A stretch of DNA of 64,000 bases from Ornithinimicrobium pratense (GTDB lineage Bacteria; Actinomycetota; Actinomycetes; Actinomycetales; Dermatophilaceae), in the NCBI RefSeq assembly GCF_008843165.1, contig NZ_CP044427.1, positions 372,001 to 436,000 of the forward strand. The letters run 5' to 3'. This document shows positions 1 through 64,000 of this stretch, one piece after another. A model generated the notes under the pieces. That model searched no databases and had not been told where the DNA came from. It saw nothing but the letters and a program-made list of their open reading frames with translations. Numbering within the stretch: position 1 is the first letter of the stretch; every line of letters begins with the position of its first letter. The position numbers were made by a program, and so were the translations under genes.

Positions 1-267
1 GTGCCCGACCTCACCGTGCTGCTCGACGTGAGCGCCCGCGAGGGTCGGGCCCGCCGCGGAGAGGTGCACGACCGGCTGGAGCGGGAGGCCGACGACTTCC
101 ACGACCGGGTCCGGCAGGGCTTCCTCGACCTCGCCGCCCGGGAGCCGGAGCGATACCTGGTGCTGGACGCCTCCCGGCCCGCGGCGGAGCTGGCCGGGCA
201 GATCCAGCAGCGGGTCGCAGAGCTATTGCAGCTGGGCGGGGCCGTGGCGCAGGAGGGTGCCGGGTGA
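1..267 (+). CDS. tmk: Thymidylate kinase, C-terminal part (5' end outside window)
   Basis: This is the last 88 residues of a dTMP kinase, which phosphorylates dTMP to dTDP for DNA synthesis. The fragment opens with the PDLTVLLDV strand, then an arginine-rich LID segment and a DRLEREADDFHDRVRQGFL helix, both typical of the family. The family is about 200-220 residues long and its P-loop lies upstream, so the gene is cut by the window edge and the GTG at base 1 should not be taken as a start. The stop overlaps the GTG of the next gene (GTGA). tmk-holB is a common pair in actinobacteria, both serving replication. Confidence 0.85.
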   Translation: MPDLTVLLDVSAREGRARRGEVHDRLEREADDFHDRVRQGFLDLAAREPERYLVLDASRPAAELAGQIQQRVAELLQLGGAVAQEGAG

Positions 268-1478
268 GCGTCTTTCACCAGCTGGTCGGTCAAGAGCGGG
301 TCGTCGGCACGCTGCAGCAGGCGGTCACGGTGCCCGGCGCGATGACGCACGCCTGGCTCTTCACCGGTCCACCGGGGTCTGGCCGCTCAGTCGCGGCCCG
401 GACCTTTGCGGCCGCCCTGCAGTGCGAGGCGCAGGGGGCAGCTCCCGGTGGGACGGGTGAGGCTACTGGTCAGGCGCGGTCCGAGGGCCAGGCCGGTGGG
501 GCCGGATGCGGCGAGTGCCAGCCGTGCCGGATGGTCCTCGCCGGCAGCCACCCCGACGTGCGCGTGGTCGACACCGAGCAGACCTTCATCAAGGTCGACG
601 AGGCACGGGAGCTGGTCCTGGAGGCCCAGGCCCGGCCCAGTCTCGGCCGCTGGCGGGTGATCATCGTCGAGGACGCCGACCGGCTCAACGACTACTCGGC
701 CAACACCCTGCTGAAGTCCCTGGAGGAGCCGACCGCCCGGACGGTGTGGATGCTGTGCGCGCCGACGCTGGAGGACGTGCTCGTCACGATCCGGTCCCGG
801 TGCCGGCACGTGCGGCTGGGGACGCCCCCGGCGGCTGCCGTCGCCGACCTGCTGGTCCGCCGGGATGGCGTCGACCCGTCCATGGCCCACTATGCCGCCC
901 GCGCTGCGCAGAGCCACATCGGCATCGCCCGGCGACTGGCCACCGACGAGCACGCCCGCGCCCGCCGACGCGAGATCGTCGCGATCCCGCTGACCCTGCG
1001 TTCCCTCGGGGATGCGCTGCGGGCGGCGGCCGACCTCGTCCAGGAAGCCGGCGAAGGAGCCCGGGCAACCTCTGAGGACTACGCCGAGCAACAGCGGCGC
1101 TCGCTGCTCGAGCAGGTCGGGGCCGACCCGCTGGCGCGCACCCAGCCGCCGTCGGTGCGGGCGCACCTGCGCCGACTGGAGGACCGGCTCAAGGCGGAGG
1201 CCCGCCGTCAGCAGCACGACAGCATCGACGCCGCGCTGACCGACCTGGCCTCGGCCTACCGGGACGCCCTGGTCGTGGCTAGCGGTGCGCAGGTGGCCCA
1301 GGTGAACACGAGCGACCCGGACCAGATCGAGAAGCTGGCCCGCGCCATGACGCAGGAGGAGCTGCTGGGTGCGCTGGAGACGATCGGCCTGGCCCGCCAG
1401 CGCCTCATCGCCAACGGCTCGCCCCTGCTGGTCCTGGAGGCGATGATGATAGGCCTGACCCTGCCGCGCGGCTCGTGA
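264..1478 (+). CDS. holB: DNA polymerase III subunit delta prime
   Basis: Clamp-loader subunit of 404 residues that helps load the beta sliding clamp. The N-terminal AAA+ fold has a P-loop-like GPPGSGRS in which the usual lysine is arginine. This fits delta prime, which does not hydrolyse ATP. A zinc module with cysteines in CGECQPC follows near residues 85-90, then an SRC sensor motif in TIRSRCRHVRL, and a helical C-terminal half. The GTG start overlaps the tmk stop, so the two are probably translationally coupled. Length and motifs are normal for high-GC Gram-positive homologues. Confidence 0.92.
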   Translation: MSVFHQLVGQERVVGTLQQAVTVPGAMTHAWLFTGPPGSGRSVAARTFAAALQCEAQGAAPGGTGEATGQARSEGQAGGAGCGECQPCRMVLAGSHPDVRVVDTEQTFIKVDEARELVLEAQARPSLGRWRVIIVEDADRLNDYSANTLLKSLEEPTARTVWMLCAPTLEDVLVTIRSRCRHVRLGTPPAAAVADLLVRRDGVDPSMAHYAARAAQSHIGIARRLATDEHARARRREIVAIPLTLRSLGDALRAAADLVQEAGEGARATSEDYAEQQRRSLLEQVGADPLARTQPPSVRAHLRRLEDRLKAEARRQQHDSIDAALTDLASAYRDALVVASGAQVAQVNTSDPDQIEKLARAMTQEELLGALETIGLARQRLIANGSPLLVLEAMMIGLTLPRGS

Positions 1479-1513
1479 GCCGACCCGTGGCCGACCACTT
1501 GGAAGGACGACAC

Positions 1514-3118
1514 GTGTCGAGACTGCATACCCCCCGCACCCGGCTGATCGCGGCCGCGGCGAGCCTGGCCCTGCTGGCGGGCTGCCAGCAGGGGGACGAC
1601 CCCGGGGACGCCAACCCGGACAGCACAAGCACCGATGAGGCCCAGGAGTCCGGACAGGCCGACGACGCGTCCACCTCGGCGGGGCCGGACGGCGCAGCGC
1701 CGCCGGTCGTCGAGGACGCCCCGGAAGGCCTGGAGGACTTCTACGGCCAGGACCTGGAGTGGAGCAGCTGCGAGGGCAGCTTCGAGTGCGCGGAGCTCGC
1801 GGTGCCGCTCGACTACCAGGACCCGGGCGGGGCCACCATCGAGCTGGCGCTGCTGCGCTCGCCGGCCGTCGGCCAGGCCCAGGGCTCGCTGGTGCTCAAC
1901 CCCGGTGGGCCCGGCGCCTCGGGGGTCGACTACGCGATGCTGGCGCCGATGGTGGTCTCTGCGCAGGTGCGCGAGGTCTACGACGCGGTCGGTTTCGACC
2001 CACGCGGCGTCGGCCGGTCCGCGCCGATCCAGTGCTTCACCGATGAGCAGATGGACACGCTGCTGGGCGCCGACCCCACGCCAGAGACCCCCGAGGAGCA
2101 AGAGGCTTCCCAGGAGCTGATGCAGGAGTTCGCCGCGGCCTGCGCGGAGAACGCACCGGACCTGGTGGGCCATGTCTCCACCGTTGAGGCCGCCCGGGAC
2201 ATGGACATCCTGCGCTCGGCCCTCGGCGATGACCAGCTGGCCTACCTCGGTGCCTCCTACGGCACCTTCCTGGGCACGACCTACTCCACCCTCTTCCCCG
2301 AGCGGGTGGGCCGTCTGGTGCTCGACGGCGCCATCGACCCCACGATCAGCGGGTTGGAGATGGGCCTGGGCCAGGCCGAGGGGTTCGAGCGCGCCACCCG
2401 GGCCTACGTCGAGGACTGCGTCGCGGGCGGCGACTGCCCGCTCGGCGACGACGTGGAGGCCGCGATGGCGGCCATCCCGGACTTCCTCGACGAGCTCGAC
2501 GCCAACCCCCTGCCGGTGCGCGGCGACGTGGTCGAGGAGCTCACCGAGGGGTGGGGGATGTACGGCATCATCGTGGCGATGTACGACCAGGCCGGCTGGC
2601 CCATCCTGTCCCAGGCGTTCGCGCAGGCTCAGCAGGGCGACGGGACGATGATGATGTTCCTGGCCAACCTCTACGCCTCGCGCAGCAGCGACGGCAGCTA
2701 CGACGGAAACGGCATGCAGGCCATCTACGCCGTCAACTGCCTCGACCGGCCGGCCGGGGAGGAGGAGGACCTGGACCGCGAGAGTGTGCTGGAGCAGTTC
2801 GAGCAGGTCTCCCCGAGCTGGGGCCGTTATCTGGCGGGCGAGGGGGCCTGCCAGTACTGGCCGGCGCAGGCCCAGGAGACGATCGAGGACTACTCCGCCG
2901 CGGGTGCCGACCCGATCCTCGTCATCGGCACCACCCGTGACCCGGCGACCCCCTACGAGTGGGCGGTGAGCCTGGCCGACATCCTCGACCCCGGGGTGCT
3001 GATCTCCTACGACGGGGACGGCCACACCGCCTACGGACGCTCCAACGACTGCGTCCAGGACGCGGTCGACAGCTACCTCATCGAGGGCAGCGTTCCGGAG
3101 GACGGCCTGAGCTGCTGA
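1514..3118 (+). CDS. Secreted alpha/beta hydrolase lipoprotein, tripeptidyl-aminopeptidase-like
   Basis: Probable exported serine hydrolase of 534 residues. The GTG at 1514 is preferred because GGAAGGA precedes it and it gives a clean lipoprotein signal: RTR, a hydrophobic stretch, then LLAGC with the lipidated Cys24. A longer frame opens at 1475, but this would bury the signal peptide. An acidic Asp/Glu/Ser/Thr-rich linker follows. The hydrolase fold has an oxyanion motif NPGGPGASG, the nucleophile elbow GASYGT with Ser248, and a C-terminal DGDGHTAYG carrying the likely catalytic His. The architecture matches the actinobacterial SlpD/SlpE or TAP-like peptidases, which release short peptides from N-termini. 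Substrate is unknown. The gene lies close behind holB but is probably functionally unrelated. Confidence 0.82.
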   Translation: MSRLHTPRTRLIAAAASLALLAGCQQGDDPGDANPDSTSTDEAQESGQADDASTSAGPDGAAPPVVEDAPEGLEDFYGQDLEWSSCEGSFECAELAVPLDYQDPGGATIELALLRSPAVGQAQGSLVLNPGGPGASGVDYAMLAPMVVSAQVREVYDAVGFDPRGVGRSAPIQCFTDEQMDTLLGADPTPETPEEQEASQELMQEFAAACAENAPDLVGHVSTVEAARDMDILRSALGDDQLAYLGASYGTFLGTTYSTLFPERVGRLVLDGAIDPTISGLEMGLGQAEGFERATRAYVEDCVAGGDCPLGDDVEAAMAAIPDFLDELDANPLPVRGDVVEELTEGWGMYGIIVAMYDQAGWPILSQAFAQAQQGDGTMMMFLANLYASRSSDGSYDGNGMQAIYAVNCLDRPAGEEEDLDRESVLEQFEQVSPSWGRYLAGEGACQYWPAQAQETIEDYSAAGADPILVIGTTRDPATPYEWAVSLADILDPGVLISYDGDGHTAYGRSNDCVQDAVDSYLIEGSVPEDGLSC

Positions 3119-3123
3119 GCCGT

Positions 3124-3153
3124 TTGGGGCACTCCCCGGAGGTCGGGTATCCT
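3124..3153 (+). promoter_or_regulatory. Candidate promoter of tRNA-Thr
   Basis: TTGGGG (3124-3129) and TATCCT (3148-3153) are 18 bases apart, and the -10 hexamer ends 23 bases before the mature tRNA. This is the expected place for a vegetative sigma promoter. Confidence 0.45.
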
Positions 3154-3176
3154 CGTGTGGCTGCTCCGCGCAGCAC

Positions 3177-3250
3177 GCCGCCTTAGCTCAGTCGGCCAGA
3201 GCGATTCACTCGTAATGAATAGGTCAAGGGTTCGATTCCCTTAGGCGGCT
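3177..3250 (+). tRNA. tRNA-Thr, anticodon CGT
   Basis: A complete 74-base cloverleaf. The seven acceptor pairs GCCGCCT/AGGCGGC are perfect (3177-3183 with 3243-3249). The D stem is GCTC/GAGC, the anticodon stem ATTCA/TGAAT encloses CTCGTAA with anticodon CGT at 3211-3213, and the T stem is AAGGG/CCCTT around TTCGATT. The CGT anticodon reads ACG threonine codons. The discriminator base is T3250, and the following CCC shows that the CCA tail is not genome-encoded. A 17-bp hairpin follows within seven bases. Confidence 0.97.
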
Positions 3251-3256
3251 CCCACA

Positions 3257-3293
3257 CGAAAGCGCCCCAGGCCATCGGCCTGGGGCGCTTTCG
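3257..3293. terminator. Bidirectional hairpin terminator between tRNA-Thr and the DUF3352 gene
   Basis: A perfect 17-bp inverted repeat, CGAAAGCGCCCCAGGCC, an ATC loop, and its complement. It lies between the tRNA and a convergent gene and carries an A-run on one arm and a T-run on the other, so it can act in both directions. Confidence 0.85.
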
Positions 3294-3319
3294 GCGTTCT
3301 CAGCGCTGATGCCTTCCGG

Positions 3320-4843
3320 TCACTCCGGGTCGGCGACGAGGCGCAGCGTGAAGTGTCCGTCGCTGGCGTTCTCGTTGGTGCCCGAGATGCCGATCGCGCC
3401 CAGCTGCTCAAGGGCAGAGCGAGCGTTGGTGTCGGTGATCTCCGGCAGGTAGTACTCCTCGAAGGGGTTGACGTTGACGAACAGGACCATCTGGGCGTCG
3501 TCGGCGTCGGCCACCGCGGCGGTGAACAGCTCGTGGTCGCCCAGCGTGTCGCCGGAGCCGTCCGCCAGGGCGTCGACGTAGGCCTGGTCTCCACCCAGGG
3601 TCAACACACCGTCGTCCTCGCGCAGGGCCAGAACGCCTGCACCCAGACCGTTCTCGTTGAGCATGGTCTGCAACCGGTCGGTGTCGGTTGCGACCCGGTA
3701 GCCGATCGGCACGGCCGGCATACCGCTGTCGGTGGGGCTGACGTCCATGAACGCATCGATGATGCCCGGCCCGGCGGACAGCGACATCGAGTCGCCCAGG
3801 ATCATCTTGATGTCGTCCGGCAGGGAGAAGCCCTCTGCGGCGGCCTGCTGGGTGGCGTCCGCGACCTCCTCCGGGTTCTGCTCGGCGTAGTAGTCCCAGG
3901 CAGACTGGATCATCGCGGCGCCGTTGTCCATGGAGATGGCCACGGCGGTGTCGGCCGGCAGCTGGGTGACCAACGAGTCGACGTCGCTGTTCTCGGGGAT
4001 CGCCACGCCCTCCGCGCCCCGGACGACGCCGTGCAGCTCGATCGCGTCGGGAGTCAACCGCACGGTGGCGGCCGTGCGGCCGGCCACCTCGGGCATCTCG
4101 GAGTTGACCATGCCCCCGGTCATCGCCATAGCCGGGTTGGCGCCGGCGCCCAGCATGTCGTCCAACTCGGCGGTGTCCGCCCAGAACGCCATGATCCCTG
4201 CCTCGCCCAGGTCGTCCATGTCGGAGGAGAAGGTCTCGTTCTCGGCCAGGGTGCCCTCGGCGACGGCCGCCTGGACGGTCTGTTGCGCGTCCTGCTCGGT
4301 GAAGACGAGGTAGTCGCTCTCCAGCCAGTAGGCGATGTCGTCGTTGGCCTGGGTGCGCTCATCGAAGAAGGCCAGGGCGGCGTCCCCGTCCTGCACCTGC
4401 AGAGCGATCGTCACCACGGGTTCTTCACCCTCGCCCTGGGGCAGCAGGGCCAGGCCGGCGCGGTCTCCGAGCCAGGGCTCGATGTCGGTGGCGAAGTCAA
4501 TGTCCTCCGCCCCGTCGACCTCGTCCCGCAGCTGCGTCCAGGCCCACTCGCGCCACTGGCCCTCGCTGAACTGCTCGCGCAGCTCAGGGTCCAGCCCCTG
4601 GAAGAAGCGCACGGCGGAGATCTTCTGGCCCGCGTCGGGGTCCAGGTCCACCTGGGCGTAGACGGCGGCGCCGCCCGGAAGGACGCTAGCCGGGCGGTCC
4701 CCGCCGCCGCCCAGCATGGTGGCGGCGTAGGCGCCGCCGGTGATCAGGACGGCGGCGGCCACGCCACCGCCGATCAGCAGCCACGGCTTCTTGCCGCGGC
4801 TCTCGGCGAGGTCCCCGCCGGGGTTCTCGGTCACAGTCGTCAT
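3320..4843 (-). CDS. DUF3352 domain membrane-anchored protein
   Basis: A 507-residue protein of unknown function. The ATG at 4843 is chosen over one 36 bases upstream because AAGGGG lies just before it. Residues 1-19 are cytoplasmic, residues 20-43 form one hydrophobic segment (KPWLLIGGGVAAAVLITGG), and the long remainder is extracytoplasmic and acidic. The sequence (LPGGAAVYAQVDLDPDAGQK, later FVNVNPFEEYYLP) resembles the DUF3352 family of actinobacteria, which has no established role. No catalytic motif is visible. The gene converges on tRNA-Thr and shares its terminator. About 230 bases separate it from ppa, and I recognise nothing in that gap. Confidence 0.75.
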   Translation of the reverse strand: MTTVTENPGGDLAESRGKKPWLLIGGGVAAAVLITGGAYAATMLGGGGDRPASVLPGGAAVYAQVDLDPDAGQKISAVRFFQGLDPELREQFSEGQWREWAWTQLRDEVDGAEDIDFATDIEPWLGDRAGLALLPQGEGEEPVVTIALQVQDGDAALAFFDERTQANDDIAYWLESDYLVFTEQDAQQTVQAAVAEGTLAENETFSSDMDDLGEAGIMAFWADTAELDDMLGAGANPAMAMTGGMVNSEMPEVAGRTAATVRLTPDAIELHGVVRGAEGVAIPENSDVDSLVTQLPADTAVAISMDNGAAMIQSAWDYYAEQNPEEVADATQQAAAEGFSLPDDIKMILGDSMSLSAGPGIIDAFMDVSPTDSGMPAVPIGYRVATDTDRLQTMLNENGLGAGVLALREDDGVLTLGGDQAYVDALADGSGDTLGDHELFTAAVADADDAQMVLFVNVNPFEEYYLPEITDTNARSALEQLGAIGISGTNENASDGHFTLRLVADPE

Positions 4844-5077
4844 GGTTTCCCCTTGTTCTCGTGCGGGCCGGATGCCCACGCTCGGAGCGCCGCGCCTCGC
4901 GGTTACCCCTGCACCATGGTAGTGGGTGCGGGCCCCGTGGGATGCAGCGGTGCTACGACGGCGGCCGGGCCGCCCCGGTTCCCGACGTCGTCGGCGAAGC
5001 CCAGAGCGGTGGGACGGGTTCTGGGATGGAACGCTGCCGGATGGCGGAGGGGCCAGGCCCGGCCGGGGAGATCGCGG

Positions 5078-5599
5078 TCAGTCGTGCTGAGGCATCGGCC
5101 AGCGCGCGGTGGACAGGCCTGCGTCCTTCGCCCTCTGCACGGCCTCGTGGTAGACCCGCTCGGCGTCCTCCTTGCCGGCCCAGTGCGCGCCCTCGACGGA
5201 CTTGCCCGGCTCCAGGTCCTTGTAGACCTCGAAGAAGTGCTGGATCTCCAGCCGGGTGTGGGTGCCGATGTCGTCCAGGTCCTGGATGGCCAGCTTGCGC
5301 GGGTCCTCGGCCGGGACGCAGATGATCTTGTCGTCACCACCGGCCTCGTCACGCATGTGGAACATGCCGATCGGGCGCGCAGCGACGAGGCACCCGGGCC
5401 AGGTCGGCTCGTCGAGCAGCACCAGCGCGTCCAGGGGGTCACCGTCCTCGCCGAGGGTGTCCTCGATGTAGCCGTAGTCCGCGGGGTAGCGGGTCGCGGT
5501 GAACAGCATGCGGTCCAGCCGGATACGACCGGTGGCGTGGTCCACCTCATACTTGTTGCGGCTGCCCTGCGGGATCTCGATCGTGACGTCGAACTGCAT
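5078..5599 (-). CDS. ppa: Inorganic pyrophosphatase
   Basis: Soluble family I pyrophosphatase of 173 residues. It hydrolyses PPi to two phosphates and so pulls nucleic acid and aminoacyl-tRNA synthesis forward. The N-terminus [19 protein letters not shown] and the metal-binding signature [15 protein letters not shown] (the D-x-D-P-x-D core) are diagnostic, and [12 protein letters not shown] is also conserved. The length is typical for bacteria. It is divergently arranged with the carboxypeptidase gene at 5692, and the roughly 90 bases between them must hold both promoters. Confidence 0.96.
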
Positions 5600-5691
5600 C
5601 GGTGCTCTCTTATCTGTTGCACGTGGAACGGCTTAGGCTCGGACCCCAGTGTCCCCCATCGCGGGGCACGGGTGCCATCTGGAGGTCAAGA

Positions 5692-7269
5692 ATGAGGTAT
5701 GTGGTCACCTCCGCCGTCGTCGGCACCCTCCTGTTCGGGGCGGTCCAGGGGGGCGGGGCGGTCGCGTCGACCGACGGGACGACCGCCGAGCCGGTCGTGT
5801 CCACGCAGGCGCCAGCCGGGCCAGAGACGACCACCGCGGCCGACGTGCGTCCGCGACCCAACGCCTTCGTTGACCCGCTTGGGGATGTGCGTGGCGGCCC
5901 GGTGCCTGAGCGTGGTCCCCTGGCCCAGCAGATCTCCGAAGAGCTGGACAGCCGCTGGCTGGGCCCCAGCAACCGCCGCAGCATCGCGATCCGCGACGCG
6001 CTGACCGGCGAGAGCCTCGCCGACCGGCACTCCGGGCGACCGGTGACACCGGCCTCCACGACCAAGCTGCTCTCGGCCGCGGCCATCGTCACCGCGCTGG
6101 ACCCGGCTACGACCTTCACCACGCGCGTCGTCGCGGGGGAGCGGCCGGGGGACGTGGTCATCGTGGCCGGCGGGGACATGCTGCTCGCCGACGGCGAGGG
6201 TGACCCGGAGGCAGTAGCCGGGCACGCCGGCATCGGCGACCTCGCGGCACAGACCGCCGCGGCCCTGCGGGCCGGCGGGAGTGGTGTCGGGGACGTCGAC
6301 GAGGACGGTGACGAGGGGGACGGTGCCGAGGAGGACGGCGGGGAGGCGACCACCGGCCCCGGGACCGACGCAGTCGGCCCGGTCACCGTGAGTCTGGACC
6401 TCTCGCACGTGTCCGGACCGCACGCCCTGGAGACCTGGAGCGAGCACTGGGTCGCCGAGGGCTGGACCGGGCGGATCGTGCAGCTGGGGCGCGCCAGTGA
6501 CAGGGCCCTGCCGTTCAACCCTTCCCCGCGCCAGCCGGAGCAGGAGGTGGCCCGAGTTTTCCGCGAGGCGCTGGCCGACCAGGGCGTCGAGGTGGTCGGG
6601 GCCGACGCGGGTGACGAGGACGGCGGTGAGGACGGCGGGGAGGACGCCCGCGCGGAGGTGGTGACCGCGCCTGCGGGGGCCGTGGAGCTGGCCGCCGTCG
6701 AGTCCGCGGCCCTGCGAGACGTGCTGGCACTGGCGTCCGCGACGAGCGACAACGCGATGTTCGAGCAGCTGGCCCGCCAGGCGGCCGTCGCCGCCGGCCA
6801 CGGCCCCGACCAGGAGTCGGTCACCGCCTGGATCCGGGACACGATGACCGAGGACCTGGGCCTGGACCTGACCGGGATGCGGATCGCGGACGCGAGCGGG
6901 CTCTCCGACGGCACCCTGCTGTCGATGGAGGTGGTAGCCGAGGTGCTGGTGGCCGCTGCGGACGGCTCCCACCCGCACCTGCAGGAGGTGCTGGCCGCCG
7001 GCGGGCTGCCCATCGCCGGCTACACCGGCACTCTGGGCACCGGGATGCGCTTCCACCTGCCCGCCCACGCTCCGGCTGTCGGCAACGCCCGGGCCAAGAC
7101 CGGGACCCTGCCGGGCGTGACCGCGCTCGCCGGCACCGTGGTCACCGCGGAGGGCAGGCTGCTGGCGTTCGCCGTCGCGGCCGACGACATCGAGACCGGC
7201 TCGGCCGCGGTGGAGGCTGCATCCGTCCTCGATCAGATCGTCGCCCAGCTGGCCCGCTGCGGCTGCTGA
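5692..7269 (+). CDS. dacB: D-alanyl-D-alanine carboxypeptidase/endopeptidase, PBP4 class
   Basis: Class C penicillin-binding protein of 525 residues that trims or cleaves peptidoglycan stem peptides outside the membrane. The ATG at 5692 follows GGAGG and begins a signal peptide (MRYVVTSAVVGTLLFGAVQ). All three active-site motifs are visible: S122-T-T-K125, S352-D-N354 and K469-T-G. Two Asp/Glu/Gly-rich inserts, at about bases 6289-6355 and 6601-6657, interrupt the region between the first two motifs. They look like low-complexity expansions of GACGGCG-type units. Divergent from ppa. Confidence 0.9.
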   Translation: MRYVVTSAVVGTLLFGAVQGGGAVASTDGTTAEPVVSTQAPAGPETTTAADVRPRPNAFVDPLGDVRGGPVPERGPLAQQISEELDSRWLGPSNRRSIAIRDALTGESLADRHSGRPVTPASTTKLLSAAAIVTALDPATTFTTRVVAGERPGDVVIVAGGDMLLADGEGDPEAVAGHAGIGDLAAQTAAALRAGGSGVGDVDEDGDEGDGAEEDGGEATTGPGTDAVGPVTVSLDLSHVSGPHALETWSEHWVAEGWTGRIVQLGRASDRALPFNPSPRQPEQEVARVFREALADQGVEVVGADAGDEDGGEDGGEDARAEVVTAPAGAVELAAVESAALRDVLALASATSDNAMFEQLARQAAVAAGHGPDQESVTAWIRDTMTEDLGLDLTGMRIADASGLSDGTLLSMEVVAEVLVAAADGSHPHLQEVLAAGGLPIAGYTGTLGTGMRFHLPAHAPAVGNARAKTGTLPGVTALAGTVVTAEGRLLAFAVAADDIETGSAAVEAASVLDQIVAQLARCGC

Positions 7270-7328
7270 CCCTCGAGGGCAAGACGGCGGCCCCGCCGCC
7301 CGAGTCGCCAGCTTGCGGCGGCACGGCA

Positions 7329-7334
7329 TACCGT
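7329..7334 (+). promoter_or_regulatory. Candidate -10 element, leaderless start of the DUF2342 gene
   Basis: TACCGT lies six bases before the ATG at 7341. This spacing puts the transcription start at or next to the start codon. Confidence 0.45.
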
Positions 7335-7340
7335 CGAGGC

Positions 7341-8474
7341 ATGACCGAGCCCACGGTGACCTCCGCCCATCCCGAGCCCACGGACGTGTCCGGCAGCGCG
7401 CTGGTCGACTGGGACTTCGCCGCAGCCGCCGCCAGCCGGCTGGCCCCGCCCGGGCCCAAGGCCGACCGTCGGGAGATCACCCAGCTCGTCGACGAGCTGC
7501 GGCAGGCCGGAGAGCGCGCGGTGGACCTGGTGGCCCGGACCGCCCGCCTGGAGACCCCGCCCGGGGCACCACCCGCGCTCATCGTGGACCGGGCCGGGTG
7601 GATCCGGACCAATGCGGCGTCGATGGGGGCCATGCTCGCCCCGGTCCTGGACGAGGTGGTGGCCCGGAAGCGGGCGGCTGACCGGGAGAGGGCCGAACGA
7701 GCTGGTCGCGCGCTGCCTGACCTGGGCGCCGCCTCGCAGGCGATCTCGGGCAAGGTCACCGGCACCGAGGTAGCGGGGATCCTGTCCTGGGTCTCGACCA
7801 AGGTGCTAGGGCAGTACGACCTCGCGCCGCAGGGGACCCCGAGGTTGCTGTTCGTCGCACCCAACATCCTGGCGGCGGAGCGCGAGCTCAAGGTGGATCC
7901 CTCGGACTTCCGGCTCTGGGTGGCGCTGCACGAGGAGACCCACCGGGTGCAGTTCACCGCGGTGCCGTGGCTGCGTGAGCACCTGATCGCCGAGGCGCGC
8001 TCGATCGGCAGCCAGGTGCTGCCCGAGCCGGAGAACATGGGCCAGCGGATGGTCGAGATCGTCAGCAAGCTGCCCGGCGTGCTGCGGGGGGAGGAGGACA
8101 TCACCCAGATCGTCGCCACTCCGGAGCAGCGGGCCCGGCTGGCCGAGGTCACCGCGGTGATGTCGCTGCTGGAGGGCCACGCCGACGTGATCATGGACGA
8201 GGTGGGGCCCAGCGTGATCCCCAGCGTGAAGGAGATCCGCCGCAAGTTCACCCAGCGGCGCAAGGGCGCCGGCAACGTGGACAAGTTGCTGCGCCGCCTG
8301 CTGGGGATGGACGCCAAGATGCGGCAGTACCACGACGGCGCCATCTTCGTCCGGGCCGTGATCGACGCCGTAGGGATGGAGGGTTTTAATCAGGTCTGGA
8401 GCTCGGCCGAGGCTCTCCCCCGGGCGGCGGAGATCCCCGACCCGCAGGCCTGGGTGGCGCGAGTCCACGGCTGA
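7341..8474 (+). CDS. Zinc-dependent metalloprotease-like protein, DUF2342 (F420-biosynthesis-associated family)
   Basis: A 377-residue member of a family known in annotations as 'coenzyme F420 biosynthesis associated uncharacterised protein' or DUF2342. A zincin HExxH signature, HEETH, lies near residue 197 within WVALHEETHRVQF, and a glutamate-rich helix MSLLEGHADVIMDEV further on could supply the third ligand. No signal peptide is present, so it should act in the cytoplasm. The true substrate and any link to F420 are unproven. The gene order dacB - DUF2342 - tilS - hpt - ftsH is conserved in actinobacteria. Confidence 0.82.
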   Translation: MTEPTVTSAHPEPTDVSGSALVDWDFAAAAASRLAPPGPKADRREITQLVDELRQAGERAVDLVARTARLETPPGAPPALIVDRAGWIRTNAASMGAMLAPVLDEVVARKRAADRERAERAGRALPDLGAASQAISGKVTGTEVAGILSWVSTKVLGQYDLAPQGTPRLLFVAPNILAAERELKVDPSDFRLWVALHEETHRVQFTAVPWLREHLIAEARSIGSQVLPEPENMGQRMVEIVSKLPGVLRGEEDITQIVATPEQRARLAEVTAVMSLLEGHADVIMDEVGPSVIPSVKEIRRKFTQRRKGAGNVDKLLRRLLGMDAKMRQYHDGAIFVRAVIDAVGMEGFNQVWSSAEALPRAAEIPDPQAWVARVHG

Positions 8475-8480
8475 CCTTCT

Positions 8481-8545
8481 CCCGACAGAACACGCCAGAA
8501 GGCCCGAGAGAACACGCGCGAGGCTCGACAGAACACGTCGACGAC
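8481..8545 (-). repeat. 22-bp-period repeat array 1, three units (intergenic, upstream of tilS)
   Basis: Three copies of a 14-base core at 8481-8494, 8503-8516 and 8524-8537. Read on the minus strand they are CGTGTTCTGTCGGG, CGTGTTCTCTCGGG and CGTGTTCTGTCGAG. Cores start 22 and 21 bases apart, and the 7-8 bases between them are not conserved. The array fills nearly the whole interval between the DUF2342 stop and the tilS promoter. Confidence 0.9.
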
Positions 8546-8549
8546 GTCC

Positions 8550-8555
8550 TAGGCT
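8550..8555 (+). promoter_or_regulatory. Candidate -10 element, leaderless start of tilS
   Basis: TAGGCT lies six bases before the ATG at 8562 and directly downstream of repeat array 1, which would therefore cover the -35 and upstream region. Confidence 0.5.
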
Positions 8556-8561
8556 CGGGCC

Positions 8562-9677
8562 ATGCCCGGGCCACCACCTGCCATCGCAGCCTGCCGCGTG
8601 GCGGTACGGCGATGGCTGACCGAGGAGAGGTTCCCGGAGGGTGCCCTGGTGCTCGTGGGCTGCTCCGGCGGGGCAGACTCCTTGGCCCTGCTCGCCGCTA
8701 CCGCCTTCGTAGCACCTCGGGCAGGGCTGCGGGTCGGCACCGTGATCGTCGACCACGGGCTGCAGCCGGGGTCGTCGCGCGTCGCCGACTCGGTGGCGGT
8801 GACCGCGTACAGCCTGCTCACCGAGCAAGGACCCGTGGAGGTGGTGGGCGCGCAGGTCGAGCAGACCGGCGCCGGACCCGAGGCGGACGCGCGGCGGGCG
8901 AGGTATGCAGCGTTCGGCCGCACCGCAGACCGGCTCGGCGCCATGGCACTGCTGCTGGGGCACACCCTCGACGACCAGGCCGAGCAGGTGCTGCTGGGAC
9001 TGGCTCGCGGTTCGGGAGCGCGCTCGCTGGCCGGCATGCCGCGGTCGCGTGTCCTGTCGGACCATTCGGCGTGTTCGGTGGGGACGTGTGACGTGTTCGG
9101 TGAGGACTTCGCACGTGTTCTGTCGGGACGTATGGCGTGTCCCGTCGGAGGTGGTAGCGAGAGTGAGGGCGGGGGCAGGGTGGTGCTGGGGCGGCCGCTG
9201 CTGGGGGTGAGCAGGGCGCAGACGCAGGACGCGTGCGCGGAGCTGGGGCTGGTGCCATGGCAGGACCCGCACAACGAGGACCCGCGGTTCGCCCGCGTCC
9301 GGGTCCGGCGGGCGCTGGCTGACCTGGAGAAGGACCTCGGGCCCGGCCTCGGGCGCAACCTGGCCCGCACCGCGGCGCTGCTGCGCGACGACGCCGATGC
9401 GCTGGACGAGGCGTGTGAGGCGGCATACCGGGAGCTGGGCGACCCGCCCTGGACGGTGGGCCGGCTGGCCTCGCTGCCGCGCGCCCTGCGCACCCGGCTG
9501 TGGCGTCGGCTCGCGCTCGCCGCCGGCAGTCCCGGCACCGACCTGACCAGTGAGCACCTGCTTGCGGTCGATGGCCTGGTCACCGCCTGGCGGGGCCAGG
9601 GGCCGCTGTCCCTGCCGGGCGGGGTCCGGGCCTGGCGCCAGGGGGACCGGGTTCGGCTGGAGCGGCGACGTAGTTGA
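8562..9677 (+). CDS. tilS: tRNA(Ile)-lysidine synthase with a repeat-encoded insert
   Basis: TilS attaches lysine to C34 of the tRNA-Ile with a CAU anticodon, using ATP, so that it reads AUA. The protein has 371 residues. The PP-loop SGGADS is at about residues 33-38, and family signatures IVDHGLQPGS, RYAAFGRTADRLG and LLGHTLDDQAEQVLL follow. Between GMPRSR and GRPLLGVSRAQTQ, where homologues usually have only a few residues, there is an extra stretch at about residues 163-198. It is encoded by five exact 22-bp-period repeats (9048-9157). Because 22 is not a multiple of three, successive units are read in different frames, giving RVLSDHS, ACSVGT, DVFGEDF and then RVLSGRM again. The frame stays open, so the enzyme is probably functional. 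hpt follows. Confidence 0.92.
   Translation: MPGPPPAIAACRVAVRRWLTEERFPEGALVLVGCSGGADSLALLAATAFVAPRAGLRVGTVIVDHGLQPGSSRVADSVAVTAYSLLTEQGPVEVVGAQVEQTGAGPEADARRARYAAFGRTADRLGAMALLLGHTLDDQAEQVLLGLARGSGARSLAGMPRSRVLSDHSACSVGTCDVFGEDFARVLSGRMACPVGGGSESEGGGRVVLGRPLLGVSRAQTQDACAELGLVPWQDPHNEDPRFARVRVRRALADLEKDLGPGLGRNLARTAALLRDDADALDEACEAAYRELGDPPWTVGRLASLPRALRTRLWRRLALAAGSPGTDLTSEHLLAVDGLVTAWRGQGPLSLPGGVRAWRQGDRVRLERRRS
9048..9157 (+). repeat. 22-bp-period repeat array 2, five units (inside tilS, inverted relative to array 1)
   Basis: Cores of 14 bases start at 9048, 9070, 9092, 9114 and 9136, a period of exactly 22 each time: CGTGTCCTGTCGGA, CGTGTTCGGTGGGG, CGTGTTCGGTGAGG, CGTGTTCTGTCGGG and CGTGTCCCGTCGGA. 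The eight bases after each core vary. The fourth core is identical to one in array 1, about 600 bases away and in the opposite orientation. Confidence 0.95.
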
Positions 9678-9745
9678 ATGGGTCAGGAGACGGGCGGCCC
9701 GCGCCCGCGCACCTGACCCGCCCCCGACCTGTTGAGGAGCCGCGC

Positions 9746-10297
<552 letters not shown>

Positions 10298-10460
10298 GGG
10301 CGATCGCGCGCCTCAGCGCGCGACCGACCCCCGCCGGGGCCCGAGGGCGGAACAAGCAAGGTCCTGCCACGCGTTGTCGGCAGGAGATGTTGTCAACCTT
10401 CAGCACGACGGACCAGGAGGACCGGGGCGGCGCCTGAGCGCCCGTCCCGAACGCGCCAGC

Positions 10461-12503
10461 ATGAGCCAAGCAAAACCGCGGCCCCGCACCAGGCCCAGCC
10501 CGTGGATGTGGATCTTCCTCTTCCTCGCGCTCGGCATCCTCTGGTACACGCTGCTCTCGCAGAGCCCCTATACCCGCATCGACACCGCCGATGCGCTGGA
10601 CCTGCTGCGGGAGGAGAAGGTCGCCTCGGCCACCATCGGCGTCGACCACATCGAGATGACTCTCCGCGAGGGGGAGACCTTCGCCGACGAGGAGGAGGGC
10701 ATCGGGGCGACCGAGCAGGTCCAGGCCTACTACGTCGAGGCCCGCGGTGAGCAGATCGTGTCCCTGGTCGAGGAGCACGTCCCGGACGGGCAGTGGACCG
10801 ACAACGTCTCCCAGCCCAACCTCTTCGTCACCATCATGGCCAACTTCCTGCCCCTGCTGATCATCCTGGGTCTGTTCCTGTGGTTGATGCTGCGCATGCA
10901 GGGCGGCAACCGGGGCGTGATGGCGTTCGGCAAGTCCAAGGCCAAGCTGGCTACCAAGGACATGCCCAAGGTCACCTTCGCCGACGTCGCCGGCGCGGAC
11001 GAGGCGGTCGAGGAGCTGCACGAGATCAAGGAGTTCCTCCAGGAGCCGCGCAAGTTCCTCGAGGTCGGGGCCAAGATCCCCAAAGGCGTGCTGCTCTACG
11101 GTCCGCCCGGCACCGGCAAGACCCTGCTGGCGCGTGCCGTCGCTGGTGAGGCGGGCGTGCCGTTCTACTCCATCTCCGGCTCCGACTTCGTCGAGATGTT
11201 CGTCGGCGTGGGCGCCTCCCGGGTCAGGGACCTGTTCGAGCAGGCCAAGGAGAACGCTCCCGCGATCATCTTCGTCGACGAGATCGACGCCGTCGGTCGG
11301 CACCGTGGCGCGGGCCTCGGCGGCGGCCACGACGAGCGCGAGCAGACGCTGAACCAGCTGCTTGTGGAGATGGACGGGTTCGACGTCCGGGCCAACGTCA
11401 TCCTGATCGCGGCGACCAACCGCCCCGACATCCTCGACCCCGCCCTGTTGCGCCCGGGCCGCTTCGACCGGCAGATCGCCGTCGAGGCCCCCGACATGCT
11501 CGGCCGCCTACACATCCTGCAGGTGCACGGCAAGGGCAAGCCGCTGGCCCCCGACGTGGACCTGATGGCGATCGCCCGTCGCACCCCCGGCTTTTCCGGC
11601 GCGGACCTGGCCAATGTGCTCAACGAGGCGGCGCTGCTGGCCGCCCGCAACAACGAGAAGGTCATCGACGACCACGACCTCGACGAGTCGATTGACCGCG
11701 TGATGGCCGGCCCGCAGAAGCGGACCCGCGTGATGAGCGCCAAGGAGCGCAAGATCACCGCCTACCACGAGGGCGGACACGCCCTCGTGGCGGCGGCGAT
11801 GAACCACACCGACCCGGTGAGCAAGGTGACGATCCTGCCGCGCGGGCGGGCCCTGGGCTACACCATGGTGCTGCCGGCGGATGACAAGTACTCCACCACC
11901 CGCAACGAGCTGCTCGACCAGCTCGCCTATGCCCTGGGCGGCCGGGTGGCCGAGGAGATGGTCTTCCACGACCCGACCACCGGCGCCGCCAACGACATCG
12001 AGAAGGCGACCGGCCTGGCCCGCAAGATGGTCACCCAGTTCGGCATGTCCGAGCGGATCGGTGCGGTCAAGCTGGGCGCCGGCAGCGGTGAGGTCTTTCT
12101 GGGCCGCGACATGGGTCACGAGCGGGACTACTCGGAGAACCTTGCCGGGATCGTCGACCAGGAGGTGCGCCGCCTCATCGAGGCCGCGCACGACGAGGCC
12201 TGGCACGCCCTGAACGACAACCGTGAGCTCCTGGACCGGTTGGTGCTGGACCTGCTGGAGAAGGAGACCCTCAACGCGGCCGCCCTCGCCGAGTTGTTCA
12301 AGCAGGTCCGCCGCCGCCCGCAGCGCCCGGTCTGGCTGTCCTCCGACGCCCGCGGCGTCCACGACGACGGGCCGGTGCTCACCGAGTCCGAGCGCCGGGC
12401 GATGGCCAACGGGCACGACCCGATGGCCACCGACGGCAAGGAGCATCCGCCGGTCGAGGTGATCCAGGTCCCGGAGGGTGGTCATGTCGAGCCCGGGCGC
12501 TGA
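10461..12503 (+). CDS. ftsH: ATP-dependent zinc metalloprotease FtsH
   Basis: Membrane-bound AAA+ protease of 680 residues that degrades misfolded and regulatory membrane proteins. Two transmembrane helices (near [15 protein letters not shown] and [13 protein letters not shown]) flank a short extracytoplasmic domain. The Walker A GPPGTGKT is at about residues 214-221, Walker B is IIFVDEID, the second region of homology is [19 protein letters not shown], and the zinc site H436-EGG-H440 lies in the protease domain. The ATG at 10461 lacks a good ribosome-binding site. AGGAGG occurs 40 bases upstream, so a non-ATG start nearer to it cannot be excluded. Its stop overlaps the folE start region. Confidence 0.95.
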
Positions 12504-13116
12504 GCCGGACCCGGTGACGCCCGACCCGGCGACCGCCATGGCCCACCAGGTCGACCAGCCTCGGATCGAGGCCGCCGTCCGGGAGATCCTCGAGGCGATC
12601 GGCGAGGACCCCCAGCGGGACGGTCTGCTGGACACCCCCGCCCGCGTGGCCCGCGCCTACGCCGAGATCTTCGGCGGCCTGCACCAGGACCCCAGCGACG
12701 TGCTCGGCACGACCTTCGACGTCGACCACAACGAGATGATCCTGGTGCGGGACATCGAGCTCTACAGCGTGTGTGAGCACCACCTGCTGCCCTTCCACGG
12801 GGTGGCCCACCTGGTCTACATCCCGGCCAAGGACGGGCGGGTGGCGGGCCTTTCGAAGATGGCCCGGCTGGTCGACCTCTTTGCCCGCCGACCGCAGGTG
12901 CAGGAGCGGCTGACCACCGAGATCGCTGACGCCCTGGAGGCTCACCTCTCGCCCCGAGGGGTGCTGGTGGTGGTCGAGGCCGAGCACCTGTGCATGTCCA
13001 TGCGGGGGATCCGCCGGCCGGGGGCGCGCACCGTGACCTCGACCGTGCGGGGACAGCTGCGCAACTCCGCCACCCGCGCCGAGGCGATGAGCCTGGTGAC
13101 GGGTGGCCGGTCGTGA
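12484..13116 (+). CDS. folE: GTP cyclohydrolase I
   Basis: First enzyme of tetrahydrofolate synthesis (GTP to 7,8-dihydroneopterin triphosphate plus formate), 210 residues. The zinc/catalytic region [11 protein letters not shown] is near residue 98, and [27 protein letters not shown] and [11 protein letters not shown] are conserved. GGAGGG at 12473-12478, inside the end of ftsH, sets the ATG at 12484 as start. The reading overlaps ftsH by 20 bases and couples to folP through GTGA. Confidence 0.96.
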
Positions 13117-14054
13117 CGGTCCGCCCCGGCACCGTTGTCACCGAGGTGCTGGCTCCGGGCCCGACCCGGCTCATGGGGGTGCTCAACGTGACCCCCGACA
13201 GCTTCAGCGACGGCGGCCGCTGGCTGGACGCGGACGCGGCAGTCGCCCGTGGGCGTCAGCTCGTCGAGGAGGGCGCCGACCTCGTCGACGTCGGCGGGGA
13301 GTCGACCCGGCCGGGCAGCGTGCGACCCAGCCTGCAGGAGGAGCTGGACCGGGTCGTCCCCGTGGTCCGCGCCCTGGCCGCGGACGGGATCGTGGTCTCG
13401 GTGGACACGATGCGAGCGGAGGTGGCCCGTGCTTCGGTGGAGGCTGGCGCCGCACTGATCAACGACGTCTCGGGGGGCCTGGCCGACGAGCACATGCCCG
13501 CTCTCGTAGCCCGGACCGGGGTGCCCTACGTGGTGATGCACTGGCGCGGGCTGCTTACTGAGCCGCACGAGCAGCCGCACTATGAGGACGTCACGGGGGA
13601 GGTATGCCGTGAGCTCACCGAGCGGGTCGACGCCCTGACCACATCCGGCGTGGCGAGGGAGCAGCTCATCCTCGACCCGGGCTTCGGCTTCTCCAAGGAC
13701 GCCGCCCACAACTGGGAGCTGCTCGCCGGGCTCGACCGGGTGCTGGACCTCGGCCTGCCGGTCCTCTTCGGCACCTCTCGCAAGCGGTTCCTGGGGCGCC
13801 TCCCTTCCCGACCCGGCGCCGAGGTCGACGCGCAGGCCGAGCCGAGCCCGCCCACCGACCGCGACGTCGCGACCGCGGCCACCAGTCTGTTGGCCACGCA
13901 GGCCGGGTGCTGGGCGGTCCGGGTGCACGACGTCTCCGCCAGCCGGGACGCCCTGGCTGTGTGGGAGATGACGCAGCGCCACCGGACCGCCGCCCCCAGG
14001 GTCGGCCGGCACCGGGCACCGACCCAGGAGGAGCACCGTGGCGTACCGCGCTGA
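13113..14054 (+). CDS. folP: Dihydropteroate synthase
   Basis: Condenses p-aminobenzoate with hydroxymethyl-dihydropterin pyrophosphate, the step blocked by sulfonamides. The 313-residue TIM barrel shows [16 protein letters not shown] near the N-terminus, then [22 protein letters not shown], and [10 protein letters not shown]. Start is the GTG overlapping the folE stop (GTGA). Its 3' end overlaps the folBK start by 17 bases, so it belongs to the coupled folate operon. Confidence 0.95.
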
Positions 14055-14940
14055 CCTCATCCGGCTCACCGGCGTCCGGGCGCGCGGCTTCCACGGCGTC
14101 TTGGCGCACGAGCGGCGGGACGGGCAGGACTTCATCGTCGATGTCGAGATGTCGGTCGATCTCTCCCGGGCCGGGGCCAGCGACGACCTGCGGCACACGG
14201 TGCATTACGGTGAGGTCGCGGCCGACGTCGTCGCGATCGTCGAAGGTGAGCCCGATGACCTCATTGAGAGCCTCGCCGAGCAGATCGCGAAGGCCGTCCT
14301 AGCCCGTCCCCTCGTCGAGGCCGTCGAGGTGACCGTGCACAAGCCGCAGGCGCCCGTGGGGGTGCCGTTCAGTGACGTCGAGGTGGTCGTTCGCCGCACC
14401 AAGGACGTGCCGGTCGTCATCGCCCTCGGCGCCAACCTCGAGCGGGACGGGGAGGCGCCGCAGGCCACGCTGCGGCAGGCCGTGCGGCACCTGCAGCGCA
14501 CCCGCGGCCTGCGGGCCGTCCGCGTCTCCGGCCTCTACGCCACCGCCCCGGTCGGCGGTGAGCTCGTGGCCGGGCAGCCCGACTACGTCAACGCCGTGGC
14601 CCTCGCCCGCACCAGCCTCGCACCCGCCACCCTGCTTGCCCGGCTGCACCGGATCGAGGCTGACCTCGGCCGGACCCGCGACGTGCGCTGGGGCGCCCGC
14701 ACCCTGGACCTGGACCTCGTCCAGTACGGCGACCCCCGCGACGGCAGCGACGTCGCTTCCACCGACCCTGACGTGCTGCTGCCCCACCCGCGTGCGCACC
14801 AGCGGGCCTTCGTCCTGGTCCCGTGGCTGGACGTCGACCCCGAGGCGGCTCTGCGCACCGGTGAGGGCGTGACGCCGGTGGCCGAGCTCATACCTCGGCT
14901 GACGGACCAGACCGTCCGCGAGCTGGAGGGGCAGCGGTGA
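14038..14940 (+). CDS. folBK: Bifunctional dihydroneopterin aldolase / HPPK (FolB-FolK fusion)
   Basis: A single 300-residue chain carrying two successive folate enzymes. Residues 1 to about 120 are a dihydroneopterin aldolase (GVRARGFHGVLAHERRDGQDF, TVHYGEVA, LIESLAEQIA). Residues from about 125 on are 6-hydroxymethyl-7,8-dihydropterin pyrophosphokinase (VVIALGANLERDGEA, LYATAPVGGELVAGQPDYVNAV, RWGARTLDLDLVQYGD, LPHPRAHQRAFVLVPWLDVDP). In many actinobacteria these are separate genes. AGGAGG precedes the GTG at 14038. The fusion allows direct hand-over of the pterin intermediate, although that is inference. Confidence 0.94.
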   Translation: MAYRADLIRLTGVRARGFHGVLAHERRDGQDFIVDVEMSVDLSRAGASDDLRHTVHYGEVAADVVAIVEGEPDDLIESLAEQIAKAVLARPLVEAVEVTVHKPQAPVGVPFSDVEVVVRRTKDVPVVIALGANLERDGEAPQATLRQAVRHLQRTRGLRAVRVSGLYATAPVGGELVAGQPDYVNAVALARTSLAPATLLARLHRIEADLGRTRDVRWGARTLDLDLVQYGDPRDGSDVASTDPDVLLPHPRAHQRAFVLVPWLDVDPEAALRTGEGVTPVAELIPRLTDQTVRELEGQR

Positions 14941-15434
14941 ACCCGGCCCAAGGGGTGCGTCCCGCCAGCGGGGTGATCGTCGCCGTGCTGTCAGCCATGG
15001 CCTGCTGGCTGCTGCTGCAGGTCATGCGCTCGGTGGGCGGGGCCTACCCGGTCATCACCTGGATGGGCCTCGTGCCCCTCCTCGGCCTCACCGCGCTGGT
15101 GCTGGTCATGAGCTGGCAGATCCGACGCTACGTGCGCGGCATGGGCACGCTGCGCCCCAGCCCCCAGCGTGGGCGCGGGACCCTGGTGGGGGCACAGGCC
15201 GCCGCGCTCGGCGGTGCTGCCCTGCTCGGCTGGTATGCCGCAAACGCCCTGGTCCACCTACCCAACGCCGACATCCCCAGCCAGCGGGTGCTCCTCGTCT
15301 GGGCCCTGGTGCATGCCGTCGCGGCCCTGGCCCTCTCGATCGCCGGCTACGTCGGTCAGGCCTGGTGCCGGATCCCCCCGGGCGAGGACGACGACGGCGA
15401 CGCGGCCGCCGAGGGCGACCTGGCCTACGGCTGA
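14937..15434 (+). CDS. DUF3180 membrane protein
   Basis: A 165-residue protein with about four hydrophobic helices (ASGVIVAVLSAMACWLLLQ, PVITWMGLVPLLGLTALVL, AAALGGAALLGWYAAN, VLLVWALVHAVAALALSIAGY) and an acidic tail. It matches the DUF3180 family, which is found after folK in most actinobacteria and has no known role. The GTG start overlaps the folBK stop (GTGA), so it is the last gene of the ftsH-fol transcription unit. Confidence 0.85.
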   Translation: MNPAQGVRPASGVIVAVLSAMACWLLLQVMRSVGGAYPVITWMGLVPLLGLTALVLVMSWQIRRYVRGMGTLRPSPQRGRGTLVGAQAAALGGAALLGWYAANALVHLPNADIPSQRVLLVWALVHAVAALALSIAGYVGQAWCRIPPGEDDDGDAAAEGDLAYG

Positions 15435-15511
15435 CGGCGACGGCCCGCCTGGTTCGCGGGTTCGCGGTGGGGCAGGAAGCCGCGTCGTCGGGACCCCGGT
15501 GCGCGAGGCTC

Positions 15512-15517
15512 TAGAGT
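15512..15517 (+). promoter_or_regulatory. Candidate -10 element, leaderless start of methyltransferase gene
   Basis: TAGAGT is seven bases before the ATG at 15525. No ribosome-binding site separates them. Confidence 0.45.
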
Positions 15518-15524
15518 GGCCAGG

Positions 15525-16187
15525 ATGAGCGACCAGCCGTACCACGCCCCGGTCGAGCCGACGCCGGGCAGCCTGCCCACGTCCTACTGGCCCGGTCTGG
15601 AGGACCACGAGCACTCGCGGTGGTACACCGAGCGGTTCCGCGCGATGGCCCGGGAGGGCGAGGACCTGGAGGGCGAGTCCCGGCTGGTCGACACGCTTGC
15701 GCCGCGACGGGCCCGCCTGCTCGACGCCGGGTGCGGCCCGGGCCGGCACGGCGGCCACCTCGCCCGGCTGGGGCACCGGGTCGTCGGGGTCGACATCGAC
15801 CCCCTTCTGATCGAGGCCGCCCGGGAGGACCACCCGGACGCCACCTGGCTGGTGGGTGACCTGACCATTCTGGACCTGGCCGCGCAGGGTGAGGGGGAGC
15901 TCTTCGACGGGGTGCTCGTGGCCGGCAATGTCATGGACTTCATCGGGGAGGGGCACCGGCCCGAGGCGGTCAGTCGCCTCGCCGCCCACGTGCGACCGGC
16001 CGGGTTCCTGGTCGTCGGCTGCCGGGTCGGCCGCGGCTTCACCCCCGGCGACCTGGACGCGGCGTTGCCGGGCACCGGGCTGGTGCTGGAGCAGCGGTTC
16101 GCCTCCTGGGACCTGCGCCCGTTCCACCCCCACAGCGCCTTCTGCGTGAGTATCCTGCGAGCAGGGGACGGCAGCGGCGGACGCTGA
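15525..16187 (+). CDS. Class I SAM-dependent methyltransferase
   Basis: A 220-residue Rossmann-fold methyltransferase. Motif I reads RLLDAGCGPGRHGGHLARLG, followed by VVGVDIDPLLIEAAR and an acidic motif near WLVGDLTILDL. It is related to the small ubiquinone-methylase-like or TehB-like proteins, but nothing shows the substrate. The ATG at 15525 is preferred, with a possible in-frame GTG at 15516. It stands alone between the folate operon and the VOC gene. Confidence 0.8.
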   Translation: MSDQPYHAPVEPTPGSLPTSYWPGLEDHEHSRWYTERFRAMAREGEDLEGESRLVDTLAPRRARLLDAGCGPGRHGGHLARLGHRVVGVDIDPLLIEAAREDHPDATWLVGDLTILDLAAQGEGELFDGVLVAGNVMDFIGEGHRPEAVSRLAAHVRPAGFLVVGCRVGRGFTPGDLDAALPGTGLVLEQRFASWDLRPFHPHSAFCVSILRAGDGSGGR

Positions 16188-16224
16188 GCCCGCCCGGGAG
16201 ACGCCCCCGGCGAAGGAGCACGTC

Positions 16225-16995
16225 ATGAGCGAGGAGCAGCCCGTCCCCACCTGGCCGGTCGGAGCCCCGGCCTGGACAGATCTCTCGGTCTCCGACATCG
16301 AGCGCAGCAAGGCCTTCTACGCCCGGGTCTTGGGCTGGGACTACGAAGGCAGTGAGCCGGAGTTCGGCGGCTACGTCAACGCCACCGTCGACGGCAGGGT
16401 CGTCGCCGGGCTGGCGCCACCCATGGAGGGCCAGCAGGAGGTCCCGCACACCTGGGCCGTCTACCTCGCGGTGGAGGACAGCACCGCGACGCAGGACCGC
16501 ATCGCCGCTGCTGGCGGCTCCACGGTGCTGCCCGCGATGCAGCTCGGCCCGTGGGGGACCATGGGCGTCTACGCCGACCCGACCGGGGCCGTCTTCGGCA
16601 CCTGGGAGCCGGCCGCGCACACCGGTTTCCAGGTCAGCGACGGGCCCGGCTCGGTCAACTGGACCGAGGCCATGGTCGGCGACTTCGAGCGGGGCAAGGA
16701 GTTCTACACCTCGGTCTTCGGCTGGACCTACCAGGACATGTCCTCCGAGGAGATGAAGTACGCGATCTTCACCACGACCGGTGGGCAGGAGGCGCAGGCC
16801 GGCGGGATCGGCGAGGTCGAGGCCGGGGAGCAGCCCTACTGGTCGGTGGTGTTCGAGGTCGAGAACACCGACGCGGCGGCACAGCGGGTCACGGAGGCCG
16901 GCGGCGCGGTGACGGTCGAGCCGTTCGACTTCGAGTTCGGCCGGCTGGCGATCTGCACCGGTCCTGACGGCGAGCAGTTCGCCGTCATCACCTGA
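16225..16995 (+). CDS. Tandem VOC-domain protein (glyoxalase/bleomycin-resistance superfamily)
   Basis: A 256-residue protein made of two similar VOC modules, each beginning with a matching strand-helix unit: APAWTDLSVSDIERSKAFYARVLGW and SVNWTEAMVGDFERGKEFYTSVFGW. The two halves look like an internal duplication that forms a pseudo-dimer. VOC proteins bind metal and act as lyases, dioxygenases or drug-binding proteins. Double-module forms resembling this one are common in Streptomyces and are mostly uncharacterised. A GAAGGAG ribosome-binding site precedes the ATG. The specific function is unknown. Confidence 0.82.
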   Translation: MSEEQPVPTWPVGAPAWTDLSVSDIERSKAFYARVLGWDYEGSEPEFGGYVNATVDGRVVAGLAPPMEGQQEVPHTWAVYLAVEDSTATQDRIAAAGGSTVLPAMQLGPWGTMGVYADPTGAVFGTWEPAAHTGFQVSDGPGSVNWTEAMVGDFERGKEFYTSVFGWTYQDMSSEEMKYAIFTTTGGQEAQAGGIGEVEAGEQPYWSVVFEVENTDAAAQRVTEAGGAVTVEPFDFEFGRLAICTGPDGEQFAVIT

Positions 16996-17062
16996 CCGCT
17001 GGTGGCGCAGGGGCCGCCCCAGCCTGCTCCGCGACCCAGCCGACCGAGGTGGCTCGACGGGC

Positions 17063-18232
17063 TCAGCGGTCGATGTCCCCGACGACGAAGAACATCGACC
17101 CCAGGATCGCCACCATGTCCGGCACGACCGTGCCGGTCAGCATCTCCCGCAGCACCTGGACGTTGTTGAAGGACGCGGAGCGCAGCTTGAGCCGGTGCGG
17201 TGCCTTGTCTCCCCGGCTGACCAGGAAGTAGCCGTTGAACCCCAGCGGGTTCTCGGTCGCCAGGTAGTGCTCGCCCTCGGGGACCTTGAGCACCTTGGGC
17301 AGCTTGGTGCTGATCGGCCCCTCGCCGAGGTCGCGCAGCCGGGCCGTGCAGGCCCTGGCCAGGTCCAGGCTCACGTCGACCTGCTCGATGAGGACCTCCA
17401 GCCGCGCCAGGCAGTCGCCGGCCTCGCGGGTGACGACCCGGCCCGGGCCGCCCTCGGCGAACAGCTCCCGGTAGGCGAGGTAGGGCGCGTCGCGGCGCAG
17501 GTCGACGTCCAGACCGGACGCCCGCGCGATCGGGCCGGACACGCCATACTCCAGCACCTTCTCCAGGGGGAGCACCCCGATCCCACGGGTCCGAGAGCGC
17601 ACGATCTCGTTGCCCACCATGAGCGAGACGAGCTCGGGTATGCGGTCCCGCACCAGCTCCACGGCCGCGTCGACGCGGTCCAGCCAGCCGTCGGGCAGGT
17701 CGTGCAGCAGGCCCCCGATGCGGGTCGCCATGAAGTGCAGGCGACCGCCGGAGTACTCCTCCATGACGGCCTGGATCTCCTCGCGCTCCCGGAAGGCGTA
17801 GAACATCGGGGTGATGGCGCCGAGCTCGTGCAGGTAGGACCCCAGGAACATCAGGTGGTTGAGCACCCGGTTCAGCTCGGAGAGCAGCGTCCGTGTCCAG
17901 GTGGCCCGCTCGGGGACCTCCATTCCGAGCAGGTGCTCGACGGTCAGCGCGGCGCCGACCTCGTTGCTGAACGCCGAGAGCCAGTCGTGCCGGTTGGTCA
18001 GCACCAGGATCTGCCGGTAGTCGCGGGCCTCGAAGAGTTTCTCCGCCCCGCGGTGCATGTAGCCGATGACCGGCTCGGCAGCCGTGATCCGCTCGCCGTC
18101 CGCAGTGATGCGCAGCCGGAGCACGCCGTGCGTGGCGGGGTGCTGGGGACCGATGTTGAGCACCATCTCGGTGGTCTGCAGGCCCCCGACGCCGGCGGCG
18201 CCGAGGGTGACGTCCAGGTCGCGGGTGCTCAC
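17063..18232 (-). CDS. nuoD: Solitary NADH-quinone oxidoreductase subunit D-like protein
   Basis: A 49-kDa-type complex I subunit (NuoD/NDUFS2 family), 389 residues from the GTG at 18232. An in-frame GTG at 18241 is the alternative. Family signatures are [56 protein letters not shown] and the C-terminal [18 protein letters not shown]. No other nuo gene is nearby, so it is not in a complex I operon. It resembles the NuoD2 type I recall from Streptomyces. It lies 10 bases or less after a MidA/NDUFAF7-type methyltransferase. In humans NDUFAF7 methylates the arginine in the HRG motif of NDUFS2, and the equivalent here is Arg61 in YMHRGAEKL. Whether it joins complex I is not known. Confidence 0.88.
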
Positions 18233-18242
18233 CTCGCCCACC

Positions 18243-19304
18243 CTAATGCGGGGGGCGCCGGCGCGGAGCGAGGAGCCAGCGGAAGTCGCCAAGGCCGCCG
18301 GGAGCCGTGAGCGTGGTGAGCGCGGCGCGCCGGGCCACCGCGGCCAGGTACGCCTGCGGGTCGGTGGAGGCCAGGTGGTGGGGCACCGGGTCCTTCGGGT
18401 CGCCCACCAGCTCGCGGAGTAGCTCCCCTTGCGTGGTGAGGTGCCATCGACCCGTCACCTGGGTGAGGGAGTCGAACGCCACGTGAGCGGTGAGGTCGCA
18501 GGTGCCGTCCGGGGCCGGGGTGACCTCACGACCTTGGCGGTAACCGGTCAGGGTGCCGTGCCGGGGGCGGTCGGCCGCGGTGTGGCCGTAGTCCACGACC
18601 ACGACCAGGCCGGAGCGGACCCGGGATAGCAGGTCGGCGAGCGCCCGGTCGCGCGGCAGCCCGATCTCCGCCCGCTCCACCTCGGGCCTGAGCCACCGCT
18701 GGGCCCATTCAAGGTCCGGGCCGGCCGGCGGCGGTCCGGGCTGTTCCTGGCCGTCGACGGTGACGAGCACCGACCGCCAGCCGGCTGGGTCCTCCTTCGC
18801 CCGGTCCACCACGGGGCAGGGGACGACGTCCAGCCACTCGTGGGCGAGCACCAATGTGTCGTGCAGGTCGTCGAGGCCGTCGGGCAGGTGGGCGCCGCCG
18901 GGCGAGACTAGCCACCGGTCGACCTGCAGCCCGGGAGGAGCGGGCACCACGTCCACCCCGGTCAGGTGCAGATGCGAGGGCAGGGACCGCAGCTGGCTGA
19001 GCAGCTCGCCCCGCCCTGCTCCCACCTCGACGACATGTCGGCACTGATAGCGCCGGGCCAGGGCGAGCACCGCCTCCGCCAAGATTCCCCCCGCACCGGG
19101 CAGGCCCTGCGCTGAGGTTGCGAAGTGCTCGGCCGGGGCGTGGTGGCGGTAGAAACCGTCCGGGCCGTAGAGCGCGGCCTGCCAGGCCAGCTCCCACGGC
19201 AGCGCACCTGCGGCAACGGCGTTGCCCGCCGCGCCCGGGGTGCCTGCAGCGTCGGCGCCGTCTTCGGCGTCCGCGGCGGACTGGTCCTGCGTCGGGTCGC
19301 GCAC
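18243..19304 (-). CDS. MidA/NDUFAF7-type SAM-dependent methyltransferase
   Basis: A 353-residue class I methyltransferase. [21 protein letters not shown] near the N-terminus, [15 protein letters not shown] as SAM motif I, and [17 protein letters not shown] as the NxxD-like region all match the MidA/NDUFAF7 family, which in eukaryotes methylates the complex I subunit NDUFS2. The GTG at 19304 is chosen because the open frame further upstream runs across the opposite-strand antiporter. It sits directly before the nuoD-like gene in the same direction, which supports a shared function. The product start is only 19 bases from the divergent antiporter start. Confidence 0.82.
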
Positions 19305-19309
19305 GGCAC

Positions 19310-19315
19310 TAGGGT
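19310..19315 (+). promoter_or_regulatory. Candidate -10 element of the Na/Ca antiporter gene
   Basis: TAGGGT is eight bases before the GTG at 19324. On the opposite strand the same bases contain CACCCT six bases before the divergent GTG at 19304, so the two promoters would overlap. Confidence 0.4.
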
Positions 19316-19323
19316 GCCTCAAC

Positions 19324-20568
19324 GTGGAGCTGCTCGACGTAGGACGCATCGTGCTCGGCGTGGTCCTGCTCGTCGGCGGTGCGGAGCTGCTGGTGCGGGG
19401 AGCCGCATCCCTAGCGGTGCGGGCGGGGATGTCCTCGCTGGTGGTGGGGCTGACAGTCGTCGCGGCCGCGACGTCGACACCCGAGCTGGCGGTGACCCTG
19501 GGTGCCGTGCTGGATGGGGAGACCGGACTGGCGATCGGCAACGTGGTCGGCTCCAACATCGCCAACATCCTGCTCATCCTGGGCGCCTCGGCCCTCATCG
19601 CCCCCCTGGCGGTGCGGCGGGTGCTGGTCCGCATGGACATCCCCTACCTGATCGGGCTGGCGATCCTCACCCTCTTCTTCGCCCTCGACGGTCGGATCAG
19701 CCGGTTGGAAGGCGGGATCCTGCTCCTCCTGCTCGGCGTCCACACCGCGCTGGCCCTCTGGCTCAGCCGTCGGGACGGCGACGGGCAGGCGGGTGAGGGC
19801 AAGGACGCAGCTGGCCGGGAACCCCCGGGGGAGCCAACGGCGCCGCGGTCGCCGGGCCCTGGACAGGGCGCGACCGCCACGAAACCCCGATCCTTGGCCA
19901 AGGGCCCCTGGCAGGTGGTGCTGGCCGCCTACCGCAACCCCGGCGTGCTGGTTGCGATCCTGTTGGTGGTCGTCGGGGTCGGGCTGCTCGTGCTCGGAGC
20001 CCGCGTCCTGGTCACCGGCGCGGTGAACATCGCCTCCGCTATGGGGGTCAGCGGCCTGGTCATCGGGCTGACCGTCGTCGCGATCGGCACCTCCCTCCCG
20101 GAGCTGGCCACCTCGCTCATCGCGGCCCTGCGCGGTGAGCGGGACATCGCGGTCGGCAACATCGTCGGCAGCTGCATCTTCAACCTCGGCCTGGTGCTGG
20201 GCCTGCCGGCACTCCTCGCCCCGGGCGGCGGCCTGGAGATCCCGGGCCCGGCCATCGCGCTGGACATCCCGCTGATGATCGCCGCCACGGTGGCCCTGGC
20301 GCCGGTGGCCTTCACCGGATACCGGGTCGGCCGGCGCGAGGGTGGGCTCTTCATGGCGCTCTACATCGCCTACGTCGGCTTCGTCGTCCTGGACGCCACC
20401 CGGCACGATGCGCTCGAGGGCTTCACCACGGTCATGGTTGTCCTGGTCCTTCCGCTCGTGCTGCTCACCCTCGTCGGGACCGTGGCCTTCGACCTGGGCC
20501 GGCGCAAGGAACGCAAGGCGGCCGACGCCGGTCAGGACGACGAGATCGATCGCGCCTGGCGCACCTGA
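19324..20568 (+). CDS. Calcium/sodium antiporter, CaCA family
   Basis: An inner-membrane cation exchanger of 414 residues with about ten helices. The two alpha-repeats that line the ion site are plain: GLTVVAAATSTPELAVT with GNVVGSNIANILLILG, and GLTVVAIGTSLPELATS with GNIVGSCIFNLGLVLG. A charged Gly/Pro/Arg-rich cytoplasmic loop (about residues 150-195) joins the halves. It resembles YrbG-type proteins. The ion actually moved (Ca, Na, K or H) cannot be read from sequence. The GTG at 19324 is chosen by the hydrophobic N-terminus VELLDVGRIVLGVVLLVGG and the upstream -10. Confidence 0.88.
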   Translation: MELLDVGRIVLGVVLLVGGAELLVRGAASLAVRAGMSSLVVGLTVVAAATSTPELAVTLGAVLDGETGLAIGNVVGSNIANILLILGASALIAPLAVRRVLVRMDIPYLIGLAILTLFFALDGRISRLEGGILLLLLGVHTALALWLSRRDGDGQAGEGKDAAGREPPGEPTAPRSPGPGQGATATKPRSLAKGPWQVVLAAYRNPGVLVAILLVVVGVGLLVLGARVLVTGAVNIASAMGVSGLVIGLTVVAIGTSLPELATSLIAALRGERDIAVGNIVGSCIFNLGLVLGLPALLAPGGGLEIPGPAIALDIPLMIAATVALAPVAFTGYRVGRREGGLFMALYIAYVGFVVLDATRHDALEGFTTVMVVLVLPLVLLTLVGTVAFDLGRRKERKAADAGQDDEIDRAWRT

Positions 20569-20623
20569 GGGTGATGTCGTTTTCCTGCTAGACGTGGTGC
20601 TCCTGGGCGCGCAGGATGGAGGG

Positions 20624-22234
20624 GTGACCGGCCCCCTGCACCTCGACCACGACCGTTGCTGCGCGGTCGTGCGCAGCAAGGACCCCCGTTATGACGGGTG
20701 GTTCGTCACCGGGGTGCTGTCCACAAAGATCTACTGCCGGCCCAGCTGCCCCGCGATCACCCCACGCGTGCGCAATATGCGCTTCTACCCGAGCGCGGCA
20801 GCCGCCCAGGCAGCCGGCTTGCGCGCCTGCCGCAGGTGTCTGCCTGACGCCACCCCGGGGTCGCCGGACTGGCACGTGCGCGGGGACGTCGTCGCCCGCG
20901 CGATACGCCTGCTGTCCGACGGCGTCGTCGACCGTGAGGGCGTGGGGGGCCTGGCCCGCCGGCTCGGCTACTCCATGCGGCAGCTGGAGCGCCTGCTGCG
21001 GGCCGAGCTGGGCGCCGGACCGCTCGCCCTCGCACGGGCCCAGCGGGCGCAGACGGCGCGTCTACTCGTGGAGGGGTCGACGCTGACGATGGCCGAGGTG
21101 GCGCTCGCCGCCGGCTTTTCCAGCATCCGCTCCTTCAACGACACCGTGCGCAGCGTGTACGCGGCCACCCCAACCGAGCTGCGCAGGACCGCCCGCCGGC
21201 GCGGGCCGTCCGCCGGGCGGGGCCGCGACGGCGAGCGGGCGGCCGGGCCAGGACACGCGCCCGGCCTGGGGGACGGCGCCCCAGTGACCATCGCGCTGCG
21301 GCTGCCCCAGCGGGCACCGCTGCACGCGCCCAGCCTGTTCGGTCACCTCGCCGCCACCGCCGTCCCGGGCGTGGAGAGCTGGGGCGACGGTGCCCTGTCC
21401 CGCACCCTGCGCCTGCCCGGCGGCCCCGGCGTGGTGGCCCTACGCCCACCCGGCGAGAGTGGCCGGCACGTGCCTGCCACCGTGCGGCTCTCGGCTGTGG
21501 CGGACCTGTCCACGGCGATCGGGCGCTGCCGGCGGTTGCTCGACCTGGATGCCGACCCGCAGGCCGTCGACGAGCACCTGGGCAACGACCCCGTCCTGGC
21601 GCCCCTGGTCCGGTCGACGCCGGGGGTCCGGCTGCCGGGGGCGGTCGACGGCGCCGAGATGGCCCTGCGCGCGGTCCTGGGCCAGCAGGTGTCCACCGCG
21701 GCTGCCGCCACCCAGGCCGGGCGGCTGGTGCGCGCGCTGGGCACCCCGTTGCCGGAGGGCTTCGGCGCATCCGGCTGGGGCGAGAAGGGGGTCACCCACG
21801 TCTTCCCCGAGCCGCAGCTGGTAGCGGAGGCGCCGGACGGGCTGCTGCCGGGGATGCCCGCGACCAGACGACGCACCCTGCGCGCCCTGGCCGCCGCGCT
21901 GGCGGACGGCACCGTCGACCTCGGGCCTGGCAGCGACCGGCGGGCGGCGGAGGAGCAGCTGCTGACCCTGCCCGGCATCGGCCCGTGGACCGCCCACATC
22001 GTCCTGCTCCGCGGGCTCGGCGACCCGGACGCGTTCCCCGCCTCCGACCTCGGCGTCCGCACGGCCGCGGCTGCCGCCGGGCTGCCCGCGGATCCCCGCG
22101 CGCTGGGCCAGTTCGCCGACCGTTGGCGGCCCTGGCGCTCCTATGCCACCGCCCTGCTCTGGGCCTCCTCCAGCCACGCCGCGGCCCGGCTGCCGCTGAC
22201 CCACCCCACCCGCCCGCACCAGGAGAAGCGATGA
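20624..22234 (+). CDS. Ada-AlkA fusion: methylphosphotriester sensor/AraC-type regulator with 3-methyladenine DNA glycosylase
   Basis: A 536-residue alkylation-repair protein. The N-terminal Ada zinc domain has cysteines at 38, 42, 69 and 72 counted from the GTG at 20624, exactly the E. coli Ada spacing, which supports this start. Cys38 is the expected methylphosphotriester acceptor. An AraC-type HTH follows (about 85-190: MAEVALAAGFSSIRSFNDTVRSVY). The C-terminal part is an AlkA-like HhH-GPD glycosylase with LPGIGPWTAHIVLLRGLGD and the catalytic Asp in ASDLGV. It should sense methylated DNA, activate transcription and excise alkylated bases. Its stop overlaps the ogt start (ATGA). Confidence 0.92.
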   Translation: MTGPLHLDHDRCCAVVRSKDPRYDGWFVTGVLSTKIYCRPSCPAITPRVRNMRFYPSAAAAQAAGLRACRRCLPDATPGSPDWHVRGDVVARAIRLLSDGVVDREGVGGLARRLGYSMRQLERLLRAELGAGPLALARAQRAQTARLLVEGSTLTMAEVALAAGFSSIRSFNDTVRSVYAATPTELRRTARRRGPSAGRGRDGERAAGPGHAPGLGDGAPVTIALRLPQRAPLHAPSLFGHLAATAVPGVESWGDGALSRTLRLPGGPGVVALRPPGESGRHVPATVRLSAVADLSTAIGRCRRLLDLDADPQAVDEHLGNDPVLAPLVRSTPGVRLPGAVDGAEMALRAVLGQQVSTAAAATQAGRLVRALGTPLPEGFGASGWGEKGVTHVFPEPQLVAEAPDGLLPGMPATRRRTLRALAAALADGTVDLGPGSDRRAAEEQLLTLPGIGPWTAHIVLLRGLGDPDAFPASDLGVRTAAAAAGLPADPRALGQFADRWRPWRSYATALLWASSSHAAARLPLTHPTRPHQEKR

Positions 22235-22740
22235 CCTTCCATGCCCAGCACCTGTCCATCGACTCACCGGTCGGCACCCTGCGCCTGGCCACCGACGGGC
22301 AGCACCTCACCGCCGTCTACTTCAGCGAGCACCGCCACGCGCCGCAGGACCTCGGTGAAGAGGTCGGCGAGGTCGACGCCCCGCCCGTCCTGCAGGAGGC
22401 GGCCCGCCAGCTGCGGGAGTACTTCGCCGGCACCCGCACCGACTTTGACCTGCCCCTGTCCGCCGCCGGCACCGATTTTCAGCAGCGGGTATGGGGCGCC
22501 CTGGCCCGGATCCCGTACGGGACCACCTGCTCCTACCGGCAGCTCGCCGACGCGGTGGGCAGCCCCGGCGCCGCCCGCGCGGCTGGGATGGCCAACGGGC
22601 GCAACCCCATCTCGATCGTGGTCCCGTGCCACCGGGTCGTCGGCGCCAGCGGCGCCATCACCGGGTACGGCGGAGGGGTGGAGCGCAAGCAGGTCCTGCT
22701 CGACCTGGAACGGCGGGTGGCCGGCGACCTGCTCTGGTGA
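22231..22740 (+). CDS. ogt: Methylated-DNA-[protein]-cysteine S-methyltransferase
   Basis: A suicide repair enzyme of 169 residues that moves the methyl group from O6-methylguanine to its own cysteine. The active site PCHRV places the acceptor at Cys133, within ISIVVPCHRVVGASG. FQQRVWGALARIPYGTTCSYRQLA is the DNA-binding region. AGGAGAAGCG precedes the ATG, which overlaps the Ada-AlkA stop, so both are made together as an alkylation-response operon. Confidence 0.95.
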   Translation: MTFHAQHLSIDSPVGTLRLATDGQHLTAVYFSEHRHAPQDLGEEVGEVDAPPVLQEAARQLREYFAGTRTDFDLPLSAAGTDFQQRVWGALARIPYGTTCSYRQLADAVGSPGAARAAGMANGRNPISIVVPCHRVVGASGAITGYGGGVERKQVLLDLERRVAGDLLW

Positions 22741-22841
22741 GCACGGGGGGGCCGGCGACCCCGCCAGAGGAGCACCCGGGACGACCGGTCGGTCGCGTCG
22801 TGGCCCTGGGCTCCGCTTTGGGAGCCCAGCACGGGCCCGAC

Positions 22842-22847
22842 TACCCT
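22842..22847 (+). promoter_or_regulatory. Candidate -10 element, leaderless start of lysS
   Basis: TACCCT lies six bases before the GTG at 22854. Confidence 0.5.
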
Positions 22848-22853
22848 GGAAGG

Positions 22854-24371
22854 GTGACCGATCCCCTGACCGACGCCCTCCCCGACGCCGCCGCCGACGC
22901 AGAGCTGCCCGAGCAGATCCGCGTGCGCAAGGGCAAGCGGGCGGCCATGCTCGAGGCCGGGATCGACCCCTACCCGGTGCGGGTGCCGGTCACCCACACC
23001 CTGGCGCACGTGCGGCAGACCTGGGACGGTCTGCAGGCGGGGGAAGAGACCCACGAGCTGGTCGGTGTGTCCGGCCGCGTGGTCTTCGTCCGCAACACCG
23101 GCAAGCTCGCCTTCGCCACCCTGCAGGCCGGTGACGGGACCCGGCTGCAGGCGATGCTCTCGCTGGCCGAGGTCGGCGAGCAGGCGCTGGAGCGGTGGAA
23201 GGCCTGGGTGGACCTGGGTGACCACGTCTTCGTGCACGGACGGGTGATCAGCTCCCGGCGCGGGGAGCTGTCGGTGATGGCCGACGAGTGGCGGATGGCC
23301 GCCAAGGCGCTACGGCCCCTGCCCGTGCTGCACAAGGAGATGTCCGAGGAGCAGCGGGTGCGCCAGCGTTACGTCGACCTCATCGTGCGGGACGAGGCGC
23401 GGCAGATGGTCCTGGACCGCGCCGCTGCGACGCGGGCCGTCCGTCGGGTCCTCGAGGAAGAGGGATATGTCGAGATCGAGACCCCGACCCTGCAGCCGGT
23501 CCACGGCGGTGCCAATGCCCGGCCTTTCCGGACCCACCTGAATGCCCTCGATCTGCCGATGACGTTGCGTATCGCGCTGGAGCTGCACCTCAAGCGCGCG
23601 GTCGTCGGCGGAATCGAGCGGGTCTACGAGATCGGGCGGATCTTCCGTAACGAAGGCATCGACTCCACCCACTCCCCAGAATTCACCATGCTCGAGGCCT
23701 ACCAGGCCTACGGCGACCAGCGCACCGTGGCCGAGCTCACCCGGCGGATGATTCTCGCCGCCGCGCAGGCCCTGGGAATGGGCACGCGGATCGAAACTCC
23801 CGCCGGGGTGGTGGATCTGGGTGAGGAATGGCGCTGGCTGCCCTTCTACGAGGGTCTTTCCCAGGCGATGGGTCAGCAGGTGTCGGTCGACAGTTCCGTC
23901 GAGGAGCTCCTGGCCCTGGCCGACCGGCACGACATTCCGGTCCAGCCCGGATCGGGTGCGGACAGGATCGCGCTGGAGATCTTCGGTGATGTCGTCGAGC
24001 CCACGCTGATCCAGCCGACCTTTGTCTGCGACTACCCCGCGGTTGCCCAGCCCCTGGCCCGGCCCCACCCGGAGCGGCCGGGGCTGATCGAGGCGTGGGA
24101 CCTGATCATCGGCGGTGTGGAACGGGGAACCGGTTTCACCGAGCTCGTCGACCCCGAGGTCCAGCGGCAGCGGCTGACCGAGCAGTCCCTGCTGGCGGCC
24201 GGGGGTGACCCCGAGGCGATGCAGCTGGATGAGGACTTCCTCCGGGCGCTGGAGTACGCGGCGCCGCCGATGGGCGGTCTGGGGCTGGGCCTGGACCGCG
24301 TGCTGATGCTGCTCACCGGGACCGGGATCCGCGAGACGATCCTTTTCCCGTTCCTGAAGCCGGAGGCGTGA
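22854..24371 (+). CDS. lysS: Lysine--tRNA ligase, class II
   Basis: Charges tRNA-Lys with lysine, 505 residues. An N-terminal OB-fold anticodon-binding domain (VSGRVVFVRNTGKLAFATLQ) is followed by the class II core: motif 2 in RNEGIDSTHSPEFTMLEAYQ and motif 3 in GLGLGLDRVLMLLTG. The 3' half (about 23460-24030) uses noticeably more A/T-ending codons (GGA, ATT, TTT, GAA) than neighbouring genes. The start is the GTG beside a close -10 element. Its stop overlaps the following small gene (TGATG). Confidence 0.95.
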   Translation: MTDPLTDALPDAAADAELPEQIRVRKGKRAAMLEAGIDPYPVRVPVTHTLAHVRQTWDGLQAGEETHELVGVSGRVVFVRNTGKLAFATLQAGDGTRLQAMLSLAEVGEQALERWKAWVDLGDHVFVHGRVISSRRGELSVMADEWRMAAKALRPLPVLHKEMSEEQRVRQRYVDLIVRDEARQMVLDRAAATRAVRRVLEEEGYVEIETPTLQPVHGGANARPFRTHLNALDLPMTLRIALELHLKRAVVGGIERVYEIGRIFRNEGIDSTHSPEFTMLEAYQAYGDQRTVAELTRRMILAAAQALGMGTRIETPAGVVDLGEEWRWLPFYEGLSQAMGQQVSVDSSVEELLALADRHDIPVQPGSGADRIALEIFGDVVEPTLIQPTFVCDYPAVAQPLARPHPERPGLIEAWDLIIGGVERGTGFTELVDPEVQRQRLTEQSLLAAGGDPEAMQLDEDFLRALEYAAPPMGGLGLGLDRVLMLLTGTGIRETILFPFLKPEA

Positions 24372-24550
24372 TGTCGGATCTGCTGTATGAAGGCTGGATG
24401 ATCCTGGCAGCGCTACTACCGTCGATAGGGCTTCTTTATCTCTTCTTCGTGATCGTTAAGCACATGATCGAGGGTGACCGGCGCGAGCGGGCTGCCCAGC
24501 GCGAGTTCGACCGGCAGGAGAGTGCGTCAGAGGATACGTCAACTCGCTGA
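24371..24550 (+). CDS. Small single-pass membrane protein
   Basis: A 59-residue protein of unknown function. It has one hydrophobic helix (WMILAALLPSIGLLYLFFVIV) and then a short charged cytoplasmic tail (HMIEGDRRERAAQREFDRQE). GGAGG at 24362-24366 precedes the ATG at 24371, which overlaps the lysS stop. Codons such as CTA, ATA, CTT, TAT and GTT are rare in the surrounding genes. The position between lysS and lsr2 may be conserved, but I do not recognise a named family. Confidence 0.6.
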   Translation: MSDLLYEGWMILAALLPSIGLLYLFFVIVKHMIEGDRRERAAQREFDRQESASEDTSTR

Positions 24551-24656
24551 ACTTTTGCTGAACGTCCGCCCGCCTTGGGCGACGGGTTCTGCCGACAGTG
24601 AAATGGCGGCAGAGAAACGTGTCGCAGAGGGTTACTACGAATGCACCACTATGCGC

Positions 24657-24662
24657 TACTGT
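24657..24662 (+). promoter_or_regulatory. Weak candidate -10 element of lsr2
   Basis: TACTGT sits in an unusually A/T-rich stretch about 60 bases before lsr2. TTACTA at 24632-24637 could be the -35, but the 19-base spacing is long. Tentative. Confidence 0.3.
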
Positions 24663-24670
24663 GATCACGA

Positions 24671-24688
24671 CTGCCGATGACTCGGCAG
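24671..24688 (+). promoter_or_regulatory. Inverted repeat in the lsr2 leader
   Basis: CTGCCGA-TGAC-TCGGCAG is a perfect 7-bp inverted repeat about 30 bases before the lsr2 start. The same CTGCCG unit also occurs at 24590-24595, with its complement CGGCAG at 24607-24612. It may be an operator or an RNA hairpin. Confidence 0.5.
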
Positions 24689-24719
24689 AATCCAATCCCA
24701 CCTTCCAAGGAGATACCGA

Positions 24720-25052
24720 ATGGCTCAGCGCGTACAAGTGATCCTCGTCGATGATGTCAGCGGCGGTGACGCCACCGAAACCGTCGAGTTCGCCCTCGAC
24801 GGTGTCACCTACGAGATCGACCTGAACGACGAGAACGCCACGCGGCTGCGGGAAGACCTTGCTCCCTGGATCGGACAGGCTCGTCGCTCCGGCGGCCGTC
24901 GGCAGACCCGCCGTCGCGGGTCCTCGACCTCCTCCGGTCCCAGCGAGGATCTGAGCAAGATTCGCGAGTGGGGTCGCGAGAACGGCTACAAGGTGAGCTC
25001 CCGGGGCCGCGTGTCCCAGGAACTGCGCGACGCGTACGCCGCCGCGAACTGA
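24720..25052 (+). CDS. lsr2: Nucleoid-associated protein Lsr2
   Basis: A 110-residue H-NS-like xenogeneic silencer of actinobacteria that bridges AT-rich DNA. The N-terminal dimerisation strand region (MAQRVQVILVDDVSGGDATETVEF) and the C-terminal DNA-binding domain (IREWGRENGYKVSSRGRVS, with the RGR minor-groove motif) are intact. They are joined by a basic Arg/Ser/Gly linker. AAGGAG precedes the ATG. The long A/T-rich leader is unlike the tight spacing elsewhere and may allow autoregulation. A strong hairpin follows the gene. Confidence 0.96.
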   Translation: MAQRVQVILVDDVSGGDATETVEFALDGVTYEIDLNDENATRLREDLAPWIGQARRSGGRRQTRRRGSSTSSGPSEDLSKIREWGRENGYKVSSRGRVSQELRDAYAAAN

Positions 25053-25066
25053 CCCCTGGATGGTCG

Positions 25067-25097
25067 AGCCCGGGCCGCCCTGCGGGGCGCCCGGGCT
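25067..25097. terminator. Hairpin terminator between lsr2 and the convergent LigD polymerase gene
   Basis: AGCCCGGGC (25067-25075) pairs with GCCCGGGCT (25089-25097). Further inner G-C pairs follow after a one-base bulge. There is no T-run, as is common in high-GC actinobacteria. Confidence 0.65.
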
Positions 25098-25143
25098 TGC
25101 CCGTGCCCGACCCCGCAGTGCCCGACCCCGCGGTGCCCGGCGG

Positions 25144-25992
25144 CTACACCTCCTCCAGCGTGACCTGGGTCAGCTCGACCTGGCCGGTCGTCGCCGCCTC
25201 GACCTCGTCCCACGTCCGGGGCAAGGCCACCTGCGGTCGCTGCCGGCCGCGCAGCGACCACGGGCAGATCGTGGTCTTCGCTCCGTTGTTCTGGCTCCAG
25301 TCCAGGAAGATGCGTCCGGGCCGCAGCGACTTAGCCATCTTGGCCGTCACTAAGTCGGGGTGCTCGACGGCCAGCTGCTCGGCCAGCGCCTTGGCGACCG
25401 CGCTGACCTCCTCGGAGGTGCGGGTGCCTTCGAGGTCGGCGTAGAGCTGCATTCCCTTGGACCCGCTGGTGACCGGCCGGGTGCTCAGCCCCACCGCCTC
25501 CAGCCGCTCGCGCACCATGAGTGCGACCCGTGCGCACTCCGCCAGGCCCGTCCCCGGTCCGGGGTCCAGGTCCACCACCAGCCGGTCCGGCGGCAGGGGC
25601 TCACCCTGCTCATCCACCCGCCACTGCGGCACGTGTAGCTCCAGGCTGCCCAGGTTGACCAGGTAGACCAAAGCCGCCAGGTCGGTGACCAGAGGGAAGG
25701 TCAGGTGGGAGTGCCCGCGGGAGGATCCCGGGGTCGGCACCGTCACCCGTGGCAGCCACTCAGGGGCACCCGAGGGCAGGTTCTTCTCGAAGAAGTGCGC
25801 CTTCTCCACCCCTTCGGGCCAGCGGATGCGGGTGACCGGGCGCCCCTCCAGCTCGGGGAGGATCTGCTCGGCGTGGGTGACGTAGTAGGTGAGCACCTCG
25901 CCTTTGGTGGTGCCGGTGCTCGGGTAGAGCACCTTGTCCAGGTTGGAGACCTTGAGGGTCCGCCCGGCGACGCTGACGCTCTGGCTGCTCAC
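25144..25992 (-). CDS. NHEJ primase-polymerase (LigD polymerase domain as a separate protein)
   Basis: A 282-residue archaeo-eukaryotic primase-type polymerase that fills gaps during end joining. Signatures include LKVSNLDKVLYPSTGTTKGE at the N-terminus, KNLPSGAPEWLPRV, the metal-binding VVDLDPGPG, and VTSGSKGMQLYADL. In many bacteria this domain is fused to ligase and nuclease domains as LigD, but here it stands alone. The GTG start at 25992 overlaps the stop of the ligase gene (GTGA), so ligase and polymerase are co-translated. No phosphoesterase domain is visible in the window. Confidence 0.92.
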   Translation of the reverse strand: MSSQSVSVAGRTLKVSNLDKVLYPSTGTTKGEVLTYYVTHAEQILPELEGRPVTRIRWPEGVEKAHFFEKNLPSGAPEWLPRVTVPTPGSSRGHSHLTFPLVTDLAALVYLVNLGSLELHVPQWRVDEQGEPLPPDRLVVDLDPGPGTGLAECARVALMVRERLEAVGLSTRPVTSGSKGMQLYADLEGTRTSEEVSAVAKALAEQLAVEHPDLVTAKMAKSLRPGRIFLDWSQNNGAKTTICPWSLRGRQRPQVALPRTWDEVEAATTGQVELTQVTLEEV

Positions 25993-26972
25993 GGCAGCTC
26001 CAGCAGGTCCAGCGGCGTGAGGTCCTCGCGCACGCCCTGGAAGCTGGGCTGGCGCAGTCGGCCCTCGCCGGGCGTGAGCCCGAGCGAGGCGACGTCGATG
26101 ACCACCTGCGGCTCCAGCCAGGTGGACGCGGTCGCCTCCGCGCGCGGGATCGCCGCGGTGAACGGGTATGGCGCGTCCGGCACCTGCGCCAGCCGCTCGG
26201 CCAGCGCGAGCCCGGTCCGGCCGACCAGCCCGCTGCCAACCCGGCCCGCGTAGACCAGCTGCAGCCGTCCGGCACCGTCCCGCAGCGGCCGACCCTCGAT
26301 GTCTCGCGCGGGCAGCCCCACGTGCACCGCCCCCAGCCGGGTGGCGGTGCCGGTCTGCGCCCGCCAACCGCCGATCACGACGCTCATGGTGTCGCGGTGG
26401 GGGAACTTCAGCCAGTCGGTGGAGCGCCCGCCCTCCAGGTAGGTGGCGGTCCGGCGCTTGCTGACCACGCCCTCCAGGCCCTGGTCTGCCGTCGCGGCGA
26501 GCAGCTCGGCCCCGTCGTCGTACACGGGGGACACGAGCACCCCCGGGACGTCGAGGAGCAGGTCCTCCAACGCTGCCCGGCGGGCCGACCACGGCAGGCC
26601 GGTGAGCTGCATACCGTCCAGGCGGAGCAGGTCGAAGGCGATGTAGGTGGCCGGCCGGGCAGCGGCCAGCTGGGCCGCGACGGTGGGCGAGGCGGTGTGG
26701 ACGCGGTCCACCACGTGCCCGAAGGACGGCCGACCATCGACCATTGCCACTGCCTCGCCGTCCAGGAGGAGGTCCTGGCCCACCCCCGTGATAGCCCTCA
26801 GCTCCGGGAAGGCTGCGGCGATGTCCCGGCCACTACGGGTGAGCAGGCGCAGGCTCCCGTCCCGCACCTCCGCGAGCAGCCGGATGCCGTCCCACTTGAT
26901 CTCGTGCGCCCAGCCCGGGCCGGTGGGTGGTCCGGTCCGGGGGTCACCAGAGGTGGCGAGCATGGGGCGCAT
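25989..26972 (-). CDS. NHEJ ATP-dependent DNA ligase (LigD ligase domain as a separate protein)
   Basis: A 327-residue ATP-dependent ligase that seals ends held by Ku. The nucleotidyl-accepting lysine is Lys26 in HEIKWDGIRLLAEV (KxDGxR motif). Other ligase motifs are LLLDGEAVAM, TYIAFDLLRLDG, LEGVVSKRR and WLKFPH. The C-terminal OB domain ends in ELP. Its start codon is only 18 bases from the divergent Ku start, so promoters for both must be very compact or lie inside the genes. CAGGAT six bases before this ATG is a possible -10. Confidence 0.92.
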   Translation of the reverse strand: MRPMLATSGDPRTGPPTGPGWAHEIKWDGIRLLAEVRDGSLRLLTRSGRDIAAAFPELRAITGVGQDLLLDGEAVAMVDGRPSFGHVVDRVHTASPTVAAQLAAARPATYIAFDLLRLDGMQLTGLPWSARRAALEDLLLDVPGVLVSPVYDDGAELLAATADQGLEGVVSKRRTATYLEGGRSTDWLKFPHRDTMSVVIGGWRAQTGTATRLGAVHVGLPARDIEGRPLRDGAGRLQLVYAGRVGSGLVGRTGLALAERLAQVPDAPYPFTAAIPRAEATASTWLEPQVVIDVASLGLTPGEGRLRQPSFQGVREDLTPLDLLELP

Positions 26973-26990
26973 GGGTCCATCCTGGTGGGC

Positions 26991-27977
26991 GTGAGAGCGA
27001 TCTGGAAGGGTGCCGTGTCGTTCGGGCTGGTCAACGTGCCCGTGCGGCTCTACTCCGCGACCGAGAATCACGACCTGAGTTTCCGACAGGTGCGGGCTTC
27101 GGACGGCAGCCGCGTCCGCTACAAGCGGGTGGCCCAGGCCGACGGTGAGGAGGTGGCCTACAAGGACATCGCCAAGGCCTACGAGACCGACGACGGCAAG
27201 ACCGTGGTCCTCACCGACGAGGACCTGGCCAGCCTGCCCAACCGCAGCAGCAAGGAGATCAGCGTCGACCGGTTCGTGCCTGCCGACCAGATCGACCCCA
27301 TCCTGTACGACAAGGCCTACTACCTGGAGCCGGACGCGATGGGCGCCAAGGCCTACGGACTGCTGCGTGAGGCGCTGCGCGAGTCCGACCGGGTGGCTGT
27401 GGTCACGGTCTCGGTGCGGACCAGGATGACGATGGCCGTGCTGCGGGTCATGGGCGATGCGATCCTGCTGCAGACCCTGCTGTGGCCCGACGAGGTCCGC
27501 GACGCCGGCCAGCTCGACCACCTCGGTGAGGTCAGCGAGCCGAAGAAGGCCGAGGTCGAGATGGCTCGGATGCTGGTGGAGTCGATGGCCGGCGACTTCG
27601 AGCCTGAGGGGCACGTCGACGACTACAAGGAGGCCGTGGAGGCCCTGGTCGCGAGCAAGATCGAGGGCGGCGAGGTCACCGAGAGCCCCGACGCCGAGGA
27701 CGAGCCGGAGTCCGGCGAGGTGGTGGACCTTCTGGCCGCGCTGCAGCGCTCCGTCGACCGGGCCAAGAAGAGCCGTGGCACGGCGGCCGGGTCGGATGCG
27801 GACGAGGAGCAGGAGGAGGACGACGACGCGGAGAAGGAGCAGACGGCCAGCAAGACCCCCGCGAGGAAACCGGCGGCCACGAAGAGCACTGCCACAAAGA
27901 GCACTGCGAAGAAGGCCGCTGCCAAGAAGACGTCCGCGAGCAAGAGCACGTCAAGCCGGGCCAAGAAGGCCGGCTGA
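26991..27977 (+). CDS. ku: Ku homologue, DNA end-binding protein
   Basis: A 328-residue bacterial Ku that forms a ring on double-strand ends and recruits LigD. The N-terminus RAIWKGAVSFGLVNVPVRLYSATE and the core ADGEEVAYKDIAKAYE are diagnostic. From about residue 265 the tail becomes acidic and then turns into Lys/Ala/Thr/Ser repeats (KKAAAKKTSASKSTSS), a basic extension like those that add DNA binding in other actinobacteria. It is divergent from the ligase gene and convergent with nothing. clpC lies 217 bases downstream in the same direction. Confidence 0.95.
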   Translation: MRAIWKGAVSFGLVNVPVRLYSATENHDLSFRQVRASDGSRVRYKRVAQADGEEVAYKDIAKAYETDDGKTVVLTDEDLASLPNRSSKEISVDRFVPADQIDPILYDKAYYLEPDAMGAKAYGLLREALRESDRVAVVTVSVRTRMTMAVLRVMGDAILLQTLLWPDEVRDAGQLDHLGEVSEPKKAEVEMARMLVESMAGDFEPEGHVDDYKEAVEALVASKIEGGEVTESPDAEDEPESGEVVDLLAALQRSVDRAKKSRGTAAGSDADEEQEEDDDAEKEQTASKTPARKPAATKSTATKSTAKKAAAKKTSASKSTSSRAKKAG

Positions 27978-28073
27978 CCGCGGCGCGGTCAGGGCCGCGA
28001 CGATCATTGAACGGGTGCGGGTGGGGACACATGCTAGGTCGTCCAAGGTCGCCACGCCGGGGTCTGCCTGCAC

Positions 28074-28091
28074 GTTGCGCCGGAGGCGAAC
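28074..28091 (+). promoter_or_regulatory. Candidate ClgR operator upstream of clpC
   Basis: GTTGCGCCGGAGGCGAAC contains CGC-N5-GCG (28078-28088) with flanking GTT and AAC. ClgR, an activator of clp genes in Corynebacterium, Streptomyces and Mycobacterium, recognises a CGC-N5-GCG palindrome. It lies 15 bases upstream of the presumed -35 element of clpC, a fitting place for an activator. Confidence 0.5.
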
Positions 28092-28105
28092 ACGACGGCC
28101 CGGGC

Positions 28106-28132
28106 GGAACACGAGCGACCGACGGCGACGTT
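28106..28132 (+). promoter_or_regulatory. Candidate SigH/SigR-type promoter of clpC
   Basis: GGAACA (28106-28111) and CGTT (28129-28132) are 17 bases apart, which matches the GGAA(T/C)-N-CGTT consensus of the oxidative/heat-stress ECF sigma factors SigH and SigR. Transcription would start near 28140, about 55 bases before clpC. Confidence 0.55.
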
Positions 28133-28193
28133 GTGCCCACCAGACGCAACGTAGAGTGGCGTGCAGGACGACTCGGCCGAAGGAGACTCCACA

Positions 28194-30719
28194 ATGTTCG
28201 AAAGGTTCACCGACCGCGCACGGCGGGTGGTGGTGCTCGCGCAGGAAGAGGCGCGGATGCTCAACCACAACTACATCGGGACCGAGCACCTGCTGCTCGG
28301 CCTGATCCACGAGGGTGAGGGCGTCGCCGCCCGGGCACTGGAGTCGCTGGAGATCTCTCTGGACGCCGTGCGTCAGCAGGTCCAGGAGATCATCGGCCAG
28401 GGCCAGCAGAGCCCGACCGGCCACATCCCCTTCACCCCGCGGGCCAAGAAGGTGCTGGAGCTCTCGCTGCGCGAGGGCCTCCAGCTGGGCCACAACTACA
28501 TCGGCACCGAGCACCTGCTGCTCGGCCTCATCCGGGAGGGCGAGGGTGTGGCCGCCCAGGTGCTGGTCAAGCTGGGCGCCGACCTCAACCGGGTCCGGCA
28601 GCAGGTCATCCAGCTGTTGTCCGGCTACCAGGGCAAGGAGACGGCCAGCGCCGGCGTGGGCCCTTCTGGCGGCGCCGAGGGCCAGCAGGCGGGCTCGCTG
28701 GTCCTGGACCAGTTCGGCCGCAACCTGACCCAGGCCGCCCGCGAGGGCAAGCTGGACCCCGTCATCGGGCGGCAGCAGGAGATCGAGCGGGTCATGCAGA
28801 TCCTGTCCCGCCGCACCAAGAACAACCCGGTGTTGATCGGTGAGCCCGGTGTCGGCAAGACCGCCGTCGTGGAGGGTCTGGCCCAGGACGTCGTCCGCGG
28901 CGACGTGCCCGAGACGCTGAAGGACAAGCAACTCTACACCCTCGACCTCGGCGCGCTCGTCGCGGGCAGCCGCTACCGCGGTGACTTCGAGGAGCGCCTG
29001 AAGAAGGTGCTCAAGGAGATCCGCACCCGCGGCGACATCATCTTGTTCATCGACGAGATCCACACCCTGGTCGGCGCCGGGGCGGCCGAGGGCGCGATCG
29101 ACGCCGCCAGCATCCTGAAGCCCATGCTGGCCCGCGGCGAGTTGCAGACCATCGGTGCCACAACGCTGGACGAGTACCGCAAGCACATCGAGAAGGACGC
29201 CGCGCTGGAGCGCCGGTTCCAGCCGATCCAAGTGTCTGAGCCCACGCTCAAGCACGCCATCGAGATCCTCAAGGGCCTGCGCGACCGCTACGAGGCGCAC
29301 CACCGGGTGACCATCACCGACCAGGCGCTCGTCGCGGCCGCCACGATGGCCGACCGCTACATCAACGACCGCTTCCTGCCGGACAAGGCGATCGACCTTA
29401 TCGACGAGGCGGGCGCACGGTTGCGCATCCGCCGGATGACCGCGCCGCCGGACCTGCGCGAGTTCGACGAGAAGATCGCCCATGCCCGCCGCGAGAAGGA
29501 GGCCGCGATCGACGGCCAGGACTTTGAGAAGGCGGCCCGGCTGCGGGACGAGGAGCAGAAGCTCACCCAGGCGCGGGCGGAGCGGGAGAAGGAGTGGAAG
29601 AACGGCGACATGGACGTGGTCGCCGAGGTCGACGAGGAGCTGATCGCCGAGGTCCTCGCCGCAGCCACCGGCATCCCGGTCTTCAAGCTCACCGAGGAGG
29701 AGTCCAGCCGGCTGCTCAACATGGAGGCCGAGCTGCACAAGCGGATCATCGGCATGGACGACGCCATCACCGGCCTGTCCCAGGCGATCCGCCGCACCCG
29801 CGCTGGCCTGAAGGACCCGCGCCGCCCCGGCGGCTCGTTCATCTTCGCCGGCCCCACGGGTGTCGGCAAGACCGAGCTGGCCAAGACGCTGGCCGAGTTC
29901 CTCTTCGGTGACGAGGACTCGCTCATCACCCTGGACATGTCCGAGTACTCCGAGAAGCACACCGTCTCCCGGATGTTCGGCAGCCCGCCCGGCTACGTCG
30001 GCTACGACGAGGGTGGCCAGCTCACCGAGAAGGTGCGGCGCAAGCCGTTCTCGGTCGTCCTCTTCGACGAGGTCGAGAAGGCCCACCCGGACATCTTCAA
30101 CAGCCTGCTGCAGATCCTGGAGGACGGTCGCCTGACCGACAGCCAGGGCCGGGTCGTCGACTTCAAGAACACCGTCATCATCATGACCACCAACCTGGGC
30201 ACCCGCGACATCGCCAAGGGGGTCTCGCTCGGCTTCTCCGCCGGGCCCGACACCCAGAGCAGCTATGAGCGGATGAAGAACAAGGTCATCGATGAGCTCA
30301 AGCAGCACTTCCGCCCTGAGTTCCTCAACCGCGTGGACGACACGATCGTCTTCCCGCAGCTGAGCCAGGCTGAGATCGTCCAGATCGTGGACCTGATGAT
30401 CGCCCGTCTCGACGAGCGGCTCAAGGACAAGGACATGGCGCTGGAGCTCACCCAGGCGGCCAAGGAGCTGCTGGCCAAGAAGGGCTATGACCCCGTGCTG
30501 GGTGCCCGGCCGTTGCGCCGCGCGATCCAGCGCGAGATCGAGGACCAGCTGTCCGAGAAGATCCTCTATGGCGAGATCCGCGCCGGCGAGATCGTCCTGG
30601 TGGACGTCGAGGACACCGGCGGCCGGGACAAGACCTCCGAGAAGGTCTTCACCTTCCGCGGCCAGGAGAAGCCCGCGGAGGTCCCGGACACGCTGCCCGT
30701 GGAGGAGCAGACCGGCTGA
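28194..30719 (+). CDS. clpC: ATP-dependent Clp protease ATP-binding subunit ClpC
   Basis: An 841-residue class I Clp unfoldase that feeds ClpP. It has a duplicated Clp N-domain (two [14 protein letters not shown] repeats), a first AAA+ domain ([21 protein letters not shown]), a middle UVR-type coiled segment ([15 protein letters not shown]) and a second AAA+ domain (GPTGVGKTE). The IGF/LGF-type loops for ClpP contact lie in the last domain (LGFSAG). AAGGAG precedes the ATG at 28194. Upstream elements resemble SigH and ClgR sites. A perfect 16-bp hairpin follows. Confidence 0.97.
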
Positions 30720-30739
30720 CCTGCCGGCCGGCGAACGTC

Positions 30740-30774
30740 AGCGGGCCGCATACCCCTTGGGTATGCGGCCCGCT
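30740..30774. terminator. Hairpin terminator after clpC
   Basis: A perfect 16-bp stem, AGCGGGCCGCATACCC against its complement, with a three-base CTT loop. It begins 21 bases after the clpC stop and lies before a convergent gene, so it can serve both. Confidence 0.85.
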
Positions 30775-30817
30775 CGCGTGCGCGCCCGGGGCCCGGCAGC
30801 CGCCGTCGGCACGGGGC

Positions 30818-30859
30818 TAGAACCCGGAGGCGACGGCCCTCGGTTAGAACCCGGAGGCG
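30818..30859. repeat. 27-bp-period direct repeat at the 3' end of the ATP-grasp gene
   Basis: TAGAACCCGGAGGCG occurs at 30818-30832 and 30845-30859. On the minus strand it encodes the final ASGF plus stop. The second copy stays in the same frame, so read-through of the TAA would add eight residues ending again in ASGF before a TAG. Confidence 0.85.
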
Positions 30860-32124
30860 GTGGGGCGGGGGTAGTAGCGGGCGAACTTGCGCACGTGGTT
30901 GGCCTGCTGGACCAGGACGTAGGCGCGGCGGCGCAGGTTGAGGCGTTCGTAGAGCAGCGGGTGGACCGTGCGGCGGCGGGCGGCAGCCAGCACCCGGCGG
31001 CGCAACTGGGGGTCGCGCACGTAGTGCAGCAGCATCAGCGGGGAGACGATGCAGTAGAGGATCTCGCGCATCCCGCGGCGCGGCGCGCGCTGCAGGCCAT
31101 GCACCACGTCGTCGACCACGGCGCCGACGATGTCGGCACCGGCGGCGGTGGCGTAGTAGTTGTTGCGACCCATCCGCGGGTTCATCTCCATAAAGCAGGT
31201 GGTGCCCGTCCGCGGGTCGATCTTGGCGTCGATATTGGCAAAACCCCAGTAGTCGACCTCACCCAGGATCCGTTCGGCCGCATCCATCAGCTCGCTCATC
31301 GGGGTGGTGATCATCGCGGCCGGGTTGCCCAGCGCCATCGGGTGATGCTCGCCCAGGAGCACCTGGGCGGTGGCCATCGCGGTGACGGTGCCGTGCTGGT
31401 CGACGTAGGCCACCACGGAGAGCTGGTGGGTGTCGTCGCCCGGGATCAGCTCCTGCACCAGGAAGTCGTCGCGGTAGCCGGCCTCCGCGAGTGTGCGCGC
31501 CAGCTGGGCCCACTCCTCCGGGGTGTCGAGGAACCAGATCTTGCGGTAGCCGGGAAAGCGCAAGTTTTCGTAGGAGGCGCCGTTGTCCGGCTTGGCCACG
31601 ACCGGGAAGGGGACCTGCACGGGGTCGGGGGCCCAGCCGGGCTCGTCGGCGCCGGCGAAGCTGATCACGCTAGTGCGCGGGGTGGCCAGGCCCAGTCGCT
31701 CACAGATCTGGGCGAAGTGGGTCTTGTCGGCCACCTGCGCCAGGGTCTGCTCGGACAGATAGGGGAAGACGTAGAGCTCGCCCAGCTCCTCGGCGTGCTC
31801 CGCGAACAGCTGGGCGTGCGAGTCGGCGTTGCACAGCAGCAGCAAGGGCACGCTCGGGGACTGCTCGCGCAGCATCCGCCCGCGCGCGAGCAGAGTCGAG
31901 ATGACCTCGTCCCGTCCGCCGTCCGGGGTGAGCTCGACAACGTCAGCGATGCGGGACCAGGCGATGCCACCAGTGACCGCCCGGGCCACGATCGTCGAGC
32001 GGACCCCGTAGGACTCGTGAAAGGCGCGGGCCAGGGCGTAGATGCCCTGGTCGGTGCCCAGCAGCACGGGGTGGAAGGGCGCGGCGGCGGCACCGGTCGA
32101 GCCGGCCCGGGCGGGGGAGGTCAT
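30844..32124 (-). CDS. ATP-grasp carboxylate-amine ligase, candidate cell-wall cross-bridge enzyme
   Basis: A 426-residue ATP-grasp protein. The N-terminal lobe starts PFHPVLLGTDQGIYALARAF. The ATP-grasp core has FPVVAKPDNGASY, FLVQELIPGDDTHQLSVVAY and the metal-binding CFMEMNPRMGRNNYY. ATP-grasp enzymes join a carboxylate to an amine through an acyl phosphate; one known member, Aslfm of Enterococcus faecium, adds D-aspartate to the peptidoglycan side chain. The neighbouring FemAB-type genes suggest a similar cross-bridge role here, but the substrate is inferred. It is divergent from the first FemAB gene. TAGCAT eight bases before its ATG may be a leaderless -10. Confidence 0.72.
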   Translation of the reverse strand: MTSPARAGSTGAAAAPFHPVLLGTDQGIYALARAFHESYGVRSTIVARAVTGGIAWSRIADVVELTPDGGRDEVISTLLARGRMLREQSPSVPLLLLCNADSHAQLFAEHAEELGELYVFPYLSEQTLAQVADKTHFAQICERLGLATPRTSVISFAGADEPGWAPDPVQVPFPVVAKPDNGASYENLRFPGYRKIWFLDTPEEWAQLARTLAEAGYRDDFLVQELIPGDDTHQLSVVAYVDQHGTVTAMATAQVLLGEHHPMALGNPAAMITTPMSELMDAAERILGEVDYWGFANIDAKIDPRTGTTCFMEMNPRMGRNNYYATAAGADIVGAVVDDVVHGLQRAPRRGMREILYCIVSPLMLLHYVRDPQLRRRVLAAARRRTVHPLLYERLNLRRRAYVLVQQANHVRKFARYYPRPTASGF

Positions 32125-32132
32125 GGGTCAGG

Positions 32133-32138
32133 ATGCTA
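32133..32138 (-). promoter_or_regulatory. Candidate -10 element of the ATP-grasp gene
   Basis: TAGCAT on the minus strand, eight bases before the ATG at 32124. Confidence 0.4.
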
Positions 32139-32244
32139 GTTGGGCGCGAAGACGCAGGCGATCCCGGGCAGGGCACGATCCGGTCACGGCCCCCTTAGGC
32201 ACGGACGAACCCCCGGCGCGCAGACGGTCCCGGTCCCGGAGGCC

Positions 32245-32250
32245 TAGACT
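32245..32250 (+). promoter_or_regulatory. Candidate -10 element of the first FemAB-type gene
   Basis: TAGACT is eight bases before the GTG at 32259. Confidence 0.45.
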
Positions 32251-32258
32251 CGGGGACC

Positions 32259-33338
32259 GTGACCTGGCACGTGCACCACATCGGACCGGACGACCGCGGC
32301 CGCTACGAGGACTTTGTGGCCTCGCTCGGGCCGTGCGAGCAGCTGACCTTCTACCACTCCTGGGAGTGGGGCGAGGTCATGGGCGAGCGGACCGCTCGTC
32401 TGGAGCGGGTGGCGCTCGAGCACGACGCAGAGCTGGTCGCCGTCGCGCAGGTCGGGCTGCACGATGACCACGGGGTGGTGTTCTGGTACGCCCCCCGCGG
32501 CCTGGCGATGGACCACTCCGACCCACAGCGGGTGGCGGCGGCCTACGGGGTCCTGCGCGACCACTTCCGCGGCCGGGAGAGTGCCGCCTTCCTGCGGGTC
32601 GACCCGAACGTGCTCCAGGGAGCGCCGGCCGAGGCGGCCCTCGACGCCGCCGGCGGCAAGCGGGCCGCGATCTTCACCCAGGTCGAGCGGTGCTGGGTCG
32701 CCGAGGTGCAGCCCACCCCCGAGGCGCAGCTGGAGTGGCTCAAGGAGCGTGGGCTGAGGAGCAACACCCGTCGGCTGTTCAACAAGTCCCGCAAGGCCGG
32801 CGTCACTGTCCGGGCCAGCGACGACCCCCAGGACCTGGAGACGCTGATCGCCATGCTGCGCGAGCTGGACGCGCGCAAGGGCGGCATCGGCAAGCACGAC
32901 GACGAGCACTACCGGACCCAGTTCGCGCACATGGCGCCGGCCGGGCACCAGAAGGTGTTCCTGGCCGAGAAGGACGGACGGGTCGGGGCGGCGTCGCTGA
33001 TGGCCATCTACGGCCAGGAGGCCAGCTTCCTGCACGGTGCCAGCTCGGCTGAGGAGGACTTCCGCAAGCTCGCGCCGAGCTACCTGCTGCACCTGGAGAC
33101 GATGGCCTGGTTGGCGCAGCACCGGCCCGAGGTGACCCGCTACAACTTCTGGGGCATCGTCTCCGAGGAGAACCGGCGCCCCGAGCACCCGCGGCACGGC
33201 TACTCCGAGTTCAAGCGCGGCTTCGGCGGCTACAAGGTGGAGTACATCCGGGCTCGGGAGTTCGTCTACCGGCCGCTGCGCCGCTCTGCGCTCTACCTGC
33301 TGGAGACCTATCGCACCAAGCGTTACCAGAACGACTGA
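32259..33338 (+). CDS. FemAB-type peptidoglycan cross-bridge aminoacyltransferase (1)
   Basis: A 359-residue protein of the FemX/FemAB GNAT-like family, which transfers amino acids from aminoacyl-tRNA onto the lipid II stem peptide. Family features are QLTFYHSWEWGEVMGERT, LRSNTRRLFNKSRKAGVTVR (the coiled/arginine region), and the C-terminal block RYNFWGIVSE with HPRHGYSEFKRGFGGYKVEY. It acts at the inner face of the membrane. The gene forms a same-direction run with a DegT-like enzyme and a second FemAB gene. Which amino acid it uses (for example glycine, serine or alanine) is not readable from sequence. Confidence 0.88.
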   Translation: MTWHVHHIGPDDRGRYEDFVASLGPCEQLTFYHSWEWGEVMGERTARLERVALEHDAELVAVAQVGLHDDHGVVFWYAPRGLAMDHSDPQRVAAAYGVLRDHFRGRESAAFLRVDPNVLQGAPAEAALDAAGGKRAAIFTQVERCWVAEVQPTPEAQLEWLKERGLRSNTRRLFNKSRKAGVTVRASDDPQDLETLIAMLRELDARKGGIGKHDDEHYRTQFAHMAPAGHQKVFLAEKDGRVGAASLMAIYGQEASFLHGASSAEEDFRKLAPSYLLHLETMAWLAQHRPEVTRYNFWGIVSEENRRPEHPRHGYSEFKRGFGGYKVEYIRAREFVYRPLRRSALYLLETYRTKRYQND

Positions 33339-33417
33339 CGGGTCAGCAGCGTGTCCGGGGCCGCTGCGCAGGAGTAGGCCCGCGTGGTGAGGTCAGGGCG
33401 GTCATGGGACACCTCTC

Positions 33418-33423
33418 TAGACT
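33418..33423 (+). promoter_or_regulatory. Candidate -10 element of the DegT-like gene
   Basis: TAGACT is six bases before the GTG at 33430. Confidence 0.5.
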
Positions 33424-33429
33424 GGCCCG

Positions 33430-34599
33430 GTGAGCTCCGCCAAGACCGAACAACTCTCCGCCGACGTCCGCGTGCAGCTGGCGGGCCTTTCCGGCACCGA
33501 CCCCGCCGACTGGCACCTGGTCTCCAAGGGCCGGCACGCGATGATGCTGGCGATGGCCCAGCAACCGGCCGGTGAGGTGCTGGGCCAGCCGCTGACCTGC
33601 CTGACCGCGGTGGCTCCGGCCATCTCGGCCGGGCACCGGCCCACCTACGCCGACATCGACGCCGACACCCTGGCCCTCGACCCGACCCGGGCCGCCGAGG
33701 CGGTCACGAAGCAGACGCGCGTGGTCGTGGGCCAGCACACCTTCGGCGCCGCGGCCCCCATGGAGGCGCTGCGCGCGCTGCTGCCCGACGGGGTGCTGCT
33801 CATGGAGGACTCCGCGCACTGCCTGGGCGAGATCGCCCGGGGCTCCGACGGGGCGCCGGTAGCCGATGTGTCCATCCACAGCTTCGGCCTGGAGAAAATG
33901 CTGCCCACCCGCACCGGCGCCGCGGTCTGGGTCAGCCCGGACACGGCCGACCGCCCCTGGCACGCTCCGCTCGTGGCGGTCCTGCGCGGTCTGGACGATG
34001 CCGGGCGACGGCAGCGGGTTGCCGACGTCATCTCCCCGCAGGTCCGCCGCGTGGCCCGCAAGCTGGGCGCGCCCGGTGCCAAGGCAGTCGCCCTCGCCGC
34101 CCGGACCGGTCTGGTCGAAGAGGTCATCATGGCCTCCGAGCGGGACGGACACATCGCGGGGACACCGAGCCGGCTCACCGGGTCCGCCCTCACCGCCGTA
34201 GGTCGCGAGCTCCCAGGGCTGGCGGCCTCCCAGCGGCACCGGCGACGGATCGCGGGCATCTACCGGGAGGGACTGGCCGAGGTCGCAGAGGTCACCCGGC
34301 CCGCGGCGCTCGACGCGCCGGAGCGCACCCTCGTGCGCTACCCCATACTCCTGCCCTCCGTTGCGCAGGCGCAGGCCTGCTTCACCGCCCTCCAGAAGGC
34401 GGGCCTGGTGCCGGGCCTGTGGTACCGCCCCCTGCTCTTCCCTGGGCCGACCGACCCCGCGCCGTTCGCCTACGACCCGGCCACCTGCCCGGTCGCCGAG
34501 GACGTCAGCAGCCGGATCCTCAACCTGCCCACCGCGCCGTTCGTCACCGAGGAGATGGCCCGCCGCGCAGTGACGGTCGTCGGCGACCACGCGCGGTGA
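33430..34599 (+). CDS. DegT/DnrJ/EryC1-like PLP-dependent enzyme
   Basis: A 389-residue fold-type I PLP protein of the DegT/DnrJ/EryC1/StrS kind. The likely Schiff-base lysine is Lys156 in VSIHSFGLEKMLPTRTGAAVWV, and the cofactor-ring aspartate is in LLMEDSAHCLGE. The family's usual GxGG after the lysine is RTGAA here, so it is a divergent member. DegT enzymes are normally sugar aminotransferases, but no sugar genes are nearby. Lying between two FemAB-type genes, it might supply or modify an amino acid for the cross-bridge. This role is inference. Confidence 0.72.
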   Translation: MSSAKTEQLSADVRVQLAGLSGTDPADWHLVSKGRHAMMLAMAQQPAGEVLGQPLTCLTAVAPAISAGHRPTYADIDADTLALDPTRAAEAVTKQTRVVVGQHTFGAAAPMEALRALLPDGVLLMEDSAHCLGEIARGSDGAPVADVSIHSFGLEKMLPTRTGAAVWVSPDTADRPWHAPLVAVLRGLDDAGRRQRVADVISPQVRRVARKLGAPGAKAVALAARTGLVEEVIMASERDGHIAGTPSRLTGSALTAVGRELPGLAASQRHRRRIAGIYREGLAEVAEVTRPAALDAPERTLVRYPILLPSVAQAQACFTALQKAGLVPGLWYRPLLFPGPTDPAPFAYDPATCPVAEDVSSRILNLPTAPFVTEEMARRAVTVVGDHAR

Positions 34600-34616
34600 C
34601 CCGCCGGTCGCGGGGA

Positions 34617-34622
34617 TAGGTT
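34617..34622 (+). promoter_or_regulatory. Candidate -10 element of the second FemAB-type gene
   Basis: TAGGTT is six bases before the GTG at 34629. Confidence 0.45.
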
Positions 34623-34628
34623 GGACCG

Positions 34629-35732
34629 GTGCCCGTCCTCGACCTCACCGACACCGCCGCCGTCGAGCGGTATGCCGACTTCGTCCGCTCCCATCCGCTG
34701 CGGGCGGTGAGCCAGGACCCCCGGTGGGGGATCGTCAAGGACGACTGGGGGCAGGAGGCGGTCTACGTCGAGGACGACGGGCGGATCGTCGCGGCGATGA
34801 CCCTGCTGGTGCGCCGGCTGCCCGGCGGCTTCTCGGTGCTCTACGCGCCGCGAGGGCCCCTCGTGGACTGGGACGACAAAGATCTGGTGCGCCGGGTCCT
34901 GGCCGAGGCCGAGCCGCTGGCCCGTAGGCACCGGGCGATCATGACCAAGTTCGACCCCGAGGTGGGCTTCAGCGAGGAGCTGGACCGCTGGCTGCGCGCC
35001 CAGCCCGGCTGGGTCGTCAAGAACGTCGGCGCAGGCAAGGACGACCTGGTCCAGCCGCGCTACTGCATGATCGTCCGACTGCAGGACGAGGCCGGCGAGC
35101 CGCTGACCGAGGACGAGCTGCTCGCCAAGTACGACGGCAAGGCGCGCAACCGCGTCCGCACCGGCCGCAAGAAGGGCGTGCGCACCGAGGTGGTGGACAC
35201 CCCGGAGGGCCTGGACACCTTCCACGAGATCTACACCTTTATGGCCCGCCGCAACGAGATCACCGCCCGTGGCCTGCCCTACTTCCACCGCATGCGGGAA
35301 GCCTTCGGCGAGCGAATGCGGATCACCCATGCACGGCACGAGGACGACGTGCTGGCGGCCTCGGTCACCATCGACTACTGGGGCAAGCTCTACTACCTCT
35401 ACGCCGGCTCCACCGACGTCAAGCGCAACCTCAGCGCAAACCAGGTGATGAACCACGAGCTGATGGCGTGGGGGCTGTCCACTGGCGCGGAGTCCTACGA
35501 CATGGGCGGCGTCTTCACCCTGGACAGCTCCGACGGGCTCTACCTGTTCAAGCGGGCCTTCTGCAAGGGTGACGGCGGCGCCACCGAGTTCATCGGCGAG
35601 GTCGACATCGTGCACAACAAGGCCCTGTATGCTGTGCTCCAGCGCCTGGTGCCCCGGGTCCAGAAGGCTCGCCGCGATCTCGCCGGGAAGGTCTCCCAGG
35701 CCCGCAAGCGGGTCGCCGCCGGGCGCGCCTGA
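34629..35732 (+). CDS. FemAB-type peptidoglycan cross-bridge aminoacyltransferase (2)
   Basis: A 367-residue FemAB-family protein, only distantly similar to the one at 32259. It shows FSVLYAPRGPLVDWDD, YDGKARNRVRTGRKKGVRTEV and a C-terminal ESYDMGGVFTLDSSDGLYLFKRAFCKGDG, which corresponds to the conserved lipid II/aminoacyl-tRNA binding end of the family. A basic C-terminus follows. Two different FemAB paralogues side by side usually add successive bridge residues. It converges on mutY with a gap of nine bases. Confidence 0.87.
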   Translation: MPVLDLTDTAAVERYADFVRSHPLRAVSQDPRWGIVKDDWGQEAVYVEDDGRIVAAMTLLVRRLPGGFSVLYAPRGPLVDWDDKDLVRRVLAEAEPLARRHRAIMTKFDPEVGFSEELDRWLRAQPGWVVKNVGAGKDDLVQPRYCMIVRLQDEAGEPLTEDELLAKYDGKARNRVRTGRKKGVRTEVVDTPEGLDTFHEIYTFMARRNEITARGLPYFHRMREAFGERMRITHARHEDDVLAASVTIDYWGKLYYLYAGSTDVKRNLSANQVMNHELMAWGLSTGAESYDMGGVFTLDSSDGLYLFKRAFCKGDGGATEFIGEVDIVHNKALYAVLQRLVPRVQKARRDLAGKVSQARKRVAAGRA

Positions 35733-35741
35733 GCGCGTCGC

Positions 35742-36626
35742 TCAGGAGGGCAGCTGGAAACGCTCGCCGTCCAGAGGCTCGACCAGACCCTCGTGCACCA
35801 AGGCGTCGATGCAGCGCTCCTGCTGGGCGGCGTCCGGCCACCGGGCCCGAAGTTCGGCACCGGCCACCGGGCCACTGCTTTCGCGCAACGCCTGCACGAT
35901 GCGGCCGCGGCACTGCCGGTCCGTGCCCTCCCAGGCTTGGCCGCGACGCGGTGGGCCCGCATAGGGCGGGTATCCGGCCAGCCGCCAGGCACATCGCGAG
36001 GCGATCGGGCACTCGCCGCAGCGTGGTGCGCGCGCGGTGCACACCAGGGCGCCCAGCTCCATGACGGCCACGTTCCAGGTCGCGGCGTCGCCGTCGGAGC
36101 CGGGGAGCAGCGCCGACGCCAGCTCGACCTCGGCCCGGGTCAGGCTCGGCGCGGGCAGGGCTACGCCGGTGACCGCACGGGCCTGCACCCGGCGGACGTT
36201 GGTGTCCACGACCGTGGCGCGCTGGCCGAAGGCGAAGGCCGCCACAGCGGCTGCGGTGTAGTCGCCGATGCCGGGCAGGGTGCGCAGGGTCCCCTCGTCG
36301 GCAGGCACCTCTCCGTCGTGCTCGTCCCGGATAGCGGTGGCCGCGGCGTGCAGGCGCAGCGCCCGGCGGGGGTAGCCGAGGCGTGCCCACTCCCGGACGG
36401 CCTCCCCGGGGGAGGCGCCACCCAGCGCGGACGGGGTGGGCCAGAGCGCCATCCAGCGCGTCCAGACGGGCAGGACCCGGGCGACGGGCGTCTGCTGGAG
36501 CATCACCTCGGAGACCAGCACCCCCCACGGCGAGCAGTCCGGGTGGCGCCAGGGCAGGTCGCGGCGGGCTTCGGCATACCACTGCAGCAGGGGGGTATGG
36601 AGCAGTTCCCCCCGGGGGTCGGGCAT
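35742..36626 (-). CDS. mutY: A/G-specific adenine glycosylase
   Basis: A 294-residue base-excision enzyme that removes adenine paired with 8-oxoguanine. The HhH-GPD fold has LVSEVMLQQTPVARVLPVW, LPGIGDYTAAAVAAFAFGQ with the catalytic Asp in VVDTNVRRVQAR, and a [4Fe-4S] cluster C-x6-C-x2-C-x5-C in CTARAPRCGECPIASRC. The C-terminal NUDIX-like domain of longer MutY proteins is missing, as is usual in actinobacteria. The ATG overlaps the disA stop (TGATG). Confidence 0.95.
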   Translation of the reverse strand: MPDPRGELLHTPLLQWYAEARRDLPWRHPDCSPWGVLVSEVMLQQTPVARVLPVWTRWMALWPTPSALGGASPGEAVREWARLGYPRRALRLHAAATAIRDEHDGEVPADEGTLRTLPGIGDYTAAAVAAFAFGQRATVVDTNVRRVQARAVTGVALPAPSLTRAEVELASALLPGSDGDAATWNVAVMELGALVCTARAPRCGECPIASRCAWRLAGYPPYAGPPRRGQAWEGTDRQCRGRIVQALRESSGPVAGAELRARWPDAAQQERCIDALVHEGLVEPLDGERFQLPS

Positions 36627-37702
36627 CAGGAGTAGCGCTCCAGGATGGAGTTCTCCGCCAGCCGGGACAGGCCCTCGCGCACGGCCCGGGCCCGGGTCTC
36701 GCCGACGCCCTCCACCTGCATCAGGTCATCCAGGCTCGCCGACAGCAGGGCCTGGAAGCTGCCGAAGTGGGCGACCAGGCGGTCCACGATGGCGCCGGGC
36801 AGGCGGGGGATGCGGTGCAGCAGCCGGAAACCCAGGGGGCTGAGCTGCTGGTGGTCCATGCCGTCGCCGATGACGTGAATGCCCAGAGCGCGGGCCACGG
36901 CGGCGAGGTCGATGAGCTCGGTCGCGTCCAGGCTGGCCAGGCCTTCCAGCACCTGGTCGGGCGCGCGCGGGCCGTCGTCGTCGGCGACATAGTCGCGGAT
37001 CAGTAGCTCCCGCTCCCGGGTGACCCCGCCGGTGAGCTCGTCGAGCTGCAGCCCGATGAGCCGGCCGTCCACTCCGAGCTGGATGACGTACTGCTCGATC
37101 TCCGCGCTGATCCGCCGCACCATCTCCAGCCGCTGCAGCGCGGTGGCCAGGTCGCGGACGGTGACGAGGTCCTCGATCTCCAGGGCGGACAGGCTGGCGT
37201 TGACCTCGTCGAGGCGGGTGCGGTAGCGCTCCAGCGTTTGCAGCGCCTGGTTGGCCTGGGCCATCACCTGGATCCGGTCCTCGAGGATGTGCCGCGCGTG
37301 CCCGACGTAGAGGGAGATCGTCGACATCGACTGGCTGACGCAGATCACCGGGGCGCCCGTCTGCTTCGCGGTGCGCTCCGCGGTGCGGTGCCGGGTGCCG
37401 CTCTCCTGGGTCTCCAGGCTGCGGTCCGGCGTCAGCTGGGTGCCGGCGCGGACGAACCGGCCGTCCTTGCTGATGAGGATGGCGCCGTCCATCTTGGCCA
37501 GCTCGCGCAGCCGGGGCGCGGAGAACTCCACGTCCAGCTGGAAGCCGCCGGAGCACAGCGTCTCCACCGACCGGTCGGCCTCGAGGACGATAAGCGCACC
37601 TGTGCGCCCGCGCAACACCCGTTCCAGACCGTCACGCAGCTCGGTGCCGGGCGCTACGGCGGCCAGGGTCTGCAGAATCTCGTCGTCGAGGCGCTGCGCC
37701 AC
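36626..37702 (-). CDS. disA: Diadenylate cyclase DisA, DNA integrity scanning protein
   Basis: A 358-residue enzyme that makes the second messenger c-di-AMP from two ATP and slows when it meets branched DNA. The DAC domain has the DGA motif in KMDGAILIS and the RHRTAE motif in ESGTRHRTAERT. A helical spine follows, then a C-terminal HhH domain (LPGAIVDRLVAHFGSFQALL; VEGVGETRARAVREGL). The start GTG at 37702 has no clear ribosome-binding site. The upstream region has an 11-bp direct repeat and a hairpin. It is followed by coupled mutY and preceded by radA, a conserved DNA-repair group. Confidence 0.95.
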   Translation of the reverse strand: MAQRLDDEILQTLAAVAPGTELRDGLERVLRGRTGALIVLEADRSVETLCSGGFQLDVEFSAPRLRELAKMDGAILISKDGRFVRAGTQLTPDRSLETQESGTRHRTAERTAKQTGAPVICVSQSMSTISLYVGHARHILEDRIQVMAQANQALQTLERYRTRLDEVNASLSALEIEDLVTVRDLATALQRLEMVRRISAEIEQYVIQLGVDGRLIGLQLDELTGGVTRERELLIRDYVADDDGPRAPDQVLEGLASLDATELIDLAAVARALGIHVIGDGMDHQQLSPLGFRLLHRIPRLPGAIVDRLVAHFGSFQALLSASLDDLMQVEGVGETRARAVREGLSRLAENSILERYS

Positions 37703-37779
37703 GTGTCACCAGCCTTCCCGTGGGTGCGCCCGACCGGCGTGCGGCCCACCCTGCGCCCCGATGATAGGCCGGGAGGCGG

Positions 37780-37798
37780 GCCGGACGGCCCGTCCGGC
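37780..37798 (-). promoter_or_regulatory. Hairpin in the disA leader
   Basis: GCCGGACG-GCC-CGTCCGGC, an 8-bp perfect stem about 80 bases before the disA start. It could be the radA terminator or part of a regulatory leader. Confidence 0.45.
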
Positions 37799-37819
37799 AG
37801 ATTCTTTACAGATTCTTGA
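37798..37819. repeat. 11-bp direct repeat upstream of disA
   Basis: CAGATTCTT occurs at 37798-37806 and 37809-37817, spaced one helical turn apart, in the most A/T-rich stretch of the radA-disA gap. Confidence 0.7.
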
Positions 37820-37889
37820 TCTTCGGCACAGGCCGCGTCCGGCCCGGTCGACGCCCGGACCGTCGCGGTCTATGGCCCGCTCCCTGCGA

Positions 37890-39314
37890 TCAGGGTGTTG
37901 TCGTCATCGTCCCGGTGCTCGGCCCTGCGATGGTCGCGGTGGCGTGCGCCGCCGCCAGGACGACGCCGACCGCGTCGGCGAGGGTGGCGACCTCGTGGAT
38001 CCGCATCCCGGTTGGTGGCTGACCCTCGGTGAGCGAGCCTTCGGGCACCACGGCCTCGGTGAAGCCGATCCGGGCCGCCTCACTCAGCCGTCGAGGTAGG
38101 CCGGTCACCGGCCGCAGGTCGCCGGAGAGTCCCACCTCGCCGACGGCGATCGTGCTGAGAGGCAGCGCCAGGTCGGCCCGGGCGCTGGCCAGGGCGAGCG
38201 CGAGGGCGAGGTCGACGGCCGGCTCACTCAGCCGGACACCGCCGACGGTCGAGGCGTAGCAGTCGTGCTTGGCCAGTGGCACCCCGCCGCGCTGGCTGAG
38301 CACGGCCAGCACCATCGCCAGCCGGGCTGAGTCCAGCCCGCTGGTGGTGCGCCGGGGGGAGCCGGTCTCCTCGGAGCTCACCAGGGCCTGCACCTCGGCC
38401 ACCAGCGGGCGACGGCCCTCCAGGGTGACGGTGACGCAGGTGCCGGGCACCGGCCGGTCGCGGCTGGTGAGGAACAGGCCGCTGGCGTCGGCCAGCCCCC
38501 GGATCCCGCCGTCGCCCAGGTCGAAGCAGCCGACCTCGTCGGTGGGGCCGAACCGGTTCTTCACCGCCCGGACCATCCGTAGCCGGCTGTGCCGCTCGCC
38601 CTCGAAGCCCACGACGACGTCGACCAGGTGCTCAAGCACCCTGGGGCCAGCGATGTTGCCGTCCTTGGTGACGTGGCCGACGAGGATCGCCGCGGTGCCG
38701 GAGGACTTGGCCGCCTGGATGAGCGCGGCGGCGACCTCGCGGACCTGGCTGACGTTGCCGGGGGAGCCCTCGACGTCGGCGCTGGCGACGGTCTGGACAG
38801 AGTCGATGATGAACAGCCGGGGGGACACCGACCCGATCTGACCCAGGACGGTGGCCAGGTCGGTCTCGGAGGCGAGGTAGAGGGTGTCGGCGACCGCGCC
38901 GATCCGCTCGGCCCGCAGCTTGACCTGGGCAGCGGACTCCTCCCCGGAGACGTAGAGCACCCGCTCGCCGGTGCGGGCCGCCCGTGCGGCGACGTCCAGG
39001 GCCAGTGTGGACTTGCCGATACCCGGCTCCCCGGCCATGAGCACGACCGCACCCGGCACGATCCCGCCGCCGAGCACCCGGTCGAACTCATCCACCCCGG
39101 TCGAGCGGGCCTGCGCCTGCTCCGCGTCGACCTCGCCGATCGGCACGGCCGGCCGCGCGGGTGCGACCGCGCTGGTACGCGCCGAGGTGGGGGCGCCGAC
39201 CTCGGCGAGCGTCCCCCACGCCTGGCACTCCCCGCATCGGCCCACCCACTTCACGGCTGTCCACCCGCACTCGGTGCACCGGTAGGAGGGCCTGGTCCCG
39301 CTCTTGCTCGCCAC
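37890..39314 (-). CDS. radA: DNA repair protein RadA
   Basis: A 474-residue RecA-like helicase that processes recombination branches. It starts with a zinc finger (CTECGW ... CGEC), then Walker A GEPGIGKST, the RadA-specific KNRFG motif (VKNRFGPTDEVG), and a C-terminal Lon-like domain (LPLSTIAVGEVGLSGDLRPV). The GTG at 39314 gives the normal start just before the zinc finger. TACCCT seven bases upstream is a likely -10, consistent with a leaderless mRNA. Confidence 0.96.
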   Translation of the reverse strand: MASKSGTRPSYRCTECGWTAVKWVGRCGECQAWGTLAEVGAPTSARTSAVAPARPAVPIGEVDAEQAQARSTGVDEFDRVLGGGIVPGAVVLMAGEPGIGKSTLALDVAARAARTGERVLYVSGEESAAQVKLRAERIGAVADTLYLASETDLATVLGQIGSVSPRLFIIDSVQTVASADVEGSPGNVSQVREVAAALIQAAKSSGTAAILVGHVTKDGNIAGPRVLEHLVDVVVGFEGERHSRLRMVRAVKNRFGPTDEVGCFDLGDGGIRGLADASGLFLTSRDRPVPGTCVTVTLEGRRPLVAEVQALVSSEETGSPRRTTSGLDSARLAMVLAVLSQRGGVPLAKHDCYASTVGGVRLSEPAVDLALALALASARADLALPLSTIAVGEVGLSGDLRPVTGLPRRLSEAARIGFTEAVVPEGSLTEGQPPTGMRIHEVATLADAVGVVLAAAHATATIAGPSTGTMTTTP

Positions 39315-39321
39315 GACCCCG

Positions 39322-39327
39322 AGGGTA
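39322..39327 (-). promoter_or_regulatory. Candidate -10 element of radA
   Basis: TACCCT on the minus strand, seven bases before the GTG at 39314. Confidence 0.5.
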
Positions 39328-39437
39328 TGCGGTGCCACCGACAACCGGTCCGGGGCAGGCACACCGCGCCAGCGGGACGGACGTAGGGGGGACCCGCCGC
39401 CAGGCCAGACCGTCTTTGCCGGACTCCGTCCGGGTCC

Positions 39438-40226
39438 TCAGTAGCCGGCGGCGCGGGTGGCTGGGTGGACGTAGAGCTCCAGCAGCCGGCGCCCGCCGGG
39501 AGCAGCCCGTAGCGCGGCGACCGCGGCGAGGTGGTCCTCGCACAAGGAGACCAGCTCCGCATACCCCTGCGGCCCGAGGAGCTCCACGAGCTCATCCCGC
39601 AGCGAGAGGTAGACCGGCTCAGGGGAGGTGTGGGCATCGGGGTGGCCGGTGCAATACCAGTCGAGGTCGTGCCCGCCGGGCCCCCAGCCGCGCCGGTCGA
39701 ACTCGCCCATGGAGATCTCCAGGTAGGACGTGCCGTCCGGCAGCTCCACGTCGCGGTAGTCCCGCTTGAGCGGCAGCTGCCAGCACACGTCCGGCTTGGT
39801 CGTGTGCGGAGGGACACCCGTCGCCACTGCGTGCTGGTGCAGCGCGCAGCCCGCGCCGGCGGGGAAGCCGGGCCGGTTGAGGAAGACGCAGGCGCCGTCC
39901 ACCACGCGGGTCGTGACGGCCTCCCCGTCCTCCGCGCACCACCCCTCGTCCTGGCCGGGCCCGTGCAACTGCCACTCGTCGGGTCCCAGCTGATCGACCA
40001 CGGCCGACACCCTGGCCACGTCGTCGGCGTCGGTGAAGTGGGCGCCGAGGGTGCAGCAGCCGGCGTCGGGCTGATCGGCGTCGATGCCCGGGCACCGACC
40101 CTCGCCGAACAGGCAGTGCCAGCGCGAGGTGAGCCAGGTCAGGTCCAGGCGAAACCGCTGGGCGGGCTCGGCCGGATCCGTCAGCTCGACCCAGACGCGG
40201 GGGGTGTCGAGCGGGGTCTCGGTCAC
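39438..40226 (-). CDS. Cysteine-rich conserved protein, possibly metal-binding (YkgJ-like pattern)
   Basis: A 262-residue soluble protein that I do not recognise by name. It has about ten cysteines in conserved-looking settings: [56 protein letters not shown] and DWYCTGHPD, plus several histidines. The spread of CC and single Cys resembles the YkgJ/UPF0153 group, thought to chelate zinc or iron. TACCCT seven bases before the GTG at 40226 suggests a leaderless start. It is divergent from the Ppx/GppA gene and marks the junction between two syntenic blocks. Confidence 0.6.
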
Positions 40227-40233
40227 CGGGTCA

Positions 40234-40239
40234 AGGGTA
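40234..40239 (-). promoter_or_regulatory. Candidate -10 element of the cysteine-rich protein gene
   Basis: TACCCT on the minus strand, seven bases before the GTG at 40226 and adjacent to the opposite-strand GATAAT of the Ppx gene. Confidence 0.5.
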
Positions 40240-40244
40240 GAGGG

Positions 40245-40250
40245 GATAAT
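40245..40250 (+). promoter_or_regulatory. Candidate -10 element of the Ppx/GppA gene
   Basis: GATAAT is six bases before the ATG at 40257. Confidence 0.45.
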
Positions 40251-40256
40251 GCAGTC

Positions 40257-41216
40257 ATGCGCCTAGGTGTCATCGACGTGGGTTCGAACACGGTGCACCT
40301 GCTGGTCGTGGATGCCTACCACCCGGGTGCGCATCCGATGCCTGACTACTCGCACAGCACCGTGCTGCGGCTCGCCGAGCACATGACCCCCGACGGCGAC
40401 ATCTCCGCCAAGGGGGCGCAGCTGCTCTCCGGGTTCGTCAGCGAGTGCGTCGAGGTCGCCGAGGAGCGTGGGGTCAAGCAGCTGATGGGCTTCGCGACCA
40501 GCGCGATCCGTGACGCGGGCAACACCGGGGACGTGCTGGCCCAGGTCAAGGACTCCTCAGGGGTGGCCCTGGACGTGCTGGAGGGGGACGCGGAGGCGCG
40601 GGTGACCTTCCTGGCGGCCCGGCGCTGGTTCGGCTGGTCGGCGGGCCGGCTGCTGCTCATCGACATCGGCGGGGGCTCCCTGGAGCTGGCCGCCGGCCTG
40701 GACGAGGACCCCGACGTCGCCGTGTCGGTGCCCCTGGGCGCAGGCCGGCTCACCCGGGAGCTGATCAAGGATCCGCCCGGCGCCGGTGAGCTCAAGACGC
40801 TGCGCAAACGGGTCCGCTCCGAGATCGCCAGCGTGCAGCCCCGGCTGGCCCGGGTGGGCGAGCCGCAGCTGGCCGTCGGCACCAGCAAGACGATCCGCTC
40901 CCTGGCCCGGGCCTGCGGCGCCGCACCGCGGGCCGAAGGCCCCTATGTGCCCCGGACCCTGGCCCTGGCCGACCTCACCGAGCTGGTCCAGAAGCTGGCC
41001 TCGATGCCGGCGGCCAAGCGCTCCAGCCTGCCCGGGGTCTCGGCCGCCCGAGCCCCGCAGCTGCTCGCCGGTGCGGTAGTCGTCGAGGCGTCCATGGACC
41101 TGCTCGGGCTGGACACACTCACGGTCTGTCCCTGGGCCCTGCGGGAGGGTCTGATCCTGCGTTTCCTGGACTCCCTCACCGGCCGCGACGACTCCGTGAA
41201 CGGACACCGGGCATGA
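40257..41216 (+). CDS. Ppx/GppA family phosphatase
   Basis: A 319-residue member of the actin-like exopolyphosphatase/guanosine pentaphosphatase superfamily. The phosphate-binding loops [18 protein letters not shown] and [16 protein letters not shown] are clear, as is [18 protein letters not shown]. Short actinobacterial members of this kind (Ppx1-like) act on short polyphosphate or pppGpp; which applies here is open. Its stop overlaps the next start (ATGA). Confidence 0.88.
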
Positions 41217-42025
41217 ACCACATCCCCGTGCACCTGTCGACCTCCTCGGTCTACCCCGAGAACGCCGCCTACGCCTTCGACCTGGCCCAGCGGCTGGGCT
41301 ACGACGGTGTGGAGATCATGGTCTGGACCGACCCGGTCACCCAGGAGGCGGGCGCGCTCAACGCGCTGGCCGAGCTGCACGAGCTGCAGATCGGCGCAAT
41401 CCACGCACCCACCTTGCTGCTCGCCCAGCGGCTGTGGGGCTGGGAGCCCTGGGGCAAGATCGAGCGGGCGCTGGACCTGGCCGCCGAGGTCGGCGCCCAG
41501 TGTGTCGTCGCCCACCCCCCGTTCCGGTGGCAGCGCGGGTATGCCGAGGGGTTCGTCGAGGGGGTGGCCGAGCGGGAGGAGCGCTGGGGGGTCCCGATCG
41601 GGGTGGAGAACATGTTTCCCTGGCGCACCGGGGCCTCGGCGATGCAGGCCTATCTACCCGGGCCCGACCCCCGGCCCTACCCCTACGCCAACGTCACCCT
41701 GGACATCAGCCATGCCGCGACCGCCGGCACTGACGCCCTGGAGCTGGCCCGGGACCTGGGCCCGAGGATCCGTCACCTGCACCTCGGCGACTCGTTCGGC
41801 TCGTTCAAGGACGAGCATCTGGTGCCCGGCCGGGGGCGTCAGCGCTGCCAGGAGGTGCTGGAGTTCCTCGTCGAGCAGGAGTTCACCGGCGTGGTCAGCC
41901 TCGAGGTGGGCACCCGGCGGATGTCCTCCCCGGTGCGGGAAGAGGCGCTTGCAGAGTCGCTCGCCTTCGCCCGCGAGCACCTTGGCCAGCACGACCTTCC
42001 CGGGGCGCGGCGGCATACCTCCTAG
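41213..42025 (+). CDS. Sugar phosphate isomerase/epimerase family TIM-barrel protein
   Basis: A 270-residue xylose-isomerase-like/AP-endonuclease-2-type TIM barrel. Metal-binding residues probably include the Glu and His in GVENMFPWRTG, VTLDISHAAT, HLHLGDSFGSFKDEHLVPGRG and VSLEVGTRR. Substrate is unknown. The pairing with the Ppx/GppA phosphatase, with overlapping ATGA, also occurs in mycobacteria, which hints at a shared but undefined role. Confidence 0.82.
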   Translation: MNHIPVHLSTSSVYPENAAYAFDLAQRLGYDGVEIMVWTDPVTQEAGALNALAELHELQIGAIHAPTLLLAQRLWGWEPWGKIERALDLAAEVGAQCVVAHPPFRWQRGYAEGFVEGVAEREERWGVPIGVENMFPWRTGASAMQAYLPGPDPRPYPYANVTLDISHAATAGTDALELARDLGPRIRHLHLGDSFGSFKDEHLVPGRGRQRCQEVLEFLVEQEFTGVVSLEVGTRRMSSPVREEALAESLAFAREHLGQHDLPGARRHTS

Positions 42026-42088
42026 AAAGTCGCTGGCCAGGCGCCGTCCGGGAGCAGCCTCGCGCGCGGGTCCGCGCGCCCGCAGGCG

Positions 42089-42094
42089 TAGCCT
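42089..42094 (+). promoter_or_regulatory. Candidate -10 element of the proline dehydrogenase gene
   Basis: TAGCCT is seven bases before the ATG at 42102. Confidence 0.45.
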
Positions 42095-42101
42095 TGCCCT
42101 C

Positions 42102-43067
42102 ATGGACCTCGCCGATCTCAACCCCTCGGCCGTGCTCCGGCAGACGCTGCTGGGCATGAGCCGCAACGACCAGCTCCGGCAGATCATCGAGCAGGCGCCG
42201 GTCAGCCGTGACGTGGTCAAGCGCTTCGTTGCCGGTGACCAGACGCCAGACGCCGTGCGCGTCGCGGGGGAGCTGGTGGAGACGCGGCGCCGGGTCACCA
42301 TCGACTACCTGGGCGAGGACACCCTGGACCCCGAGCAGGCGGCCGCCACCACAGACGCCTACCTGCAGCTGCTCGGCGCGCTGGCCGAGGCCGGTCTGAC
42401 CGTCGACGGGACCGTCGAGGTCAGTCTTAAGCTCTCCGCGCTCGGCCAGGCCCTGGGCCGCGACGGTCACCGCATCGCGCTGTACCACGCCCGCTCGATC
42501 TGTCAGACCGCTGCCAACGTCGGCACTACCGTGACCGTCGACATGGAGGACCACACCACCACCGACCTGACCCTGGCGACGGTGCGCGAGCTGCGCCAGG
42601 ACTGGCCGTGGGTGGGGGTAGCGCTGCAGAGCTACCTCTACCGCACCGAGGAGGACTGCCGCGACCTGGCCCATGAGGGCTCACGGGTGCGCCTGTGCAA
42701 GGGCGCGTACAAGGAGCCGGAGAGCGTGGCCTTCCAGGACGCCGGCGACGTCGACCGGGCCTACGTGCGCTGCCTGAAGGTCTTGCTGCAGGGCCAGGGC
42801 TACCCGATGGTGGCCACCCACGACCCGCGGTTGATCGAGATCACCAGCGTGCTCGCCGCCAAGGCGCAGCGCTCCCCGGACAGTTTTGAGCTCCAGATGC
42901 TGCTGGGCATCCGTCCGGACGAGCAGCTGCGCCTGGCCGGCTCGGGGGCCCAGATGCGCGTCTACCTGCCCTACGGCCAGGACTGGTACGGCTACCTGGT
43001 CCGGCGGATGGCCGAGCGCCCAGCCAACCTGAGCTTCTTCCTGCGCGGCCTGGCGACCCGGGGGTGA
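42102..43067 (+). CDS. Proline dehydrogenase
   Basis: A 321-residue FAD-dependent PutA-type TIM barrel that oxidises proline to pyrroline-5-carboxylate. VEVSLKLSALGQALG, VTVDMEDHTTTD, VGVALQSYLYRTEEDC, RVRLCKGAYKEPESVAF and LPYGQDWYGYLVRRMAERPANL are characteristic. It is the stand-alone form, without the P5C dehydrogenase domain. Its stop lies in a GGGGTGAGCA repeat just before proC, which catalyses the reverse half-reaction, so the pair could form a proline/P5C redox cycle. Confidence 0.93.
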   Translation: MDLADLNPSAVLRQTLLGMSRNDQLRQIIEQAPVSRDVVKRFVAGDQTPDAVRVAGELVETRRRVTIDYLGEDTLDPEQAAATTDAYLQLLGALAEAGLTVDGTVEVSLKLSALGQALGRDGHRIALYHARSICQTAANVGTTVTVDMEDHTTTDLTLATVRELRQDWPWVGVALQSYLYRTEEDCRDLAHEGSRVRLCKGAYKEPESVAFQDAGDVDRAYVRCLKVLLQGQGYPMVATHDPRLIEITSVLAAKAQRSPDSFELQMLLGIRPDEQLRLAGSGAQMRVYLPYGQDWYGYLVRRMAERPANLSFFLRGLATRG

Positions 43068-43092
43068 GCAGGGGTGAGCAGGGGGGTGAGCA
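43061..43092 (+). repeat. Three tandem GGGGTGAGCA units at the proline dehydrogenase/proC junction
   Basis: Copies at 43061-43070, 43071-43080 and 43083-43092. The first contains the upstream stop codon, and each offers a G-rich Shine-Dalgarno-like tract and a GTG. Confidence 0.9.
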
Positions 43093-43096
43093 CGGT

Positions 43097-43900
43097 ATGA
43101 CGATCGCCATCCTGGGCGCAGGGGTGATGGGCGGGACGCTGGTGGCCGCACTGGCCCGCTCCGGTCACCGACCCTCCGACATCATCGTCGCCGACAAGTC
43201 CCCCGAGCGGGCCGCGCAGGTGGCGTTGGGGCACGGCACCCGGCACGACAGCGCCGAGGAGGCCGTCGCCGGGGCACAGACCGTCGTGCTGGCGGTCAAG
43301 CCGCAGGACATGCGTGGCCTCATCGACCAGGTCCGCGACCGGATGCGGCCGGGGACCCTCGTCGTGTCGATCGCCGCGGGGATCAGCACTGACTTCCTGG
43401 AGGCGCGGCTGGCCGAGGGCACCTCGGTCGTGCGGGTGATGCCGAACACCCCCGCCCTGGTGGACCAGGGCATGTCGGCGCTCAGCCCGGGCCGGCACTG
43501 CACCCCTGAGCACCTGGCCCAGGCCAGGGCCCTGCTGGAGCACGTGGGCCGCGTCATCGTCCTCGACGAGAGCCACCAGGACGCGGTCACCGCGATCAGC
43601 GGCAGCGGCCCGGCCTACATCTTCTACGTGGTCGAGGCGATGATCGAGGCGGGGGTCCTGCTCGGGCTGCCCCGCGACACCGCCACCGAGCTCGTCGTCC
43701 AGACGTTGTATGGTGCCGCCACGATGATCCGCGAGACGGGACACCACCCCACGGTGCTCCGGGAGCAGGTCTCCAGCCCCGGCGGCACCAGCGTGGCTGC
43801 GCTCCGGGCGCTCGAGGATCACAAGGTCAGGGCTGCTTTCCTCACCGCGATGGAGGCGGCCGCGGTCCGGTCCCGGGAGCTTTCTCCTCGGCCCGAGTGA
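43097..43900 (+). CDS. proC: Pyrroline-5-carboxylate reductase
   Basis: The last enzyme of proline synthesis, 267 residues. An N-terminal Rossmann fold starts MTIAILGAGVMGGTLVAAL. VVLAVKPQDM, VVRVMPNTPALVDQGM and the C-terminal VTAISGSGPAYIFYVVEAM and VSSPGGTSVAALRALE are family signatures. The ATG at 43097 is chosen because the Rossmann strand begins at once and a G-rich tract precedes it. An in-frame GTG at 43064 would add 11 unconserved residues. Confidence 0.95.
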   Translation: MTIAILGAGVMGGTLVAALARSGHRPSDIIVADKSPERAAQVALGHGTRHDSAEEAVAGAQTVVLAVKPQDMRGLIDQVRDRMRPGTLVVSIAAGISTDFLEARLAEGTSVVRVMPNTPALVDQGMSALSPGRHCTPEHLAQARALLEHVGRVIVLDESHQDAVTAISGSGPAYIFYVVEAMIEAGVLLGLPRDTATELVVQTLYGAATMIRETGHHPTVLREQVSSPGGTSVAALRALEDHKVRAAFLTAMEAAAVRSRELSPRPE

Positions 43901-43975
43901 GTCAGGGTGCAGAGCACCTCAGAGTTCACCTTGCCGGGCGAGGGACGCCGGAACCCGTATGACAGAGTAGGGAAC

Positions 43976-44515
43976 ATGAGCGAGATTCACGTGCGCGTCC
44001 TGGGCGAGGACGAGTGGGAGACCTACAAGAGTGTCCGCCTGCGGGCGTTGCGTGAGTCTCCCGAGGCGTTCGTCGCCTCGGCCGAGGAGGAAGAGTCCTT
44101 CGAGGATGCGGACTGGCAGGAACGGCTCGCGCGCTCCCAACGGCTGCTCGCCGAGGAGAACGGTGACGCCATCGGTGTGGCCAGCGTGGGTGGCGTCCAC
44201 CGCACCAAGTCCGACAACATCGGTGAGCTCTTCGGCCTGTGGGTCCAGGCGGACCGCCGCGGCTCCGGCGTGGCCCGGCGGCTGCTCGAGCAGGCCGCGG
44301 TTGTGGCCCGCGGGGCCGGCCTGAAGCAGCTGGTCTATTGGGTCGGCACGGACAACGGGCGCGCGGTCGCCTTCGCCTCCAGCTTCGGCTTCCGCCCCAC
44401 CGACGACCGCCGCCCGATGCGGATCCGCGGCGTTGACGCGGAGGACGCCGAGTCCGAGGAGATGAAGATGGTCTACCCCTTGGCCGACGCGGCCGGGGTG
44501 CCCACCTCCCTGTGA
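43976..44515 (+). CDS. GNAT-family N-acetyltransferase
   Basis: A 179-residue GCN5-type acetyltransferase. The acetyl-CoA motif A is VQADRRGSGVARRLLEQAA, followed by VGTDNGRAVAFASSFGF. The N-terminal strand region VRLRALRESPEAFVAS is typical of the group. The acceptor is unknown. It lies 90 bases before an AcuC-like deacetylase in the same direction, an arrangement that recalls acetylation/deacetylation pairs such as AcuA-AcuC. Confidence 0.83.
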   Translation: MSEIHVRVLGEDEWETYKSVRLRALRESPEAFVASAEEEESFEDADWQERLARSQRLLAEENGDAIGVASVGGVHRTKSDNIGELFGLWVQADRRGSGVARRLLEQAAVVARGAGLKQLVYWVGTDNGRAVAFASSFGFRPTDDRRPMRIRGVDAEDAESEEMKMVYPLADAAGVPTSL

Positions 44516-44592
44516 CCTCCCACCCCTGAGCCCGGCCAGGATCTCCCGCGGGCAGGTGCTGGCCGCAGGTGGGCACGGCATAGGCCGTGGAC

Positions 44593-44598
44593 TACGTT
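44593..44598 (+). promoter_or_regulatory. Candidate -10 element of the AcuC-like gene
   Basis: TACGTT is six bases before the ATG at 44605. Confidence 0.45.
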
Positions 44599-44604
44599 GG
44601 GGCC

Positions 44605-45792
44605 ATGAGCGGCTCATGGGTCATGTGGGACGAGCGCTACACGGCCTACGACTTCGGGCCGGGCCACCCCATGCACCCCAGCCGGCTCGACCTTACCTAC
44701 CGGTTGGCCGCCGCCCTGGGTCTGCTCGACCATGACGACGTCACGGTGGTGCCCGTGGAGCCGGCCCGTGTCGCGGACCTGCTCACCGTGCACAGCCCCG
44801 ACCACGTGACCGAGGTCAAGAAAGTCTCGGCCGACCCGAGCCTGGCTCGCGGACGGCACGGAGTGGGCACCGAGGACACCCCCGCCTTCGCCGGCATGCA
44901 CGAGGCTTCCTCCTACGGCGTGGGCGGCACCCTTGCGGCCTGCGAGGCCGTGTGGTCGGGACAGGTCAGGCGTGCGGTGAATATCGCGGGCGGGATGCAC
45001 CACGCGATGCCCGAGGCGTCCGCGGGCTTCTGCGTCTACAACGACATCGCCGTGGGGATCAAGCGGATGCTGGACCGGGGCGCGGAGCGCGTGGTCTACC
45101 TCGACCTGGACGTCCACCACGGCGACGGGGTGGAGCGCGTCTTCTGGAACGACCCCCGGGTGCTGACGGTGTCCCTCCACGAGAGCGGCCGGGCGTTGTT
45201 CCCCGGCACCGGCTTCCCCGGCGACACCGGCGGCCCCAAGGCGCAGGACACGGCCGTCAACATCGCGCTGCCGCCCGGCACGGGGGACGAGGGCTGGCTG
45301 CGCGCCTACCAGGCGGTGGTCCCCACCATGGTCCGGGCCTTCAACCCGCAGGTCATCGTCAGCCAGCATGGCTGCGACTGCCACTACGCCGACCCGCTGG
45401 CCCACCTCACCGTCTCGATGGAAGCGCTGGCGGTGGCCTGCGGTTGGGTGGCGGACCTGGCCGAAGACACCGCCGAGGGGCGCTGGGTCTCTCTGGGCGG
45501 CGGGGGCTATGAGCTGATCGACGTCGTGCCCCGAGCCTGGGCGCACCTCATCGGGGTGGTCACCGGCCGTCCGGTCGACCCGGCCGCACCCGTGCCCCAG
45601 TCCTGGCGAGACTACGTACGGGAGGTCTACGGCCGTGAGACGCCTGCTCTGATGGGGGACCGCGGTGGCCGGCCCATCCGGTACGGCCGCTGGGAGGACG
45701 GCTACCAGCCCGAGGACCCCGTCGACTCGGCGATCATGGCCACGCGCCGTGCCATCTTCCCCGGCTGGGGCCTGGATCCGTACCTCGACTAG
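44605..45792 (+). CDS. Histone deacetylase superfamily protein, AcuC-like
   Basis: A 395-residue zinc-dependent arginase-fold deacetylase. The active-site pair is in IAGGMHHAMPEASAGFC. The zinc ligands are the Asp and His of YLDLDVHHGDG and the Asp of HYADPLAHL, and the transition-state Tyr is in SLGGGGYELIDV. AcuC in Bacillus deacetylates acetyl-CoA synthetase, but the family also acts on small acetylated amines. The GNAT gene just upstream could be its partner. The region after the gene (to 45987) contains a promoter and a hairpin for the next gene. Confidence 0.87.
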   Translation: MSGSWVMWDERYTAYDFGPGHPMHPSRLDLTYRLAAALGLLDHDDVTVVPVEPARVADLLTVHSPDHVTEVKKVSADPSLARGRHGVGTEDTPAFAGMHEASSYGVGGTLAACEAVWSGQVRRAVNIAGGMHHAMPEASAGFCVYNDIAVGIKRMLDRGAERVVYLDLDVHHGDGVERVFWNDPRVLTVSLHESGRALFPGTGFPGDTGGPKAQDTAVNIALPPGTGDEGWLRAYQAVVPTMVRAFNPQVIVSQHGCDCHYADPLAHLTVSMEALAVACGWVADLAEDTAEGRWVSLGGGGYELIDVVPRAWAHLIGVVTGRPVDPAAPVPQSWRDYVREVYGRETPALMGDRGGRPIRYGRWEDGYQPEDPVDSAIMATRRAIFPGWGLDPYLD

Positions 45793-45870
45793 AACGCCGC
45801 GACACCCCCGTCTCACCCAACTCATTGGTCACGTTCGGCGTGTCAGGCTGGACATTTCTAGGGCAACGAC

Positions 45871-45900
45871 TTTCGCAAGCACCACATCTGCCCCTATGGT
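45871..45900 (+). promoter_or_regulatory. Candidate promoter of the small HTH gene
   Basis: TTTCGC (45871-45876) and TATGGT (45895-45900) are 18 bases apart in an A/T-rich stretch. Confidence 0.4.
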
Positions 45901-45903
45901 TAG

Positions 45904-45926
45904 GCCCGACAACCAGAGAGTCGGGC
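45904..45926 (+). promoter_or_regulatory. Hairpin in the 5' leader of the small HTH gene
   Basis: GCCCGAC pairs with GTCGGGC across a nine-base loop, just after the presumed -10. In this position it could be an operator or RNA leader. Confidence 0.4.
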
Positions 45927-45987
45927 AGCGACCGGAGGGGAAGCCGAGTTCGCACGCCCGCGCTCATGAAGAGACGGGATTCGTCCT

Positions 45988-46188
45988 ATGGCAGATGAGC
46001 GACAGCTCGCCGAGATGACGTTTATGACCGTGGCCGAGGTGGCCGCCGTGATGCGTGTATCCAAGATGACGGTGTACCGACTGGTGCACTCTGGAGAGCT
46101 TCCCGCCGTGCGCGTGGGCCGCTCGTTCCGGGTCCCGGAGCAGGCGGTGCACGACTACCTCCAGGACTCCTACCACGGCACCGCCTGA
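45988..46188 (+). CDS. Small excisionase-like/BldC-like helix-turn-helix DNA-binding protein
   Basis: A 66-residue MerR/excisionase-type winged helix: MTVAEVAAVMRVSKMTVYRLVHSGELPAVRVGRSFRVPEQA is all one DNA-binding domain, quoted here only in outline (HTH at about residues 13-35, wing at about 38-48). No effector domain is present. Proteins of this kind occur upstream of the bS22 gene in many actinobacteria, including mycobacteria. Target genes are unknown. Confidence 0.85.
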   Translation: MADERQLAEMTFMTVAEVAAVMRVSKMTVYRLVHSGELPAVRVGRSFRVPEQAVHDYLQDSYHGTA

Positions 46189-46245
46189 GGGCCGTGACCA
46201 CTAGCCGATCCCTGCCCCCGCACCGTGGCGGTTGGGCGGGCGCGT

Positions 46246-46275
46246 TTGGGCGGGTCTGTCCCGCCGCGTTAGGCT
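46246..46275 (+). promoter_or_regulatory. Candidate promoter of the bS22 gene
   Basis: TTGGGC (46246-46251) and TAGGCT (46270-46275) are 18 bases apart. The bS22 start is about 70 bases downstream. Confidence 0.45.
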
Positions 46276-46347
46276 GATCCAATCCGTTGTGCGCACCGAC
46301 CCCCGTCGAGAGCGCATGCACCACGACCGACGAACGAAGGACGGCCT

Positions 46348-46446
46348 ATGGGCTCTGTGATCAAGAAGCGCCGCAAGCGCATGGCGAAGAAGAAGCACCG
46401 CAAACTGCTGCGCAAGACGCGTCACCAGCGTCGCAACAAGAAGTGA
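46348..46446 (+). CDS. 30S ribosomal protein bS22 (AURKAIP1/COX24-domain small protein)
   Basis: A very short gene of 32 codons encoding an almost wholly basic peptide (MGSVIKKRRKRMAKKKHRK..., ending RRNKK). It matches the 33-residue actinobacterial protein seen bound near the decoding centre of the mycobacterial small subunit and named bS22. GAAGGA precedes the ATG. The order HTH protein - bS22 - DUF836 protein - hemA is conserved in actinobacteria. A strong hairpin follows. Confidence 0.9.
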   Translation: MGSVIKKRRKRMAKKKHRKLLRKTRHQRRNKK

Positions 46447-46489
46447 CCCAGGTCCGGTCGCCGCTGGGCGGCCGGCCTGTCGCAGAGGC

Positions 46490-46521
46490 ATGGCGCCCCA
46501 CCCGCCCGGGTCGGGCGCCAT
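46490..46521 (+). terminator. Hairpin terminator after bS22
   Basis: ATGGCGCCC (46490-46498) pairs with GGGCGCCAT (46513-46521). The loop itself can pair ACCC with GGGT, giving a long, nearly continuous stem. Confidence 0.7.
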
Positions 46522-46629
46522 CGTCGTGCCCGGGGTGCTCGGGTGCCTAGGCCGGGTGAGGGGTCGGGTGAGGCGGGATGGGCAGGAACAGGCTCGGGCG
46601 GTAGGCCGGGCCCAGCAGGAGGAGGGTGG

Positions 46630-46971
46630 ATGTGGGAACGGCTCCGGCGGCGGCGCCCTGAGGCGCGGCGCGCGCCCGAGGTGGTCGTCGTGACCCGCAC
46701 CGGCTGCCACCTCTGCGAGGAGATGCTGGCAATGGTGGGGGCAGAGCTCGGTCCCGAGGCCCGTCCCGGCACCCTCGACCTGGACGCCGCCCTGGCCGCC
46801 GGGCAGATCACCGCTGAGCAGCACAAGCGGTGGACGACCCTAGTGCCGGTGCTGCTGGTCGACGGCCGCGAGGTGGCCCACTACCGCGTGCAGCCGGGGC
46901 AGGTGGCAGCGCTCCGGGACCGCAGTGCCGGGGGCCCTGAATCCCGCCGATCCCGCCGTTTTGGAGGTTGA
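46630..46971 (+). CDS. Glutaredoxin-like DUF836 thioredoxin-fold protein
   Basis: A 113-residue small redox protein. The thioredoxin-like strand VVVVTRTGCHLCEEM carries a CHLC motif (Cys26, Cys29), and TLVPVLLVDGREVAHYRV supplies the cis-Pro side. AGGAGGAGGG lies immediately before the ATG at 46630. A longer frame exists upstream but is Gly/Pro-rich and unlikely to be coding. It lies 107 bases before rex, which senses the NADH/NAD ratio, and before the heme genes, so a redox role in the same physiology is likely. Confidence 0.8.
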   Translation: MWERLRRRRPEARRAPEVVVVTRTGCHLCEEMLAMVGAELGPEARPGTLDLDAALAAGQITAEQHKRWTTLVPVLLVDGREVAHYRVQPGQVAALRDRSAGGPESRRSRRFGG

Positions 46972-47025
46972 GGGGATCCGACCATAGAGTGAGGGGGTCC
47001 GCGTCGCCGTCGTGCAGGGGTCTGA

Positions 47026-47031
47026 TATAAG
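47026..47031 (+). promoter_or_regulatory. Weak candidate -10 region of the rex-hem operon
   Basis: TGATATAAG (47023-47031) is the most A/T-rich stretch before rex. It is flanked by AGGGG and CCCCT as an imperfect inverted repeat. No convincing -35 is seen. Tentative. Confidence 0.3.
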
Positions 47032-47078
47032 CCCCTCCCGGTCGACGCCGTCCAATGAGAGGAGCCGGTGCCGCCGTG

Positions 47079-47747
47079 ATGGCCGAGTCCACCCGACGGG
47101 GGGTGCCGGAAGCCACCGTCGGACGACTCCCGGGCTATCTCCAAGCGCTCTCTGCCCTCGCTGACCAGGGCCGACGCTCCGTGTCCAGCGACGAGCTCGC
47201 TGCCCTGGCCGGTGCCCGGTCTGCCCAGGTGCGCAAGGACCTGTCCCACCTCGGCTCCTACGGGGTTCGCGGCGTCGGCTACGACGTCGCCCGGCTCTTG
47301 GAGCAGATCTCGGCCGAGCTGGGGCTCTCCCAGGACTGGCCCGTCGTGATCGTGGGGATGGGCAACCTCGGCCGCGCGCTGGCCGCATACGGCGGTCTGG
47401 CGACCCGCGGCTTCCGGGTGGTCGCCGTGGCCGACCGTGACCCAGCCGTGGTCGGCACCACGGTGGAGGGTATGCGGGTCTGCCGCCTGGAGGACTTCGA
47501 CCCGCTCACCACCCCGGTCGCGGTCGGCGTCATCACCACCCCGGGGGACCAGGCCCAGGCCGTCGCCGACCAACTGGTCGCGCTCGGGGTGCGCTCCATC
47601 CTCAGCTTCGCGCCGGGGGTACTCACCGTGCCCGCGGACGTCGACGTGCGCGCCGTCGACCTCGGCACCGAGCTGCAGATCCTGGCCTTCCACCAGCACC
47701 AGCGTTCGCTGACGGCCGCCGAGGCCGAGACGGGGGTGGTCTCGTGA
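47079..47747 (+). CDS. rex: Redox-sensing transcriptional repressor Rex
   Basis: A 222-residue repressor that leaves DNA when NADH rises. An N-terminal winged helix (RLPGYLQALSALADQGRRSV; VRKDLSHLGSYGVRGVGYDV) is followed by an NAD(H)-binding Rossmann domain (VVIVGMGNLGRALAAYGG). The start could be the ATG at 47079 or the GTG at 47076; AGGAG lies 12-15 bases upstream. I see no clear TTGTGAA-type Rex operator upstream, so autoregulation is not shown. The stop overlaps hemA (GTGA); rex-hemACD is a known Streptomyces arrangement. Confidence 0.94.
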   Translation: MAESTRRGVPEATVGRLPGYLQALSALADQGRRSVSSDELAALAGARSAQVRKDLSHLGSYGVRGVGYDVARLLEQISAELGLSQDWPVVIVGMGNLGRALAAYGGLATRGFRVVAVADRDPAVVGTTVEGMRVCRLEDFDPLTTPVAVGVITTPGDQAQAVADQLVALGVRSILSFAPGVLTVPADVDVRAVDLGTELQILAFHQHQRSLTAAEAETGVVS

Positions 47748-49090
47748 GCGTCCTGGTCGTCGGCATCTCCCACCACAGCGCACCCTTCGACCTGCTCGAG
47801 CGGGTCGCGCTCGACACCCAGGGCGCCGACCAGCTGGCCCGGCAGGTGCACTCCGCCGGTCACGTCGAGGAGGCGATGGTGCTGGCGACCTGCAACCGCC
47901 TCGAGGTGGTGGTGGAGGCCAGCACCTTCCACGGCGCGGTGACCGAGATCGGTGAGCTGCTGTGCGGGCTGAGCGGGCTGGACCACGACCAGTTGGCGCC
48001 GCACCTGTACGTCCACCATGACGAGCGCGCGGTGGCCCACCTGTTCACCCTCGCCTGCGGCCTGGACTCGATGGCGGTCGGGGAGAGCCAGATCCTGGGT
48101 CAGCTCCGCTCGGCGCTGGCCGCCGCACAGCGGGACTCCCGCCTGGGCCCGGCGCTCAACCCGCTGCTGCAGAAGGCACTGCGGGTCGGCAAGCGGGCCC
48201 ACGCCGAGACCTCGATCGACGCGGTGTCCCGCTCCTTGGTGACGCTCGGACTGGAGCGGGCCAGGCGAGTCCTGGGCGACCTGACGCAGGTGCGGGCTGT
48301 CGTGCTGGGCGCCGGGGCCATGTCCGGTCTTGCCGTCGCCACCCTGGTCCGGGACGGCATCACTGACGTCACCGTGGTCAACCGGACCGGCCCCACCGCC
48401 CGGCGGCTCGCCGAGCGGCACGGGGTGCGTGCGGCCGGCTGGGAGGAGATGGCAGCCAGGGCCGGCTCTGCGGACCTGCTCATCACCACGACCGGCGCGG
48501 TGGGCCAGGTGCTCGACGCCGCGGCCCTGGCCCAGGCCCGGCTGGACGCCGGGCGCACCGGGGCGCCCCAGGTCGTCCTCGACCTGGCCCTGCCCCGTGA
48601 CATCGACCCCGAGGTGGGGCAGCTGTCCGGCGTGCACCTGTGGGGCCTGGCCGAGTTGCAGGTGGAGGCCGAGCACATCCAGCCCACCGCCCAGGATGCG
48701 CAGGAGCGGGACGCGCTGGCCGCGGTGAACGACCTGGTCACCGCCGAGGTGGCCGACTACCTGACCGAGCGACGGGCCGCCCGGATCGCCCCCACCCTGG
48801 CTGCGCTGCGCTCCAGCGCCGCCAAGGTCGTGGATAGCGAGATGACCCGCCTGGACCAGCGGCTGCCGCACCTGCCCGATGACGAGCGCGCCGAGGTCCG
48901 ACGCACGGTCCAACGGGTCGTGGACAAGCTGCTGCACACACCTAGCGTGCGGGCCCGGCAGCTGCAGTCGGCCGAGACCAGCGGCGTCGGCGACTACGCC
49001 CATGCCCTGCGTGAGCTGTTCGACCTCGACCCGCACGACATCGCGGTGGTCTCCTCGCCGCCGCCGACCGGCCAGGGAGGTGCTGGATGA
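47744..49090 (+). CDS. hemA: Glutamyl-tRNA reductase
   Basis: First committed step of heme synthesis by the C5 pathway: Glu-tRNA to glutamate-1-semialdehyde. It has 448 residues. The N-terminus VVGISHHSAPFDLLERV, the catalytic Cys in MVLATCNRLEVVVE, GESQILGQLRSAL and the NADPH fold VLGAGAMSGLAVATL are all present. The GTG overlaps the rex stop, and the 3' end overlaps hemC (ATGA). Confidence 0.96.
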   Translation: MSVLVVGISHHSAPFDLLERVALDTQGADQLARQVHSAGHVEEAMVLATCNRLEVVVEASTFHGAVTEIGELLCGLSGLDHDQLAPHLYVHHDERAVAHLFTLACGLDSMAVGESQILGQLRSALAAAQRDSRLGPALNPLLQKALRVGKRAHAETSIDAVSRSLVTLGLERARRVLGDLTQVRAVVLGAGAMSGLAVATLVRDGITDVTVVNRTGPTARRLAERHGVRAAGWEEMAARAGSADLLITTTGAVGQVLDAAALAQARLDAGRTGAPQVVLDLALPRDIDPEVGQLSGVHLWGLAELQVEAEHIQPTAQDAQERDALAAVNDLVTAEVADYLTERRAARIAPTLAALRSSAAKVVDSEMTRLDQRLPHLPDDERAEVRRTVQRVVDKLLHTPSVRARQLQSAETSGVGDYAHALRELFDLDPHDIAVVSSPPPTGQGGAG

Positions 49091-50085
49091 CCGGGCGACC
49101 GCTACGCCTCGGCACCCGCGCCAGCGCCTTGGCCACGAGCCAGTCCGACTGGGTGGCCGAGCGGCTGCGCGCCGCGGGCTACCAGGTGGAGCTGGTGCAC
49201 GTGCGCACCGAGGGTGACGTCTCCCGGGCCAGCCTGCAGGAGATCGGTGGCACAGGGGTCTTCGCCTCGGCGTTACGCGACGCCCTGCGTCGTGGGGAGG
49301 TCGACCTGGCAGTGCACTCCCTGAAGGACCTTCCGACCGCGCCCGAGGCTGGCCTGACGATCGCCGCCGTCCCCGAGCGGGAGGACCCGCGGGACGTTCT
49401 CGTCGCCCGCGACGGTCTCACCCTGGCCGAGCTGCCGACAGGCGCCGTCATCGGCACCGGGTCCCCCCGCCGGGCGGCTCAGCTCGCGCTGGCTCGCCCC
49501 GACGTGCAGGTCCGCGACATCCGCGGCAACGTCGGCACCCGGATCGACCTGGTCCGCCATGGCGAGCTCGACGCGGTGGTCCTGGCCCGCGCCGGTCTGG
49601 CCCGCCTGGACCGGCTCGCGGACGCCACGGACACCCTTGAGCTGGACGTCATGCTGCCCGCGCCCGGCCAGGCTGCCCTCGCGGTCGAGTGCCGCGAGGC
49701 CGACCACGAGCTCGTCGCGCTGCTGGAGCGGACTCTCGAGCACGCCCCCACCCGGGCCGCCGTGACCGCCGAACGGGCCGTGCTGGCCGCCCTCGAAGCG
49801 GGCTGCACCGCCCCGATCGCCGCCCTGGCCACCCCGGTCAGCGCGGCCCCCCACCCCTCGGACGCCGCCGACGGCGCGCTGTCCCTCCATGTCTTCGTGG
49901 CGCTGCAGGACCTCACGCAGCGACACGAGGCGACCGGAACCGACCCGGTCGCCCTGGGCCACGAGGTGGCCCAGCAGCTGTTGACCGAGCAGTTGATGAC
50001 CCGTCCCGACCCCGCCGGCCTCGAGGCCGACCGCAGCCGCCCGGCGGCTGTCCGCGGGGCCTTCGAACCGGAGCCAGACCTGTGA
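49087..50085 (+). CDS. hemC: Porphobilinogen deaminase (hydroxymethylbilane synthase)
   Basis: Joins four porphobilinogens into hydroxymethylbilane, 332 residues. PLRLGTRASALATSQSDWV, DLAVHSLKDLPTAPEAGL, RDIRGNVGTRIDLVRHGE and the dipyrromethane-cofactor Cys in LEAGCTAPIAALA are conserved. The ATG overlaps the hemA stop, and the stop overlaps the cobA/hemD start. Confidence 0.96.
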   Translation: MTGRPLRLGTRASALATSQSDWVAERLRAAGYQVELVHVRTEGDVSRASLQEIGGTGVFASALRDALRRGEVDLAVHSLKDLPTAPEAGLTIAAVPEREDPRDVLVARDGLTLAELPTGAVIGTGSPRRAAQLALARPDVQVRDIRGNVGTRIDLVRHGELDAVVLARAGLARLDRLADATDTLELDVMLPAPGQAALAVECREADHELVALLERTLEHAPTRAAVTAERAVLAALEAGCTAPIAALATPVSAAPHPSDAADGALSLHVFVALQDLTQRHEATGTDPVALGHEVAQQLLTEQLMTRPDPAGLEADRSRPAAVRGAFEPEPDL

Positions 50086-51743
50086 GCACCGAAGCCCTGT
50101 CCATCCACCCCTCGCACCTGCCTACCCACGTGGCGGCCGCCCGCGTCGCCTTCGTCGGCGCCGGACCCGGCGACCTCGGTCTGCTCACCGTCCGGGCCCG
50201 GGACTATCTCGCGGCCGCTGACGCCGTCGTGCTCGACAACGCCGAGATGGTCGAGCAGCTGGGTCCCTGGACCCGCGACGACGTCGACTTCGTCCTCACC
50301 ACCACCGACAGCGGCCGTGAGCGCACCGATGCGGCGCGCGTCAAGCTGCTCGTGCGCACCGCGACCCGCTTCACCGACCCCACCCATCTGGTCGTCCGGC
50401 TCCTGGAGGGTGACCCGGTCGCCGACCCGGCCCTGACCCGGGAGGCCAGCGGCGCTCACGAGGCCGGCATCCCCTTCGAGATCGTCCCGGGGGTGGCCAC
50501 CGTCTGGTCGGTCCCGGCATACGCCGGGATGCCGCTGGCCGGCACCGTCGGCAAGGGAGGTGCCCTGCACCTCATCGATGCCGAGGCCACCGGCACCGAC
50601 TGGAGTCGCTCCGTCGACGACGGGATCACCGTGGTAGTCATGGGCTGCGGCGACCCGCTGCAGAAGGCCCTGGTCGGCCTGCTGGAGGCCGGACGGGACC
50701 CGAAGACCCCCGTGGCGCTGACTGAGCACGGCACCACGGTGCGCCAGCAGACCAGTGTGCTCTCCCTCGGTGAGACCGTCGAGGCCCTGGCCTCCGGCGC
50801 AGCAGCCTGTCCCGACGCCTCGATCGCGGTTGTGGGGCACCCCGTGGAGCTGCGCTCCGAGCTGTCCTGGTGGGAGAGCCGGCCACTGTTCGGCTGGTCG
50901 GTGCTGGTGCCACGCACCAAGGAGCAGTCCGGCTCGATGACCGCCCGCGTCGCGGCCTACGGCGCCACGTCCTCCGTCGTGCCCACCATCAGCGTCGAAC
51001 CACCCCGCACCCCGCAGCAGATGGACCGCGCCATCAAAGGTCTGGTCACCGGCCGCTACGAGTGGATCGGCTTCACCTCCGTCAACGCGGTGAAGGCCAT
51101 CCGGGAGAAGTTCGAGCAGCTGGGTCTGGACGCCCGCGCCTTCGCCGGGCTCAAGCTGGCCGCGGTTGGCGGCGTCACCGCTGACGCCCTGCGTGAGTGG
51201 GGCCTGGAGCCCGACCTGGTGCCCACCGGCGAGCAGTCCGCTCGCGGCCTGCTGGAGGTCTGGCCGCCCTACGACGAAGTCCTGGACCCGATCAACCGGG
51301 TTTTCCTCCCCCGCGCGGACATCGCCACCGAGACCCTTGTCGCCGGCCTGCAGGACATGGGCTGGGAGGTCGACGACGTGACGGCCTACCGGACCGTGCG
51401 TGCCTCGCCGCCCCCGGCCCCGGTCCGGGAGGCGATCAAGGGGGGTGCCTTCGACGCCGTCTGCTTCACCTCTTCCTCGACCGTGCGCAACCTGGTCGGG
51501 ATCGCCGGCAAGCCGCACCCCAACACCGTCGTGGCCTGCATCGGCCCGGCGACCGCGCAGACCGCGCAGGAGCACGGGCTGCGGGTCGACGTGGTGGCCG
51601 ACGAGGCCAGTGCGGTCGCGCTCGTGGACGCCCTGGCCGAGCACGCCCGGCAGCTGGGTGAGGCGGCCCAGGCGGCCGGTGAACCGGTGGTGCGGCCCAG
51701 CCAGCGGAAGGCCACCGCGCGACGCTCCCGGTCCCGCCGGTGA
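50082..51743 (+). CDS. hemD: CobA-HemD fusion: uroporphyrinogen-III synthase with a divergent SUMT-like N-terminal domain
   Basis: A 553-residue two-domain protein. Residues of about 20-245 resemble uroporphyrinogen-III C-methyltransferase: VAFVGAGPGDLGLLTVRARDYL and IVPGVATVWSVPAYAGMPL are good, but the usual GGDPFVFGRG is replaced by LLEGDPVADPALT. The methylase may therefore be inactive or altered. Residues of about 265-525 are a HemD-type synthase (YEWIGFTSVNAVKAIREKF; VCFTSSSTVRNLVG; IGPATAQTAQEHGL) that closes the uroporphyrinogen III ring. A basic Arg/Lys/Ser tail follows. The GTG overlaps the hemC stop, and the stop overlaps hemB. Confidence 0.9.
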   Translation: MSTEALSIHPSHLPTHVAAARVAFVGAGPGDLGLLTVRARDYLAAADAVVLDNAEMVEQLGPWTRDDVDFVLTTTDSGRERTDAARVKLLVRTATRFTDPTHLVVRLLEGDPVADPALTREASGAHEAGIPFEIVPGVATVWSVPAYAGMPLAGTVGKGGALHLIDAEATGTDWSRSVDDGITVVVMGCGDPLQKALVGLLEAGRDPKTPVALTEHGTTVRQQTSVLSLGETVEALASGAAACPDASIAVVGHPVELRSELSWWESRPLFGWSVLVPRTKEQSGSMTARVAAYGATSSVVPTISVEPPRTPQQMDRAIKGLVTGRYEWIGFTSVNAVKAIREKFEQLGLDARAFAGLKLAAVGGVTADALREWGLEPDLVPTGEQSARGLLEVWPPYDEVLDPINRVFLPRADIATETLVAGLQDMGWEVDDVTAYRTVRASPPPAPVREAIKGGAFDAVCFTSSSTVRNLVGIAGKPHPNTVVACIGPATAQTAQEHGLRVDVVADEASAVALVDALAEHARQLGEAAQAAGEPVVRPSQRKATARRSRSRR

Positions 51744-52735
51744 TCCGGGGACCGCACGAGCGGCCCCGCCGGCTGCGCACCACGCCGGCCCTGCGCCGGC
51801 TGGTTGCGCAGACCCGGGTCCAGCCCGCCGAGCTGATCCTTCCGGTCTTCGTTCGCGACGGCCTTGAGGAGCCGGCGCCGATCGGCTCCATGCCGGGCGT
51901 GCTCCAGCACACACCGGACAGCCTGGTCGCGGCCGCCCGCGAGGCGGCCGCGCTCGGCGTCGGCGGCATCATGGTCTTCGGGGTGCCTCGCCCTCAGGAC
52001 AAAGACGCAGGCGGATCCTGCGGGTTGCGCCCAGACGGGGTGCTCAACGCCGCGCTGCGGCGACTGCGGGACGAACTCGGCGACCGCACGGTCCTGATGA
52101 GCGATCTGTGCCTGGACGAGTTCACCGACCACGGCCACTGCGGGGTGCTCACCGATGACGGACGTGTCGACAACGACGCCACCCTCGAGGTGTATGCACA
52201 GATGGCGGTAGCCCAGGCGGACGCCGGCACCCACGTCGTCGGGCCCAGCGGGATGATGGACGGGCAGGTCCGCGTGGTGCGCGAGGCCCTGGACGGGGCC
52301 GGCCACCAGGACGTCGCCGTGCTGGCCTACACCGCCAAGTACGCCTCCGCCGCCTACGGCCCGTTCCGCGAGGCCGTCGCGTCCACCCTGCAGGGCGACC
52401 GGGCCACCTACCAGCAGGACGCGGCCAACCGCACCGAGAGCCTGCGTGAGCTGCGGCTCGACCTCGCCGAGGGCGCCGACATGGTCATGGTCAAGCCTGC
52501 CCTGCCCTACCTCGACGTGCTCTCCGACGTAGCCAAGGCTGCTGACGTGCCCGTCGCCGCCTACCAGGTCAGCGGGGAGTACGCGATGATCGAGGCCGCC
52601 GCCGCCCAGGGCTGGTTGGACCGGGACCGGATGGTCCTGGAGACGCTGACCTCGATCCGCCGGGCCGGGGCCCAGAACGTCCTGACCTATTACGCCGTGC
52701 ATGCGGCCCGTCTGCTGCAGGACCAGGGCCGATGA
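51740..52735 (+). CDS. hemB: Delta-aminolevulinic acid dehydratase (porphobilinogen synthase)
   Basis: Condenses two ALA to porphobilinogen, 331 residues. The two active-site lysines are in VLAYTAKYASAAYGPF and MVMVKPALPYLD. The metal-site region is SDLCLDEFTDHGHCGVL, and GPSGMMDGQV is also conserved. The GTG start overlaps the hemD stop. Its stop overlaps the MarR gene start. Confidence 0.96.
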   Translation: MIRGPHERPRRLRTTPALRRLVAQTRVQPAELILPVFVRDGLEEPAPIGSMPGVLQHTPDSLVAAAREAAALGVGGIMVFGVPRPQDKDAGGSCGLRPDGVLNAALRRLRDELGDRTVLMSDLCLDEFTDHGHCGVLTDDGRVDNDATLEVYAQMAVAQADAGTHVVGPSGMMDGQVRVVREALDGAGHQDVAVLAYTAKYASAAYGPFREAVASTLQGDRATYQQDAANRTESLRELRLDLAEGADMVMVKPALPYLDVLSDVAKAADVPVAAYQVSGEYAMIEAAAAQGWLDRDRMVLETLTSIRRAGAQNVLTYYAVHAARLLQDQGR

Positions 52736-53205
52736 CCCGCTGGCTGGACCAGCAGGAGCAGCACGCCTGGCGGGCGATCCTGCGCTCGGGCCACGTGCTG
52801 CGCGCCGCGATGGACGAGGCGCTCGTCCAACACGGGGTGTCCCTGGGGGAGTACGAGCTGCTCAGCATGCTCTCCGAGGCACCCGGGTGCCGGATGCGGA
52901 TGTCGGTCCTGGCCGACCTCATCGTGCAGTCCCGCAGTCGGGTGAGCCACACCGCGACCCGGTTGGAGCGGCAGGGCTGGGTCGAGCGGGCACCCAGCCG
53001 GCAGGACGGCCGGGGCGTTGAGCTGGCCCTCACAGACGCCGGACATGCCCGGCTCAGCGAGCTGGCCCCGATCCACGTTGAGAGCGTGCGCGCCGCGTTG
53101 CTGGACCACCTGACCCGGGAAGAGCTGCTGGCCCACGGACAGCTCATGCGCCGCGTCCTGGTCGCCACCCGGCGCAGCGACGACGAGGCCAGCGACGCCG
53201 TCTGA
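52732..53205 (+). CDS. MarR-family transcriptional regulator within the heme operon
   Basis: A 157-residue winged-helix regulator: [50 protein letters not shown]... contains the recognition helix and wing (about residues 37-90), with dimerisation helices at both ends. A single cysteine lies in APGCRM, where many relatives have arginine. The ATG overlaps the hemB stop, so it is co-translated with heme synthesis genes. A role in heme or oxidative control is suggested by context only. Confidence 0.85.
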
Positions 53206-53263
53206 GCGCTCCGCCGAGCACGGGTGCAGGTGCCCCGGCCCCTGGCGCGGGTAGCACCGCGCC

Positions 53264-53269
53264 TACCCT
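53264..53269 (+). promoter_or_regulatory. Candidate -10 element of hemL
   Basis: TACCCT is seven bases before the ATG at 53277. This would give hemL its own leaderless transcript in addition to any read-through from the hem operon. Confidence 0.5.
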
Positions 53270-53276
53270 GGACGGT

Positions 53277-54599
53277 ATGACGAGCCCGGTCACCCCATAC
53301 CCCCTGGACGCACCCGCCTCGGAGCAGCTGCTCGGCCGCGCCAGGCAGGTTATCCCCGGCGGGGTGAACTCTCCGGTCCGCGCCTTCCGGTCGGTCGGTG
53401 GCACGCCGCGGTTCATGGAGCGCGCGCACGGGCCCTGGCTGTGGGACGCCGACGGGCGTCGCTACGTCGACCTCGTCTGCTCCTGGGGCCCGATGATCCT
53501 GGGCCACGCCCACCCCGACGTGCTCGCGGCGGTCACCCAGGCCGCGGGGGAGGGTTTCTCCTTCGGAACGCCCACGGCGCGGGAGGTCGCGCTGGCCGAG
53601 GAGATCGTCTCGCGCGTCGAGCCGGTCGAGCAGGTGCGGCTGGTCAACTCCGGCACCGAGGCGACGATGAGCGCGCTGCGCCTGGCGCGCGGGTTCACCG
53701 GCCGCTCCGTCGTGGTCAAGTTCGCCGGGTGCTACCACGGCCACGTCGACGCGCTGCTGGCCCAGGCCGGCTCCGGGGTGGCCACCTTCGCGCTGCCGGA
53801 CAGCGCGGGGGTGCCGCAGAGCGCGGCCGGGGAGACGGTCGTGCTGCCCTACAACGACGTCCCGGCCCTGGAGCAGCTCTTCGCCGAGCGCGGCGACCAG
53901 ATCGCCGCGGTGATCACCGAGGCGGCACCGGGCAACATGGGTGTCGTGCCGCCCGAGCCCGGCTTCACCGACGCCCTGCGCCGGGTGACCCTCGAGCACG
54001 ACGCCCTGCTGATCAGCGACGAGGTGATGACCGGCTTCCGGTGCTCGCGCGCCGGCTGGTTCGGCCTGGAGGGTATGCCGCAGGGCGGCGCCCCTGACTT
54101 GTTCACCTTCGGCAAGGTGATGGGTGGAGGCTTCCCGACCGCGGCCTTCGGCGGGCGGGCGGAGGTGATGGCGATGCTGGCGCCGGAGGGGCCGGTCTAC
54201 CAGGCCGGCACCCTGTCCGGGAACCCGGTCGCCTCCGCCGCGGGCCTGGCCACCCTGCAGGCCTGCACGGACCAGACCTACCGCCGCCTGGACCAGGTCA
54301 GCCAGGCGCTCGCGGGTGCGGTGACCGAGTCCTTCACCCGCCACGGCATACCCCACCGGATCCAGTGGGCCGGATCGATGTTCTCCGTCTTCTTCCGCGA
54401 GGGCGCCGTGCGCTCCTACACCGACGCCCAGGCCCAGGACCAGGAGCGCTTCGCCAGGTTCTTCCACGCGATGCTGCGCCGTGGCGTGCACCTGCCGCCC
54501 AGCTGCTACGAGGCGTGGTTCGTCTCGGCCGCGCACGGCGACGAGGCGGTCGAGGTGGCCATCGCGGCGATCGAGGACAGCGCGGCCGAGGTCGCCTGA
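53277..54599 (+). CDS. hemL: Glutamate-1-semialdehyde 2,1-aminomutase
   Basis: A PLP enzyme of 440 residues that makes 5-aminolevulinate from the HemA product. [41 protein letters not shown] and the Schiff-base lysine in [19 protein letters not shown] are diagnostic. It completes the C5 route together with hemA, lying 71 bases after the MarR gene. Confidence 0.96.
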
Positions 54600-54672
54600 C
54601 CGCCCAGACTGTCCGGCTGCCGGGCCGCAGTGCCCTCAGAGGGCGCCCAGGATGTCGTGGGACAATCGTGGC

Positions 54673-55407
54673 ATGACCTCTGCCGACCGTGAGGCCGACC
54701 CGCGCGACGACATCAGTCGAAGAGACCGCGCCGCGACCCGCCGGACCCTGGTCGACGGGACGACGGTGACCCTAGTGCACGTGGTGCGCCACGGCGAGGT
54801 CCACAACCCCGAGAGGGTCCTGTACGGCCGGCTGCCCGGCTACCACCTCTCCGAGCGGGGCCACCAGATGGCCCAGGCCGCGGCCGACCACCTGGCGCAG
54901 CGGGACGTGGTCTACGTCGCCAGCTCCCCCTTGGAGCGCGCGCAAGAAACCGCTGCCCCGATCGCGGCTGCGCACGGCCTGGACGTGGCCCTGGACGACA
55001 ACCTCATCGAGAGCCGCAACGTCCTGGAGGGGCTGGTCGTCAACGCGGCCGCTCTGCGTTCCCGGTGGCGGCTCCTGCTCAACCCGTTGCGTCCCTCGTG
55101 GGGCGAGCCCTACCGGCAGGTCGCCGCACGGATGCAGATCGCCCTGTCGGAGGCCCGGGAGCACGCCGAGGGTCACGAGGGGGTCATGGTCAGCCACCAG
55201 CTGCCGGTCTGGATGCTGCGACGCTCACTCGAGGGCCGCCGCCTGTTCCACCACCCTCGTCGCCGCGAGTGCAGCTTGGCCTCGGTGACCAGCGTGCTCT
55301 TCCACGGCACCTTCCCGGTCCGGGTGATGTATGCCGAGCCCGCCGCCCACCTGCTCGCCGGTGCAGTCGATGTCACCGGCGCCTCCCGGGAAGCGATCCC
55401 CGGATGA
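54673..55407 (+). CDS. Histidine phosphatase (phosphoglycerate mutase-like) family protein
   Basis: A 244-residue branch-1 histidine phosphatase. The phospho-accepting His is in VHVVRHGEVHNP; VYVASSPLERAQETAAPIA and GVMVSHQLPVWMLRR supply the other catalytic residues. The polar N-terminal 30 residues are variable. Substrate is unknown. The position between hemL and a TlpA-like gene is the same as in mycobacteria, and the stop overlaps the TlpA start. Confidence 0.85.
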   Translation: MTSADREADPRDDISRRDRAATRRTLVDGTTVTLVHVVRHGEVHNPERVLYGRLPGYHLSERGHQMAQAAADHLAQRDVVYVASSPLERAQETAAPIAAAHGLDVALDDNLIESRNVLEGLVVNAAALRSRWRLLLNPLRPSWGEPYRQVAARMQIALSEAREHAEGHEGVMVSHQLPVWMLRRSLEGRRLFHHPRRRECSLASVTSVLFHGTFPVRVMYAEPAAHLLAGAVDVTGASREAIPG

Positions 55408-56039
55408 GCGCGCGGAAGACGCACGGGCCTGCCAGGGCCAAGAGAGCGTTGGCGTTAGCCCCGGCCGCGCTCCTGCTGCTCTCGGCCTGCTCCGACGACG
55501 GCACGAGCATCAACGACCAGATGCGCCAGGGCGACCAGAAGGGTTACGTCGCCGGCGACGGCCGGATCGAGCGCTTGGCCCCCGAGGAGCGCAGCACCGT
55601 CATCGAGCTGTCCGGCACCACGCTGGAGGATGAGCCGTGGGACTCCCAGGAGCATCGCGGTGAAGTCGTGGTCATCAACGTCTGGGGCTCCTGGTGCGGT
55701 CCGTGCGACGCCGAGGCCCCCGACCTGGTGGCAGTCTCCGAGGCCTACGACGACGCCGGTGAGCCGGTGGCCTTCATCGGCGTCAACCACCGCGACAGCG
55801 TCCAGAACGCCGTCGCCTTCGAGCGTCGCCACGGGGTGCCCTACCCCTCGCTCCTCGACGACGGCGGCCGCACCCTGTCCCAGCTGCAGGGCCTGGCCAC
55901 CTCGAGGCCCACGACGATGCTGCTCGACGGCGAGGGCCGCGTCGCCGCCCGCGTCAACGGGCAGGTGGACGCCAGCACGCTGCGCGGGCTGGTCGAGGAC
56001 GTGCTCGCCGACGAGTCTGCCCCTGAGGCCACCGGATGA
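55404..56039 (+). CDS. TlpA/ResA-like thiol-disulfide oxidoreductase lipoprotein
   Basis: A 211-residue extracytoplasmic thioredoxin-fold lipoprotein. The signal ends in LLSAC with lipidated Cys29. The active site WCGPC lies at residues 97-101 in VINVWGSWCGPCDAE, and TSRPTTMLLDGEGRV is the cis-Pro region. It should reduce the CxxCH motif of apocytochrome c before heme attachment, with electrons from the CcdA protein encoded next. Overlaps on both sides (ATGA) show tight coupling. Confidence 0.92.
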   Translation: MSARKTHGPARAKRALALAPAALLLLSACSDDGTSINDQMRQGDQKGYVAGDGRIERLAPEERSTVIELSGTTLEDEPWDSQEHRGEVVVINVWGSWCGPCDAEAPDLVAVSEAYDDAGEPVAFIGVNHRDSVQNAVAFERRHGVPYPSLLDDGGRTLSQLQGLATSRPTTMLLDGEGRVAARVNGQVDASTLRGLVEDVLADESAPEATG

Positions 56040-56866
56040 ACGAGGTGGTCCTCTCCGGCCCGCTGCTCCTGGCCGGCCTCGTCGCGGCGCTGGCTGGCCT
56101 GGTGTCCTTCGCCTCCCCCTGCGTGCTGCCCCTGGTGCCCGGCTTCCTGGGCTACGTCAGTGGCATGACCCCGGCCGCGACGCGGGGCACCGGCCCTGCC
56201 GCCGCCCCGTCCGGCTCGGCATCCCCCTCGGCCGGCGCGTCGACCGCCACCTCCACCCGAGCTCGGACCGCTGTCCCCGCCGGCCGTGGGCGCCTCATGC
56301 TCGGGGCCGTGCTCTTCGTGCTCGGCTTCACCGCCGTCTTCTTGGCGATGAGCGTGGTCATCTCGGGGGTAGGGCTGGCCCTGACCCGCCACCAGGGGCT
56401 GCTCCTCCAGGTCGCGGGCGCGGTGGTCGTCCTGCTGGGCCTGGTCATGATGCTCCAGCCGAGCGCGGGCTGGCAGGTGCGCTGGCGTCCGGCGGCGGGG
56501 CTGGCCGGGGCACCCCTGCTGGGCGTCGCCTTTGGGCTGGGCTTTACCGCCTGCACCGGGCCTGCGCTCGTGGCCATCCAGACGTTGGGCACCTCGATCA
56601 TCCCCGGGCAGGACCAGGTGGGGCGGGCCCTGGTGCTCGGCACGGCATACTCCCTCGGGCTGGGTCTGCCCTTCCTGCTCATGGCGGCCGGCCTGGGTTG
56701 GGTCAGCCGGGCCTCGCGCTGGGTGCGCGACCACTACCTGGTGATCCAGCGGACCGGTGGTGGTCTGCTGATCCTGCTCGGCCTGCTGATGTTGACCGGA
56801 TTCTGGGCCGAGGCCACCGCGTGGGTGCAGACCCGGTTCGTCTCCGGCTTCGAGACGGTGCTGTAG
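56036..56866 (+). CDS. ccdA: Cytochrome c biogenesis protein CcdA
   Basis: A 276-residue membrane protein with about six helices that carries reducing power across the membrane. The cysteines are in FASPCVLPLVPGFLGYVSG and FGLGFTACTGPALVAIQTLG. A Pro/Ala/Ser/Thr-rich loop (about residues 43-83) is longer than usual. The start overlaps the TlpA stop, and its TAG overlaps the resB GTG by one base. Confidence 0.93.
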   Translation: MNEVVLSGPLLLAGLVAALAGLVSFASPCVLPLVPGFLGYVSGMTPAATRGTGPAAAPSGSASPSAGASTATSTRARTAVPAGRGRLMLGAVLFVLGFTAVFLAMSVVISGVGLALTRHQGLLLQVAGAVVVLLGLVMMLQPSAGWQVRWRPAAGLAGAPLLGVAFGLGFTACTGPALVAIQTLGTSIIPGQDQVGRALVLGTAYSLGLGLPFLLMAAGLGWVSRASRWVRDHYLVIQRTGGGLLILLGLLMLTGFWAEATAWVQTRFVSGFETVL

Positions 56867-58532
56867 TGGCGACGCCCACCGGGGAGCAGCAGCGGATCGA
56901 GCCGGACTATCCCAAGGACCGCACGGAGCTGGGCGGTCCACGGCTGGGCGTGGTCGGCTGGGTGCGGTGGAGCTGGCGGCAGTTGACCAGTATGCGGACC
57001 GCCCTGGCCCTGCTCCTGCTGCTGGCGGTGGCCGCGATCCCGGGGTCGATCTGGCCCCAGCGCAGCGTCGACCCCGTCCGGGTGCGCACCTTTTTCGAGA
57101 ACAACCCGACGCTGGCGCCGTGGCTGGACCGGCTCTACCTCTTCGACGTCTACTCCTCGCCGTGGTTCGCCGCCATCTACCTGCTGTTGATGGTCAGCCT
57201 GGTCGGCTGCATCATCCCGCGGATGCGCCAGCACCTGGGCTCGCTACGGGCCGAACCCCCCAGGGCGCCACGCCGGTTGGATCGGATGCCGGTGCTCCGG
57301 CAAGCCACCCTCGACGCCAGTCCGTCCGAGGTAGTGGCCGCGGCGCGGGTGGCGCTGGGGGACAAGCGCTTCCGGTTGAGGAGCGAGGATGAGGACACGC
57401 TGGCCGTCTCGGCGGAGAAGGGCTACCTGAAGGAGACCGGCAACCTCGTCTTCCACCTGGCGCTGCTGGGTATCATTGTCGCGGTGGCCGCCGGCAGCCT
57501 GTTCGGCTGGCGGGGGAGATCATCCTCAAGGAGGGGGAGAGCTGGACCGCCGACGCGGGCACCTTCGACACCCTCAACCTGGGCCCGCTGGTGGACGAAC
57601 GCAACATCCCCACCTTCACCATTCAGCTGGACACCCTCAACGTCGAGTTCGAGAGTCAGGCCGAAGGGGCCCAGTTCGGCCAGCCCCGACGGTTCGAGGG
57701 GGTCGCGACCGTGGAGGTGCCGGGCCTGGAACCGCGCCAGCAGGACTTCGCTGTCAACCACCCCCTGTCGGTCGGCGGCGACTCGGTGTTCCTGCTCGGC
57801 AACGGCTATGCCCCGGTCGTCACCGTTCGCGACGCGCAGGGAGAGATCCTCTTCTCCGACGCGGTGACCTTCTTGCCGCAGGACAACAACTACTTCAGTG
57901 AAGGCGCGATCAAGGTGCCCGGTCGCGATCCGGGCCTGGGTCTGGTCGGCTTCTTCGTTCCGACCTTCACCGCCACCGAGGAGACGATGGGGTCCGCCTT
58001 CCCCGGGCTGGCCGACCCACGCCTCATCCTGACCGCCTACGAGGGGGAGCTCTTCCCGGGTGGCCGCCCGCAGTCCGTCTTCTCGATCAACACCGAGGAC
58101 ATGGACCAGATGATGCTCCCCGCCGAGGACGCGGAGCCCGAGCCGGTCGCCTTCGCCCTGCGGCCGGGGGAGTTCTACGAGCTGCCCGACGGGACCGTCG
58201 TGCAGTTCGAGGACATCATCCGCTGGGGCGGGTTGCTGGTGCGGCACGACCCGGGCCGGATGCCGGCGCTGGTCATCTCGATGATCACCCTGGCCGGGCT
58301 GGCGTTGATGTTGGGGGTCAGGCGCCGCCGGGTCTACGTCCGCGTCGAGCCGGGCTCGGCGGAACCGGACGGGCATCGGCATACTGGGGTCAGCGTCGCC
58401 GGTCTGCCCAAGGGTACCGACCCGGGTCTGGACGGCGTGGTCGAGGACGTGCTGGCGCGGATCGCGCAGGCCGTCGACCCGCAGCAGAGCAATACGACGG
58501 CAGCACACACGAGCAGCAAGGACGAGGCATGA
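56866..58532 (+). pseudogene. resB: Cytochrome c biogenesis protein ResB, reading frame broken once
   Basis: ResB and CcsB form the system II heme-attachment complex. The N-terminal part (from the GTG at 56866) reads well: MRTALALLLLLAVAAIPGSIWPQ, VYSSPWFAAIYLLLMVSLVGCIIPR and NLVFHLALLGIIVAVAAGSLFGWRG. At the run of five G at 57512-57516 the frame then breaks. The continuation EIILKEGESWTADAG...FTIQLDTLNVEF through to the last helix and tail lies in another frame and ends at 58532. One added G would restore a normal protein of about 555 residues. A sequencing error in the G-run is the simplest explanation; a true frameshift is possible. Neighbouring genes overlap as in an intact operon. Confidence 0.88.
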
Positions 58533-59578
58533 CCGATCCCACCATGGCCATGACCAGCGATGTCGCGATCTGGGTCGCGATCGCGGTGCTGGCTCTCGCG
58601 TTGATCGCCTTCTCGGTGCACCTGGCCCTGGCCGGAGCGGCCACCGAGCGTAAGGCCGACGTCCGGACCCGAGCGAAGGTGGGAGCCGCGGTCGCCGGCG
58701 GCAGCATCCCCGGTGGTGCGTTGGGGAGCACCTTCCCCGGCGACCGCGTCGAGGAGCTGGCCCCGGCCGAGCCGACCGCCACGGGGGCCGCCCTGGCACC
58801 CCCCACCGACATCGCGTCTACCGGCACGGCCCGGCGCTGGGGCGTCATCGGCCTCCAGCTGACCTGGCTCGCCACCTTGCTCGTCGTCGCCGGCACCGTC
58901 CTGCGGATGCTCTCGGTGACCCGGGCGCCGCTGGGCAATATGTACGAGTTCGTCCTGGTGACCGCCTCGTTCGCGCTCCTGGTCTACTCCGGGTGGAGCC
59001 TGCGCCGGGCGCGGCTGTGGCTGGGGATCTTCGTGGTCCTGCCGGTCACCCTCATGCTGGTCGCGGCGAAGTTGTGGTGGTACACCGAAGCCTCCCAGTT
59101 GATGCCGGCCCTGGAGAGCCTGTGGCTGGTCATCCACGTCACCATCGCCTGCCTGTCCATCGCCCTGTTCGTCATCGGCGCGGCCTTGGCCTCCGCCTAC
59201 CTGCTCAAGGACCGGGCCGAGACCCAGGGCAGGGTCCGCGGCTGGCTGGCCGCGCTCCCGGCCGCGCCCGCCCTGGAGCGGATGACCTACGGCATCCACG
59301 TCCTGGCCTTCCCGCTGTGGACGTTCACCGTGATCTCCGGGGCGATCTGGGCCGAGCAGGCCTGGGGTCGCTACTGGGGCTGGGACCCCAAGGAGACCTG
59401 GTCGTTCGTCATCTGGGTGGTGTATGCCGCCTACCTGCACGCCCGCGCGACCTCCAGCTGGTCCACCCGTAAGGCCACCTGGGTGTCGATCGTCGGCTTC
59501 GCCTGCATCATCATCAACTACACGGTCGTCAACCTGCTGATGACCGGCCTGCACTCCTACTCGGGGGTGGCAACCTGA
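58529..59578 (+). CDS. ccsB: Cytochrome c biogenesis protein CcsB (CcsA/ResC type heme handling protein)
   Basis: A 349-residue integral membrane protein. The heme-binding WWD-type motif is WGRYWGWDPKETWSFVIWV. Conserved histidines lie in VIHVTIACLSIALF and YGIHVLAFPLWTF, and about eight helices are visible. With ResB it exports heme and joins it to apocytochromes. The ATG overlaps the resB stop (ATGA). Confidence 0.94.
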   Translation: MTDPTMAMTSDVAIWVAIAVLALALIAFSVHLALAGAATERKADVRTRAKVGAAVAGGSIPGGALGSTFPGDRVEELAPAEPTATGAALAPPTDIASTGTARRWGVIGLQLTWLATLLVVAGTVLRMLSVTRAPLGNMYEFVLVTASFALLVYSGWSLRRARLWLGIFVVLPVTLMLVAAKLWWYTEASQLMPALESLWLVIHVTIACLSIALFVIGAALASAYLLKDRAETQGRVRGWLAALPAAPALERMTYGIHVLAFPLWTFTVISGAIWAEQAWGRYWGWDPKETWSFVIWVVYAAYLHARATSSWSTRKATWVSIVGFACIIINYTVVNLLMTGLHSYSGVAT

Positions 59579-59820
59579 TGCTGCTGGCGCGCTACACCGC
59601 GATGCGCTTCCTGATCTTCGTCGGTTTCTTCGCGATCTTCGTCCTCTTCCTCGACCCGTTGTGGGCGGCGATCGCGGCGCTGGTGGCCTCCATGGCGGCC
59701 TCCTTCTTCATCCTGCGCCCGGACCGCGAACGGCTGGCCGCCGGGCTGGAGCAGCGGGTGGAGAAGCAGATCACCAGGCGGCGCGAGCAGATCGACTCCG
59801 AGCGCACGGCAGAGGACTGA
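59578..59820 (+). CDS. DUF4229 small membrane protein
   Basis: An 80-residue protein with two hydrophobic helices (MRFLIFVGFFAIFVLFL; AAIAALVASMAASFFIL) and a charged coil-like tail (RVEKQITRRREQIDSERTAED). It matches the DUF4229 family, which often lies between ccsB and menA in actinobacteria. Function is unknown. The ATG overlaps the ccsB stop (TGATG). Confidence 0.82.
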   Translation: MLLARYTAMRFLIFVGFFAIFVLFLDPLWAAIAALVASMAASFFILRPDRERLAAGLEQRVEKQITRRREQIDSERTAED

Positions 59821-59907
59821 GCGCTGCGGCAACCGCCGCCACCCTCACGGCGCGCGGCCCGGCCTGTCCCGCACCTCGCCTCGCAAGACCTGTGCACGAC
59901 CTCAGGC

Positions 59908-60780
59908 TCAGGCGAGGATCAGACCTACGGTGAGGGCGACGGCATACCCGAGCTGGAGGACGCCGGTCTGGACCAGAGCCGGGATGAGCCGGCGCCCGTA
60001 GGTCCTGCCGAGGACGGCGCGCACCGGGCGGATGGCCAGCGGCGCGGCGAGGAGGCCGACGAGCGCGGTGGGGTGGGTGATGGTGGCCAGGCCGACCGCG
60101 AGGAAGGCGGCGACGACCAGCGCGGCATAGAGCAGCCGGGTGCGGCGGGAGCCGAGCCGCACCGCGAGGGTGCGCTTGTCGGCGGCCCGGTCGGTCCGCA
60201 GGTCGCGCAGGTTGTTGGTGACCAGAATGGCGCAGGCCAGGGCGCCGCAGCCGATGGCGCCGCCGACGGCACCGAGGGTGATCGTCTGAGCCTGGGTCCA
60301 GGTGGTGCCCAGGACGGCGAAAAGCCCGAAGAAGATGAACACCATGACTTCGCCCAGGCCGCGGTAGCCGTAGGGGTTCTTGCCGCCGGTGTAGTGCCAG
60401 GCGGCCCAGAGCGCGGCGATCCCGGCCAACAGCAGCCACCACGCGTTGGCCAGCGCGACCAGCGCCAGGCCGGCCACCGAGGCGGCGAAGAAACAGGCGA
60501 AGGCGGCGGTCTTCACGTTGGCCGGGGCCGCCAGCCGCTGACCGACCAGCCGCACCGGTCCGACCCGGTCCTCGTCGGTGCCGCGGATGCCGTCGGAGTA
60601 GTCGTTGGCGTAGTTGACCCCCACCTGGAAACCGAGGGCGACAAGCAGGGCCAGGACCGCCAGCCCGAGGTTGGCGTTGCCCGCGGCGTGCGCGGCGGCG
60701 GTGCCGACCATCACGGGGGCGACGGCTGCGGGGAGCGTGCGTGGACGCGCCCCCCCGATCCACTGGGCGAGGGTAGCCAT
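59908..60780 (-). CDS. menA: 1,4-dihydroxy-2-naphthoate polyprenyltransferase
   Basis: A 290-residue UbiA-type membrane enzyme that adds the prenyl tail in menaquinone synthesis. Two Asp-rich sites are seen: VNYANDYSDGIRGTDEDR and LRDLRTDRAADKRTLAVRLG. About eight helices follow each other. It converges with the cytochrome c maturation operon and is followed upstream by a small PLDc_N protein gene and menE. Confidence 0.94.
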   Translation of the reverse strand: MATLAQWIGGARPRTLPAAVAPVMVGTAAAHAAGNANLGLAVLALLVALGFQVGVNYANDYSDGIRGTDEDRVGPVRLVGQRLAAPANVKTAAFACFFAASVAGLALVALANAWWLLLAGIAALWAAWHYTGGKNPYGYRGLGEVMVFIFFGLFAVLGTTWTQAQTITLGAVGGAIGCGALACAILVTNNLRDLRTDRAADKRTLAVRLGSRRTRLLYAALVVAAFLAVGLATITHPTALVGLLAAPLAIRPVRAVLGRTYGRRLIPALVQTGVLQLGYAVALTVGLILA

Positions 60781-60789
60781 GGGGCGTAG

Positions 60790-61062
60790 TCAGAGGCCTC
60801 TCAGGAAGTCGGGATCGTCGTCCGGTCCGAGGGGACCCCTGGGACCGTCCTGGCCGCGACCGCCGAAGAGGACATCGAGGATGCTTGTGGGTCGCCCGGC
60901 GATGAGCCAGGCGATCCCCCCGACGAGCGGGAAGAACAGCACGAGCACGATCCACAGGATCTTGGGCAGCCCGCGCACCTTCTCGTCCTCCGACTGCACC
61001 GCGTCGACGACGCAGTAGACGGTGAAGACCAGCAGCGCCACGGCGGCCAGCACGCGGATCAC
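60790..61062 (-). CDS. PLDc_N domain small membrane protein
   Basis: A 90-residue protein with two hydrophobic helices (VIRVLAAVALLVFTVYCVVDA; LPKILWIVLVLFFPLVGGIAWL) and a Gly/Asp/Pro-rich tail. The pattern is the cardiolipin-synthase/phospholipase D N-terminal (PLDc_N) module, here without any catalytic domain. GAAGGGGG is well spaced before the GTG at 61062. Found beside menA/menE in related genomes; function unknown. Confidence 0.8.
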   Translation of the reverse strand: MIRVLAAVALLVFTVYCVVDAVQSEDEKVRGLPKILWIVLVLFFPLVGGIAWLIAGRPTSILDVLFGGRGQDGPRGPLGPDDDPDFLRGL

Positions 61063-61216
61063 GAGGTGCCCCCTTCCAGGTCGGGCGGGTGAAGGACCAT
61101 TCTGCCACCGCGAGGGGCTGGATCCACGATCGGGACGGCCTCCCGCCCCCGTGGCCGCCGCGCTGGGCCGGGCCCAGGTGACCGCCGGCGGCCCGTGTCC
61201 CCGTCCGGCCAGCCGC

Positions 61217-62341
61217 TCACCGGTCGGGTGCGGACAGCAGGCCTCTGACGCGGGGCAGGTCAGGCTTTCCGGACGGCAGGAGGGGTATGGCGTCGCGCAC
61301 CACGACTCGTCGAGGCAGGGCGTGGTCGGGCAGGGCGTGGGGCGGGAGCGAGCGGCGGAGCGCCTCGCGCCAGGCGTCGGGCCGCTCGATGAGGTCACCC
61401 GACGGCGCTCCGGAGACGATGAAGGCCGCCACGACCTGCCCCCACTCGGGGTCGGGCAGGCCGACCACGACCGCGTCGTCGACCAGGGGGAGGGCGCGCA
61501 GGGCGACCTCGACCTCCCGCGGTTCCACCTTGTGCCCGCCGGTGATGATGACGTCGTCCACGCGGCCCAGGATGCGCAGCCGTCCGTCGACATCCATCTC
61601 GCCGCGGTCGTCGGTGCGGAACCAGCGCGCGCCGTCCACCTCGACGAATCGCTCTGTCGTCAGCTGCCCGTCGAGGTCACCCTGGGGGTCGACATAGCCG
61701 TCTGCCAGCATCGGCCCGGACAGGTGGACCCGCCCCTCCTCGAGCCGGACCTGCAGCCCTGCCAGCGGCCGGCCGTCGTAGACGCAGCCTCCGCAGGTCT
61801 CGCTCATCCCGTAGGTGGTTACCACCCGCGCGCCCGCGTCCCGGGCGCGGGCCAGCAGGCCGCGATCGGCCGCAGCGCCGCCCAGCAGGATCGCGTCCAG
61901 GCTCGCCGCCGCCCGGACGCCTGCCTCGTCCATCAGGAGCCGGTGCAGCTGGGTCGGCACCAGCGAGACGTAGTGGGGGCCTTGGCCGTCCCCGGTGAGT
62001 TCGTCGACCGCCGCGGCGAAGGTGGCGGCGGTGAACGGCATACCGGGGAAGAGGGCCACCGGGTGGGTGCCGGCCAGGACGGAGCGGGCGAGCACCTGCA
62101 GGCCGGCCACATGGTGGCTGGGCAGGGCGAGCAGCCACCGGCCGTCGCCGCCGAGGAAGGTAGCCGTCGCCTCGCCGCTGGCCCGCAGCGCCGCCCCGCT
62201 GAGCCGGACCCGCTTCGGGACGCCAGAGGACCCCGAGGTCGCGACCACCACAGCCTCCCCCGGCTGCTCCAGCAGGATGCGCCGCAGCCGCGGGGACAGG
62301 TCCGCCCAGGTCGCCCCCTCGGGCACGTGCAGGTCGGTCAC
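61217..62341 (-). CDS. menE: 2-succinylbenzoate--CoA ligase
   Basis: An adenylate-forming ligase of 374 residues that activates o-succinylbenzoate for MenB. The P-loop is VVVATSGSSGVPKRVRL, the A5-like motif is VVTTYGMSETCGGCVYDG, the hinge is WFRTDDRGEMDVDGRLRILGR, and the catalytic Lys is in LLPSGKPDLPRV. It is shorter than E. coli MenE, as is normal in actinobacteria. It lies between menA and menB on the same strand. Confidence 0.92.
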   Translation of the reverse strand: MTDLHVPEGATWADLSPRLRRILLEQPGEAVVVATSGSSGVPKRVRLSGAALRASGEATATFLGGDGRWLLALPSHHVAGLQVLARSVLAGTHPVALFPGMPFTAATFAAAVDELTGDGQGPHYVSLVPTQLHRLLMDEAGVRAAASLDAILLGGAAADRGLLARARDAGARVVTTYGMSETCGGCVYDGRPLAGLQVRLEEGRVHLSGPMLADGYVDPQGDLDGQLTTERFVEVDGARWFRTDDRGEMDVDGRLRILGRVDDVIITGGHKVEPREVEVALRALPLVDDAVVVGLPDPEWGQVVAAFIVSGAPSGDLIERPDAWREALRRSLPPHALPDHALPRRVVVRDAIPLLPSGKPDLPRVRGLLSAPDR

Positions 62342-62357
62342 GCTTGTCCGGCCGGGG

Positions 62358-63014
62358 CTACTCGGTGGTCAGGTAGGCGTCGAGGTCGACGTACCACTCG
62401 TCGGTGATGCGCTTGAGGGTGATCGTCGAGTCGCCCATGGCCTCGGCGAACAGCGGAGAGTAGTTCTCGCGTCCGACGACCGCGGTGTCGCCCTGGACGT
62501 CAGCGCCCCGGATCTGCATGGACTCCAGCACCGCGATGCCGTCCTCGCCCAGGCCCTGCGCCTCCACGGTCGCCTCCATGGTGGCGGGCAGCTGGGTCTG
62601 GCACAGCTCCAGGTCTGAGGGGACGGCGGTCATCGGCCGCTCGGGGTCGCTGAAGGAGAGGAGCAGGTCGCAGGCTGTGGGGTCGGCGGTGACCAGCGCC
62701 ATGAGGAACTCCTTGGCGCGCTCAGCAGCCGCCTGGCCCTCCTCACCGCCCATGACCGCGTCGTCGCCGGGTGCTTGCGTGGCGGGAGCCTCGTCGGTGA
62801 CGGCGGCGTTGTCCACGGGCGCGGTGGCGGCGGCGTCGTCCACGGGGGCCGTGGTGGCCTCCTGGTCCTCGGGCGGGGGTGTGTGGGTGGTCGGGGCCAC
62901 CCCATCGGTGGTGGCGGTGCCCCCAGCGGTCGCGTCGTCGGCTGCGGTGTCGCCGTCGCAGGCGGTCAGGAGTAGCGCCGCGCTGGCGACCACGGCGGTC
63001 AGAGTGCGTCGCAT
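62358..63014 (-). CDS. Putative lipoprotein
   Basis: A 218-residue predicted lipoprotein. The ATG at 63014 follows GGGGAGAG and gives MRRTLTAVVASAALLLTAC with lipidated Cys19. Residues of about 20-90 form a Thr/Ala/Pro/Asp-rich linker. The remaining domain (RAKEFLMALVTADPTACDLLLSFSD ... ITDEWYVDLDAYL) resembles small DUF4878-like or low-molecular-weight ligand-binding domains, but I cannot name a family with confidence. It sits within the menaquinone genes without an evident link. Confidence 0.72.
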   Translation of the reverse strand: MRRTLTAVVASAALLLTACDGDTAADDATAGGTATTDGVAPTTHTPPPEDQEATTAPVDDAAATAPVDNAAVTDEAPATQAPGDDAVMGGEEGQAAAERAKEFLMALVTADPTACDLLLSFSDPERPMTAVPSDLELCQTQLPATMEATVEAQGLGEDGIAVLESMQIRGADVQGDTAVVGRENYSPLFAEAMGDSTITLKRITDEWYVDLDAYLTTE

Positions 63015-63112
63015 CGGTGGTCTCTCCCCGTTCGGATGGCGGCCTGCGTAGGCCTCAGTGTGACACGGGGTATGAGGTGTTGCGCCGTCACAGACACCCT
63101 GGGGTGGCCCGG

Positions 63113-64000
63113 TCAGAAGTACCACGGGAACGGCGACCAGTCCGGCTCCCGCTTCTCCAGGAAGGCCTCCTTGCCCTCCACCGCCTCGTCGGTCATGTAG
63201 GCCAGCCGCGTCGCCTCCCCGGCAAAGACCTGCTGGCCCACCATCCCGTCGTCGGTGAGGTTGAAGGCGAACTTCAGCATCCGCTGCGCGGTCGGCGACT
63301 TGCCCAGAATCTCCTGGGCCACCTGCACCGCCTCGGCCTCCAGCTCGGCGTGGTCGACGACGATGTTCACCGCACCCATCCGGTGCATGGCCTCGGCGTC
63401 GTAGGCCCGGCCCAGGAAGAAGATCTCGCGGGCGAACTTCTGGCCCACCATCTTGGCCAGGTAGGCCGAGCCGTAGCCGCCGTCGAAGCTGCCTACGTCG
63501 GCGTCGGTCTGCTTGAACCGCGCGTGCTGACGGGAGGCGATCGTCAGGTCACAGATCACGTGCAGCGAGTGTCCACCGCCGGCGGCCCAGCCGCCCACGA
63601 CGGCGATGACGACCTTGGGCATCGTGCGGATCAGCCGCTGGACCTCCAGGATGTGCAGCCGGCCACCCTCGGCCTTGACCCGCGCCTCGTCGATGCCGGA
63701 GGCGGTGACGTCGTCGGTGCCCTCGCTGGCGTACTGGTAGCCGCTGCGCCCCCGGATCCGCTGGTCCCCGCCGGAGCAGAAGGCCCAGCCGCCGTCCCTG
63801 GGTGAGGGGCCGTTGCCGGTGAGCAGCACGACCCCCACGTCCGGGCTCATCCGGGCGTGGTCCAGCGTGCGGTGGAGCTCGTCGACCGTGTGCGGCCGGA
63901 AGGCGTTGCGCACCTCGGGGCGGTCGAAGGCGATCCGCACGCAGCCGAGCTCCACGTGCCGGTGGTAGGTGATGTCGGTGAGCTGCTCGAAGCCCTCGAC
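63113..64000 (-). CDS. menB: 1,4-dihydroxy-2-naphthoyl-CoA synthase (5' end outside window)
   Basis: A crotonase-fold enzyme that closes the naphthoate ring in menaquinone synthesis. The frame stays open to the window edge, giving 295 residues, and the true start lies beyond 64000. GDQRIRGRSGYQYAS, VVIAVVGGWAAGGGHSLHVICDLTIAS and DVGSFDGGYGSAYLAKMVGQKFAREIFFLGR are diagnostic for MenB as opposed to other enoyl-CoA hydratases. The C-terminus EPDWSPFPWYF is also typical. Confidence 0.95.
   Translation of the reverse strand, partial: VEGFEQLTDITYHRHVELGCVRIAFDRPEVRNAFRPHTVDELHRTLDHARMSPDVGVVLLTGNGPSPRDGGWAFCSGGDQRIRGRSGYQYASEGTDDVTASGIDEARVKAEGGRLHILEVQRLIRTMPKVVIAVVGGWAAGGGHSLHVICDLTIASRQHARFKQTDADVGSFDGGYGSAYLAKMVGQKFAREIFFLGRAYDAEAMHRMGAVNIVVDHAELEAEAVQVAQEILGKSPTAQRMLKFAFNLTDDGMVGQQVFAGEATRLAYMTDEAVEGKEAFLEKREPDWSPFPWYF

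What the first reader, a model, noticed from the sequence alone, without database searches (positions are those of the whole stretch)
8481..9157. Two inverted arrays of a 22-bp-period repeat with a 14-bp core and variable 8-bp spacers around tilS
Five cores inside tilS start at 9048, 9070, 9092, 9114 and 9136, exactly 22 bases apart each time. Three more lie upstream of tilS at 8481, 8503 and 8524 on the opposite strand. The core is close to CGTGTTCTGTCGGG and the eight bases between cores are not conserved. One core is identical in both arrays. A conserved core with variable, fixed-length spacers and a period near two DNA turns could be a same-face protein-binding array, a mobile minisatellite, or a family of short interspersed elements. 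I do not know a described element with this form. The upstream array occupies the position of the tilS -35/UP region.
Basis: seen in the sequence. Interest (0 to 1): 0.8.

Follow-up and report, generated by a model that had tools for sequence, protein, structure and literature searches.

The report
Phased repeat arrays at gene ends
The two small repeat arrays near tilS belong to a family of evenly spaced short repeats, found across one bacterial genus, that mostly sit right behind gene stop codons, face one way and differ in sequence between species; they look like an undescribed kind of gene-end signal whose function is not yet shown.

Summary
The own genome holds 36 tandem core pairs and sister species G029 holds 126; mirrored controls hold none. 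This dialect occurs in 2 of 186 family genomes. Its genus (Ornithinimicrobium/Serinicoccus) carries two related families: period 22, core SACCGGACRCG (10 of 31 genus genomes), and period 32, core SACCGAGCGCM (17 of 31). Outside the genus only single hits occur. All cores fit ACMGRRCRC. Neighbouring cores lie 22 apart in 23 of 27, 15 of 19 and 5 of 6 cases in unselected stretches. Cores are shared between arrays; most filler positions are near background. Of 108 non-coding arrays examined, 79 have a same-strand stop codon within 60 nt upstream; orientation is 59 to 5 where decidable. They are not hairpins or REPs and do not behave like uptake sequences. At tilS, an array plus a promoter-like box separates genes that abut in 26 relatives. 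Best reading: phased, polar binding-site arrays marking transcript 3' ends; binding and termination are inferred. Arrays in sense inside coding genes, one of them ispD, count against a simple roadblock.

The parts
8481..8537 (-). Upstream array, 3 cores (CGTGTTCTGTCGGG type read on the - strand; CCCGACAGAACACG on the + strand), steps 22 and 21; first core begins 6 nt behind the stop codon of the metallopeptidase gene
9048..9149 (+). Array inside tilS, 5 cores at exact 22-base steps; its stop-side orientation is antisense to tilS
9039..9191 (+). Expanded TilS loop (51 aa here, 69 in G029, 13-20 aa in 20 of 24 parsed genus loci) that holds the internal array
7341..8474 (+). Zincin_2 metallopeptidase gene whose stop codon (8472-8474) precedes the upstream array
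8562..9677 (+). tilS (ATP_bind_3 and TilS substrate-binding domains)
8550..8555 (+). TAGGCT, -10-like box (TANNNT) 6 nt before the tilS ATG, conserved in G029; a leaderless promoter by resemblance only

Best explanation
The arrays belong to a genus-wide family of interspersed, polar, phase-locked tandem sites. Each unit is a conserved core of about 10 bp (ACMGRRCRC) plus filler of nearly fixed length, so that successive cores lie 22 or 32 bp apart, about two or three helical turns. Most sit directly behind stop codons and face one way. I infer that a sequence-specific factor coats the array and marks the 3' boundary of the transcription unit: it stops or insulates transcription arriving from that gene, perhaps together with Rho once ribosomes have left. 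Clades use different core dialects, which implies that the factor's specificity drifts. Shown here: dispersal, core conservation, phase, stop-codon position and orientation. Suggestive only: location at unit boundaries (tilS and this dialect). Inferred: the factor, its binding, and termination.
For: Dispersal with zero mirrored controls and genus-wide dialects. Neighbour distances measured without a spacing window peak at 22 or 32. Core positions mostly 75-100 % alike between arrays, most filler positions 27-50 %, while intergenic DNA of the two sister species shows 0.23 indels per substitution (54 per 233), so fixed filler length needs an explanation. A same-strand stop lies within 60 nt upstream of 37 of 49, 24 of 28 and 18 of 31 non-coding arrays; one-sided cases 34:1, 12:1, 13:3. 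tilS: stop-to-start distance 87 and 126 nt with arrays, 3-26 nt in 26 other genomes, with a -10-like box after the array. In this dialect 11 of 17 same-strand junctions with an array have such a box, against 48 of 171 ordinary and 8 of 153 operonic junctions.
Against: No binding protein found and no expression data. The promoter-box trend is absent in the other two families (3 of 14) and for all 31 junctions together is not significant against ordinary junctions (p 0.09). Arrays lie in sense inside genes for an MFS transporter, a HelY-like helicase and IspD. In unselected stretches arrays are found in 4 of 53 convergent, 7 of 165 same-strand and 4 of 87 divergent gaps of 45-400 nt, so they are not confined to gene-end gaps. 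The stop-codon rule is weaker for the period-32 family (18 of 31). Hairpins are not clearly fewer where arrays are present. Repeated use of one TilS loop is not explained.
Confidence: 0.38

Rival explanations
1. Self-expanding arrays: a core-specific nicking or recombining enzyme cuts at a fixed stagger of 22 or 32 nt, and fill-in with end joining duplicates exactly that length. Arrays are then a mutational or selfish by-product, kept where they do no harm (behind stop codons, in protein loops).
For: Filler is locally copied within arrays but mostly unrelated between arrays; exact period with arbitrary filler; insertions in protein loops; the TilS loop was used by period-22 units in G000/G029 and period-32-type units in G008 and G030.
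Against: Does not by itself give the fixed orientation behind stop codons (59:5). In the own genome adjacent units are hardly more alike than units of different arrays, yet the step is still mostly 22, which suggests length is maintained after birth. No such enzyme was found or searched for except Y1 transposases.
Confidence: 0.25
2. RNA-level array: the U-poor sense transcript behind the stop codon is a loading or binding platform for Rho or another RNA-binding protein, active only where ribosomes are absent.
For: Directly behind stop codons in sense; sense RNA is U-poor (3.5, 7.8 and 11.9 % U) and little structured; tolerated in sense inside translated genes.
Against: A near-fixed 22 or 32 step through arbitrary filler is hard to explain for flexible single-stranded RNA; C exceeds G only slightly; the conserved core is not a YC-rich rut-like string (recalled criterion).
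Confidence: 0.17
3. A neutral interspersed repeat family without function, spread by recombination and retained in spacer DNA.
For: Present in coding loops and divergent gaps too; unit number differs between sister species; arrays are fewer and more degenerate in G000 than in G029.
Against: Orientation bias 59:5, core-only conservation, phase kept despite diverged filler, and dialects that keep the period.
Confidence: 0.12
4. DNA uptake sequence with dialects, as in Neisseriaceae.
For: Clade-specific dialects and inverted pairs at some convergent genes.
Against: Isolated cores are not in clear excess: 137 against 161 for the mirrored core in 400 kb of G003, 22 against 13 in 100 kb of G029, 12 against 11 in the window; the period-32 core in G003 does exceed its mirror (135 against 89) but far below uptake-sequence density. 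Uptake sequences number 2000-6000 per genome (PMC7371117, passages).
Confidence: 0.03

Closest known systems
REP elements / BIMEs (with RAYT transposases)
   Same: Dispersed in about a hundred copies, often extragenic, with subfamilies that differ between lineages; REPs facilitate Rho-dependent termination and BIME-2 binds gyrase (PMC2817692, passages)
   Different: Direct arrays and no imperfect palindrome per unit; no Y1 transposase in 4 of 4 genomes; fixed step of 22 or 32
DNA uptake sequences (Neisseriaceae)
   Same: Short core with clade dialects; inverted pairs suggested as terminators (PMC7371117, passages)
   Different: Occurs in phased arrays; isolated cores not in clear excess and far fewer copies
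Iterons of plasmid origins (recalled)
   Same: Direct repeats with a step near two helical turns, bound by a protein
   Different: Scattered over the chromosome behind genes, not at an origin
TTF-I / Reb1 terminator site arrays of eukaryotic rDNA (recalled)
   Same: Polar tandem protein sites downstream of genes
   Different: Bacterial, many loci, species dialects; termination not shown
Bacterial minisatellites such as MIRU/VNTR and MPTR (recalled)
   Same: Tandem units with variable copy number; MPTR also has a constant core plus short spacers
   Different: Fixed orientation behind stop codons and two phase classes, 22 and 32

Membership tests
REP/BIME | Imperfect palindrome in each unit | tested here: not met
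   Sense arrays fold little better than shuffles: mean z -0.64, -0.87, -0.51 for 41, 24 and 29 arrays of at least 3 units, first 96 nt, 20 shuffles each
REP/BIME | Cognate RAYT (Y1_Tnp, PF01797) transposase in the genome | tested here: not met
   0 of 4 genomes (G000, G029, G003, G019); control search positive in 5 of 14 named genomes
DNA uptake sequence | Thousands of single dispersed copies | tested here: not met
   Isolated cores 137/161, 22/13, 12/11 and 135/89 against mirrored cores; no mirrored control was run for G019
DNA uptake sequence | Preferred uptake of DNA carrying the motif | not testable with these tools
   needs transformation assays
Iteron-like phased binding array | Direct repeats with a step near whole helical turns | tested here: met
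   22 in 23 of 27, 15 of 19 and 5 of 6 neighbour distances, 32 in 5 of 6
Iteron-like phased binding array | Specific protein binding | not testable with these tools
   no binding data
Polar factor-dependent transcription terminator | Sits at gene 3' ends in one orientation | tested here: met
   79 of 108 non-coding arrays with a same-strand stop within 60 nt; 59:5; weaker for the period-32 family (18 of 31)
Polar factor-dependent transcription terminator | Transcription stops there | not testable with these tools
   no RNA data; sense arrays inside ispD and other genes argue against an unconditional stop
Intrinsic (hairpin) terminator | Stable hairpin in the transcript | tested here: not met
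   for single arrays; inverted pairs could pair with each other if both arms are transcribed, which was not folded
Known structured RNA (Rfam) | Match at the gathering score over an array | tested here: not met
   0 matches in 8 array loci; in 17 further loci only five tRNAs and one cobalamin riboswitch

The most novel reading that the evidence does not exclude
Probability: 0.3. Interest if true: 0.9.

Novelty: new variant of a known kind. Interest (0 to 1): 0.77.

Why it matters
Interspersed repeats at bacterial gene ends are known, but I know of none made of direct, phase-locked arrays whose core changes between clades while the period stays fixed. Eight searches of the held paper library listed no paper whose title or abstract start describes it; full texts were not read beyond passages of two papers, and subscription journals and preprints are not held. 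If the arrays end transcription, they would be a factor-dependent bacterial terminator with a readable DNA code and a natural record of a binding protein and its sites changing together. If they are enzyme by-products, they would point to an unknown enzyme that makes exact 22- and 32-bp tandem duplications. Both readings can be tested directly.

Tried and rejected
Local minisatellite: rejected, the family is dispersed. One compound mobile element with inverted ends: inverted pairs first looked like that. By my reading, in 8 of 16 inverted pairs both arms lie behind a gene end, in 7 only one arm does, and in 1 (L018) neither, so the compound-element idea is weakened and not fully excluded. RNA hairpin terminator by single arrays: rejected by folding. 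Loss of hairpins where arrays are present: weak trend only (median z 0.14 in 33 convergent gaps with arrays, -0.46 in 60 without). Phage or virus origin: 0, 0 and 1 stretches in the viral collection for the three patterns, exact matches only. Bacterial genome collection, exact pattern of this dialect only: 0 stretches, though near relatives of the window may be left out there. Arrays behind tRNA genes as a test of termination: five tRNAs in 3 of 22 loci, none directly upstream of an array. RAYT transposase: none. Order-level scans were not run, so restriction to the genus rests on 186 genomes of one family and covers only the cores searched.

Limits of the counts. Sets A, B and C are 41, 20 and 20 stretches chosen by core pattern and not by location, from lists that were capped. 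Spacings were grouped with a tolerance of one base per step, so that table cannot show larger departures; one search measured neighbours with no such window. Set A counts both sister species; 11 of its 21 own-genome loci have an ortholog among the 20 G029 loci. The 171 control junctions pool several genomes and were not cleared of arrays. An earlier count gave 18 of 31 genomes for the period-32 family; the recount is 17.

Full report
What was claimed and what is there. Five + strand cores start at 9048, 9070, 9092, 9114 and 9136; three reverse-strand cores lie at 8481, 8503 and 8524. A degenerate two-core pattern matches 5 times in the window and never in 100 shuffles.

It is a dispersed family. 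In the own genome (G000, 3.54 Mb) the tandem pattern with up to 3 mismatches matches 36 times, mirrored control 0. In G029, the closest relative found (94 % identity in the metallopeptidase; the next is 81 %), it matches 126 times, control 0. Among 186 genomes of the bacterial family only these two match. Relatives found through malQ are named Ornithinimicrobium and Serinicoccus, so I place the window in that genus.

The rest of the genus has related arrays. Tandem Repeats Finder on relatives' loci showed arrays behind the malQ stop with other sequences and with periods of 22, 32 or 41. Reading that list by eye, without checking coding status, 9 of 15 malQ loci of the genus and 3 of 65 malQ loci of other genera show a repeat with a period of 21-23 or 31-33. 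Two looser patterns, with up to 1 mismatch, then gave genome-wide counts. Core SACCGGACRCG at period 22: G003 117, G004 170, G008 52, G020 129, G027 19, G028 87, G029 20, and 1-3 in G000, G016 and G030, in all 10 of 31 genus genomes. Outside the genus two genomes have one hit each; mirrored controls total 2 over 186 genomes. Core SACCGAGCGCM at period 32: G019 118, G023 115, G007 71, G017 59, G004 55, G020 41, G027 38, G028 25, G002 18, G003 15, G016 12, and five or fewer in G005, G008, G012, G013, G025 and G030, in all 17 of 31. Four other genomes of the family have one hit each; mirrored controls total 1. The cores ACAGRACACG, ACCGGACRCG and ACCGAGCGCM all fit ACMGRRCRC over their first nine bases. 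Several species carry both periods. Genus members without either may lack arrays or have cores not searched.

The period is constrained. In three sets of loci, picked by pattern and not by position, steps were 22 in 154, 21 in 8 and 23 in 2 (set A, this dialect, 57 arrays); 22 in 119, 21 in 2 and 44 in 2 (set B, period 22, 29 arrays); 32 in 108 and 33 in 1 (set C, period 32, 32 arrays). That grouping allowed only one base of slack per step, so the free measurement matters more: in unselected stretches, the nearest downstream core on the same strand within 130 bp lies 22 away in 23 of 27 cases (G003, 400 kb), 15 of 19 (G029, 100 kb) and 5 of 6 (window), and 32 away in 5 of 6 for the period-32 core in G003; the 100 kb of G019 had one pair, 128 apart. 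Between arrays most core positions are 75-100 % identical (one wobble position about 48 % in this dialect) and most filler positions 27-50 %. Adjacent units within an array are more alike in filler, clearly in sets B and C and hardly in the own genome. Intergenic DNA between G000 and G029 shows 0.23 indels per substitution (54 per 233, 20 gaps without arrays), so filler as diverged as that of the own genome should have lost its length if length did not matter or had not been set by the mechanism of birth. Periods of 22 and 32 differ by about one helical turn; that they reflect duplex DNA is inference.

Position and orientation. A same-strand stop codon lies within 60 nt upstream of 37 of 49 (A), 24 of 28 (B) and 18 of 31 (C) non-coding arrays; 50 of the 108 begin within 10 nt of the stop or contain it. 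Counting arrays with a gene end on one side only, the ratio is 34:1, 12:1 and 13:3 (binomial p 2e-9, 0.003, 0.02; orthologs of the two sister species are both counted in A). The stop often lies inside the first unit at a fixed place. In 11 set A arrays it occupies core positions 3-5 (offset -5), as TGA in those I read. In 9 set B arrays it ends six bases behind the core (offset -17), as TAG in those I read, where the gene gains the C-terminus APDAR (L212, L213, L215, L220, L228). In unselected stretches of G003, G008, G029 and the window, arrays occur in 4 of 53 convergent, 7 of 165 same-strand and 4 of 87 divergent gaps of 45-400 nt. Gene-end gaps are therefore not the only sites, and convergent gaps are not strongly preferred.

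The tilS locus. In 26 relatives the metallopeptidase stop and the tilS start are 3-26 nt apart; in G000 and G029 they are 87 and 126 nt apart (28 of 30 loci could be read), filled by the array and a conserved TAGGCT box 6 nt before the ATG. The array thus coincides with a probable new transcription-unit boundary. Over all sets, 14 of 31 arrays between same-strand genes are followed by such a box, against 48 of 171 ordinary junctions (p 0.09) and 8 of 153 operonic junctions (p 1e-7). For this dialect alone it is 11 of 17 (p 0.004), or 8 of 14 without orthologous duplicates (p 0.03); for the other two families it is 3 of 14, no more than ordinary junctions. The internal array expands a TilS loop from 13-20 aa (20 of 24 parsed loci; 6 of 30 could not be parsed) to 51 and 69 aa. 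In G008 the same loop (36 aa) holds period-32-type units (steps 33, 32), and in G030 (35 aa) two cores 32 apart, in the same orientation. Use of one site by different families is striking and unexplained.

Against a simple roadblock. Arrays occur in sense orientation inside genes for an MFS transporter (both sister species), a HelY-like DSHCT helicase and IspD. IspD is usually essential (recalled), so either translation suppresses the effect or the array does not stop the polymerase. Sense RNA is U-poor and little more structured than shuffles (mean z -0.5 to -0.9). Hairpins are not clearly fewer where arrays are present. At the malQ end, L083 and L077 show inverted repeats instead of arrays, by eye only.

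Alternatives. REP/BIME membership fails on the palindrome and on a Y1 transposase in 4 of 4 genomes. Uptake-sequence behaviour is not supported, since isolated cores are not in clear excess. An enzyme that makes exact duplications remains a real rival, because it explains why filler is copied locally; it does not by itself explain orientation. A purely neutral family fails to explain orientation, core conservation and phase together.

Verdict. Shown: a dispersed, phase-locked, dialect-bearing family, mostly polar at gene ends. Inferred: the binding factor and the role in ending or insulating transcription.

Noticed in passing
L007 3120-4480 versus L024 2900-2947: In G029 a 1.1-kb gene lies between the malQ array and the pepN array; in the own genome malQ, one array and pepN are adjacent, as if the gene was inserted or lost between arrays.
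   Followed up: partly
L155 1068-2598: G003 has long non-coding arrays of larger units (periods 54, 62, 63) that belong to neither family.
   Followed up: no
L075 3802-3953, L076 3786-3924, G001 C1:1048915-1049089: Arrays of 51-52-bp units in Serinicoccus relatives and in G001, a possible further family.
   Followed up: no
L082 7107-7300: O. sediminis malQ end: period-32 repeats with another core (GCGAGGG type), and inverted copies on the far side.
   Followed up: no
L234 1096-1275: Cobalamin riboswitch on the - strand beside a period-32 array that lies in front of a + strand gene, an exception to the stop-codon rule.
   Followed up: no
window 6291-6338 and 62795-62875: Other tandem repeats of the window (periods 12, 15 and 27, multiples of three) that look like coding repeats and are unrelated to the arrays.
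   Followed up: no
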